NCBI GenBank assembly: GCA_009838975.1
Contig: VXQO01000106.1
Coordinates: 1-40,156 of the forward strand
Length of the DNA: 40,156 nt
Source of the DNA: Gemmatimonadota bacterium
GTDB lineage: Bacteria > Gemmatimonadota > Gemmatimonadetes > Longimicrobiales > Gaopeijiaceae
Reading direction: 5' to 3'
The position numbers and the translations under genes were made by a program. The notes under the pieces were generated by a model, which saw nothing but the letters and a program-made list of their open reading frames with translations, was not told where the DNA came from and did no database searches. Numbering within the stretch: the first letter of the stretch is position 1; each line of letters begins with the position of its first letter. Shown here in pieces: positions 1 through 40,156 of the stretch.

Positions 1-102
1 GGTCTGCGCGGCTGCAGGGGTCGAGGCGAGCGTCGGGCCCGAAAGGAACAGGGCGAGCGCGCAGGCGGTAGCGGCGAAGATTCGGGGCATGCGTCGGGTC
101 AT
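1..102 (-). CDS. N-terminus of a secreted protein (partial, runs off left edge)
   Basis: Only the first 34 codons are in the window, read leftwards from an ATG at 102. They encode a classic Sec signal peptide: a basic start (MTRRMPRIF), a hydrophobic core rich in Ala and Leu, and a probable signal-peptidase site near the AAA-QT at residues 30-34. A second in-frame Met at codon 5 (90-88) is an alternative start. The mature protein lies outside the window, so its function cannot be stated. It is divergent from the beta-barrel gene at 375, with about 270 bases between them. Confidence 0.6.
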   Translation of the reverse strand, partial: MTRRMPRIFAATACALALFLSGPTLASTPAAAQT

Positions 103-199
103 CACACTCGGGTCCTGGTTTGGGGGGGTCCGGGTTTTGATGGGGGATTATGGGGCCGGATGAGCACCGTGGCGCAAGGTGTCACATCCGAGCATGCTT

Positions 200-290
200 T
201 TGTCCCTGGTGGTTTCTGCGGGACCATGCGGTGGTGCGCGGCTGTGCCCGGAGCAGCCTTGTCCCCGGTGATTTTTGCGGGACCATGCGG
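200..290. repeat. pair of imperfect 32-bp direct repeats
   Basis: Positions 200-231 and 259-290 are the same 32-base unit with 29 of 32 identities, offset by 59 bases. Each unit runs from TTGTCCC through a shared TGCGGGACCATGCGG end. A weaker third echo (CCCTGGTG) begins near 302. They lie in the 272-base gap between the divergent partial secreted gene and the beta-barrel gene. I see no other gene in this gap. Long reading frames cross the repeats, but the convincing signal peptide begins only at 375. Confidence 0.6.
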
Positions 291-374
291 GCAGTCTTCA
301 GCCCTGGTGCCGCCCTCCCCGCAGTCACCAACCACCCGCTTGAACACCCCCCGACCCGTCGCTACGTTTCACCC

Positions 375-1001
375 ATGAGACCGCCCCTCGCACCCCTTTT
401 CTGCACATTCCTGCTCGCGGTCTCTGTCGGCACCATCCAGGCGCAGGGAAGAACCACCGACCTGATCCTCGGGGCCGGCGCGACCATGGCCTTCGCGACG
501 GACGAGGAAGCCACCGAGAGCCGCGTCGGACTGAATGCCGCGGCAGGGTTGTCCCTGCGGGTGGTCGACGCGATCGGACTGCGAGTGGAAGCCGGCTACA
601 TCCAGAAGGGCGCGGGATCGGAGATCAATGAGGACGGAGCGACCGGACAGTTGAACATCGAGGTGGACTATGCCGTGCTGCGTGGCCTGCTCGAAATCGG
701 CGGCGACTTCCACCTCCTCGGCGGCGCGACCGTGGGGCGCGACCTGCGATGCAATGTGGCCTTCGACGTTTCTGCCGCGGGGATCGACCTGTCGAGCGAC
801 CGGAGCTGCGACGAGATGAATATCGCAACGAACGACGATCTAGGGGTCACCGTCGGGGCGGGCTACGATGCCGGTCTCGTCGGCCTCACGCTGCTGGTTA
901 CCGAGGGCCTGGACGAGATCTTCGCCGGCGACGACGTACCTTCCGGCCGCAACCGCACCGTCTCGCTCGTCGGATCCATTCGCATCCCGCTTTCCGGATA
1001 G
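375..1001 (+). CDS. predicted outer-membrane beta-barrel protein
   Basis: This 208-residue protein starts with a signal peptide (MRPPLAPLFCTFLLAVSVG, cleavage after AQA near residues 21-25). The mature part alternates short amphipathic strands with Asp/Gly turns: a first strand around LILGAGATMAF, then ones around VGLNAAAGLSL, LRVEAGYIQKG, AVLRGLLEIGG and a final SLVGSIRIPL. The outer-membrane beta-barrel families of the PorT/OmpW kind look like this. A Cys pair near residues 117 and 136 may form a loop disulfide. The reading frame stays open upstream to 150, but the start at 375 is chosen because the signal peptide begins there. The barrel assignment is from pattern only; no specific family is recognised. 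Confidence 0.7.
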   Translation: MRPPLAPLFCTFLLAVSVGTIQAQGRTTDLILGAGATMAFATDEEATESRVGLNAAAGLSLRVVDAIGLRVEAGYIQKGAGSEINEDGATGQLNIEVDYAVLRGLLEIGGDFHLLGGATVGRDLRCNVAFDVSAAGIDLSSDRSCDEMNIATNDDLGVTVGAGYDAGLVGLTLLVTEGLDEIFAGDDVPSGRNRTVSLVGSIRIPLSG

Positions 1002-1023
1002 CTGCTCCCGGGCGGGCGCACCC

Positions 1024-1893
1024 CTACCGCCCCGCCGCCGCCCTCCCCGCGCTCACGGCGGCCGCGTCGTTCACGATGAACATGCGGAAGCCCTGACCGA
1101 TCCGCTCGGCGATGTCGTCGACGCCGGCGGTGATGCCGCACGGCACCCCGTGGGCCTGGCACGCGGCCAGCACGGTCTGGATCGCGGCCTCCACCGCTTC
1201 CATGTCGCCCTCGTAGGAGCGGCGCAGGTCGCCCGGGCCGGCAAAGACGACGCTCACGCCCGGCGTCGCGACGATCTCGTCGGCGCGCTCGACCCCGCTA
1301 CGGTCCTCGATGATCAGGATGCTCAGCAGCGAGCCCGACGGGTTGCCGGGCCAGAGCTCGTCGCCCATCGCCGAGACGGCCACGGCGGCTTCCGCGCCCG
1401 ACTCCACGTGCGGGAACACGATCGCCGCCACACCCGCGTCGAGCGCGGTGGCTACGTTGGCCCGCGCCGCGTCCTCGCCGTCGCGGATCGGAGGCACACG
1501 GAGGATCATGGGATGCGGCGCCTCGGCCCCGGACCCTTCCGCGACCCCCGCCATGTAAAGTTCAGTTGTCATTATGTCAAATGGACCTGACTCCAGCGAG
1601 TAGAACACGAAGTCGAGTTCGCGGTTCTGGCCCATGAGTGCGCCCTGTTCGCGGGTGGTCGGGCCGGAGAAGGTTCCGAAGACGGCCTGGCCGTCGGCGA
1701 GAACGGCAGCCAGGGCCGAGGCGTCTGTCGTCACGGTGGCCACAGATGCATCAGTCGCGGCGTCCGCCTCGCCGCCCGAGTCGCCGGACTGCTCGGGGGC
1801 GGCGCAGCCCGCGACGACAAGCGCAGCCGCAACGACAGTGGCCAGGGAAATCGACGGGGCGGGAATCGAGGCCTGCGGCTTGATCGAAGACAT
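1024..1893 (-). CDS. HpcH/HpaI aldolase-fold lipoprotein, catalytic His apparently replaced
   Basis: The protein has 289 residues. The N-terminus is a lipoprotein signal (VVAAALVVAGC, lipid Cys about residue 30) followed by a Ser/Asp/Ala linker. The rest follows the HpcH/HpaI aldolase/citrate-lyase beta family: an Arg in LRVP (R132), the metal-type Glu in IIED (E196) and the Asp of GPGDL (D222). In HpaI-type enzymes the segment after strand 2 reads like IDGEH and carries the catalytic Asp and His. Here it reads YSLES, so both seem lost (Ser near 102). Family members are normally cytosolic class II aldolases acting on pyruvate-derived 2-keto acids; a lipid-anchored copy is unusual. It converges with the beta-barrel gene, 22 bases apart. 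Confidence 0.75.
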   Translation of the reverse strand: MSSIKPQASIPAPSISLATVVAAALVVAGCAAPEQSGDSGGEADAATDASVATVTTDASALAAVLADGQAVFGTFSGPTTREQGALMGQNRELDFVFYSLESGPFDIMTTELYMAGVAEGSGAEAPHPMILRVPPIRDGEDAARANVATALDAGVAAIVFPHVESGAEAAVAVSAMGDELWPGNPSGSLLSILIIEDRSGVERADEIVATPGVSVVFAGPGDLRRSYEGDMEAVEAAIQTVLAACQAHGVPCGITAGVDDIAERIGQGFRMFIVNDAAAVSAGRAAAGR

Positions 1894-2101
1894 GGGGTAG
1901 AGCCCGGTCCGGGGGGAAGATATCGTGCCGGGGCCAAGTCTAGCGCGCGGACCCGTGAAGCGACAGGCGGCCAGGCGCGACGTCCCGGGCCGCGCACCGG
2001 CACTCCCCCATCTGGTTCATCCCGGCAAAGATGCGTACTTTTTCGCGCGAGAACGACCCGCCGACAATACCGTCACACTCGACACCAAGGGATAAGACAA
2101 C
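1894..2101. other. divergent intergenic region, no gene seen
   Basis: These 208 bases separate the aldolase-like lipoprotein (leftward) from the His-rich EF-hand protein (rightward), so both promoters should be here. I see no clear sigma-70 hexamers, operator palindrome or small gene. A purine run (AAGGGAT) about 10 bases before the ATG at 2102 is a weak ribosome site. Confidence 0.4.
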
Positions 2102-2752
2102 ATGGTGAACGCAAGACAGCTGACCGCTGCGGCCCTCGCCGCCGTCCTCGTGGCCGCGGCCGCCCAGACCGCCTCTGCGCAGAGCGCCGCGCACCGGCAT
2201 ATCGGGCACGTCGGAGACATGTTCAACGGCACGCCGGACAACGTCGGGCTCCTCACGGCCGCCCAGGCCGAGGCCGAGGTCGCGGCCCAGCACGCCGGCC
2301 TCGCCGCCGGATCCGGGGACCTGGCCGGGATCCAGCGGCATATCGTGCACGTGCTGCACGCGATTGATCCGTCCACCTCCGAGCGGGGGCCGGGCAGGGG
2401 CTACGGGCTCGTCAGGGCCGCCAACGGCTGCGCCCAGCACATCGGGATGGCCGGCGGGTCGGACGACGCATCGGATGCGGTGAGGACGCACTCCAACCAC
2501 GTCGGCACCGCCTGCCAGAACGTCGCGACCTGGGGTGAGGGCATCGCCGGGAAGGCGGCGGAAGTGGCTGCGGCGACCGACATGGCGGCGGCCATGGCAC
2601 TCGCCGAAGAGATCGCGGCGATGGTCGACGCCATCGTCAACGGCACCGACGCCGACGGCGACGGCCGCGTCTCCTGGGGCGAAGGTGAAGGCGGCCTGGC
2701 GCAGGCGGCAACGCATCTTGGTCTCATGAAGCGGGCCGAGGGTCTGGGCTGA
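2102..2752 (+). CDS. secreted His-rich protein with one EF-hand-like loop
   Basis: A 216-residue protein of no family I recognise. It begins with a Sec signal peptide (Ala-rich core, cleavage after ASA near residue 26). The mature part is Ala-rich and predicted helical, with His in spaced clusters: HRHIGH (31-36), H64, H80/H83/H86, H113, H130/H133 and H205. There are two Cys near 110 and 138. Near the C-terminus, residues 183-194 form a canonical calcium EF-hand loop (DADGDG, with Glu at loop position 12). This suggests a periplasmic metal-binding or four-helix-bundle protein, possibly working with the cytochrome c 19 bases downstream on the same strand. That link is inference. Confidence 0.6.
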   Translation: MVNARQLTAAALAAVLVAAAAQTASAQSAAHRHIGHVGDMFNGTPDNVGLLTAAQAEAEVAAQHAGLAAGSGDLAGIQRHIVHVLHAIDPSTSERGPGRGYGLVRAANGCAQHIGMAGGSDDASDAVRTHSNHVGTACQNVATWGEGIAGKAAEVAAATDMAAAMALAEEIAAMVDAIVNGTDADGDGRVSWGEGEGGLAQAATHLGLMKRAEGLG

Positions 2753-2771
2753 GGGCCTCGAAAGAAACCAC

Positions 2772-3245
2772 ATGAGAACTGAACGAACCATGAACACTGC
2801 ACGGGGTGCGTCCGCGATTCTGGTGGCGGGCGCCGTATTGCTCAGCCTGGGCGCGTTCGAGTCCGGCACGCGCGGCGCTTCCACTGCTCACGGCGCGCTC
2901 GAAGCAACGCGCACCGCCACGGCAACCACGCCGATCGCGCTCCAGGACACCGTCAGCTTCGCCGACGACATCCTTCCGATCTTCCGCCAGCGGTGCGGCG
3001 AATGCCACGGCGCAGAGGACGAAAACGGCGAGGTGCGCACCGAGGTCAGCCTCAACCTCCTCGAGTACGAGAGGGTCATTGCCGGCTCGGAATTCGGTAC
3101 GGTGGTCGAAGCCGGAGACCCGGCCAACAGCTTCCTGCTGGACATGATCGTCGACGGCACCATGCCCGAGCAGGGCGACCCGGTGCCCGAGGAGGAAATC
3201 GCGCTGATCCGTGCCTGGATCGAGGCGGGCGCACCGAACAACTGA
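2772..3245 (+). CDS. mono-haem planctomycete-type cytochrome c protein
   Basis: This 157-residue exported protein carries one haem c site, C75-G-E-C78-H79, in the context FADDILPIFRQRC. That context is typical of the PSCyt1 and related cytochrome c domains found beside secreted dehydrogenases. A Met in DGTMPEQG about 50 residues later is the likely sixth haem ligand, and IRAWIEAGAP closes the domain. The N-terminus is hydrophobic (residues 13-28), either a signal peptide or anchor. A second start lies at codon 7 (2790). It probably shares a transcript with the His-rich EF-hand gene upstream. The role would be periplasmic electron transfer; the partner is unknown. Confidence 0.8.
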   Translation: MRTERTMNTARGASAILVAGAVLLSLGAFESGTRGASTAHGALEATRTATATTPIALQDTVSFADDILPIFRQRCGECHGAEDENGEVRTEVSLNLLEYERVIAGSEFGTVVEAGDPANSFLLDMIVDGTMPEQGDPVPEEEIALIRAWIEAGAPNN

Positions 3246-3279
3246 CCTTGCGACCGCGGCGGGGTCGAAAGCCCCCGGC

Positions 3280-4098
3280 TCAGGCCCTGCCGCGCCTCCT
3301 CAGCCACTCGACCGTCAGGAGCAGCAAGGCCGCAAAGGCGATCAGGAACGTCGCCACGGCGAGGATCGCGGGGCTGATCTGCTCGCGGATCCCCGACCAC
3401 ATCTGGCGGGGAATGGTGCGCTGGTCGACCCCGCCCATGAACAGCACCACCACCACCTCGTCGAACGAGACGGCGAAGGCGAACAGCGCGCCGGAGATCA
3501 CGCCGGGCGCGATCAGTGGGAACTGCACCCGCCGGAAGGTCGTCCACGGCCCCGCGCCCAGACTCGCGGCGGCCCGCGTCAGGTTGGGGTCGTAGGCGGC
3601 CAGAGTCGCAGTGACCGTGACGACAACGAAGGGCACACCCAGCGCCGCGTGCGCCAGTATGATCCCCAGGTGCGTCTGTCCCAGCCCGAGACCGGAGTAG
3701 AAGAAGAACATCCCCGCCGCCGCAATGATAACCGGCGTCACCATGGGCGAAATCAGAATCCCCATGATCGCCCTTCGCGCAGGCACCGCCGGGTTGGCCA
3801 GCCCGAGGGCGGCGAGAGTCCCCAGGACGGTGGCGATGACCGTGGCGCTCACCCCGATCACCATGCTGTTCACCAGACTCCCGGTCCAGGCCTCGTTTTC
3901 GATGATCTCGCGGTACCATCTGAGCGACCAGGCGTCGGGATCGAGGCGCAGCATCCCTTCGGTGAAGGTGAAGTAAGGCTCCGCGTTGAAGCTGAGGGGG
4001 ACGATTACCAGAATGGGGGCCACCAGAAACACGAATACGAGCGTGCAGAATGCCAGGTAGGCCAGGCGGCCCGGGCCCGGTCGCGTGGCGGCCGTCAT
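3280..4098 (-). CDS. potC: polyamine-type ABC transporter permease, PotC-like
   Basis: This is an integral inner-membrane permease of 272 residues with about six membrane helices, the first near residues 14-35. The EAA motif that docks on the ATPase is visible as AAASLGAGPWTTFRRVQFPLIAPG, starting near residue 175. The long ectodomain loop after TM1 (FNAEPYFTF, WSLRWYREI) matches PotC/YdcV-type spermidine/putrescine permeases. The start at 4098 overlaps the stop of the other permease gene by four bases (ATGA), so the two are translationally coupled. The frame extends upstream without a stop but only into the neighbouring gene. Substrate specificity cannot be read from the permease. Confidence 0.88.
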   Translation of the reverse strand: MTAATRPGPGRLAYLAFCTLVFVFLVAPILVIVPLSFNAEPYFTFTEGMLRLDPDAWSLRWYREIIENEAWTGSLVNSMVIGVSATVIATVLGTLAALGLANPAVPARRAIMGILISPMVTPVIIAAAGMFFFYSGLGLGQTHLGIILAHAALGVPFVVVTVTATLAAYDPNLTRAAASLGAGPWTTFRRVQFPLIAPGVISGALFAFAVSFDEVVVVLFMGGVDQRTIPRQMWSGIREQISPAILAVATFLIAFAALLLLTVEWLRRRGRA

Positions 4099-5300
4099 CC
4101 CAGCCCCATCCGTTCGACGCCCACGAGCCGGTCGTACAGCGCGTAGAGCAGGAGCACGCCCGCCAGCAGCACCCCGCCCAGCGCCGCCGCCAGCCCCCAG
4201 TTGAGGGACGTCTGCATGTGGTACGCGATCATGTTGGAGATGAGCTGCCCGTCGCTGCCACCCACGAGCGCCGGGGTGATGTAGTAGCCGATCGCCAGGA
4301 TGAAGACGAGCAGCGCCCCCGCCCCCACCCCCGGCAGCGACTGCGGCCAGTACACGCGCAGGAACGCCTGCAGCGGTGTGGCGCCGAGCGAGGCCGCCGC
4401 GTTCATGTGGGTCGAGGGGATCCCGCGCATCACGGAGTACAGCGGCAGGACCATGAACGGGAGCAGCACGTGGGTCATGGCGACTATGGTCCCGGTCATG
4501 TTGTAGACCATGGCCAGCCGGCCGTCGTCGCTCACCAGTCCCATGGCGACCAGGATGTCGTTGAGGACGCCCTGCGTCTGAAGCAGCACGATCCAGGCGG
4601 TGGTCCGCACCAGCAGCGAGGTCCAGAAGGGAACCAGCACCAGCACGAGCAGCAGGTTCGCGCGGTGGGGCGGCGCGCGCGCGATCAGGTGCGCGATCGG
4701 GTAGCCCAGCAGGAGGCACAGCAGGGTGATGACCCCGCTGACCATCAGCGTCCGCAAGAACAGCCGCAGGTAGATCCGCCGCTCCTCGGGCTGTGAAGCC
4801 ACCGAACCGTCGGGCAGACGCTGCAGGTCGACCGCGTTCAGGTAGTGGCGCGCCGTGAACCGCTCACCGGTGGTTCGGATCGCGTGCCAGGTGGCGGGGT
4901 CGGCCCAGGCCTCGTCGATCGCGGTCATGGCTTCTCGCCAGGGTCCCTGCCCGATGTCTCCCAGATCCCGCGCGGTGCCGGTGACCACGCTGCGGAGTCC
5001 GCCCTGCACGCGGTTCACCCGGCCGGCCACCTGGCCGACCGTGCGCTCCGCCGCAGCGCGCTCCAGTTCGCGGGCGGCGGCCGCGTACACCGCCTCCGGC
5101 GGCGTTCCCGTCCCATCCCAGGCCTCGAGCAGCGCCAGCGTCTCGGGCAGCGCGTCGGCCACCACGGGATCGTGGACGCTACGCGTCAGCATCGTCGCCA
5201 ACGGCGCGATGAAGGTCACCCCGATGAAGATCAGGAGGGGTGCGACGAGCCCCAGCGCACGGAGTTGCGCGCGGCGCTCGTGGGCGACAGGGACCTTCAA
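4095..5300 (-). CDS. potB: polyamine-type ABC transporter permease, PotB-like, with large loop
   Basis: This is the partner permease. The first helix (LGLVAPLLIFIGVTFIAPL) is followed by a periplasmic segment of over 130 residues rich in Ala, Arg and Glu, longer than in E. coli PotB. The remaining helices follow, with the EAA motif AAASLGATPLQAFLRVYWPQS. I place the start at a TTG (5300-5298) whose last bases overlap the TGA of the binding-protein gene (TTGA). This leaves about 16 residues before TM1, as is usual. A GTG at 5354 would add 18 residues and overlap the upstream gene by 58 bases; it cannot be excluded. The long loop may contact the binding lipoprotein (inference). Confidence 0.85.
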   Translation of the reverse strand: MKVPVAHERRAQLRALGLVAPLLIFIGVTFIAPLATMLTRSVHDPVVADALPETLALLEAWDGTGTPPEAVYAAAARELERAAAERTVGQVAGRVNRVQGGLRSVVTGTARDLGDIGQGPWREAMTAIDEAWADPATWHAIRTTGERFTARHYLNAVDLQRLPDGSVASQPEERRIYLRLFLRTLMVSGVITLLCLLLGYPIAHLIARAPPHRANLLLVLVLVPFWTSLLVRTTAWIVLLQTQGVLNDILVAMGLVSDDGRLAMVYNMTGTIVAMTHVLLPFMVLPLYSVMRGIPSTHMNAAASLGATPLQAFLRVYWPQSLPGVGAGALLVFILAIGYYITPALVGGSDGQLISNMIAYHMQTSLNWGLAAALGGVLLAGVLLLYALYDRLVGVERMGLG

Positions 5301-6388
5301 CGCGCCAGCCAGGCGCTGAAGCGCTCGTTGAGCTCGTCCTGGTGGTCCACCCACCAGGACCAGTCGTAGCGCAGGGCGCGCGCGGAGTTCGCGGGGCTCG
5401 CCGGCATGTGCGGCTCCATCTCGACCCCCGCGACCACGTGGGTGGTCACGAGCGGCATGCCCGAGCGGCGCATCGGGGAGTACGAGATCCGGCGGGCGAT
5501 GCGCGCCATCGACTCGGCGCTCGTCGAGAAGGCCACGTACTCCAGCGCCTCCGCGAGCCTGGGCGTCCCCGCGACGATCCCGACCTGGCCCACGTCAAGC
5601 AGCTGCCCGTCCCACACGATCACGAACGGCTGGTTCTCGAGCACCTGCGCGTTGAAGATGCGACCGTTGTAGGCGGTGGACATGATCACTTCGCCGTCGG
5701 CCAGCATCTGCGGCGGCTGGGCGCCCGCCTCCCACCAGATCACCTCGTCCTTGATCGTCTCGAGTACGGCGAAGGCGCGGTCGAGCCCCTCGGGCGTGTC
5801 CAGCGTGGCGTACACCTGGTCGAGCGGCACGCCGTCGGCGATGAGCGCGAACTCCAGGTTGACCTGCGGCACGCGCCGCATCCCGCGGCGGCCGGGGAAC
5901 GCCTCCAGGTCGAAGAAGTCGGCCATCGTCGCGGGCTTCGTGCCCGGGATGTTCTCGTCGTTATAGGCGTACACCGTCGACCAGTAGAGATTGCCGACGC
6001 CGCACTCCGTCTGGCCCTCGGCCACGAAGTCTTCGGCCGCGGGAGTTCCGTCGGCGCCGGGGGGCAGCGAGTTGACGTCGATCGGTTCCAGCAGTCCCTC
6101 GTCGCACCCGCGCACCGCGTCGGCGATCTCGAGGTCGACCACGTCCCAGTGGATGTCGCCGATGTCGACCTGGGCCCGGATCTGGGCGAGGCCTCCGTTG
6201 TAGTCCTCCACCTCGATCCGTATTCCGGTCGCCTCGGTGAAGGGGATGTTGGCGCCCTCGTTGACCGCACGACCGTAGGAGCCGCCCCAGGATACGGTGG
6301 TGATCGACTGGGGCGCGTCCGAACCGCACGCTGCGACGGAAACGGCGGCCAGCAGCGCGGGGACGATCGAGGTCGGCAGAAGTCTCAT
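5297..6388 (-). CDS. ABC transporter substrate-binding lipoprotein, PotD/PotF-like
   Basis: The protein has 363 residues, with a lipobox (VSVAAC) anchoring it outside the inner membrane. The mature start TTVSWGGSYGRA is typical of extracellular solute-binding proteins of the spermidine/putrescine type. Other family marks are WDVVDLEIADA near residue 82, LYWSTVYAYN near 135 and the C-terminal WWVDHQDELNERF. Substrate is most likely a polyamine or other small cationic amine, from family and from the flanking permeases. It overlaps the downstream permease gene by four bases and lies 33 bases below the ATPase gene, giving the order ATPase, binding protein, permease, permease in one operon. Confidence 0.85.
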   Translation of the reverse strand: MRLLPTSIVPALLAAVSVAACGSDAPQSITTVSWGGSYGRAVNEGANIPFTEATGIRIEVEDYNGGLAQIRAQVDIGDIHWDVVDLEIADAVRGCDEGLLEPIDVNSLPPGADGTPAAEDFVAEGQTECGVGNLYWSTVYAYNDENIPGTKPATMADFFDLEAFPGRRGMRRVPQVNLEFALIADGVPLDQVYATLDTPEGLDRAFAVLETIKDEVIWWEAGAQPPQMLADGEVIMSTAYNGRIFNAQVLENQPFVIVWDGQLLDVGQVGIVAGTPRLAEALEYVAFSTSAESMARIARRISYSPMRRSGMPLVTTHVVAGVEMEPHMPASPANSARALRYDWSWWVDHQDELNERFSAWLAR

Positions 6389-6421
6389 GGCGTGGTCCTC
6401 TCGTTGCCGGGGGGCGCCCGG

Positions 6422-7525
6422 TCAGGGATGCTCGTGGTCCAGGGCGCGGCAGTCGCTGACGGTCCACCCGATGCGAACGTCGTCGCCCTCGAGCAGGCCG
6501 CCGTGCCCCAGGACGTTCGGGATCGTGGCGATGAAGTCGTCACGGCCACACGCGGCCAGGCGAATGCGCAGGTGGTCGCCCAGGAAGGTCAGGTCCTCCA
6601 CCCTGGCGCTCACTTCGTTCCGGTAGCTGCCGGGCTCCGGGTTGATCGCGACGCGCTCGGGCCGGATGGACAGCGTGACATCGTCCCCTGCCTCGCAGGG
6701 CGCCACCTTCAGCGCTCGGATCTTCTCGCCCCCCGTTTCCACGTCGCACACGTCGCCGTCCAGCATCGCCGTGACGCGGCCGTGCAGCTGGTTGTTCTCG
6801 CCGATGAAACGGGCGACGAAGGCGCGCTCAGGCTCCTCGTACAGCCCCTCGGGCGCCGCGATCTGCTCCACGATGCCGCCCCGCAGCACCGCGATCCGGT
6901 CCGACATGACCATCGCTTCCTGCTGGTCGTGCGTGACGTAGACCACGGTCACGCCCAGAGTGCGGTGGATGCGTCGGATCTCGTACTGCATCTCCTCGCG
7001 CAGGCTGCGGTCGAGCGCTCCAAGCGGCTCGTCCATCAGCACCAGGGTGGGCTCGAACACCAGCGCGCGCGCGATCGCGACGCGCTGCTGCTGACCGCCG
7101 GAGAGCTGCCCCGGCCGGCGGTCCGCGAAGCCTTCGAGGCGGACCAGCCGGAGCGCGCGTTCGACCCGCCTGCCGCGCTCGGCGGCGTCCATGCCCCTCA
7201 CCTCCAGCGGGAACGCGAGGTTGGCGCCGACGGTCATGTGGGGAAAGAGCGCGTAGTTCTGGAAGACCATCCCGATCCCGCGCTTGCGCGGTGGCAAGTC
7301 GTGGATGGGCCGGCCGTCCAGGAGGATCTCGCCGGCGGTGGGTGCCTGGAACCCCGCGAGCATCATGAGGATCGTGGTCTTGCCGGACCCCGAGGGGCCG
7401 AGCAGCGTCACGAACTCGCCGGTGCGGATGCTCAGGTCGAGGTCCTCGACGACCAGTGTGCGTCCGTCGTAGCTCTTGGCCACGCCCCTGAACTCGACGT
7501 GGGCGGTGTCCCGGCGGGCTGTCAC
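6422..7525 (-). CDS. potA: polyamine-type ABC transporter ATP-binding protein
   Basis: This 367-residue ATPase starts at a GTG overlapping the stop of the M20 peptidase gene (GTGA). Nucleotide-binding motifs are intact: Walker A GPSGSGKT (43-50), Q-loop VFQNYALF (87-94), signature LSGGQ (141-145), Walker B LVLMDE (161-166) and the switch His in VTHDQQEA (H199). After about residue 235 comes a TOBE-type domain (ENNQLHGRV, LSIRPERV), typical of PotA, UgpC and related importers. It energises import by the two downstream permeases in the inner membrane. Confidence 0.9.
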   Translation of the reverse strand: MTARRDTAHVEFRGVAKSYDGRTLVVEDLDLSIRTGEFVTLLGPSGSGKTTILMMLAGFQAPTAGEILLDGRPIHDLPPRKRGIGMVFQNYALFPHMTVGANLAFPLEVRGMDAAERGRRVERALRLVRLEGFADRRPGQLSGGQQQRVAIARALVFEPTLVLMDEPLGALDRSLREEMQYEIRRIHRTLGVTVVYVTHDQQEAMVMSDRIAVLRGGIVEQIAAPEGLYEEPERAFVARFIGENNQLHGRVTAMLDGDVCDVETGGEKIRALKVAPCEAGDDVTLSIRPERVAINPEPGSYRNEVSARVEDLTFLGDHLRIRLAACGRDDFIATIPNVLGHGGLLEGDDVRIGWTVSDCRALDHEHP

Positions 7526-9084
7526 GACACCCCCGGGGGCATCGTGAGCAGCGCGGCGTAGAGGTCGATCGCGTACCAGAGGTTGGCGATGCGCAGGTTC
7601 TCGTCCGGGGCGTGCTGGTTGTTGTCGTGATTGGCCACCGGGACCACGATGGCGGGTTTGCCCGCGACATCGGTGAAGAGGTAGAGCGGCAGCGTGCCGC
7701 CCATCCCCGGCGCCAGGACCAGCGAGCCGGGCCCGAAGGCGCGGTCGGCCGCGCGCGACGCCGCCCCGATCACCTGCTGCACGAACGGATCCGCCATCTC
7801 CGTCCGAGCCGCCGGGTAGCCACCGCCGCCCGTCACCTTCGCGATGCGCGGATAGCGGAGCCGCGTCTCCATGTCGGGATCCTCCGGGACTACGTGGAAG
7901 CCCTGCCGCTCGATGTGGTTCACGACGAGCTGGCGCAGGTGGGCGGGATCGTTGCCCTTGACCAGACGGATGCCGAGCGCGGCGACCGCGGTGTTGGGGA
8001 TCACGTTGCGGGCCAGCGCGCCGGTGTTCCCGCTCGTCAGGCCGCGGATGTTCAGCGCGGGCAACAGGAGCCGTTCGGCGATGGTCTCGGGCTGGCCTTC
8101 GGTCCACGCAAGGCCCAGTTCCTCGCGGAGCAGGGGATCCACATCCGGAATCGATTCCAGCGCCGCCTGCTCCTCCTCGCCGATCGGTTCGGCGGTGTCG
8201 TACCAGCCCTCGACCAGCACGTTGCCGTCGGCGTCCTTCATCGTGGCCAGCAGGTGCGCCAGGATGCTCCCCGTGTCGGGCGCCCAGTTGCCGTAGTGGC
8301 CGGAGTGCAGGTTGCGCGTGGCCCCGTAGACGGTCACCTCCATCCCCATCGCACCGCGCACCCCGAAGGTCAGCTGCGGCCGCCCGCTCTGGTGCGCGGG
8401 CCCGTCGCAGAAGAGCCAGATGTCGACCTCGTCGAGCTTCTCGGCCCGCATTTCCATGTAGCGTCCGAGATTGCGCGAGCCCGCCTCTTCCTCGCCGTCG
8501 AAGAAGAAGACCAGGTTGGAGGTGGGCGTCACGCCGCCCTCGCGGAAGGCGTGCAGTACGGTCACGACCGCCGAGATCGGCGCCTTGTCGTCGCCGGCGG
8601 AGCGCGCGTAGACGCGCCACTCGGGGTCGACCGCCTCGCCCGGCCCGGGCATGGGGATGGGCTCGCCGCCCGCCTCCATCGAGGCCGAATAGACCGTGGG
8701 CTCGAAGGGCGGGTGGGTCCAGTTGCGAGGGTCGGCGGGCTGACCGTCGTAGTGGACGTAGATGCCGAGGGTGCGGGTCGCGCCGGGCGCGTTGAGCTCG
8801 CCGTAGACAAGCGGCGCCGCGCCGTCGATGGTGAGCAGCTCGGACTCGGCGCCCGCCTCGCGCAACAGGTCGCGGATGTAGACCGCGTTCCGCGTGATGT
8901 CCTCGGTGTCGCTGGCGCGGTTGGGGTAGGTGAGCAGCTCGGCGAAGTCGCGCACGATCTCGGCCTCGTGGGCGCGGCGGTAGGCCTGCGCGACATCGGC
9001 GCCGGACTGCGCGGGGAGGGGGATGGGAAGGAGGGCGGCGGCCGAAAGCAGCGCCGCGCGCGTGAAGCGTGCAGGAAGTGACAT
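7522..9084 (-). CDS. secreted M20-family metallopeptidase
   Basis: A 520-residue zinc-dependent di-/aminopeptidase or deacylase of the M20 family, exported by a signal peptide (cleavage after LPAQ near residue 25). Ligands are in place: H111 and D113 in YVHYDGQP, the bridging Asp in RSAGDDK (about 165), the Glu pair in FDGEEEAG (198-199), the dimerisation-domain His in HSGHYGN, and a C-terminal His in NHDNNQHAP. The dimerisation (lid) domain occupies roughly 220-350. The likely substrate is a periplasmic dipeptide or N-acyl amino acid. Its operon with an amine importer suggests uptake of released products (inference). Confidence 0.88.
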   Translation of the reverse strand: MSLPARFTRAALLSAAALLPIPLPAQSGADVAQAYRRAHEAEIVRDFAELLTYPNRASDTEDITRNAVYIRDLLREAGAESELLTIDGAAPLVYGELNAPGATRTLGIYVHYDGQPADPRNWTHPPFEPTVYSASMEAGGEPIPMPGPGEAVDPEWRVYARSAGDDKAPISAVVTVLHAFREGGVTPTSNLVFFFDGEEEAGSRNLGRYMEMRAEKLDEVDIWLFCDGPAHQSGRPQLTFGVRGAMGMEVTVYGATRNLHSGHYGNWAPDTGSILAHLLATMKDADGNVLVEGWYDTAEPIGEEEQAALESIPDVDPLLREELGLAWTEGQPETIAERLLLPALNIRGLTSGNTGALARNVIPNTAVAALGIRLVKGNDPAHLRQLVVNHIERQGFHVVPEDPDMETRLRYPRIAKVTGGGGYPAARTEMADPFVQQVIGAASRAADRAFGPGSLVLAPGMGGTLPLYLFTDVAGKPAIVVPVANHDNNQHAPDENLRIANLWYAIDLYAALLTMPPGVS

Positions 9085-9100
9085 GGGCGTGGTCAGGGGT

Positions 9101-10906
9101 TCAGGAGGCCGCGGCCGCGAGCTCCTCCTCGATGAAACGGTCGATGTGGCTCTCGAGCACCGTCATCGGCAGCGATCCCGGACCGAGCACGGCCTCGTGG
9201 AAGCGCCGCAGATCGAAGTCGTCGCCCAGGGCGGCCTCCGCCTTGCGGCGCAGTGCCACGATGGCGCGCTTGCCCATCTGGTAGCCGAGCGCCTGTCCCG
9301 GCATGTCGGTCGAGTAGCGCAGCGACTCGGACGTGATCTGGGTTTCGGAGTCGAAAATGTGGTCGCGCATGTACTGGCGGCCCTCCTCGAGCGTCCAGCC
9401 GAGCAGGTTCATGCCCGTGTCGACGACGAGCCGGGTGGCGACGAAGATCTCCATCATGTAGGCGCCGTACTCGCTGAGCGGGTCGTCGGCCAGGAAGCCC
9501 GAGTCGATTCCTAGGAAGGTCGAGTACATCCCCCAGCCCTCGGTGTAGGCGGTGTGCATGCCGTTGCGGCGGATGTCCGGCAGCGCCTCGTTGGCGTACT
9601 GGCGAGTGATGTGGAAGTGGTGTCCGGGGAAGAGCTCGTGCAGCGAGATGCCGGCGTACGTCAGCCAGCTGCGTTTGTCCAGGTCGGAGCCGTTGAAGTT
9701 GTAGTAGCCGACTGGATCGGTGGGGGTGGGGGGGTTGTAGTAGCCGAAGGTCTGGGAGCCCTCGAGGGCGGGATCCAGGCGCCGCGCGCCGAAGGCGGCG
9801 TCGGGCTTGGTCGCGAAGAACTCGTCGGCGCGTTCGAAGAATCTGCGCGACGGCTCATCGAAGCGCTGCGCGACCTCCTCCACGGACTTGGGGAAGTAGT
9901 CCGGGTTGGTGGGAATGAAGCGCCTGAAGTCGTCTATCGAGCCCTCGAAGCCGATCCGCTGCTGGATGGCTAGCATCTGCTCCTCGAGTTCCGCCACGTT
10001 CCGGAGCCCGATCTCGTGGATCTCTTCGGGCGTGATGTCCATGGTCGTGTGTCGGCGCACCAGGTAGCGGTAGGCCGCTTCGCCGCCGGGCTGGCGCGAC
10101 AGGCCGACCTCGGGGGGCGCGGCGGCGCGGTAGTCGCCGTCGAGGAAGGCGGCGAGGCGTTCGAGCGCGGGGTTGATCCCGGCGTCGACGATGCGCTCGG
10201 CCTCGGCGAGGAAGGCGGCCGCTTCCGCACCCGTGTCCCCACCTTCGCCCTCCGCCCCGAGGCGGGCTTCCGCCACCGCGAAGGGACCGGTGGAAAACGG
10301 GGCGGTATTCGCACGAACAACCCCGACCACGGCATCCATGTTGGGCTGTGGCACGACGATTCCCCGCTCCAGCTGGCCGCGGGCGTGCGACTCCACGAAG
10401 CCGACCGCGTCCGGGACCTGGGCGAGCAGGTTCAGGTAGGTCTCGCGGCCCGCGGCGTCGGCTACCGGCACCATGCCGAAGAGCTGGCGCAGGCCCCCGA
10501 CCGCGGAGGAATAGGGGGTGAGGACGTTGGTGATCACCCAGTAGTGGTCCAGGCCCTCGATGGTCATCGACGCGCTGCGCTGGAGGACCTCCCAGGTGAT
10601 GGTTTCGTCGGGGCTCAGGGCGCCCATGTCGATCGCGGCGAGCCGGTCGAGGACGGCGCGGCTGAACTCGGCGTCGGCCTCGGCGCGGTCGAGCGTGGGC
10701 AGGGGGATGCGGTCGAGGGGCAGCCCTTCGCGGGCGCGGGCGCGGAAATCGACCTCGAGCTGGCGCTGCCAGGCGTCCTCGGCAATGGCGGCGAGCCGGG
10801 CGCTTGCGGACGGTTCGGCGGTCTGGTCCTGACCTGTGTCGGTGCAGGCGGCGGCCGCCATCCAGAGGGTGATCCCGGCCAGGGACAGAGCGGACTTGGT
10901 CGTCAT
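9101..10906 (-). CDS. DUF885 family lipoprotein, putative metallopeptidase-like
   Basis: A 601-residue lipoprotein (lipobox AAAAC, Cys 21) of the DUF885 family. The family core motif, HELFPGHH (423-430), is a HExxxGHH variant of the zinc-peptidase signature. It is followed by EGWG (456-459), which supplies the probable third metal ligand. RQPGGEAAYRYLVRRHT near 271-287 is also characteristic. The protein is predicted periplasmic or outer-membrane attached, mostly helical. Its place between an M20 peptidase and RicT/AccA, all same strand and nearly abutting, suggests one transcript. Enzymatic activity is inferred from the motif. Confidence 0.82.
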   Translation of the reverse strand: MTTKSALSLAGITLWMAAAACTDTGQDQTAEPSASARLAAIAEDAWQRQLEVDFRARAREGLPLDRIPLPTLDRAEADAEFSRAVLDRLAAIDMGALSPDETITWEVLQRSASMTIEGLDHYWVITNVLTPYSSAVGGLRQLFGMVPVADAAGRETYLNLLAQVPDAVGFVESHARGQLERGIVVPQPNMDAVVGVVRANTAPFSTGPFAVAEARLGAEGEGGDTGAEAAAFLAEAERIVDAGINPALERLAAFLDGDYRAAAPPEVGLSRQPGGEAAYRYLVRRHTTMDITPEEIHEIGLRNVAELEEQMLAIQQRIGFEGSIDDFRRFIPTNPDYFPKSVEEVAQRFDEPSRRFFERADEFFATKPDAAFGARRLDPALEGSQTFGYYNPPTPTDPVGYYNFNGSDLDKRSWLTYAGISLHELFPGHHFHITRQYANEALPDIRRNGMHTAYTEGWGMYSTFLGIDSGFLADDPLSEYGAYMMEIFVATRLVVDTGMNLLGWTLEEGRQYMRDHIFDSETQITSESLRYSTDMPGQALGYQMGKRAIVALRRKAEAALGDDFDLRRFHEAVLGPGSLPMTVLESHIDRFIEEELAAAAS

Positions 10907-10915
10907 GAGATCGCC

Positions 10916-11752
10916 TCAGTTTCTGCGGCGGGAGGCCATTTCCCTTTTCAATTCGTCGACGCTGACAACGCGGTGCTCGCCTTCGTCGCTCTGCAGGGTA
11001 ATCGTTTCGCGGAAGATGTTGACGCTGACCACACGTTCGGGTCCGCGGGCGGTTCTCAGTATCCGACCTTCTCGCGGGAACCGGCGGCGCGCGTCGACGT
11101 AGCTCTTGTGCTCGTACATGAGGCAGCACATCAGGCGCCCGCAGCAGCCGGAAATCTGGGCCGGGTTGAGCGAAAGGCTCTGGTCCTTGGCCAGCTGCAG
11201 GCTGACCGGCTTCAATTCCGGGAGCCAGGTCGAGCAGCACAGTTCCCGCCCGCACCGCCCCACACCCCCCAGCAGCGCGGCCTCGTCGCGCACCCCGATC
11301 TGCTTGAGCTCGATGCGCGTGCGGAAGGCGCGGGCCAGGTCGCGCACCAGCGCGCGGAAGTCCACCCTCTTCTCGGCGGTGAAGTACACGATGAGCTTCT
11401 TGCGGTCGAACTGCCACTCGGTCTCGGTCACCTTCATCCGGAGACCGTGGCGGGCCACGTACCTGCGCGTCTCGCGGCGCGCCCGCCTCTCGTCGTCCGT
11501 CTTGTGACGGGCGCGGCTCACCTCGTCGGCTCCGGCCAGGCGGAGGATGCGGAGCGTGGGCGTGGGTGTCGCGCAGCCGCCCGACGACGAGCACTTGCGC
11601 TCGGCGATGTTGCCGACCGCGGTGACCTCGCCCAGGTCCTCGCCCCGGTCGGCCTGCACGATGACGCGGTCGCCCGGCGCCAGTTCGAGCGCGTCGAACC
11701 GGAAATAGCCACGGCGAGTGCCCTTGAAGCTGACCTCCGCGAAGCCGGGCAC
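10916..11752 (-). CDS. ricT: PSP1 domain protein, RicT (YaaT)-like
   Basis: A 278-residue cytoplasmic protein of the PSP1/RicT (YaaT) family. The conserved Cys clusters are all present: C54 and C60, then GRCGRELCC (C167, C172, C173) and GCCGRLMCC (C203, C204, C209, C210). In Bacillus, RicT joins RicA and RicF in an iron-sulfur complex that promotes RNase Y-dependent mRNA processing. In other phyla the role is less clear. RicA and RicF are not seen here. The gene starts one base after the stop of accA and is followed by the DUF885 gene after 9 bases. Confidence 0.88.
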   Translation of the reverse strand: MPGFAEVSFKGTRRGYFRFDALELAPGDRVIVQADRGEDLGEVTAVGNIAERKCSSSGGCATPTPTLRILRLAGADEVSRARHKTDDERRARRETRRYVARHGLRMKVTETEWQFDRKKLIVYFTAEKRVDFRALVRDLARAFRTRIELKQIGVRDEAALLGGVGRCGRELCCSTWLPELKPVSLQLAKDQSLSLNPAQISGCCGRLMCCLMYEHKSYVDARRRFPREGRILRTARGPERVVSVNIFRETITLQSDEGEHRVVSVDELKREMASRRRN

Positions 11753-11753
11753 G

Positions 11754-12734
11754 TCAGCGCCCCGAGTCTGCCGGAGGCTCGTTCCAGGTGCCCATCGCCT
11801 CGTACTTGGCCCACCGCCTCGCGACGAGCGAATCGGTGTCGTGTGCGTCGAGTTCGGTCAGGTGCCGGAGAATGGCGGCGGCCACGGTCGTCATGGTGGA
11901 CTCCGGATCGGCGTGCGCACCGCCCGGAGGTTCGGGAACGACCTCGTCCGCGACGCCCAGCTTCAGCAGGTCGGACGAGGTGAGGCGCAGGGCGCGCGCC
12001 GCCTCGGACCGCTTCTCCGCGGAGCGCCAGAGGATCGCCGCGCACCCCTCGGGCGAGATGACCGAGTAGACCGAGTGCTCGAGAAGCAGAATTCGGTCGG
12101 TGACTCCCAGCGCGAGCGCGCCTCCCGACCCGCCCTCGCCGATCACCACCGAGATCGTAGGCACCCTCAGGCGGGCCATCTCGCGCAGGTTGGTCGCGAT
12201 CGCCTCGGCCTGGCCGCGCTCCTCGGCGCCGAAGCCGGGGTAGGCTCCCGGGGTGTCGATCAGCGTCACGACCGGCTTGCGGAACTTCTCGGCCATCTTC
12301 ATCAGCCGGAGCGCCTTGCGGTAGCCCTCGGGGTGCGGCATCCCGAAGTTGCGCAGCAGGTTCTCCTTCATGTCGCGGCCCTTCTGGTGCCCGATGAGCA
12401 TGACCGACCGTCCGTCCAGCCGCGCCCATCCGCCGACGATGGCTTCGTCGTCGCGGAAGCGCCGGTCGCCCTTGAGCTCGAACCAGTCGGTGAAGACGGC
12501 CTCGACGTAGTCCAGCGTGTAGGGGCGGCGCGGGTGGCGGGCCACCTGGACCTGCTCCATCGGGTCCAGGTTGCGGTAGGTCTCTTCCCGCAGCACGTCG
12601 AGCTTGGCGGAGAGCACCCGGAGTTCGTCGGAGACGTCCAGCCCCCGCTTGCCCGCCATTGTGCGCAGTCGCGCGATCTGGTCCTCTATCTCGACAATGT
12701 CGCGCTCGAATGCGAAATGCGCGGCAGATGACAC
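11754..12734 (-). CDS. accA: acetyl-CoA carboxylase carboxyltransferase subunit alpha
   Basis: A 326-residue protein matching AccA along its length: the N-terminal helical coiled region (IAQLRTMAG), ARHPRRPYTLDYVEAVFTDW near 84-103, LIGHQKGRD, FGMPHPEGYRKALRLMKMAEKF, the carboxybiotin/CoA site GEGGSGGALALG, and SPEGCAAILW. It forms the carboxyltransferase half of acetyl-CoA carboxylase with AccD, making malonyl-CoA for fatty-acid synthesis in the cytosol. The start is a GTG at 12734, supported by AGGAG eight bases before it. It is the one clear core-metabolism gene here. The accD partner is not in the window. Confidence 0.95.
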   Translation of the reverse strand: MSSAAHFAFERDIVEIEDQIARLRTMAGKRGLDVSDELRVLSAKLDVLREETYRNLDPMEQVQVARHPRRPYTLDYVEAVFTDWFELKGDRRFRDDEAIVGGWARLDGRSVMLIGHQKGRDMKENLLRNFGMPHPEGYRKALRLMKMAEKFRKPVVTLIDTPGAYPGFGAEERGQAEAIATNLREMARLRVPTISVVIGEGGSGGALALGVTDRILLLEHSVYSVISPEGCAAILWRSAEKRSEAARALRLTSSDLLKLGVADEVVPEPPGGAHADPESTMTTVAAAILRHLTELDAHDTDSLVARRWAKYEAMGTWNEPPADSGR

Positions 12735-12741
12735 GTCCGAT

Positions 12742-12747
12742 TCTCCT
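12742..12747 (-). promoter_or_regulatory. ribosome binding site deciding the GTG start of accA
   Basis: Read on the minus strand this is AGGAGA, eight to nine bases before GTG 12734. There is no ATG nearby in frame, so this site fixes the start. The surrounding 82-base gap between the M1 gene and accA could hold an internal promoter, but I see no clear hexamers. Confidence 0.6.
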
Positions 12748-12816
12748 TTAATTTGTCCTTCAGGCCGACGCGGCCGGTGCGTAAGCAGGCATCATAACGC
12801 CCCGAACCGCCCGCGC

Positions 12817-14496
12817 CTACCCCTTCAGCACCCAGCCATCGGGATCGATTCGGACATCGGCCGGCTCCCTGGGAACGCTGATTCGGAACATCTGTTCCCG
12901 TTCGGTCACCTCGATCGTTGCGTCGAGCGCGTCGCCCGGGGTCCCCTCTCCCGGCACCACCCGCACCTGCAGCGGCAGTCGGAAGGTGGGCCAGTCGGCC
13001 GACTGCGTCTGGCGCACGGTCAGCACCACCTCGCTCCCGTCACCTGACATCTCCCACTCGGATTCCAGCACCGGATACCCCGGCTGAAACACCCACTGGT
13101 CGAAGAACCAGTCGAGGGGCCGACCCGAGACATCCTCGAAGGCCTGCCGCAGGTCGTCGGTCAGAACGGTGCCGTAGGCATGCCGCTCGTAGTAGGCGCG
13201 CATGCCCTCGAAGAAGGTCTCGTCGCCGACCACGCCTCTGAGCATGTGGAGCACCCAGGCGCCCTTGGAGTAGTTGTTGACGTTGAGCAGGTCGAAGAGG
13301 TTCTCCGGCGGATCCGCGGGTACGATCGGACGGGCCGTGACGCCGGAGCGCAGGTAGGACTGGCGGCTCCGCTCCATTCGCTCGCGGAATTCGCCGATCC
13401 CGTCCGCGGCCTCGAAGAACAGCGCGCCAAAGTAGGTAGCGAAGCCCTCGGAGAGCCACAGGTGGGTCCAGTCGGCCTCGGTGACCGAGTCGCCGAACCA
13501 CTGGTGCGAAACCTCGTGGGCCACGGTGCCCTCGCCCAGGCGGCTCGCGGCGATCGCCCGCTCCGAGTAGAAGATCGCCGACGCGTTCTCCATGCCGCCG
13601 AAGCGGGTCGCCGACTGGACGTTGGCGAGCTTGGCGAACGGATAGGGACCGATCGTGCGGGTAAAGAAGTCGACCATCTCCGGAGCCCGGTCGAAGACCT
13701 GCCGGGCGAAGGCGACGTCCTCGGGATAGGCCCAGAAGGAAACGTCGATGCACCCGTCCGGGTCCGGGCTGGCGGGCGCGCTCCCGCAGGCCGCGCGTCC
13801 CAGCGACTCGACGGCGAAGTCGGCCGCGCCGACCACCATGGTGTAGGTGGGCTGCGGCACCTCCGATGCCCAGCGCCAGGTGTTCCTCCCTTCACCGCCC
13901 CCCAGCGCATCGGCCGCCGCCGGGGCCGGGCCGCCGACGAGCGCGCCGTTCCCGATCACCTGCCACTCCGGGGGCGCGTGCACCGTGAGGCTCACGGTCG
14001 CCTTGTCGGTCGGATGATCGACTGAAGGGAGCCAGAAGCGGGCGCGGTTGGGCCAGTTGTCGGCGAACGCCACGGGGTCGCCGTGTACGTTGTCGCGGAT
14101 GACGAAGCCGTCGTCGGGGGTGCCGAAGTACTCGACCACGACGTCGGTGTCAGCGTCTCCCTGCCCCCGGGGGAGGGTCACCGTGAGCTTGCCTCGGGCG
14201 TAGTCGTACCCGGCCGGCCGACCGTCGGCGAGCACCGCGCTGATACCCATGCCCGTGAAATCCAGCGGCAGCTCGGCGGCACCGTTCGGACGCACGGTCA
14301 GCGTCGCGCGGCCCTGGATTTCGGGCGCCCCGAGTGACAGCTCGACATCGTAGTGGAGGACATCGGCCATGCCGCCGTACTCGCCGGGCGCGGCTGGAAG
14401 GCCGGCCTCGACGGGGAGTGGCTCGGGGCTGGTTCGGGCCGAGCCGCAGGCGGCGGTCGCGACGAGAGCGAGCAGCGCAGCGATTCGAGCAGGCAT
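12817..14496 (-). CDS. M1 family aminopeptidase-like lipoprotein
   Basis: A 559-residue zinc metallopeptidase of the M1 (aminopeptidase N/LTA4 hydrolase) family. It has a lipobox near residue 17 (VATAAC), a beta-rich N-terminal domain, the exopeptidase motif GGMEN (300-304) and the zinc site HEVSH (327-331) with the third ligand E350 in LSEGFATYFG. The catalytic Tyr is probably in the NNYSKGAWVLHML segment that follows. It lacks the large C-terminal HEAT domain of classical PepN, ending in a beta-sandwich. I use the ATG at 14496, where the signal peptide begins, rather than an upstream in-frame start at 14664. It heads the long minus-strand run. Confidence 0.88.
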   Translation of the reverse strand: MPARIAALLALVATAACGSARTSPEPLPVEAGLPAAPGEYGGMADVLHYDVELSLGAPEIQGRATLTVRPNGAAELPLDFTGMGISAVLADGRPAGYDYARGKLTVTLPRGQGDADTDVVVEYFGTPDDGFVIRDNVHGDPVAFADNWPNRARFWLPSVDHPTDKATVSLTVHAPPEWQVIGNGALVGGPAPAAADALGGGEGRNTWRWASEVPQPTYTMVVGAADFAVESLGRAACGSAPASPDPDGCIDVSFWAYPEDVAFARQVFDRAPEMVDFFTRTIGPYPFAKLANVQSATRFGGMENASAIFYSERAIAASRLGEGTVAHEVSHQWFGDSVTEADWTHLWLSEGFATYFGALFFEAADGIGEFRERMERSRQSYLRSGVTARPIVPADPPENLFDLLNVNNYSKGAWVLHMLRGVVGDETFFEGMRAYYERHAYGTVLTDDLRQAFEDVSGRPLDWFFDQWVFQPGYPVLESEWEMSGDGSEVVLTVRQTQSADWPTFRLPLQVRVVPGEGTPGDALDATIEVTEREQMFRISVPREPADVRIDPDGWVLKG

Positions 14497-14564
14497 TTGC
14501 GGTACCGGGTTTCCGGGGGAATGATGCGGAAAGGGTACTACCCCAAAAGACGGAGAGGAAAGCC

Positions 14565-16073
14565 ATGACCGCAAGGGGCTACGCAACCACGATCGTGACC
14601 GCTCTCTCGGCAGCTGTGGCGCCGCTGGCCGGCGCCCGAGGGGTGAGGGCGCAGGCCGGAGCACCCGCAGAGGCCGAGGCGCCGACGCGGATCGTCTTCG
14701 AAGGCGTCACGCTGATCGACGGTACGGGCGCGGGTCCGCGGTCAGGAATGGTCATCGTTTTGGAGGGGGAGGAGATCGTCGCGGTCCTCCCTGCCGACGA
14801 GCTGGGTGATGAGCAGCGCGACAGTGCCGAGGTGGTGGATGGAAGCGCCTGGTTCGCCATCCCGGGCCTGATCGAGTCGCATACCCACGTGGCCACGATG
14901 GCGAACCGCGCGCGGGCCGAGTTCATCCTGAACCGATACCTCTACGGCGGCATCACCACCGCGCGGGACATGGCGGGCGATGTCCGCTCGCTCATGGACC
15001 TGCAGCGCGCATCGCTTGTCAAGGAGATCGACGCGCCCGACCTGTATTTCTCGGCGCTCATGGCCGGCCCTGATTTCTTCACCGATCCGCGGACGGTCTC
15101 TTCGGCAGCCGGCGAGACGCCGGGCGCGGTGACGTGGATGCAGGCAGTCACCGAGGAAACCGACCTGGCGGAAGCGGTGACGCTGGCGCGGGGGACATGG
15201 GCAACCGGAATCAAGACCTATGCCGCGATCGATGGCAACCTGCTCGCGGCGATCGCCGGCGAAGGCCGCCGACAGGGGATCCCGGTGTGGGCGCACGTGC
15301 ACGTCGGGCCGGCGCGATCGCTCGAGGTCGCGCGCGCCGGGGTGCGCTCGATGTCCCACGTGTGCGATGTCGGGAGCGCGGCGATCCCCGATGACGTGTT
15401 CCGCGAGGGCCAGGAGGGTCTCCGCAGCGGATTCGTCGATGTCGACCTCGACGACCCGGCTATCGATTCGGTGTTTGCGGTGATGAAACGGAACGGCACG
15501 GTCCTCGATGCGACGCTGCGGATCGTGGTCGAGATCGGGCAGCGGCGCATGGCAGCGATCGACACGGTCGGGGCGCGGCCCCCGGGGGAGGCTGGCGACA
15601 GCGCCCGTGCCCGCGGCGGGCCGGACCGCCCGCCCGTGCCGCCAATCGACCGGCGGCGGCGCGGGGTGCGGCCCCGGTGCGAGACGGCCGACGCCATGGC
15701 CCTGACGCGCCGCGCCTACGAGGCCGGCGTCCTGATCGCGGCGGGCACCGACGGCATGACCCCGCCCGATTCGACCTTCCCGGCCCTGCACGAGGAAATC
15801 CGCCTCCTCAATGAGGACGTCGGCCTCCCGATGCTGGACGCCTTGAAGGCCGCCTCGCTGCACGGCGCCGTCGCGCTCGGGATGGACGACCGGATCGGCA
15901 CGCTGGAGCCCGGCAAGCACGCGAACATCGTCTTCCTCCGCGAGGACCCCCTGGCCGGCGCGGAGAGCCTGCGGTCGGTGGAGCTGACGGTGAAGCGCGG
16001 AACGCTGTACTACCGGCGCGATTTCGTGCTGGGGGCGCCGCCGTCGCTGCCGGGCGGGTTGCCAGGGCGGTAG
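14565..16073 (+). CDS. secreted amidohydrolase family protein
   Basis: A 502-residue metal-dependent hydrolase of the amidohydrolase superfamily, exported by a signal peptide (cleavage after VRA-Q near residue 29). The N-terminal beta-sandwich includes VTLIDGTG. Metal ligands: H106 and H108 in SHTHV, a Lys candidate in TGIKTYAA, His in WAHVHVG and MSHVCD, and Asp in AAGTDGM. The C-terminal GTLEPGKHANIV is the family's closing motif. Related secreted proteins are imidazolonepropionase-like or prolidase-like; the substrate is not determined. An Arg/Pro-rich insert lies before the Asp (about residues 345-380). GAGAGG precedes the ATG at 14565. A 68-base gap separates it from the divergent M1 gene. 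Confidence 0.85.
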   Translation: MTARGYATTIVTALSAAVAPLAGARGVRAQAGAPAEAEAPTRIVFEGVTLIDGTGAGPRSGMVIVLEGEEIVAVLPADELGDEQRDSAEVVDGSAWFAIPGLIESHTHVATMANRARAEFILNRYLYGGITTARDMAGDVRSLMDLQRASLVKEIDAPDLYFSALMAGPDFFTDPRTVSSAAGETPGAVTWMQAVTEETDLAEAVTLARGTWATGIKTYAAIDGNLLAAIAGEGRRQGIPVWAHVHVGPARSLEVARAGVRSMSHVCDVGSAAIPDDVFREGQEGLRSGFVDVDLDDPAIDSVFAVMKRNGTVLDATLRIVVEIGQRRMAAIDTVGARPPGEAGDSARARGGPDRPPVPPIDRRRRGVRPRCETADAMALTRRAYEAGVLIAAGTDGMTPPDSTFPALHEEIRLLNEDVGLPMLDALKAASLHGAVALGMDDRIGTLEPGKHANIVFLREDPLAGAESLRSVELTVKRGTLYYRRDFVLGAPPSLPGGLPGR

Positions 16074-16099
16074 ATCGGGATCACCACTATCGTCTGGGG

Positions 16100-16111
16100 A
16101 CGTCCGGACGT
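16100..16111. promoter_or_regulatory. perfect 12-bp palindrome
   Basis: ACGTCCGGACGT is its own reverse complement and abuts the larger 12-5-12 palindrome directly. It could be a dimeric repressor half of a composite operator. Function is unknown, and a 12-base palindrome in GC-rich DNA can occur by chance. Confidence 0.35.
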
Positions 16112-16140
16112 TGGTTCAGCTTAGCCGATAAACTGAACCA
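16112..16140. promoter_or_regulatory. 12-5-12 palindromic operator-like site, copy 2 of the Fic-promoter motif
   Basis: Arms TGGTTCAGCTTA and TAAACTGAACCA are complementary at 11 of 12 positions around a 5-base spacer (GCCGA). The site has the same arm length, the same spacer length and the same mismatch position as the site in the fic promoter at 30885-30913. Shared core: GTTyAG.TTA-N5-TAAACTrAAC. An ATG begins at its last base, but only a 22-codon frame follows. I infer an orphan operator left after loss of a fic-like gene. Confidence 0.55.
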
Positions 16141-16363
16141 TGAGCGGTACGGCGTGGATGTCCACACTAGCCACGGCTGGGAGTCCTGGGTCGCGCGACG
16201 CAGCATAAACGCCGGCCTGAGGTTGACCTCATGCGCCCCGACGGCGCGTCTGGATCCCGTTGCGAGCCCGTCCCGCCGTGGCGATGTTGTTCAAGGCTCC
16301 GGCTGAGCTGGTTGGCGCCGGACAACGGACACGCGCCCCCACACGCGGAGCGGACCGCGAGTC

Positions 16364-17365
16364 ATGAAGAAGAGGAACAGCGCACCGAGCCCGTTCGGAA
16401 TCGCGGCGCTGGACCTGTTTGCATCGGCCCTCGGTGCCTTCATCCTGATCGCGGTCGTCATCTTCCCGATGATCGGGGAGGCGCTGCCGGACATCCCGGC
16501 CCCGCCGGCTCCCACCATTATGGCCGTGCCAACTCCCGACTCGGTCGTGTGCCCGGTGTGTCCCACGTGTCCGGTCGTCGCCGCCGTTGTGGAGCCGATC
16601 GCCTGCCCGGTGTGCCCCACATGCCCGGTCCCGGAACCCGTGCCGGAGACGATCTGTCCCGCCGTGCCCGACCCCGTCGCGTGCCCGGTCTGCCCTACGG
16701 TGCCTGCCCCCGTCATATGCCCGGAGCCCGCGCCTGCGCCGATCCAGGTGGACGCGCCGCAATTCCGGTTCCCTCATCTCGACCTCATCGTCGCGCTGGA
16801 TGTCACCAACAGCATGCGCGGGCAGGTCGCCTCGCTGAAGGCCGAGGTCGAACAGCTGGCCGTCCTCATGAACCGGATCTCGCCGAGCTTCGGCATCGGG
16901 ATGGTCGCGTTCGGCGATCGCCGATGGGAGAGCCCGCTGTTTCTGTTCCCGTTGCGGGAAATCTCCGGCCCGACCGCGAACCGCGACGCGTTCCGCACGT
17001 TCGTAAACGGCCTGTCGGTGGGCATGGGAACCGGACGCGGCAACAACCCCGACAGTCCCGAGGCCTTCTATGACGCGCTTTCGGCGGCTTCCCGGATGAC
17101 CTGGCGGCCGCGATCCGAGCGAAGGGTCGTCGTTCTGGTGACCGACAACCCGGCGTACGCCGAGGAGATCGATCGGTCCATCCAGGTCGCAACCGGCATC
17201 GGACGACCCGAAGGACATCGGGTCTCCACGGTCTACGTCAGGACGGGGGGCACGAACTCCGCCACGGAAGAGTTTCTTCGCAGCGTCGCTGAAGCTGGCG
17301 GTGGCCAGTACGTGCGAGACGTCGGAGGCTCACTGACGGTCAACCTGCTCCTGTCTCTGTTCTGA
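16364..17365 (+). CDS. single-TM protein with Cys-Pro stalk and C-terminal VWA domain
   Basis: A 333-residue protein with three parts. One N-terminal membrane helix (about 12-38) carries an Asp at position 17 in ALDLFASALGAF, the layout of the proton-path Asp in MotB/ExbD/ZorB-type subunits. A Pro-rich stalk (41-128) holds ten Cys, including two CPVCPTCP repeats (63-70, 81-88) and CPVCP (107-111). A von Willebrand A domain (about 138-333) has MIDAS-type DVTNS (146-150) and Asp 261 in LVTDNP. It should sit in the inner membrane with the VWA domain in the periplasm. Its 3' end overlaps the MotA/ExbB-like gene by 36 bases, tail to tail. Partnership with that protein is inferred. Confidence 0.72.
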   Translation: MKKRNSAPSPFGIAALDLFASALGAFILIAVVIFPMIGEALPDIPAPPAPTIMAVPTPDSVVCPVCPTCPVVAAVVEPIACPVCPTCPVPEPVPETICPAVPDPVACPVCPTVPAPVICPEPAPAPIQVDAPQFRFPHLDLIVALDVTNSMRGQVASLKAEVEQLAVLMNRISPSFGIGMVAFGDRRWESPLFLFPLREISGPTANRDAFRTFVNGLSVGMGTGRGNNPDSPEAFYDALSAASRMTWRPRSERRVVVLVTDNPAYAEEIDRSIQVATGIGRPEGHRVSTVYVRTGGTNSATEEFLRSVAEAGGGQYVRDVGGSLTVNLLLSLF

Positions 17366-18169
17366 CCCCACCAGTCTGTTCGACAGATTGCCCAGGCAGT
17401 ACTGGCCGATCCTGTTCAGGACACCCTCTTCCTTCCCCCGGATGATGTACATCGCGAACATCAGCACCGCCGATTGCATCAGGGCGAGCAGGGTCGTGTA
17501 GAACGCAACCCCGAGGTCCCCCGTCAACTGCTCCATCATCTCGGGTCCGAGCGATCCCTCCGTGATGCTGGCGCCCGCGAACATGACCCCGGCGCTGCGC
17601 ATCGCGAATGCGATACCCAGTACGGTCCCGATGAAGCCGAGCGTCGGTACCAGCCAGACGACGTAGCGCAACATGTTGTACCGCTGCTCGATTTCATGCT
17701 GATAGAGTTCGAGCGACACGTTGGTCATCGTGTTGATCTGGTCCACCGACCCGCTGTTGCGGAATTGCAGAAGCGCGCTGGTCAGCAGGCGCTGCAGCAG
17801 GTAGCGCCTCTCCGGGTCGGACTCGACCACCCGATGGTAGATCGGGGTCAGGTCGCGTTTGCGCAGGATGGTCTCGTCGTCCTCAGGCAAAAGCCCGAGG
17901 TGTATCTGCTCGCCCTCCCGGCGGCCCGCGAGATGGCGCACCACCAACTCCCCGGCGGCCGCGCAGAAGACGATCCACATCACGTTCTGTATGGTGAACG
18001 GGTAGGGGAAGATCCGGGTGTTCCTGTCGACCAGCAGTTCGGCGGCCATGCTGTCGTCGCCGGCCGGGAACACGTAGGACAGGACCCCCACGAGAACGAT
18101 GCCGACCAGCAGGGAGACGAACAGGGTTACGGCTCGGAACGGTACCTGCTCGTCCCTCCTGTCGCTCAT
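17330..18169 (-). CDS. MotA/TolQ/ExbB-like proton channel family membrane protein
   Basis: A 279-residue protein with four predicted membrane helices: about 14-34, 59-79, 167-192 and 217-243. A cytoplasmic segment of roughly 85 residues lies between TM2 and TM3. TM3 (VPTLGFIGTVLGIAF) and TM4 (VAFYTTLLALMQSA) carry the small-residue and Thr pattern characteristic of ion-pathway helices in MotA, TolQ and ExbB. Such proteins form pentamers around a dimer of single-TM Asp-bearing partners; the neighbouring VWA protein has that shape. The start overlaps the stop of the LRR gene (ATGA), so they are co-translated. No flagellar, Tol or TonB genes are nearby. Confidence 0.8.
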   Translation of the reverse strand: MSDRRDEQVPFRAVTLFVSLLVGIVLVGVLSYVFPAGDDSMAAELLVDRNTRIFPYPFTIQNVMWIVFCAAAGELVVRHLAGRREGEQIHLGLLPEDDETILRKRDLTPIYHRVVESDPERRYLLQRLLTSALLQFRNSGSVDQINTMTNVSLELYQHEIEQRYNMLRYVVWLVPTLGFIGTVLGIAFAMRSAGVMFAGASITEGSLGPEMMEQLTGDLGVAFYTTLLALMQSAVLMFAMYIIRGKEEGVLNRIGQYCLGNLSNRLVGSEQRQEQVDRQ

Positions 18170-19629
18170 CGCCGCCCGCACTCGGGAAGGCGAACTCCGC
18201 CCAGCTGGGGATTGATGCCGGACTCGAAGCGCATCAGCGGCTTCGGTATGCATCCCGAGAGGCGATTGTCGCGGAGTGTCAGCCGCCTCAGGCTGGTCAG
18301 ATTGGCCAGTTCGGCAGGTATCTGCCCGGAAAGCTGGTTCCCGCTGAGGGCAAGGAGTTCGAGCTGCACCAGTTGGCCCAGCTCGGGCGGGATCCGGCCG
18401 GCGATCTGCGTTCGGGAAAGGCGCAGCCGCTTGAGGCTCGCCAGCTTCCCCAGGTCCGGCGGGATGATCCCGGTCAGCGGGTTGTTGTACAGGTGCAGGT
18501 CCTCGAGGTTCGACATCGCACCCAGTTCGGCCGGTATCTGGCCCGACAGCTGGTTGTCCTCGAGGAACAGCGCCTTGAGCTTGCCCAGCGAGCCCAGCTC
18601 GGCCGGAATCGCACCGGTCAGCCGGTTTCCACCCAGGTTGAGGAGCTCCAATTCCGTGACGCGAGCGAGCCGCGTGGGAATCACGCCCCCCAGATTGTGC
18701 CCGTTGAGGTCGAGCCCCACGACGTTCTCACCGCGAGACCGCACACCGGTCCAGGACCGCCGGGGCAAGGCGAGACCCCAGTTCAGGTCGCCGGTGGTCC
18801 CGGCCAGATCGCTTCTCGCGGCGAGCAGCAGCTGTTCGTCGGTAAGCCGCTCTTCGGCCCGCCGGCGCGCCGCCTCCATGGTCCGGGCCTGTCGCTGCGC
18901 CGGGTTCCCCAGCCGCTCGGCCGCGGTCCGGCGGGCCTGGTCCACCCGCTCCTGCTCCGCCAAGCGGGCCTCTTCCGCCAACCGGGCCTGCTCCGCCAGG
19001 CGGGCCTCTTCAGCCAGCCGCTCCTGCTCCGCCAAGCGGGCCTCTTCCGCCAGACGGGCCTGCTCCGCGATCCGCTCCATCTCCAGGCGAGCTTCTTCCG
19101 CCAACCGCGCGTCCTCGGCCCGGCGGGCCTCCTCGGCGAGCCGCCGCTCCTCCTCACGCCGCTCGGCGTCGACGCGGGCCTGTTCCGCCAACCGCTCCTC
19201 GCGTGCGATCCGACGTTCCTCGGCGAGCCGCCGCACCTCGGCCTCCGCCTCGTCCCTGCGGCGCGCCTCTTCCGCCTGCGCCTCCGCCTCCCGCCCCGCC
19301 GCCAGCAGTTCCGTCAGGCTGGTGCGGTCGAGATATCCCGTGGCCTCGATGCCCCGGTCGGTCTGCCATTCCCGGAGTCCCTGGCGCGCTTCGGGTTCCA
19401 GCACGCCGTCGGCGTCCCCGGCGTAGCGCCCCTCGGCGGAAAGTCCGAGTTCGACCAGCGCCAGGACATCGGTGCCGAGTCCGAGTTGAGCCTCCTGGGC
19501 GGCGGCACGCTGCTCCGGCGTTAGGGTCCGGCTCCGTGCCACGAAGACCATCAGGGCAGCTGCGCCCACGATTATGGTGACGCCAGCCGCATATGAGAGA
19601 CGACGAAGGCTTGCCCCGGGGCGCCCCAT
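18166..19629 (-). CDS. membrane-anchored protein with PG-binding-like, coiled-coil and plant-type LRR domains
   Basis: A 487-residue protein. An N-terminal membrane helix (12-31) is followed by a segment resembling a peptidoglycan-binding domain 1 (about 55-111: GDADGVLEPEARQGLREWQ). A long charged coiled coil follows (about 112-265) built of ARLAEE/ARLAEQ repeats like TolA. The end (about 281-470) is seven plant-type leucine-rich repeats of the form L..N.LSG.IPAELG.L. The LRR cap W.GVRSRGENVVGLDL is typical of bacterial LRRs of this class. Topology suggests a periplasm-spanning rod presenting an LRR recognition surface. The start is the ATG at 19629, overlapping the upstream TGA by one base. 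In-frame codons upstream are rejected because the TM starts here. Confidence 0.78.
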   Translation of the reverse strand: MGRPGASLRRLSYAAGVTIIVGAAALMVFVARSRTLTPEQRAAAQEAQLGLGTDVLALVELGLSAEGRYAGDADGVLEPEARQGLREWQTDRGIEATGYLDRTSLTELLAAGREAEAQAEEARRRDEAEAEVRRLAEERRIAREERLAEQARVDAERREEERRLAEEARRAEDARLAEEARLEMERIAEQARLAEEARLAEQERLAEEARLAEQARLAEEARLAEQERVDQARRTAAERLGNPAQRQARTMEAARRRAEERLTDEQLLLAARSDLAGTTGDLNWGLALPRRSWTGVRSRGENVVGLDLNGHNLGGVIPTRLARVTELELLNLGGNRLTGAIPAELGSLGKLKALFLEDNQLSGQIPAELGAMSNLEDLHLYNNPLTGIIPPDLGKLASLKRLRLSRTQIAGRIPPELGQLVQLELLALSGNQLSGQIPAELANLTSLRRLTLRDNRLSGCIPKPLMRFESGINPQLGGVRLPECGRR

Positions 19630-20699
19630 CACCGGCTCCAGACGAGGCCGATCTCGGTACGGCCCGCGGCGCGCCTGACGAACAGATCCGGCGTGGCCAC
19701 GGCCACGGGAGTCTTCGGCGACGACGGCGACGCGCTCACGCGCGAGATCGCCTCGATCTCGGACATCTTCCTCGATCCGAGCACCCAATCGGCCGCGCCC
19801 CAGACTCCGAGCAGGCTCCCCACGCCGATGAACCACCTGTTCGCGGTCTCGGTCCGGTCCCGCCTGTGCGCCGCGGACAGGTACTCCCACTCCGCGTCGT
19901 AGTCCGCCCGGTCCGGAACGCCCAGCCAGGGCAGCCACTTCACCGTCGCGTAGGAGCCGCCCGCCATGATGGCGCCCCAGAGGAACCTCCTCTTCCCCGA
20001 CCCGCGCCTCCCGCTGGCGTCCCTGTACTGATCCTCCAGAGCCGGACTGGCCAATGTGGGGAGCTCGCCTTCCATCGTCTCCATGTCCCGGCTTCCCAGG
20101 ACAAAGTCGGCGGCCCCCCAGGTGAGCAGGCCGGCACCAGCCAGCGTGACGCCGTTCCTGACGGTGCGCGCCGTCGAGTGCCTGTCAATTGCGGCTTGAT
20201 GGGAGGCCGGGTCGGCGTACGCGTCCTCGTCCCCCGGCTCGAACACGATCCTGGTCGTGGCAATGGCGACGATGGCCAGCGTCCCTCCCCACAACCACCT
20301 CTTCAGGCCCGACGACCGGCGCCCCTTCGACCTCTCGTATTGCGCGTGGATGTCCGGGATCACGGATCCCGTCGCCGTGGGCTGCGCTCCGCCCGTCACG
20401 GTTCCCACGACCTCGACTTCCGCAGCGAGGACGTATCCGATCAAGTCGTCCTCGCCGGGCTGGCCGGGTATCGACACGATATGGTACGGACCCGACTCCC
20501 CGATCCAGTCGAGCGTCGCACCTGCCGCCAAGTTGGCGATGATCGGGCCGGAATCGGACGGGTCAAGCCGGACGGCCGCGCCATTGCCTAGCGCCCTGAC
20601 CTGTTGGGCCGAGGCGAGCCCGTGCCCGGTAGCGAGTGGTGCGAAGGAGACTCCGAGAATCATGATGCCAGCGCCGACCAGGCCGTGCTTCAGCTTCAT
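19629..20699 (-). CDS. exported SH3-like protein with two 92-residue membrane repeats
   Basis: A 356-residue protein with a signal peptide (cleavage after ASA-Q near residue 31). A small beta domain (about 33-98) resembles a bacterial SH3 fold (AAVRLDPSDSGPIIANL). It then has two related copies of a 92-residue unit (about 115-206 and 221-312). Each copy has a basic stretch, a first helix (WLWGGTLA or FLWGAIMA) and a second helix ending WGAAD(F/W)VLGSR. I recognise no family for the repeat. It heads the three-gene minus-strand operon with the LRR and MotA/ExbB-like genes. It may be a peptidoglycan- or envelope-linked accessory of that complex (inference). Confidence 0.65.
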   Translation of the reverse strand: MKLKHGLVGAGIMILGVSFAPLATGHGLASAQQVRALGNGAAVRLDPSDSGPIIANLAAGATLDWIGESGPYHIVSIPGQPGEDDLIGYVLAAEVEVVGTVTGGAQPTATGSVIPDIHAQYERSKGRRSSGLKRWLWGGTLAIVAIATTRIVFEPGDEDAYADPASHQAAIDRHSTARTVRNGVTLAGAGLLTWGAADFVLGSRDMETMEGELPTLASPALEDQYRDASGRRGSGKRRFLWGAIMAGGSYATVKWLPWLGVPDRADYDAEWEYLSAAHRRDRTETANRWFIGVGSLLGVWGAADWVLGSRKMSEIEAISRVSASPSSPKTPVAVATPDLFVRRAAGRTEIGLVWSR

Positions 20700-20965
20700 T
20701 CTCGCTATTTGATTCCTCGCGCTGTCCTGATCCGCCGCCGCCGGACCAATCCCGCTCTCGCGGACGGTTGGTTGCCGAGCCGAATTCTAGCGGATCACCC
20801 CGATGTGGTCCAGGAAGTTTGCGCAGTGGGCATGACGGGGGCCGTGAGCAACGGCGGCGGGGCAGATGGACCTGTTTCCGGTGACGGAACCCTGATCGCC
20901 TCCCTCTACCTTCCTCCCTCGGAACGATTCGCGGACCCGAGAGCGGGGAGGTATGATCTGGCCAC
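20700..20965. other. upstream region of the SH3/LRR/MotA operon, no gene seen
   Basis: About 266 bases lie between the ATG at 20699 (leftward) and the Uma2 remnant. The promoter of the three-gene minus-strand operon should be here. I see no convincing hexamers, palindromes or coding potential. Confidence 0.4.
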
Positions 20966-20966
20966 C

Positions 20967-21186
20967 ATGCAGACCCAAGCACCGAAGACGTGGATGTCCT
21001 GCGGATGCCGGACGACGGCAACCGCTACGAGTTCATCGGGGGGCGGCTGTACGTGACGCGGACGAGCCGGGGCACGAGCGCTTCTCTGTCGAACTCCCGG
21101 TCCGGCCTGGTCGTGAGCGTCTGGGCCTGATCGACCTTGCCGAGGTCTTCTCGCGTCATCTGGACCTGTGGGAGAGCGGAGCGTAG
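20967..21186 (+). pseudogene. decayed Uma2-family (DUF820) endonuclease-like gene
   Basis: Three fragments in three frames resemble a Uma2 protein. The start MQTQAPKTW is at 20967. A second frame at about 20984 reads DVLRMPDDGNRYEFIGGRLYVT, the hallmark N-terminus of Uma2. A third frame from about 21064 reads HERFSVELPVRPG and ends LDLWESGA at 21186. Roughly the central 100 residues, including the PD-(D/E)XK nuclease core, are missing. Frameshifts plus a large internal deletion make this a dead gene. Uma2 genes are widespread mobile-like accessory genes, often in many copies per genome. Confidence 0.6.
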
Positions 21187-21237
21187 AATCGCAAGGCGCA
21201 TCCCCACGGTCCTCTCGCTATCCCGGACTTTGACGCC

Positions 21238-22938
21238 ATGAACCCGACCCAGCCCCTTGCCCTCGTTCTCGTGATCCTCGCGGCCGCCTCCTGTACCGGC
21301 GGCGACCCGCCTCCCACGCAGGACTCGCCTTCCGCGCAGGGATTCGAGGCGCCCCCCGCGCCCGGCACCTCCCACGCCGAGCTTGTCTCGTTCTTTTCGG
21401 CGTGGCGCGAATTCGAGGAGCCGCCCATGCTGGACGGCGTGCCCGACTACTCCGCCGCGAACATGGCCGCGCAGCACGACGCGCTGGCGGGGTGGATGGC
21501 GGCGCTGGCGGCCTTCGACACCACCGGCTGGAGCGTCGAGGAGCAGATCGACTGGCAAATCGTGCGGGCCGAGATGAACGGACTCGACTTCGATCATCGC
21601 GTCCGCCGGCCCTGGGCGCGGGATCCTGCCTACTACGCATCCGTCTTCGCCGCGCGCAGCGACGTGCCGGCGCACGAGGGGCCTGTCGTGCACGGCTTCA
21701 TCGACCTGTGGACCTATGCGTATCCGCTCTCCGACAGCGACGCCGAAGAGCTCTCCGGACGCATCGGCGGGATACCGGCGCTGTTGGACCAGGCGCGCGT
21801 CAACCTTGCCGACGCCGAGGCCGCCGACCTATGGCAGGCCGGAGTCCGATCCTTCAACGCCCAGGCGAGGGACCTCGGCGGCCTGGCCGTGCAGGTGCGC
21901 GGCGCGCATCCCGGGCTCGATCAGGCGATCGGCGACGCACGCGAAGCCTCGCTGGCCTTCCGTGACTGGATCGAGGCCGAAGCCCCGAGCCGCACCGGGC
22001 CGTCGGGCGTGGGGAGCGACAACTACACCTGGCTCATGCAGAACGTCCACCTGGTGCCCTACTCCTGGGGGGAGCAGGAGACGCTCATGCGCCGCGAGCT
22101 CGCCCGCTCGCACGCCACCCTGCGCTTCGAGGAGAACCGCAATCGCGCCCTGCCTGAACAGGAACGGATCGGATCCGCCCAGGAGTACGATCGGCGGCTG
22201 AACGAGTCGGTGGACCGCTACATGGAGTTCCTGGTCGCCGAGGAGGTGCAGAGCGTCGCCCCCTACGCGGATTCCGCACTGCGGGCGGTGAACGGCGGCT
22301 TCACCCCGGCCGAGCCCGGCCAGATCCGCAACTTCTTCTCCGAAGTCAACTACCGCGATCCGGACGCCTTCCGCCCACACATGCACCACTGGATCGAACT
22401 GGCACAGATGGACCTGGAGCCGCATTCGAGCCTGATCCGGGCCACGCCGTCGCTGTTCAACATCTACGACGCCCGTTCCGAAGGGCTGGCGACCGGGGTC
22501 GAAGAGTGGTTCATGCACCTGGGCCTGCTCGAGGGCTCGCCCCGATCGCGCGAGCTCACCTGGATCATGGTCGCCCAGAGGGCGGGCCGGGCCCTGAGCG
22601 GTCTGCGGCTGCACTCCGGCGACTACGACATGGAAGAGGCCGTGGCCCACTCCATGAAGTGGACGCCGCGGGGGTGGCTGCCGGACGGCGCGCTCGTTCG
22701 GGGGGAGCAGCACCTCTACCTGAGGCAGCCGGGGTACGGCACCAGCTACCTGAGCGGCAAGGCGCAGATCGAGGAGCTGGTCGCGGAGTACGCTCTGCAG
22801 GAGGGCAGCGACTTTACGATCAAGGGGTTCTTCGACGAGTTCTACGGCGCCGGCGTCATTCCCACGGTCCTGGTACACTGGCAGATGACCGGCCAGATGC
22901 ATCCGATCCTTGTGGAGGGGGCGCTGGGCATGGAGTGA
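21238..22938 (+). CDS. DUF885-like lipoprotein lacking the HExxxGHH motif
   Basis: A 566-residue lipoprotein (lipobox ILAAASC near residue 19). The overall helical plan and the segments ARSEGLATGVEEWFMHLGLLEG (about 408-429) and RQPGYGTSYLSGKAQ (about 496-510) place it in the DUF885 superfamily. In contrast to the protein at 9101-10906, I find no HExxxGHH zinc motif. The nearest His-rich stretch is RPHMHHW (about 379-385). It is either a divergent enzyme with other ligands or an inactive binding protein. It stands just downstream of the Uma2 remnant and upstream of a beta-propeller gene on the same strand. Confidence 0.72.
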   Translation: MNPTQPLALVLVILAAASCTGGDPPPTQDSPSAQGFEAPPAPGTSHAELVSFFSAWREFEEPPMLDGVPDYSAANMAAQHDALAGWMAALAAFDTTGWSVEEQIDWQIVRAEMNGLDFDHRVRRPWARDPAYYASVFAARSDVPAHEGPVVHGFIDLWTYAYPLSDSDAEELSGRIGGIPALLDQARVNLADAEAADLWQAGVRSFNAQARDLGGLAVQVRGAHPGLDQAIGDAREASLAFRDWIEAEAPSRTGPSGVGSDNYTWLMQNVHLVPYSWGEQETLMRRELARSHATLRFEENRNRALPEQERIGSAQEYDRRLNESVDRYMEFLVAEEVQSVAPYADSALRAVNGGFTPAEPGQIRNFFSEVNYRDPDAFRPHMHHWIELAQMDLEPHSSLIRATPSLFNIYDARSEGLATGVEEWFMHLGLLEGSPRSRELTWIMVAQRAGRALSGLRLHSGDYDMEEAVAHSMKWTPRGWLPDGALVRGEQHLYLRQPGYGTSYLSGKAQIEELVAEYALQEGSDFTIKGFFDEFYGAGVIPTVLVHWQMTGQMHPILVEGALGME

Positions 22939-22964
22939 GTCATCGGGGTCACTATGGCGGGGAC

Positions 22965-22970
22965 AAGGAG
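22965..22970 (+). promoter_or_regulatory. ribosome binding site supporting the GTG start at 22979
   Basis: AAGGAG lies eight bases before GTG 22979. It favours that start over the ATG at 22997, which has no comparable site. Confidence 0.55.
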
Positions 22971-22978
22971 AATAGATC

Positions 22979-24298
22979 GTGAGGTCTCCTGCTTCGATGG
23001 GGCTCAGGCGACTGTCTGTCGCGCTGGGGATCGGTTTGGCCGTGTGCGTGCACGCTGCGGCCGCGCAGGACCGGGAGCTTTCGGGCGACTTTCCCGAGGT
23101 CTACCGGGCGGGCGGGATGAATGCACCCGAATGGGCCTTCTTCGAAGGTCCTTCACGCGCAGGATTCGACGGCGCCGGAAACCTCCATGTCCTTGACACC
23201 TCGGCCGGCCGGGTCGTCGTCCTCGACTCGGAAGGCGGATTGGTAAGCATCATCGGGCGTCAGGGACAGGGCCCCGGTGAGTTCAACAGGCCGATGGACC
23301 TTGCCGTCTGGCGTGACGGACGCTTCGCGGTCTTCAACCTAGGGCACACCGCATACCAGCTCTTCACGCCGGACGGAGAATTCGAGCGGTTGGTGAGGAT
23401 CGGCGCCGGCCAGGGTCCGGGGGCCATGTTCGGCGCGATGAGACTGGGAATCAAGCCGGATCCGCTCGGCAACGCGCTAGTCGCCCAGGGAGCGCCTGCC
23501 GTGATGAACAGGATGGGGAGCCTTTTCGGTGAGATGCTGGGTGACACGCAGGATTCCGGGGACGCCGGGGTCGACGACCGCGGGCTTGAGCGGCTGACCC
23601 TGGACGGAGATCTGGTTTCGTCTACGCCGATCCTGCAGGGATGGAGGGTTCCGCAGGAGGAGGTCGCGGACGACTTGAGCGTCGAGGACCTGACGAATCC
23701 CTCGGCAATGATGGGGATGCTCAGCAATGAACCGTTCTTTGAACCCGGATTCCACTGGGACATGCTGCCGGACGGAACGATCGCCTATTCGGACTCATCG
23801 GCATTCGCCATCAAGCTCGCCGACGCCGATGGACACGTGACTGATGTGCTGACGCACCCGTTTTCGCCGGAGGCCGTTACGGAGGGCATCCGGGAGGGCA
23901 TGATCGCGCACGCGTTGCGCGAATTGGAAGAGCAGTCGGAAGATCCGCAGTTCGCCGAAGTATCCGCGATGGCGGCAGCCGTCATGCCGGGAATGATGGC
24001 GGCCATGCGGGAGGCAACGGAGAACCGCGACTTTCTGGACGAGGTGCCCGTGGTGAGGGGAGTGCGGACGACCTGGGACGGCGGCCTGTGGATCCAGCGG
24101 CGGGGAGAGGATCCGTGGGATGACGACGGACCCATCGACATCTTCGACGCGAACCGCGAGTACGTGGGAACATTCGCCGCGGCTGCGCCCGGGATGCCCG
24201 CCGCCTTCGGACCGGATGGCATGGTGCTCTACTGGGAAACCGACGAACTCGACGTGCCGAGCATCGTGGTCAAGAGGCTGCCGACGGAAGTCAGGTAG
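22979..24298 (+). CDS. exported six-bladed beta-propeller (NHL-like) protein
   Basis: A 439-residue exported protein, with a signal peptide cleaved near AAAAQ (about residue 29). Blade-like repeats are visible: GPSRAGFDGAGNLHVLDTSAGRVVVLD, then IIGRQGQGPGEFNRPMDLAVWRDGRFAVFN, the phrase G.GPGEF..P being the hallmark of 6-bladed propellers related to NHL repeats. Later segments (WDMLPDGTIAYSD, IDIFDANREYVG) continue the pattern. A helical, Met- and Glu-rich insert (about 300-350) interrupts the propeller. Such proteins are common in Gemmatimonadota and are thought to bind ligands or proteins in the periplasm. No catalytic site is evident. Confidence 0.72.
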   Translation: MRSPASMGLRRLSVALGIGLAVCVHAAAAQDRELSGDFPEVYRAGGMNAPEWAFFEGPSRAGFDGAGNLHVLDTSAGRVVVLDSEGGLVSIIGRQGQGPGEFNRPMDLAVWRDGRFAVFNLGHTAYQLFTPDGEFERLVRIGAGQGPGAMFGAMRLGIKPDPLGNALVAQGAPAVMNRMGSLFGEMLGDTQDSGDAGVDDRGLERLTLDGDLVSSTPILQGWRVPQEEVADDLSVEDLTNPSAMMGMLSNEPFFEPGFHWDMLPDGTIAYSDSSAFAIKLADADGHVTDVLTHPFSPEAVTEGIREGMIAHALRELEEQSEDPQFAEVSAMAAAVMPGMMAAMREATENRDFLDEVPVVRGVRTTWDGGLWIQRRGEDPWDDDGPIDIFDANREYVGTFAAAAPGMPAAFGPDGMVLYWETDELDVPSIVVKRLPTEVR

Positions 24299-24329
24299 GC
24301 CATCGAACAGCGGATGGCTGCGGCCGTCC

Positions 24330-24366
24330 GTAAAGCAAACACGACATTCTGTAATGTTTACTTTAC
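24330..24366. promoter_or_regulatory. AT-rich 12-13-12 palindrome between convergent genes
   Basis: GTAAAGCAAACA and TGTTTACTTTAC are complementary at 11 of 12 positions around a 13-base spacer. The AT content is strikingly lower in GC than the surroundings. It lies between the stops of the convergent propeller and cyclophilin genes and overlaps the cyclophilin TAA. It could be a bidirectional terminator hairpin, but there is no GC-rich stem or T-tract, and it looks more like an operator left by a lost gene. Confidence 0.45.
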
Positions 24367-24992
24367 TGTTTCCTGAAAACCCTCACGATCCCGACCGGCG
24401 GCGTCAGCTGCTGCGCGTTGTAAGGCGCTTCGTGGATGGCCCGCACCACGTCCATCCCCGCGACCACGCGTCCGAACGCCGCGAACCCCTGCCCGTCGGG
24501 GTTGCGCATGCCGCCGTAATCGAGTGACGGCTGGTCGCCGATGCAGATGAAGAAGCTGTGGGTGGCGGTGTCGGGGCCGCCGCGGGCCATCGAGACCGCC
24601 CCGTCGGTGTGGAGGATGCCGGTCTCACTGGTGCGTTCGAGTGGGATCGACGGGAAGGGGTCCGCGGCCGCGTCGGGATTCCGGCCGCCCTGTACCACGG
24701 CGATCCGGATGGAGTCGTTGGGCTGATTCTCCGCGTGCACGGTGCGGAAGAAGGCGCCGCCATCGTAGTGGCCGCCGTCGACGTAGCGGAGGAAGTTGGT
24801 GGCGGTGACGGGCGCCCGGTCGATGTCGATGTCGAGTTCGAAGGTGCCCATGTCGGTTTCGACGACGACCCGCACAGGGTCGGGGGTGGCCGTACGGGCC
24901 GGGACGAAGCTGAGGGAAGCTGCGGCCGGCAAGGCGGTGGCCACGAGGATCGCGAGGATCCGGGCACCGGGGGATGACAGGCGGAGCATCAT
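24363..24992 (-). CDS. exported cyclophilin-type peptidyl-prolyl cis-trans isomerase
   Basis: A 209-residue exported protein. After a signal peptide (residues 1-27 or so) comes a cyclophilin domain: VVVETDMGTFELDID at the first strand, DGGAFFRTVHAENQ with the catalytic FR context, the VQGGRNPD loop, GAVSMARGGPDTATHSFFICI and GFAAFGRVVAGMDVV. It would catalyse prolyl isomerisation during folding of periplasmic proteins. The start is at the first of two adjacent ATGs (24992); an open frame further upstream lacks a signal. It is monocistronic and divergent from the AtoE-type transporter. Confidence 0.88.
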   Translation of the reverse strand: MMLRLSSPGARILAILVATALPAAASLSFVPARTATPDPVRVVVETDMGTFELDIDIDRAPVTATNFLRYVDGGHYDGGAFFRTVHAENQPNDSIRIAVVQGGRNPDAAADPFPSIPLERTSETGILHTDGAVSMARGGPDTATHSFFICIGDQPSLDYGGMRNPDGQGFAAFGRVVAGMDVVRAIHEAPYNAQQLTPPVGIVRVFRKQ

Positions 24993-25152
24993 CCCATTGT
25001 GTTCCTGCCCGGGTTGGCGGGCAAGGGCTCTTCGGCGCCTCAGCTCTCCGGCGTCCCACGCTTCCTGTTTTTGGAGCGGCCCACCCGGTATGTTGCCCGG
25101 TTGCCGGCCCGCAGCCGGGACTTCGCGGGCAAATCCAGCTCCGAAGACGCCA

Positions 25153-25160
25153 GAGGGAGG
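25153..25160 (+). promoter_or_regulatory. strong ribosome binding site for the TTG start at 25168
   Basis: GAGGGAGG ends seven bases before TTG 25168. This places the start of the AtoE-type gene at an unusual TTG, since no ATG lies in frame nearby and the frame is open far upstream into non-coding sequence. Confidence 0.6.
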
Positions 25161-25167
25161 ATGCGCC

Positions 25168-26577
25168 TTGGCCGAGAGTAACGCCGAAGCACCCAGACTC
25201 ACGCCCGTACAGAAGCTCGGTGAGGTCATCGCGGACTTCGTCGAACGATGGATGCCGAACCCGTTCCTGTTCGCCATCATCCTCACCTATGTGGCGGCGT
25301 TGGCCGCCTGGTGGTCGGAGGGCTCGAACGCCGCGGAGATCGCCGTCGCCTGGTACAGCGGCTTCTGGGTTCTGCTCACCTTCGCCATGCAGATGGTCAT
25401 CATCCTGGTGACCGGGTTCGTGGTCGCGTACCACCCCATCGTGAAGCGCGGGATTCTCCGGCTGGTTCGGCTCCCGCGCAACGGTCGGCAGGCGGTGGTG
25501 CTCGTGGGCGCGGGCTCAATGCTGACGGGATGGATTTCGTGGGGTCTCGGACTCATCTTCGGCGCCATCCTCGCGCGTGAAATGGGAAAGGTCGCCCATC
25601 GCCGGAGCATGGCCGTCCATTATCCGCTGCTCGCCGTGGCGGGATACATGGGCATGAGCCTGACCTGGGGATGGGGGATGTCCAGTTCCGCGGGTCTCCT
25701 GCAGGCGACGGACAACAACGTCTTCATGCAGATGGGTATCGTGGACCGGGTGATCCCCGCGAGCGAGTGGGTCTTCCATTCCTATCCGCTGATTCTGACG
25801 GCGCTTGCGCTGCTCTACGGCTGCCTGATGCTCTATCTCCTGGCTCCGCCGGACCGCAACTGCCGGGGCATCGCGCGCTATCTTCCCGATGAAGCCGATG
25901 CCGAGGACGCTCATCCCCCCGCGCCGGCCATCGCCAGGCCAAGTCCGGCCGACCGGATCAACCACAGCCGCATTCTGGGCGGCATCATTGCCCTGACGGG
26001 CGTTGTCATGCTGGGCCGAGAATTCGTTACGGACCCGATGGGAGCGCTCGACCTGAACGTCTTCAACTTCGGGTTCCTGATGGTCGGGATGCTCCTCTAC
26101 ATCAGTCCTTCCCGGTATCAGGACGAGTTCAACGACGCCGTGAAGGGAAGCGCCGGGATCATCCTTCAGTTCCCCTTCTATGCGGGGATCGTCGGCATCA
26201 TGACCGGGACCGGGCTCGTGGACACGATGACCCAGAGCCTGCTCGACATCTCGGCGGCCAACCCCGACGTCTTTCCCGTGGTGACCTGGATCACGGGCGG
26301 GGTCCTGAACGTCTTCGTGCCGTCGGCGGGGAGCGAGTGGGCCATCGTCGGAGGCCCGATGATGCAGGCAGGGGCGGAGCTCGGCGTGCCGCACGGCCAG
26401 ACCATCGCGGCCTACGCCGTGGGCGATGCCCACACCAACCTGTTCAACCCGTTCTGGGCGATCCCGCTGCTCGCAATCACCGGCCTGCGCGCCCGCGACA
26501 TGTTCGGCTACGGCATCACCATGATGATCCTGCTGGTCCCCTTCATCGCGGTGGCGCTCTACCTCCTGCCGTATTGA
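25168..26577 (+). CDS. AtoE-type short-chain fatty acid transporter family membrane protein
   Basis: A 469-residue inner-membrane protein with roughly 11-12 helices. It follows the AtoE/short-chain fatty acid transporter family: VIADFVERWMPNPFLFAIILT at the N-terminus, WGLGLIFGAILAREM, the GYMGMSLTWGWGMSSSAGLL segment, GIVGIMTGTGLVD and FVPSAGSEWAIVGGPMM, ending with the NLFNPFWAIPLL loop. The E. coli homologue is in the acetoacetate/butyrate operon. No ato enzymes are nearby here, so the substrate is unproven. The start is a TTG with a good ribosome site. A 175-base gap separates it from the divergent cyclophilin. Confidence 0.88.
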   Translation: MAESNAEAPRLTPVQKLGEVIADFVERWMPNPFLFAIILTYVAALAAWWSEGSNAAEIAVAWYSGFWVLLTFAMQMVIILVTGFVVAYHPIVKRGILRLVRLPRNGRQAVVLVGAGSMLTGWISWGLGLIFGAILAREMGKVAHRRSMAVHYPLLAVAGYMGMSLTWGWGMSSSAGLLQATDNNVFMQMGIVDRVIPASEWVFHSYPLILTALALLYGCLMLYLLAPPDRNCRGIARYLPDEADAEDAHPPAPAIARPSPADRINHSRILGGIIALTGVVMLGREFVTDPMGALDLNVFNFGFLMVGMLLYISPSRYQDEFNDAVKGSAGIILQFPFYAGIVGIMTGTGLVDTMTQSLLDISAANPDVFPVVTWITGGVLNVFVPSAGSEWAIVGGPMMQAGAELGVPHGQTIAAYAVGDAHTNLFNPFWAIPLLAITGLRARDMFGYGITMMILLVPFIAVALYLLPY

Positions 26578-26701
26578 CGAGGAGGGATGTCACTACGGTG
26601 AGCCGAAGACGGCCTTTGCAGAGCGAATCGGCGGACGCTTACGTTGACGGCCCAACCCGGGCGATGCACGCCCTCACGCCGACTTCCAACGCATCTGAAT
26701 C

Positions 26702-28153
26702 ATGAACGAATCACGAAAGTCCGATCCGGAGCGCCGCGCCGCCAGTAGCAGGCGCGCGTTCGTCAAATCCGTCGCGGCCGGTTCCGCGCTTGCCGCCGGG
26801 CTGCCATCGCTGGCGTCGGGTGAGGTGGCGTCCGGCGACGCGGGGTCCGCCGGAGGAATCTCCGGCAAGACGGTGCGTCCGATCCGCAGGACGCTGTCGC
26901 GCCCACCGCTGCCCGCCAGCCAGGTCCCCCCCTCCGACCGCATCGGCCTGGCCGTGGTCGGCGCGGGCGGCATGGGGATGGCCGACGTCGACACCGCGCT
27001 CCGCATCCCGGGCGTTGAAATGGTCGCCGCCTGCGACGTGTTCGACGGCCGCCTCGACGCCGCGCGCGAGCGCCACGGCGACATCTTCACCACGCGCGAC
27101 TACCAGGAAGTGATCGCCCGCGAGGACGTTGACGCCATCATCGTCGGCACGCCCGACCACTGGCACCAGCCGATCTCCGTGGACGCGCTGCGCGCCGGCA
27201 AGGCCGTCTACTGCGAGAAGCCGATGGTGCACGATATCGCCGAGGGCCACGACCTGATTCGTGCGCAGAACGAATCGGGCCAGGTCTTCCAGGTGGGCAG
27301 CCAGGGCATGAGCTCGCTCGGCAACGAGAAGGCGAAGGAGCTCTACGAGGCCGGCGCGATCGGCCAGCTCAACTACGCCGAGGGGTTCTGGGCCCGCAAC
27401 GATCCCATCGGAGCATGGCAGTATCCCATTCCGGCCGACGCCTCCGAGGCCACCGTCGACTGGAGGCGCTTCCTCGGACCCGCTCCCGACCGCCCCTACG
27501 ACCCGCTCCGCATCTTCCGCTGGCGCAACTACCGCGACTACGGCACCGGAGTCGCCGGCGACCTCTTCGTGCACCTGTTCTCCAGCCTGCACTTCGTCGT
27601 CAGCTCGCGCGGGCCCACGCGCATCCAGGCCGCGGGGGGGCTTCGCTACTGGAAGGACGGCCGCGAGGTGCCGGACGTGCTCCTCGGCGTCTTCGACTAT
27701 CCCGAGACCGACACGCACCCCGGCTTCAACCTGTCGCTCCGCGTCAATTTCGTGGACGGGACTTCGGGCAGCACCTTCCTGCGCCTGGTCGGGAGCGAAG
27801 GCGCGATGGACGTCACGTGGACTGATGTTGTGCTTCGCAAGAACGTAGCGGTCGACCCCATGGACGCCTTCTCGCAGGAGAAGATGGCCGAGGCGGCGGC
27901 GGGTGAAGGTGGCCTCCCCGCGCGGGTTCGCATGCTGCCCCCGGCCGAGACCCGATACGAGGTCGAGCGCGGCTACCGCGGCGCCCACGTCGACCACTTC
28001 TTCAACTTCTTCCAGGCGATCCGCGGCGGCCCCCCGGCGCTCGAGGACGCGGCCTTCGGGATGCGCGCCGCCGCCCCGGCGCTGGCCTGCAACCTGAGCT
28101 ACTTCGAAGACCGGATCGTGCATTGGGACCCCGACGACATGAGGCTGGTATGA
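26702..28153 (+). CDS. Tat-exported Gfo/Idh/MocA family oxidoreductase
   Basis: A 483-residue protein with a twin-arginine signal (RR at residues 17-18, SRRAFVKS, then an Ala/Gly-rich core). The NAD(P)-binding Rossmann fold starts at GLAVVGAGGMG (about 82-92). It contains ACDVF, DAIIVGTPDHWHQP and the family Lys in CEKPM, where the Lys is catalytic. The C-terminal alpha/beta domain carries RNYRDYGTGVAGDL with the likely catalytic His region downstream (HLFSSLHF). Exported GFO proteins with a bound cofactor act on sugars, for example at the 3-position. It is coupled to the DUF1080 gene by a four-base ATGA overlap, which supports work on 3-keto-glycosides. Confidence 0.88.
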   Translation: MNESRKSDPERRAASSRRAFVKSVAAGSALAAGLPSLASGEVASGDAGSAGGISGKTVRPIRRTLSRPPLPASQVPPSDRIGLAVVGAGGMGMADVDTALRIPGVEMVAACDVFDGRLDAARERHGDIFTTRDYQEVIAREDVDAIIVGTPDHWHQPISVDALRAGKAVYCEKPMVHDIAEGHDLIRAQNESGQVFQVGSQGMSSLGNEKAKELYEAGAIGQLNYAEGFWARNDPIGAWQYPIPADASEATVDWRRFLGPAPDRPYDPLRIFRWRNYRDYGTGVAGDLFVHLFSSLHFVVSSRGPTRIQAAGGLRYWKDGREVPDVLLGVFDYPETDTHPGFNLSLRVNFVDGTSGSTFLRLVGSEGAMDVTWTDVVLRKNVAVDPMDAFSQEKMAEAAAGEGGLPARVRMLPPAETRYEVERGYRGAHVDHFFNFFQAIRGGPPALEDAAFGMRAAAPALACNLSYFEDRIVHWDPDDMRLV

Positions 28154-29493
28154 TGCGCAGACTGCTCCCACTCGTCCCGCTTGCTCTGCTCGCTGCCTGC
28201 TCGAGCGGCTCCGACACGCAGCCGGCCGCCGCCACCGCAGACGCCACCACCCCGCCCCCCAACACCCTCACCGAGGCCGAGCGCGCCGCCGGCTGGCGCC
28301 TCCTCTTCGACGGCGAGACCACCGCTGGCTGGCGCGGCTACAACCTCGACGCCTTCCCCGACACCGGCTGGGCAGTGGTCGACGGCATGCTCGTCGTCGG
28401 AGCGACCGCCACCGACCCCGACGTCCCCATCGGCGGCGACATCGTCACCACCGCGTCCTTCACCGACTTTGACCTCAAGTTCGAATTCATGCTCTCGGAA
28501 GTCGCCAACAGCGGCGTGCTTTACCGCGTGATCGAGGAGCCCGGCGCCGCGATCTGGCACAACGCGCCCGAGTACCAGGTCCTCGACGACACCGCGTACA
28601 TCGAGATGGGCACGATGGACATGAACACGCATCTCACCGGCGACAACTACGACCTGCACGCGGCCGGCGAGAAGACCCTCCACGGCCCCGGCCAGTGGAA
28701 CACCGCCCGCATCCGCGTCGCCAACAACCACGTCGAGCACTGGCTGAACGGCACCAAAACGGTCGAATACGTGCTCGGCTCGCCGGAATGGGAGGCGCTC
28801 GTCGCCGCCAGCAAGTTCGCGCCCTTTCCCCAGTACGGCCGTGCCGCGTCCGGCCCGATCGGCCTGCAGGACCACGGCCGCAACGTCTTCTACCGCAGCA
28901 TCAAGATCCTGCCGCTGGAGCCGGTCTCGCTCTTCAACGGCACCGACCTCGACGGCTGGCAGGTCCACGGCACCGAGCGCTGGTACGTCGACAGCGGCGA
29001 GCTCGTCTGCGAAAGCGGCCCCGACGCGGCCTACGGCTATCTCACCACCGACCGCACCTTCCGCGACTTCGACCTGACCGTCGACTTCAAGCAGGAGGCC
29101 GACGGCAACAGCGGCGTCTTCTTCCGTTCGAGCGTCGAAGGCACGACCGTCAGCGGCTGGCAGGCCGAGGTCGCTCCCCCGGGCCTCTTCACCGGCGGCA
29201 TCTACGAGTCGTACGGCCGCGGATGGCTCATCCAGCCCGACCCCGCGCGCGACGCAGCGCTCCGGATGGGCGACTGGAACACGATGCGCGTGCGCGCGGT
29301 GGGCGATCGGGTCACAACCTGGCTGAACGGGACCCGGATGGTGGATCTGGTGGATGAGGGCGTCGGTGCCGGCGCGGGCTCGATCGCGTTGCAGATCCAC
29401 GACGGGGGTGGGATCAAGGTGCGCTGGCGGAATATCGAGGTCGTGGACCTGGGGGGTGGTCCGCAAAATGCGACCATGCTGCCGGTGACCTGA
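28150..29493 (+). CDS. lipoprotein with two DUF1080 (3-keto-disaccharide hydrolase) domains
   Basis: A 447-residue lipoprotein (lipobox LALLAAC near residue 15). Two DUF1080 concanavalin-like domains are arranged in tandem, about 48-240 and 248-440. Each starts with the family phrase: LFDGETTAGWRG in the first and LFNGTDLDGWQVHG in the second. Each contains F..FDL..(E/D)F and an SGV(L/F)(Y/F)R strand (NSGVLYR, NSGVFFR). Domain members hydrolyse 3-keto-glycosides or bind carbohydrate. The oxidoreductase upstream would make the keto sugar, and this protein would cleave it, probably at the outer surface or periplasm. The two-domain fusion is less common than the single-domain form. Confidence 0.85.
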   Translation: MMRRLLPLVPLALLAACSSGSDTQPAAATADATTPPPNTLTEAERAAGWRLLFDGETTAGWRGYNLDAFPDTGWAVVDGMLVVGATATDPDVPIGGDIVTTASFTDFDLKFEFMLSEVANSGVLYRVIEEPGAAIWHNAPEYQVLDDTAYIEMGTMDMNTHLTGDNYDLHAAGEKTLHGPGQWNTARIRVANNHVEHWLNGTKTVEYVLGSPEWEALVAASKFAPFPQYGRAASGPIGLQDHGRNVFYRSIKILPLEPVSLFNGTDLDGWQVHGTERWYVDSGELVCESGPDAAYGYLTTDRTFRDFDLTVDFKQEADGNSGVFFRSSVEGTTVSGWQAEVAPPGLFTGGIYESYGRGWLIQPDPARDAALRMGDWNTMRVRAVGDRVTTWLNGTRMVDLVDEGVGAGAGSIALQIHDGGGIKVRWRNIEVVDLGGGPQNATMLPVT

Positions 29494-29500
29494 GAGGGGA

Positions 29501-29674
29501 CTCACGCACCTGCCGCTGACCTTTGAGCATGCTGAACGATGCACGGGCCTGCCGAACCATCACCGTGACCCGTTCGACAGGATGCTGATCGCCCAGGCGC
29601 AGTCCAAAGGACTGGTGCTGGTCACGCGAGGCGCGCGCATTCCGCTCTACGACGTGCTGGCGATGTCGGCCTGA
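29501..29674 (+). pseudogene. C-terminal remnant of a VapC-like PIN-domain toxin
   Basis: The frame ending at TGA 29672-29674 reads LPLTFEHAERC, then HHRDPFDRMLIAQAQ, then GLVLVTRGARI. That is the C-terminal half of PIN-domain toxins of the type LPxxHxDPFDRMLIAQA. The N-terminal half with the first catalytic Asp/Glu residues is absent: the frame opens right after the stop of the DUF1080 gene, and no start codon fits. The 3' end overlaps the convergent fic gene by 28 bases. This looks like a toxin-antitoxin module broken by a deletion. Confidence 0.6.
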
Positions 29675-30864
29675 CTCGGCGGTCGCCCGGCCTCCAGTCT
29701 CTCCACCAGTTCAAGCAGCCCCGTGGCTTCCCAGAGACGGTTGCGTTTCGACCTGGACAGCGGAATCAGCACGCCCGCGTTCACGAGTTGCCGCACGGCC
29801 GCGTGCACCGCCGACGGGGCCCGCCCGGTGTCGGCTATGGCGTCGGCCGCCGACATGACCGGATGAGCCGGCAGCGCATCGATCACCGCCCAGGCCGCGG
29901 CATCGGCCCTGGGGTTGGGGCCCGCCGCCAGTTGGTGGCGCCACTGGTCCTGCAGGTCGCGCACGGCGCCGAGGTAACGGGACGCAAGTGCGGCGGCGCG
30001 CGCTGCGGCCTCAGCGAATTCCGCCACCCACTGCACCGGATCTCCAAACCGGAACCGGCCCAGCCCCTCAATGTAGGCATCCCTCTCCGAAGCCAGGATA
30101 ACGCTGATCGGAGGAACGTAGCGCGGCGCGATGCCACGCCGACGGAGCACGACCTGCACGAGTGCGCGACCGGTCCGCCCGTTGCCATCCTCAAAAGGGT
30201 GGATGGTCTCGAACTGCGCGTGCACCAGCGCTGCCTGCGCGAGCGGTGGGAGGTCCTCGCGGTTCATTGCGTCCGTCAGGTCCTCCAGCAACGAATGAAC
30301 GTGGTCCGGCGGAGGGGGCACGAAATCGGCACCACACGGGTTGTAGTCGTTCCCCCCGATCCAGTTCTGGACCGTCCGCACCTGTCCCGCTACGTGGCGG
30401 TTGGACGCGTGGGCCATGACGAGCCGGTGTATCCCGACAATGTCCGCGGTAGCAAACCGGCGTTGGGCCGACGCCGCGTCCATTGCGACCCGCATGGCGT
30501 CCACATTGTCCAACACCTCACGGGCCGTCGCACCGACCCGCAAACCCGATTCCGCCCTCGATGCGGCACGTGCCATCGCCCGTACGCCGACCGCAATCCC
30601 CTCGACCCTGGAGGAAGAGATCGACTCCGTGCGGAGCAGCTGGCGGGCGAGAGGAGCGAGCACATCGGAGCGCTCCGAGTTCAGCGCGTGGATCGCGCCC
30701 TCCGCATCCGACACGAGGCCCGCCGTGGCAGCGTCGAGCGCAAAGGGAAGGTCAGCGAGAGGGTCGGGAAGGAAGGCGTCGTACGCGCACGCCCTCCGGT
30801 ACTTCGGGGGCGCGTACAGTATGGGATCGTGGCGCCAAATCAGACGGATGTGATGTCCGGGCAT
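29647..30864 (-). CDS. Fic family protein (probable AMP transferase) with N-terminal inhibitory motif
   Basis: A 405-residue cytoplasmic protein. The Fic motif is complete: HPFEDGNGRTGR (222-233), giving the catalytic His and the phosphate-binding loop. A self-inhibitory helix motif SSSRVEG (83-89; Ser-x-x-x-Glu-Gly) near the N-terminus marks a class II Fic enzyme, whose Glu blocks productive ATP binding. The C-terminal third (about 330-390) looks like a winged helix-turn-helix. Fic proteins transfer AMP from ATP to target Tyr/Thr residues. The wHTH and the palindrome at 30885-30913, just upstream of the ATG, suggest autoregulation. Confidence 0.87.
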   Translation of the reverse strand: MPGHHIRLIWRHDPILYAPPKYRRACAYDAFLPDPLADLPFALDAATAGLVSDAEGAIHALNSERSDVLAPLARQLLRTESISSSRVEGIAVGVRAMARAASRAESGLRVGATAREVLDNVDAMRVAMDAASAQRRFATADIVGIHRLVMAHASNRHVAGQVRTVQNWIGGNDYNPCGADFVPPPPDHVHSLLEDLTDAMNREDLPPLAQAALVHAQFETIHPFEDGNGRTGRALVQVVLRRRGIAPRYVPPISVILASERDAYIEGLGRFRFGDPVQWVAEFAEAAARAAALASRYLGAVRDLQDQWRHQLAAGPNPRADAAAWAVIDALPAHPVMSAADAIADTGRAPSAVHAAVRQLVNAGVLIPLSRSKRNRLWEATGLLELVERLEAGRPPSQADIASTS

Positions 30865-30884
30865 CCTGAACGATGGGTTGCTGT

Positions 30885-30913
30885 TAGTTTAGGTTAGAGC
30901 GTAAACTAAACTA
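30885..30913. promoter_or_regulatory. 12-5-12 palindromic operator in the fic promoter
   Basis: Arms TAGTTTAGGTTA and TAAACTAAACTA match at 11 of 12 positions around a 5-base spacer (GAGCG). It lies 21-49 bases upstream of the fic ATG at 30864 and about 79 bases before the divergent membrane-protein gene at 30992. It is a probable binding site for a dimeric regulator, most simply the winged-helix domain of the Fic protein itself. A site of the same architecture is at 16112-16140. The binding protein is inferred. Confidence 0.6.
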
Positions 30914-30991
30914 TAGCGTCGCTCCAGGCCAGCATTCCGCCGACCACCGCGCTAGCTTTTCGCACACACCAGCGCCTCGGAGGGAAGCAGC

Positions 30992-32089
30992 ATGCATGAT
31001 CGTTTGATCTGGCCGGCGGTCCGGATTGCGGCCGCCGTCACCGTCGTCGTAGTACCCTTTGGTTACGCGATCACCGGGGGTCATACCGATGTGCTGTTGG
31101 GGGCGGGCTGCGGGCTCGCGGTCGGTGTGGGCGTGGGTCTCCGCGGAACACCGGACAGCGGATCCTGGACCGGCATCCTGATCGGCTCGATTGTCGGAAT
31201 GGCCTCGGCACTGATCGCTGGCCTGTTGCCCGGCAACCCCTGGGGATTCCTGGTCCCGCCGGTTCTTGCCCTGTCGGTCGGTTTGATCAGGGTTCGCGGT
31301 GCACGCCTCTCCGGGTATCGCGAAATGTGCCGCGAGACATTCATTGCATCCATCCTGCTCTCCATTGGGCTCCTGCCCGCCCTGATTGCGATGGGCAACT
31401 TCTCCCATCCGGATGGGATGAACCTGAACAGAGCCCTGTTGCCGGTGATGACAATCGGGTTTGCGCCTGTAGTGGCGCTGATCGCCGGCCTCCTCACCCA
31501 TCGGCACGACGGATGGCGCGACACCCGGCCTCCCACCCTGTTGCTCCTTGGTGCGGCCATACCCGTTGCGCTCGTGGCCTTCATGCTGGCCACCGGCCGG
31601 CTGGACGCGGGGATTCGGATGTGGCAGATGGCTGTGACCGTTTTGCTCTCCATGTTCGTGGTCCCGGCGGCCGCGTTCCTGGTCGGGCGCCTGGCGATCA
31701 GCTGGCTTGAGCCGCGGTTGCGGGTCTATGGCCACCTCGTCGACTACCTGCGCGTCATGTGGGTTCCGATCGGCGGTTTTGCGGTCGGCTACCTGACGAT
31801 CATTGTTCTCTTCGCCGGATTCTACGGAATGCTGGAGCGCTTCAGTCCCGGCGCGTTCGCCGACGCCGGCACCGGGATCATCGACTGGATATCCTTTGCG
31901 TTCTTCACCGCGCTCGGGCAGGACTACGCGACCGTCGCCCCGGTTTCAGTCGGTGCGCGGGCGCTCGTCGGAGCCCACCTGATCCTGTCGGCAGGCTGGG
32001 CAGTGGTTTTGTTCGCGGCGGTGATGTCGTCCATCGGCCCGAAGCTGGCGCGGATCGCGCGGCACCACTCGGAGGACGACTCCGGCTGA
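30992..32089 (+). CDS. multi-pass membrane protein with a C-terminal two-TM channel-like domain
   Basis: A 365-residue membrane protein with about nine or ten predicted helices. The last segment (about 255-350) looks like a two-TM/pore-loop ion-channel domain: a TM, an acidic loop, a pore helix-like IDWISFAFFTALG (297-309), then PVSVGARALVGAHLILSAGW leading into the final helix. In potassium channels the loop would read T.GYGD. Here it is TALGQDYATVAP, so the selectivity filter is not canonical. The N-terminal six or seven helices are not assigned to a family. Divergent from fic, 127 bases away. Confidence 0.6.
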   Translation: MHDRLIWPAVRIAAAVTVVVVPFGYAITGGHTDVLLGAGCGLAVGVGVGLRGTPDSGSWTGILIGSIVGMASALIAGLLPGNPWGFLVPPVLALSVGLIRVRGARLSGYREMCRETFIASILLSIGLLPALIAMGNFSHPDGMNLNRALLPVMTIGFAPVVALIAGLLTHRHDGWRDTRPPTLLLLGAAIPVALVAFMLATGRLDAGIRMWQMAVTVLLSMFVVPAAAFLVGRLAISWLEPRLRVYGHLVDYLRVMWVPIGGFAVGYLTIIVLFAGFYGMLERFSPGAFADAGTGIIDWISFAFFTALGQDYATVAPVSVGARALVGAHLILSAGWAVVLFAAVMSSIGPKLARIARHHSEDDSG

Positions 32090-32146
32090 CCGAGGTCGAC
32101 CGGCCCTCTCGAGAGCAGTGCGCCACCTTCAGCGCAGCGGCCCCCC

Positions 32147-33358
32147 TCAGTCCCGCGGCGATCCTTCCAGCAGTCCTTCCAGCGGCTCCTCCCGGGCCCC
32201 GTTCTCGTCGCACACCGCGAACGCCGATTCGGCCGATCCGTACATTGCGACGCCAGCGTAGTCGCCCGCCTTGTTGAGGATGAAGAAGCGCAGGTCGAAG
32301 CCGGGCAGACCGCGCGAGTTCTGCAGCCGGGCTTCGACCGTGTTGTCGCGGACGCGCCGCAGCACGGCCATGCCGGCGTCCCTGGGCGACATGCCCTGCC
32401 GCATGAACTCGACGATCATGGCGCAGCTCAGGTTGTAGAGGTTGGCCTCGCCGCGGCCGGTCGAGCCCGCCGCGCCAACATCGTTGTCGACGTACTGGCC
32501 CGCGCCCAGGATCGGGGAGTCCCCCGCCCTGCCCGGGATCTTCCACGAGAGGCCGCTGGTGGTGGTCACGCCGCAGATGTCGCCGTCGGGGGAGACGGCT
32601 TCGAGGCTGGTCGTGCCCCAGAACGAGTCCGGATCGATGAGGCCGTCGTCGACCATCGAGAGACCGGCCGCCAGCGCGGCGTCGTGGAAGCGGCGCATGC
32701 GGGCGGGCGCGTCCTGGCCGGGGCGTTCCCTGCCACGCAGCCGCTCTTCCGGATCGAGCCAGTGACCGGGGTCGACGCGGCGGCGCCATTCCAGCCAGAG
32801 CGTGCGGGAGGCTTCCGTGTTGAGGTCGTCGTGGATCTCGAAGCCGAGTGCCCGCGCGAACTCCTGCGCCCCCTTGCCCACGATCAGGTGGTGGTCGGTG
32901 AGCTCGGCGACCGCCTTCGCGACGAGCGACGGGGTCTTCACGCCCTCGAGACCCGCCACTCCGCCCGCCCACTTGCGCGGCCCGTGCATCAGGCAGGCGT
33001 CGAGCTGGACCACGCCGTCGGCGTTGGGCAGGCCCCCGTACCCGATCCCGCGCTCCTCGGGGTCCTGTTCCGGGATGTTCACGCCGGCGACGCACGCATC
33101 CAGGATGTCCTCCCCCTCGGTGATGCCGCGGAATGCGCGCTCGATCGCGCTTTCGGGACCGCCGTTGCGGAACCGGATCGAGGACACGTCCGCGACGAGG
33201 ACGGGCCGGGTGGCACGGGTGTGGATGGCGGGCGCGCCGGGCGGGCCGGGTCGCGTGGCCGGGCCCGCTGCGTCGGCCCTGGTTGGTGTCGCCAGCACGG
33301 GGACGCTGCCGACGGCGGCGCCCGCCGCGGCGGTCTTCACAAAGTCGCGTCGTTTCAT
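32147..33358 (-). CDS. N4-(beta-N-acetylglucosaminyl)-L-asparaginase family, Tat-exported
   Basis: A 403-residue Ntn-hydrolase of the glycosylasparaginase family. It starts with a twin-arginine signal (MKRRDFVKTAAAG). The precursor would cleave itself before a Thr in FWGTTS (about residue 245), giving alpha and beta chains with that Thr as nucleophile. Substrate-binding loops are conserved: WKIPGRAGDSPI and DNDVGAAGSTGRGE. It would release aspartate from N4-glycosylated asparagine or act as a peptidase on isoAsp/Asn derivatives in the periplasm. The start at 33358 is preferred over an upstream frame to 33463 because the Tat motif begins there. Confidence 0.87.
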   Translation of the reverse strand: MKRRDFVKTAAAGAAVGSVPVLATPTRADAAGPATRPGPPGAPAIHTRATRPVLVADVSSIRFRNGGPESAIERAFRGITEGEDILDACVAGVNIPEQDPEERGIGYGGLPNADGVVQLDACLMHGPRKWAGGVAGLEGVKTPSLVAKAVAELTDHHLIVGKGAQEFARALGFEIHDDLNTEASRTLWLEWRRRVDPGHWLDPEERLRGRERPGQDAPARMRRFHDAALAAGLSMVDDGLIDPDSFWGTTSLEAVSPDGDICGVTTTSGLSWKIPGRAGDSPILGAGQYVDNDVGAAGSTGRGEANLYNLSCAMIVEFMRQGMSPRDAGMAVLRRVRDNTVEARLQNSRGLPGFDLRFFILNKAGDYAGVAMYGSAESAFAVCDENGAREEPLEGLLEGSPRD

Positions 33359-33492
33359 GGGATACTCCGAAGTGGTGGGGACCCAAGCGCGGCTCGGCCG
33401 GGCAGGCCCGGGCCCCGCGAGAACGGACATTGTAGAATGGCTGCGCCATGACCGTCCTGCCACTCACCCATCGGCATGGGGCAAGCCTGGCG
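33359..33492. other. intergenic spacer, nothing seen
   Basis: These 134 bases separate two same-direction genes. I see no palindrome, terminator or small gene. It probably contains the asparaginase promoter and leader. Confidence 0.4.
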
Positions 33493-34428
33493 TCAGCCCC
33501 CCGCCAGCCAGCGGTACACCGCCCCCACGTTCATCGGGAACCAGGCCTCGTACTGGCCCCAGTGGGCGTAGTCGTCCAGGCGCACCTGGGCCATAGCCTC
33601 GTCCTCGGACAGCCCCTCGTCCACCGCCGTCTGGACGGCGTCGCGCAGATCCGCGTAGTAGGCGAGCTGGCGCTCGATCGTCCCTCGGTCGCCCACCGCG
33701 CCGTGGCCGAAGACCACAGTCTCGAACGGAAGCTCCATAAGCCTGTCCAGCGCCACGTAGAGCTCGTCGAAGTGCCAACCGGGGAGGTCCCTGTAGCCGA
33801 CCCGGTCGTTGCTGACGAAATCGACCGCGAAGAGAACGCCCGCATCGGGAACGAGCGCCACCAGCAGGTTGTCGGTGTGGCTCGGTCCCAGGTAGTGCAG
33901 CTCGATCGCGCGCCCGCCGAACCGCAGGGTCAGGTTGTCCGCGAAGGTGAGGTCGGGGGGCGGCAGGTCGGGGTCGCCGCCCGCCGTGATGATGGGGAAG
34001 GCGTTCTCCTGCGCGATGATCGGAATGTCGGCGCCGAACGCCTGCCGCAGCACGGGGGCTCCCGTGGCGTGGTCGGCGTCGCTGTGGCTGTAGACGATGG
34101 CCGCGAGCGGTTTGTCCGGGGCCGCCGAGCGAATGGCGATCGCCAGCACGGCCGCCGCCTCCAGGGAGATGGGGTCGAAAGCCACGACGCCCCCGTCCGT
34201 GTCCACGAAGAACGCGTTGTGTGAACCGGCGTTGAACTGGTAGACGCCCTCGGCGACCTCGGTGTGGGAGATCTCGATGCCCTCGTCAGGCGCGGCGGCG
34301 TCGGCCGGATCGTCGGCTGGGGCGGCGCAGGCGAGGGGGGTGGCCAGCGCCAGGACGGCTGCGGGGAGCAGTGGGCGGATGGGAAGCCGGGAGCGGGTGG
34401 GAGCCAGGATAGGGATCGTCCGGATCAT
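33493..34428 (-). CDS. exported MBL-fold metallo-hydrolase
   Basis: A 311-residue exported hydrolase with a lipoprotein-like signal (LATPLAC near residue 30). The metallo-beta-lactamase fold is shown by VYQFNAGSHNAFFVDTDGGVVAFDP, the motif HSDADH, GPSHTDN, the bridging Asp in LFAVDFV and the final His in VFGHG. In the usual HxHxDH motif the second His is Asp here (HSDADH), so metal 1 may be bound differently. The substrate is unknown. A start at 34428 gives a normal signal peptide; an upstream in-frame extension to 34494 does not. Confidence 0.82.
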   Translation of the reverse strand: MIRTIPILAPTRSRLPIRPLLPAAVLALATPLACAAPADDPADAAAPDEGIEISHTEVAEGVYQFNAGSHNAFFVDTDGGVVAFDPISLEAAAVLAIAIRSAAPDKPLAAIVYSHSDADHATGAPVLRQAFGADIPIIAQENAFPIITAGGDPDLPPPDLTFADNLTLRFGGRAIELHYLGPSHTDNLLVALVPDAGVLFAVDFVSNDRVGYRDLPGWHFDELYVALDRLMELPFETVVFGHGAVGDRGTIERQLAYYADLRDAVQTAVDEGLSEDEAMAQVRLDDYAHWGQYEAWFPMNVGAVYRWLAGG

Positions 34429-34504
34429 AGGGACCTCGTCTTGCGGTCGTGTGGGCCGGGGGCCAGGCGTGGACGCTAGCACCGGGCCCGCCAAGCCGGC
34501 AATT

Positions 34505-35539
34505 CTACCCCAGCAGCGTCTCTACATGGGTGGCCGCGGCGAGGGCGGTGCCGTCGAGGTTGTATCCGCCCTCCAACAAGGACACCAGACGTCCTTCGCA
34601 ACAGCTGTCGGCGTAGTCCATTGCGATGCGGGTCATCTGGCGGAAGGCGTCGTCGGTGAGAGCGAAGCAGCCCAGCAGATCGTCGCGGCGGCTGTCGAAG
34701 CCCGCGGAAACCAGCACGAAGTCGGGGTTGAACGCGGCCACGGCGGGCGAAAGCGCGGTGTCCCAATGGCGGAGCATGTCGGCGTCGGTGGCGCCGCAGT
34801 CGAGGTGTGCGTTGATGTTGAGGCCGGTGGCGTCGCCCTCGCCGGTAAGCGACGGGTCGCCGGTGCCGGGGTAGGCGTTCCAGTCGTGCGCGGAGAAGAA
34901 CAGGACGGTCGGATCGGCGTAGAAGGCGTTCTGGGTGGCGTTGCCGTGGTGGTAGTCCCAGTCGATGATGACGACTCGCTCGTACCCGTGCACGTCCTGC
35001 GCATAACGGGCGGCGATCGCGGCGTTGGAGTAGTAGCAGAAGCCCTCCTCGGCGCCGGTGTTGTTCGCATGGTGGCCCGGTGGGCGGATCGCGCAGAAGG
35101 CGTTGCGCACGGTGCCGTCGGCGACGGCGTCGACGGCGGTGAGGGCACCGGACACCGCGAGTTCGGCGACGCGGGACGTGACCCCGAGTTGGCGGACCGA
35201 GTCGACGTGCTCTCCGGTGTGGTGGGCGCGGATGCGGTCGAGCGGGTCGGCTTGTGGGGACAGAGGCACCGTGGCTGCGATGAGGCCACGGGCTTCGAGT
35301 TCCGCGCGCATCCGGACCAGGCGCTCGGGGACCTCGGGCGGTCGGGTGCCGTTCGAGCGGATGAGGACGTGATCGAGGTAGCGCGCGTCGGTGAGGAGGG
35401 CGGTTCCCGTGGCCGGGGTGCTCGAGGGCACGGGCCTGTGCAGGACGGGTGCGGGCCTGGGCAGGGTGAGCGCGGGGCCGGGCACGGCGGTGGCCGCGGC
35501 GCCCAGTGCGGCGGTCTTCAGGAAGTCGCGTCTTTGCAT
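34505..35539 (-). CDS. Tat-exported histone deacetylase family amidohydrolase
   Basis: A 344-residue protein with a Tat signal (MQRRDFLKTAALG). The deacetylase fold is clear: the HHTGEHVDSV segment, RPPGHHA, IIDWDYHHGNATQ carrying the zinc Asp and His, SAGFDSRRDD with the second zinc Asp, and LEGGYNL. Bacterial relatives (acetylpolyamine amidohydrolases, HDAH) remove acetyl groups from polyamines or small amines. An exported form is notable because this window also encodes a polyamine-type importer (3280-7525). A link between the two is speculative. Confidence 0.87.
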   Translation of the reverse strand: MQRRDFLKTAALGAAATAVPGPALTLPRPAPVLHRPVPSSTPATGTALLTDARYLDHVLIRSNGTRPPEVPERLVRMRAELEARGLIAATVPLSPQADPLDRIRAHHTGEHVDSVRQLGVTSRVAELAVSGALTAVDAVADGTVRNAFCAIRPPGHHANNTGAEEGFCYYSNAAIAARYAQDVHGYERVVIIDWDYHHGNATQNAFYADPTVLFFSAHDWNAYPGTGDPSLTGEGDATGLNINAHLDCGATDADMLRHWDTALSPAVAAFNPDFVLVSAGFDSRRDDLLGCFALTDDAFRQMTRIAMDYADSCCEGRLVSLLEGGYNLDGTALAAATHVETLLG

Positions 35540-35630
35540 GGCTTGTTCACTCCTGACGGGAAACCGTTTCGGAATTGCCTCGCATCGAAGAGTATTCGAC
35601 AACTCAATCGCCCGCACGAAGGTGAGGAAG

Positions 35631-35996
35631 ATGACAACTGCCAGGACGTATCGACTCGCGGTCGCAGCATCGCTTCTGACAGCGTTGCTGCTGGTGTGGA
35701 TTATCGGTGCCGTGGGCCTGATCGGCGTTGAGGGCGATCCGTTCGACCGGCTCTACGGCGGGGTGCTGGCGGTCGGAAGCGCCGGGGCGTTGATCGCCCG
35801 TTTCCGACCGCGGGGAATGGCGCGCGCAATGATCGCTACCGCGCTCGCTCAGATGCTGGTCACCGTGATCGCGCTGATTGTCGGGAAGCAACACGTGCCG
35901 GTGAGCTCCGTGCCCGAGATCGTGCTGCTGAACGGGTTCTACGTGGCGCTGTGGATTGGATCGGCGTGGCTGTTCCGGAAAGCCGCGAGGGGATGA
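35631..35996 (+). CDS. small four-helix membrane protein
   Basis: A 121-residue protein with four predicted membrane helices (about 9-29, 41-57, 67-86, 95-115). The start is the ATG at 35631, which follows GGTGAGG by about 5 bases. Small proteins of this size and topology occur beside many different enzymes and no function can be given. Its stop overlaps the ATG of the P-loop protein (ATGA), so the two genes are co-expressed. Confidence 0.65.
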   Translation: MTTARTYRLAVAASLLTALLLVWIIGAVGLIGVEGDPFDRLYGGVLAVGSAGALIARFRPRGMARAMIATALAQMLVTVIALIVGKQHVPVSSVPEIVLLNGFYVALWIGSAWLFRKAARG

Positions 35997-36589
35997 GACG
36001 AGCTGCGCAGGTCGGCAATCGAATTCACGTCATCGGCAACAGTTCATCGGGCAAGAGCACGCTTGCTGCGCGGTTGGCGGGTGCGCTCGATGCGCCGCTC
36101 GTTGAACTCGACGCCATCAATTGGCAGCCGGGCTGGGTCGGTCTCAACGCAACGGATCCCAGGGAGCTCAAGCGCCGAATCCGCGAGGCGACGCGTGGGG
36201 AGCGCTGGGTGGTTGCGGGTTCCTACACGCGCATCTCCCAGGAGATCTTCTGGCCGCGCCTCGATACCGTGGTTTGGCTCGACCTGCCGTTGCCGCTCGT
36301 GGTATGGCGCTTCCTCCGGCGAACGTGGAAGCGGTGGCGATCCGGGGAACTCATCTGGGGAACCAACCAGGAGCGCTTCTGGCCCCATTTCATGATCTGG
36401 CGAGGACACGATTCACTGCTCGTTTGGATCATCACCCAGCATGGACGGAAGCGGCGCGACATGGTCGCGTACCGGTCCGATCCACGCTGGGCGCACATCC
36501 GGTTTGTGCGCCTGAGGTCGGCACGTGAAGTGGAGGAGTTTGCGGGATTGTTCACAACGGCGGCGGGGCCTGCCGGTGCTCGTCCCTGA
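35993..36589 (+). CDS. P-loop kinase-like protein (adenylate-kinase/topology-modulation family)
   Basis: A 198-residue cytoplasmic protein with Walker A GNSSSGKST (15-23) close to the N-terminus, a substrate-region ELDAINWQPGW (about 38-48), WVVAGSYT and VWLDLPLPLVVWR. It then has the Arg-rich lid-like stretch. This is the plan of the FlaR/topology-modulation and small-molecule kinases that lack a known substrate. The start overlaps the membrane-protein stop. The 3' end overlaps the convergent VapC gene by 38 bases. Confidence 0.78.
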   Translation: MRRAAQVGNRIHVIGNSSSGKSTLAARLAGALDAPLVELDAINWQPGWVGLNATDPRELKRRIREATRGERWVVAGSYTRISQEIFWPRLDTVVWLDLPLPLVVWRFLRRTWKRWRSGELIWGTNQERFWPHFMIWRGHDSLLVWIITQHGRKRRDMVAYRSDPRWAHIRFVRLRSAREVEEFAGLFTTAAGPAGARP

Positions 36590-36974
36590 GCCGAAGCCAT
36601 GCGATCCCGTCCACATGCTCGAAGTGGCGGTCGGCCGACACCAGATCGGCACCCGTCTCCATGACGTGGGCGGCGATCCAGATATCGTTCGTGGGGATGG
36701 GGCGGCCCTTCGCGCGCAGCGTGGCCGCGATCCTCGAGTACCGATCGGCGGTGGTCTCTCCGACCCGCACGACAGAAACGTACGGATTGTCGAGGAAAGC
36801 GCGCATCTGACGGGCGTTGCGCTCGTAGCGCGACCCGTGCCGGAATCCATACAGAAGCTCCCCGAGGACAACCGTCGATAGCAGAACCTCTTCGGAGCCC
36901 CGCACGATCCGGCCAACCTGCTCCCGCCCCCGCATGAGCTGTGCGTACGCGTTCGAGTCGAGCAGCACCCTCAT
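36552..36974 (-). CDS. vapC: PIN-domain toxin (VapC/FitB-type)
   Basis: A 140-residue ribonuclease toxin of a type II toxin-antitoxin pair. All four acidic PIN residues are visible: Asp in LLDSNAY (residue 6), Glu in VVLGELLYG (about 44), Asp in IPTNDIW (about 98) and Asp in VSADRHF (about 116). Such enzymes cleave tRNA or rRNA when the antitoxin is degraded. The gene begins with an ATGA overlap on the stop of the antitoxin gene. Its 3' end overlaps the convergent kinase gene by 38 bases. Confidence 0.88.
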   Translation of the reverse strand: MRVLLDSNAYAQLMRGREQVGRIVRGSEEVLLSTVVLGELLYGFRHGSRYERNARQMRAFLDNPYVSVVRVGETTADRYSRIAATLRAKGRPIPTNDIWIAAHVMETGADLVSADRHFEHVDGIAWLRLRDEHRQAPPPL

Positions 36975-37231
36975 TCCCACAGTCCCTCGTCGATGGTCTC
37001 GAAGTCCCGCAACGCCCGCTCGATCTCTTCCCCTTCCTCGGAGCTCCATGTGCCGATGAGGTGGTCCAGCGACGAACCGACCCTATCGGTCCCCTGTCCA
37101 CCTTCCAGCCCTGCCCCTCGACGCAGCAGCTTCACGGCGGCCCGGTTGAGCGAGGTCCCGTCGCGGTTGGCAAGCCGCTGAATCGTCCGGGTCAACTCGT
37201 CCCCCAGGCCTCGAATAGTGAGTTGTTTCAT
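36971..37231 (-). CDS. vapB: ribbon-helix-helix antitoxin (VapB/FitA-type)
   Basis: An 86-residue DNA-binding antitoxin. The N-terminal MKQLTIRGLGDELTRTIQRLA with GTSLNRAAVKLL forms the ribbon-helix-helix; the FitA-like pattern is typical. The C-terminal half is acidic (SSEEGEEIERAL, DFETIDEGLWE) and would wrap and inhibit VapC. It should repress its own operon by binding the repeats at 37246-37274. Confidence 0.87.
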   Translation of the reverse strand: MKQLTIRGLGDELTRTIQRLANRDGTSLNRAAVKLLRRGAGLEGGQGTDRVGSSLDHLIGTWSSEEGEEIERALRDFETIDEGLWE

Positions 37232-37245
37232 CTTCTGCCTCTGTG

Positions 37246-37274
37246 TGAGTCACATGATGACTCATAATGATTCA
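37246..37274. promoter_or_regulatory. vapBC operator with three half-sites
   Basis: TGAGTCA (37246-37252) and TGACTCA (37258-37264) are exact reverse complements separated by five bases. TGATTCA (37268-37274) is a third copy with one change. The cluster begins 14 bases upstream of the vapB ATG at 37231. Such spaced half-sites are typical for ribbon-helix-helix autoregulation. Confidence 0.65.
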
Positions 37275-37283
37275 CTCTAGGAG

Positions 37284-37484
37284 TTGCCTGCCCGATCGTC
37301 AAGCCGGCCAGGAAAGCGGCCCCGGGAGGCTGGTCAAGTCCCCCCAGGCACCCGGTTGCCCCCGAGACCGGATCTGAACATCTTCCTCACCATGATCAAC
37401 GCATCGCACTCCGGATCGTTCGCCACCCGCGGAGCGACCTGCACCTGTACCTGTACGAGCTTCCCCTGGATCCGGGTGTGCTGA
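37284..37484 (+). CDS. Thr/Cys-repeat small peptide gene, candidate RiPP precursor
   Basis: A small gene ending at TGA 37484. The likely start is ATG 37392 (30 residues), TTG 37284 (66 residues) or TTG 37356 (42 residues). The C-terminal part, the same in all, is RGATCTCTCTSFPWIRVC: alternating Thr-Cys-Thr-Cys-Thr-Cys-Thr, then aromatic Phe-Pro-Trp, ending in Cys. An N-terminal leader-like part contains PDLNIFLTMINASHSG. It is followed by a strong terminator and then an ATP-grasp ligase. I infer a ribosomally made peptide modified by the ligase. A Cys/Thr-sensing leader peptide is the alternative. No homologue is recalled. Confidence 0.5.
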   Translation: MPARSSSRPGKRPREAGQVPPGTRLPPRPDLNIFLTMINASHSGSFATRGATCTCTCTSFPWIRVC

Positions 37485-37515
37485 TGCGCTGAGTTCAAAG
37501 CCCAAGCCGATTCCG

Positions 37516-37552
37516 AGCCGCCCGGGTCACCGCGATCCGGGCGGCTTTTTTT
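37516..37552 (+). terminator. strong intrinsic terminator
   Basis: Stem AGCCGCCCGG (37516-37525) pairs perfectly with CCGGGCGGCT (37537-37546), ten base pairs around an 11-base loop, and is followed by seven T residues (37546-37552). It lies 32 bases after the peptide stop and 57 bases before the ATP-grasp ATG. It would end most peptide transcripts and let limited read-through reach the ligase, as in many peptide clusters. Confidence 0.88.
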
Positions 37553-37608
37553 GCACCCGGGCTTGGCCCCCCCCCGTTCGAGCCCACTGACACGATAGAG
37601 AGAAAAAG

Positions 37609-38601
37609 ATGATCGACCCTGTTCCAGCACCGACCAACATTCTGTACGAGAACCCCACCTGGATCCCGCCCCTGCAGGAAGCCCTGCGTACGGAGGGATT
37701 CCAGGTCCGATTGCTGCACGTCAACGAGGGGAGCATCGACCCCGCGACACCTCCCCCCAACGGCATCTGGATCAACCGCATCAGCCCCTCGTCACACACC
37801 CGGGGCCACGCCCACACCGTGGAACTCGCCCGCCAGTTCCTCTACTGGCTCGAGTCCCACGGCCGCCGCGTTGTCAACGGCCTGCCGGCCTTCGAACTGG
37901 AGATGAGCAAGCTCCGCCAGGACCTCGTCCTCCGGCGCCACGGCATCCGGACACCGCGCACGGTGCTGGCGGTTGGCAAAAAGCACCTGCTCGAAGCCGC
38001 CGCAACCTTCGACGGACCGTTCATCACCAAGCACGATCAGGGCGGCAAGGGCCTGGGCATCCAACTCTTCCACAACCCCGGGGAACTCGAGGCACACCTC
38101 GACACCGTGGATTTCGACACCGGACCGGGCGCCAGGATGATTCTCCAGCAGTACGTCCGCGCCCCCGAACCCTTCATCACGAGGGTCGAGATCGTCGGCG
38201 GCCGCTTCGTCCTGGCCATGCGGAGTTCCACGGCCGAGGGGTTCGAACTCTGCCCCTCGGATGTCTGCAACCCGATGCTCCCGAGCCCCGGCACCAACGG
38301 CAGCCCCCGGATCGGCGCGGCCGGCCTCTTCAGCCCGTCACCGATCACCGCCGCCGACCCGCTGGTCCAGCAGTACATCCGCCTCTGCAACGTGGAAGGC
38401 ATCGAGATCGCCGGGATCGAGTTCGTGGAGGACGCGCGCGGCAACCGCTACACCTACGACATCAACGGGACGACGAACTACAATCAGACCCTGGGCGCTC
38501 AGATCGGCGTCGACGGGATGCGCGAGGTGGCCAGGTATGTACGGCGGGCGGCAAGCGCCGGGGCGTTGGTGCGCCGCAGACCACGGCGCATCGCGTGCTG
38601 A
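37609..38601 (+). CDS. ATP-grasp ligase, RimK-like
   Basis: A 330-residue cytoplasmic ligase of the ATP-grasp (RimK/glutathione-synthase-like) group. An N-terminal pre-ATP-grasp domain contains ENPTWIPPLQEALR (14-27) and GIWINRISPSSHTRGH (52-67). The ATP-binding lobe starts near TKHDQGGKGLG (140-150), with a Gly-rich loop DQGGKGLG. Metal-binding residues lie at EFVED (271-275) and DINGTTNYN (284-292). The tail is very basic (RRRPRR, 323-327). RimK-like enzymes join amino acids or form amide/ester links in peptides. The Thr/Cys peptide gene just upstream is the natural candidate substrate (inference). The start at 37609 follows a purine-rich GAGAGAAAAAG. Confidence 0.82.
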   Translation: MIDPVPAPTNILYENPTWIPPLQEALRTEGFQVRLLHVNEGSIDPATPPPNGIWINRISPSSHTRGHAHTVELARQFLYWLESHGRRVVNGLPAFELEMSKLRQDLVLRRHGIRTPRTVLAVGKKHLLEAAATFDGPFITKHDQGGKGLGIQLFHNPGELEAHLDTVDFDTGPGARMILQQYVRAPEPFITRVEIVGGRFVLAMRSSTAEGFELCPSDVCNPMLPSPGTNGSPRIGAAGLFSPSPITAADPLVQQYIRLCNVEGIEIAGIEFVEDARGNRYTYDINGTTNYNQTLGAQIGVDGMREVARYVRRAASAGALVRRRPRRIAC

Positions 38602-38634
38602 ACCCGGGCGGGCACGGGATGCGCCTGCAGTGCC

Positions 38635-38640
38635 GGAGGA
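38635..38640 (+). promoter_or_regulatory. ribosome binding site for the lipoprotein gene at 38649
   Basis: GGAGGA precedes the ATG at 38649 by eight bases, and sets the start at the lipoprotein signal peptide rather than at upstream in-frame codons such as 38595. Confidence 0.6.
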
Positions 38641-38648
38641 GGACTTCA

Positions 38649-39431
38649 ATGTACACAAGACGCTCTGCTCTCTCGGTGCTGCCGAACCTGGCCCTCGCCG
38701 GCTGCGGCCTCTTCGCCCCCGACTACCTCGAGACGCGCGAGGTCACCGTCGGTCCCACCCTGGCCAGGTGTTACGGAGTGGGCCTGCAGTCATGCATGGT
38801 GGTCGACGGCGAGTTCTTCTACGACGGAATCGAGGGGTTCACCTACGAGCCCGGGTACGACTATCGCCTCCGCGTCGGCAAGTACGATCCCTGGGGTGGC
38901 GGCGAGCCGCCGCAGGACGCCGGCCGGTACGCGTACCGTCTGCTGGAGCAGCTGGAGAAGACACCCGCACCGTCCACGCCCGCGACCCTTTCGCTGGCAC
39001 CGACGCGGGTCACATGCATCCGCGGTGCCGACTTCTGCCTTGTGCTGGACGGCAAGCTCTACGACGACATGATCACCAGCTTCGAGTTCGAGCCCGGGGA
39101 TCACTACGTCCTCGACGCAAACAGGTATCGCGACGGCCGATACGTGCTTCGCGAGGTATCCGCGAGAACCAGGGCGACGGGTACGGAGGAAGAGATCACC
39201 GTCGATCGTCACCGGGTGCTGTGCGACGACGGCCATCCCGGCTACTGCAAGGTCGTGAACGGCGCTCCCTACCGCGGCGAGATTGTCGGCTTCCAGCCCC
39301 GGCACGAAGACAACTACCGCCTTCGCGTCGAGCGGTTCGCCATGTTCCCTGAACGGGTGACCGGAGCTCCGTACATTCCGACCTACGGGTATCGGTGGCT
39401 GGAGACGCTGGAGCGGACGCCGGGCGGCTGA
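38649..39431 (+). CDS. lipoprotein with three DUF4377-like repeats
   Basis: A 260-residue lipoprotein (lipobox LALAGC, Cys 19). Three repeats of about 75 residues follow (about 28-104, 112-172, 182-256). Each begins with a strand, then a Cys pair 7-8 residues apart (C41/C49, C123/C130, C192/C200), then GEFFYDGIEGF or an equivalent, and G.DY.LRV. This is the DUF4377 pattern (C...C.......IEGF.YEPG). The Cys pairs may be disulfides. DUF4377 occurs in envelope lipoproteins and META-like proteins of unknown function. The gene starts 47 bases after the ATP-grasp stop on the same strand; a functional link is unproven. Confidence 0.68.
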   Translation: MYTRRSALSVLPNLALAGCGLFAPDYLETREVTVGPTLARCYGVGLQSCMVVDGEFFYDGIEGFTYEPGYDYRLRVGKYDPWGGGEPPQDAGRYAYRLLEQLEKTPAPSTPATLSLAPTRVTCIRGADFCLVLDGKLYDDMITSFEFEPGDHYVLDANRYRDGRYVLREVSARTRATGTEEEITVDRHRVLCDDGHPGYCKVVNGAPYRGEIVGFQPRHEDNYRLRVERFAMFPERVTGAPYIPTYGYRWLETLERTPGG

Positions 39432-39876
39432 GAATCGGGCCGGGCTCACCGTGTTCGTGGCTCCCGATCTGGTCCCCGGCACCCTGAACGAGGGATTCGC
39501 GCTATACCGCAGTCTCGAGTCCCCCTTCGAACGCGCCGTCTACATGATGTTCCTCGTCAGCGAGGTACACCCGTTCGCGGACGGCAACGGGCGACTCGCG
39601 CGCATAATGATGAACGCGGAACTCGTCGCCGGAGCGGAAGAGCGGATCGTCGTCCCGACCGTTTTCCGCAGCAACTATCTCGCGGCGTTGCGCGCGTTGT
39701 CCCGAACCGGGCGTCCCGATCCTCTGATCCGCGTCCTCGACTACGCGCAGCGCTGGACCCTGGCGCTCGACTGGAGCTCGCTCGAGGCGGCGGAACGCGA
39801 GTTGGAGCGCTGCAATGCATTCCTCGACTCCGACGAGGCGGAAGCGATGGGGAAGCGGTTGCGCATGCCGGGGTGA
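39430..39876 (+). pseudogene. truncated Fic family gene (C-terminal half)
   Basis: A frame starting at or before GTG 39451 and ending at 39876 encodes about 141 residues. They include the complete Fic motif HPFADGNGRLAR, preceded by FVAPDLVPGTLNEGF and followed by IVVPTVFRSNYLAALRALSR. In intact relatives this is the second half of a protein of about 350-400 residues. In-frame codons reading ENRAG upstream of the GTG overlap the stop of the lipoprotein gene, as if the family-like sequence extends past the start and was cut. The N-terminal half, with any inhibitory helix, is gone. It may be silent, or an unregulated Fic core could still be active. Confidence 0.62.
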
Positions 39877-39901
39877 GACCCCCGGAGAACGAAAACTCGG
39901 C

Positions 39902-40156
39902 CTACGGCACCTGCCAGCTCCCGCGGCGCAGCAGTTCGCCGCTGCCCGCACCGGCCAGGATTTCTCCGTCATCATACGCCACCTCGCCCCGGCGCAGTGT
40001 CATCACGGGCCAACCCGTGACCTCCCACCCGGAGTAGACCGAGAAGCCGGCTCCGGAGAACATGTCCTCGTCGCGGATGGTTCGCGTCTCGTCCGGATCC
40101 CAGAGGACGATGTCGGCGTCCGAGCCCACCGCGATCGTGCCCTTGCGCGGGTAGAG
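39902..40156 (-). CDS. C-terminus of a dihydropyrimidinase/hydantoinase-like amidohydrolase (partial, enters from right edge)
   Basis: The last 84 codons of a larger gene, reading leftwards. The phrase LYPRKGTIAVGSDADIVLWDPD is the C-terminal signature of hydantoinase/dihydropyrimidinase-type cyclic amidohydrolases. It is followed by VTGWPVMTLRRGEVAYDDG. These enzymes hydrolyse cyclic ureides such as hydantoin or dihydropyrimidines. The active site lies outside the window. Convergent with the Fic fragment, 25 bases apart. Confidence 0.8.
   Translation of the reverse strand, partial: LYPRKGTIAVGSDADIVLWDPDETRTIRDEDMFSGAGFSVYSGWEVTGWPVMTLRRGEVAYDDGEILAGAGSGELLRRGSWQVP

Follow-up and report, generated by a model that had tools for sequence, protein, structure and literature searches.

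A four-gene Gemmatimonadota module with a MotA/ExbB/TolQ-type channel and a VWA-domain protein as a candidate proton-driven envelope motor

Motors of the 5:2 type power flagella, nutrient import, outer-membrane upkeep, gliding and phage defence. Four adjacent genes in a 40,156-nucleotide stretch of Gemmatimonadota DNA (the window) raise the question of whether they encode another such machine, whether it is of a new kind and what it would do in the cell envelope. A preliminary description of the locus had proposed a new proton-driven device made of a MotA/ExbB-like channel, a VWA-domain partner with an Asp-bearing membrane helix, a TolA-like LRR protein and an SH3-like membrane protein.

Gene order and inheritance of the module

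All four open reading frames announced for 16364-20699 were present. The gene of the VWA protein, the putative axle (B) subunit of 333 aa, occupies 16364..17365 on the + strand. The remaining three genes are on the - strand and encode the channel (A) subunit of 279 aa (17330..18169) and the LRR protein of 487 aa (18166..19629), both with Pfam support, and the SH3-like protein of 356 aa (19629..20699), whose Pfam match is weak. The ATGA overlap at 18166-18169 and the 1-base overlap (TGATG at 19629) are real. The clustering was described correctly, but the strand difference of the VWA gene had been missed. This gene lies tail to tail with the channel gene, with a convergent 3' overlap of 36 bp (17330..17365) whose length varies among relatives, while the other three genes form an overlapping run on the - strand; given the convergent pair, the four genes are not one operon. 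The convergent order is retained in the close relatives of the window. All module genes are codirectional in loci L037-L040, and the four most distant loci read VWA-SH3-SH3-LRR-channel or SH3-LRR-channel-VWA, again with all genes codirectional. Values of dN/dS between 0.09 and 0.44 across the four genes indicate purifying selection. The window flanks are metabolic and peptidase genes, and a Fic/DOC family protein is encoded in the window at 29647-30864 (PF02661, 4.4e-21).

A protein search found the channel in 19 of 148 related genomes, 18 of these within the genus of the window. Co-occurrence had been set in advance as a refutation test, and all four genes were found at the loci of all 19 channel-bearing genomes (at L030 the SH3-like gene is lost to a contig end), with flanking genes that vary between the relatives' loci. 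Within the genus, 20 of 23 genomes carry the module, whole or as a fragment truncated by a contig end, and three are without it; the channel, VWA and SH3-like genes are jointly absent from G002, G010 and G014. For G008 and G015 we rejected channel loss, since the VWA gene sits at contig edges there and the absence of the channel is a contig-end artefact. The module is rare across the phylum, with 22 of 395 genomes matching at E 1e-10, the two weakest being members of a different group. It is not the only such motor of its own genome, which has three other strong MotA_ExbB genes, all on other contigs.

The four genes are thus a real unit, inherited together. That they are unrelated genes and neighbours by accident, as the opposite strand of the window axle gene might suggest, is so improbable that we rejected it, as far as comparative genomics can, on their co-occurrence in all relatives despite reshuffled order and orientation and on their joint absence elsewhere.

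The channel and the putative axle

The channel protein is a MotA/ExbB/TolQ-type subunit, as had been proposed from its helix plan and Thr-Gly pattern. It matches PF01618 (MotA_ExbB) at 3.9e-10, with 40 bits against a cut-off of 22.9, and has four TM segments, and it lacks the long cytosolic tail of ZorA. The TM3 motif P-xx-G-F-x-G-T-V-x-G (P175...T182) and Thr226 of TM4 are invariant in 39 diverse homologues, the fixed positions being P175, G178, G181, T182, G185 and T226. In the AlphaFold model (pLDDT 89) the helices are arranged as expected for an ExbB/TolQ subunit, and all 50 PDB matches listed for the model are ExbB, TolQ, ZorA or MotA/PomA chains; these matches are remote, ExbB chains being the best with a lowest E of 1.3e-3 among those listed. 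The channel profile matched no solved channel among PDB sequences. A phage origin was rejected since the protein had no match in phage records, and among plasmid homologues there was a single near-full-length match, on a Rhizobium megaplasmid. In two Gemmatimonadota genomes (L061, L062) a MotA/ExbB-like domain occurs within longer proteins, preceded in L062 by a zinc-ribbon-like N-terminus (CPNCATPAKPEQEFCLVCG).

The VWA protein has a single TM helix (residues 10-38) with an invariant Asp17 in the signature ALDLFASALGAFIL. The helix reads FGIAALDLFASALGAFILIAVVIFP, an Asp-bearing trans-pore helix with no SHLS motif. The head is a C-terminal VWA domain (139-332) with a DxTxS metal-site motif, found by Pfam as an integrin-beta-type VWA (6.7e-6, above cut-off) and confirmed in fold by Foldseek (3e-10), with matches to BatB, ANTXR and integrin-beta. 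The proposed combination of an N-terminal Asp17 helix and a VWA domain is supported. The DxTxS motif and the TD pair are largely conserved into Gammaproteobacteria. The Asp, whose conservation had been named as a check, is kept in 99 of 99 homologues found in several phyla, a figure that is only partly independent since Asp was a required residue in one scan pattern, though not in the other (ASALGAFIL).

The stalk that joins helix and head is a Cys-Pro stretch of about 97 residues with 10 cysteines, and the protein has no cysteine elsewhere. In 20 of 20 Gemmatimonadota axles every cysteine is in the stalk and the count is even (6-12), and solely from these two features it is plausible that disulfides stiffen the stalk. 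Some gammaproteobacterial stalks have odd cysteine counts within the stretch examined. Stalk type varies, being a coiled coil in most Proteobacteria and Cys-Pro-rich in Gemmatimonadota, with the Cys-Pro-rich type recurring in Alteromonas, Marinobacter and Methyloprofundus. There are also axles without a VWA domain (L094, L097, L114, L096), which end either in a domain containing the motif D(I/V)D(L/M)HV or in one that starts with FVLVVI; in the members scanned (L094, L096, L116) the C-terminal domains of such axles had no Pfam match.

As in MotAB, ExbBD and TolQR (PMC9389320), an Asp helix inside a pentamer lined with Thr implies that a dimeric axle is rotated by protons. The VWA protein fits the role of an ExbD/MotB-like axle partner to the channel, and a motor architecture of the module is likely. 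Counting against this reading, the axle gene in the window clade is not co-transcribed with the channel gene.

The partner proteins and the wider family

The SH3-like protein has a signal or anchor helix (6-24), an SH3-like segment (40-95) and two repeats of about 92 residues, each with hydrophobic helices. The SH3 assignment is weak (SH3_3, 0.007, below cut-off).

The LRR protein begins with a short basic N-tail and a TM helix (13-31), followed by a PG_binding_1-like domain, a charged coiled coil of about 150 residues and the LRRs. Both named domains, which had been claimed from the letters, score above the Pfam cut-off (PG_binding_1 2.4e-5, LRR_1 9e-23). The counterparts in L075 and L081 carry a full-length N-terminal kinase domain (Pkinase 1.9e-22 and 6.6e-18, respectively) ahead of the TM helix, PG_binding_1, coil and LRR. 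The catalytic residues of these two kinase domains are replaced, the VAIK Lys by Gln or Thr, HRD by HLD and DFG by GFG; the gammaproteobacterial kinase of L096 retains AIK, HRD and DFG. L076, L079 and L083 retain no more of the kinase domain than an N-lobe remnant. In L040 and the window clade there is no kinase and the LRR protein starts a few residues ahead of its TM helix; the receptor Ser/Thr kinase motifs VAIK, HRD and DFG are absent from the LRR protein of the window. This decay series in relatives indicates that the LRR protein derives by truncation from a membrane receptor kinase, with conservation persisting in its outer half. Its TolA-like architecture stands, but TolA-like descent does not. 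L040 groups with L075 in the channel tree, apart from the window clade, so the kinase was probably lost completely at least twice. Additional LRR proteins adjoin the module at L076:14211-16989 and L075:1622-3619, one of them with Big_2 domains.

The axle alignment, scanned against approximately 85,000 genomes, yielded 79 loci. The record L077, titled Gammaproteobacteria, has coordinates equal to those of the G288 contig from the window's own family; it is a probable mislabelled or mis-binned public entry and was left out of the evidence for wider spread. Among the 56 loci outside the Gemmatimonadota module, 41 have the channel within the stretch fetched. Genes for FHA, PP2C, Ser/Thr kinase and trypsin-like proteins are their usual neighbours (at least one in 49 of the 56 loci, at least two in 43 and at least three in 28), and in 29 of the 41 clusters the gene next upstream of the channel gene encodes an FHA protein, but many of these loci are closely related, so that the figures do not represent independent events. 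In a sample of loci these domains were confirmed by Pfam.

The association was also examined free of the axle, with the channel profile alone, in 369 genomes of a Gammaproteobacteria sample and 199 of an Acidobacteriota sample. Strong matches (E <1e-80) were obtained in 6 and 4 genomes, respectively, three of the ten being starting genomes, with a wide gap to a sister group near 1e-30. Of the new contigs, four (L186-L189) were of sufficient length for assessment, and each of them has FHA, PP2C and trypsin genes along with the axle signature. The channel and axle genes of a Rhizobium conjugative megaplasmid are accompanied by FHA, PP2C and kinase genes. The Gemmatimonadota module forms a single clade in the channel tree (100/100), nested in the wider family (100/98, 99/96); its neighbours there are Acidobacteriota, Chromatiales and Binatota members from loci with FHA, PP2C, kinase or trypsin-type genes. 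The placement of MotA in this tree is unreliable (branch 9.2). The FHA/PP2C/kinase/protease context could not be seen from the window by itself.

Several arrangements were seen among these loci. Clusters of channel, Asp-helix axle, FHA, PP2C, Ser/Thr kinase and trypsin-like protease occur at L088, L091, L096, L099, L104, L110, L186-L189 and L158, in Pseudomonadota, Acidobacteriota, Binatota and Latescibacterota; the kinase there often has an FGE-sulfatase domain and the trypsin-like protease is fused to FHA. L115 and L118-L142 have tandem axle gene pairs, many with a 4 bp overlap, and a single channel gene, and the order in L106 is axle-channel-axle. In the sister group (L190-L196, E ~1e-30) the channel gene is immediately preceded by one of FGE-sulfatase type, and two loci have weak axle matches.

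Proposed mechanism, alternatives and known motors

We propose, with moderate confidence, that the module is a proton-driven envelope force transducer of the 5:2 type with a lost kinase arm. The channel protein would form a pentameric ring of the MotAB/ExbBD/TolQR type, with the Asp17 helices of two VWA proteins inside it as the axle. Proton passage at the site made up of Asp17, Thr182 and Thr226 would rotate or cycle this axle, and its Cys-Pro stalk of about 100 residues would raise the VWA head above the membrane. There the head, with its metal-site motif, may bind and hold a ligand that lies within the cell wall or farther out, and the axle would turn, pull or press it far from the membrane; the output that we infer is force on the wall or the outer membrane. 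The LRR and SH3-like proteins would be dedicated partners, the former a receptor or rod and the latter a membrane or wall anchor. The ancestor would have been phospho-regulated, its membrane Ser/Thr kinase, PP2C, FHA and trypsin-like protease controlling or reading the motor. In the lineage of the window the kinase domain would have decayed and then been lost, with the TM helix and periplasmic part retained. More tentatively, and with somewhat less than even confidence, the wider family may be a widespread class of such motors, made of channel, Asp-helix axle, FHA, PP2C, a membrane kinase and a transmembrane protease, in which phosphorylation switches the 5:2 machine on or off, with the kinase in Gemmatimonadota passing through pseudokinase and stump to complete loss and leaving its LRR/PG-binding part as a motor partner.

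The strongest alternative is an envelope sensor, in which ligand binding by the VWA, LRR and SH3-like proteins gates the ion flow or the conformation of the channel, kinase, FHA and PP2C provided the ancestral readout and no useful mechanical work is done. The receptor-type kinase descent of the LRR partner and the FHA gene immediately upstream of the channel in those 29 of 41 clusters are consistent with it. We consider it unlikely, as the window clade has no cytosolic kinase output and yet keeps channel and axle with invariant pore residues.

An anti-phage defence motor in the style of Zorya, which the preliminary description had raised, is considerably less probable. The channel core is common to ZorA (E 7.8e-4), and so is the motor principle; the presence of the module is patchy and its flanks variable, and PADLOC models recognise both the kinase and the PP2C found in the wider family, although these models catch kinases generally. 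Against this, the core segment of ZorA is all that matched: the long ZorA tail, ZorB with its C-terminal domain, ZorC/D/E, a nuclease and a helicase are all missing among the four genes, and membership in Zorya was rejected. The metabolic and peptidase flanks of the window, the lack of a match in phage records and the presence of the module in 20 of the 23 genus members, which is above what is usual for a defence gene, point the same way. Equally doubtful is a surface adhesion or gliding device, with a VWA/LRR adhesin that the motor would move or display. VWA and LRR are typical binding modules, and the extra LRR proteins beside the module in L076 and L075, including the one with Big_2, would suit such a role, but both heads are anchored in the inner membrane and their predicted spans match the periplasm, and the module has no outer-membrane or secretion gene.

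The force-transducer reading can be set against other motors with the same channel fold. TolQR-TolA shares with the module the Asp-helix axle and a long TM-anchored rod protein, but the axle of the module ends in a VWA instead of a TolR domain, its LRR protein has an LRR head and kinase ancestry instead of TolA descent, and TolR, TolB, Pal and CpoB are all absent from the module cluster. ExbBD-TonB likewise has an Asp-helix axle, whereas the module has a VWA head on a 97-residue stalk and neither TonB nor a TonB-dependent receptor. The MotAB/PomAB stators share the Asp helix, periplasmic extension and pore Thr/Pro, but the module is without an OmpA-type wall-binding domain or flagellar genes. 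The threonine phosphorylation pathway of the T6SS consists of PpkA, PppA and Fha; its membrane kinase, PP2C and FHA proteins have counterparts in the wider family, but its output is a secretion system in place of a MotA/ExbB-type motor, and this arm is absent from the window.

As a kind, the machine is not new. The consulted part of PMC12204202 (Mol Biol Evol 2025) predicts TPH-vWA motors, in which VWA proteins with an Asp trans-pore helix act with a lone TolQ-like channel, and its AF3 models put the Asp inside the Thr ring; this independent prediction for a pairing of like kind supports the motor reading of the module. The module shares with these the lone tolQ-like channel gene with no tolR or exbD nearby, the Asp axle helix and the VWA head. 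The TPH-vWA motors, described from Proteobacteria and Verrucomicrobia, mostly have heterologous axle pairs, which are predominant though not obligatory, whereas each Gemmatimonadota locus has a single axle gene and lacks such a pair. Tandem axle pairs in many gammaproteobacterial loci of our channel family do fit the published description of TPH-vWA motors. Compared with that same part of the paper, the Cys-Pro stalk, the SH3-like and LRR partners and the decayed kinase set the Gemmatimonadota module apart, and kinase, phosphatase, FHA or protease neighbours are not mentioned there. The single-axle variants with these partners, the phospho-signalling neighbours of the wider family and the receptor-kinase ancestry and decay of the LRR protein are apparently new: a search of open-access papers, with subscription papers and preprints outside its scope, found none of them, nor the channel together with FHA, PP2C or kinase genes.

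A VWA-headed motor class beside eukaryote-like phospho-signalling genes would tie proton-driven force to a regulated signal. The residues at which this can be tested are at hand (Asp17, Thr182, Thr226, the stalk cysteines and the VWA metal site), and the wider family includes the cultivable hosts Marinobacter, Alteromonas and Methylobacterium. The graded loss of the kinase shows the minimum set of parts that the putative motor would need.
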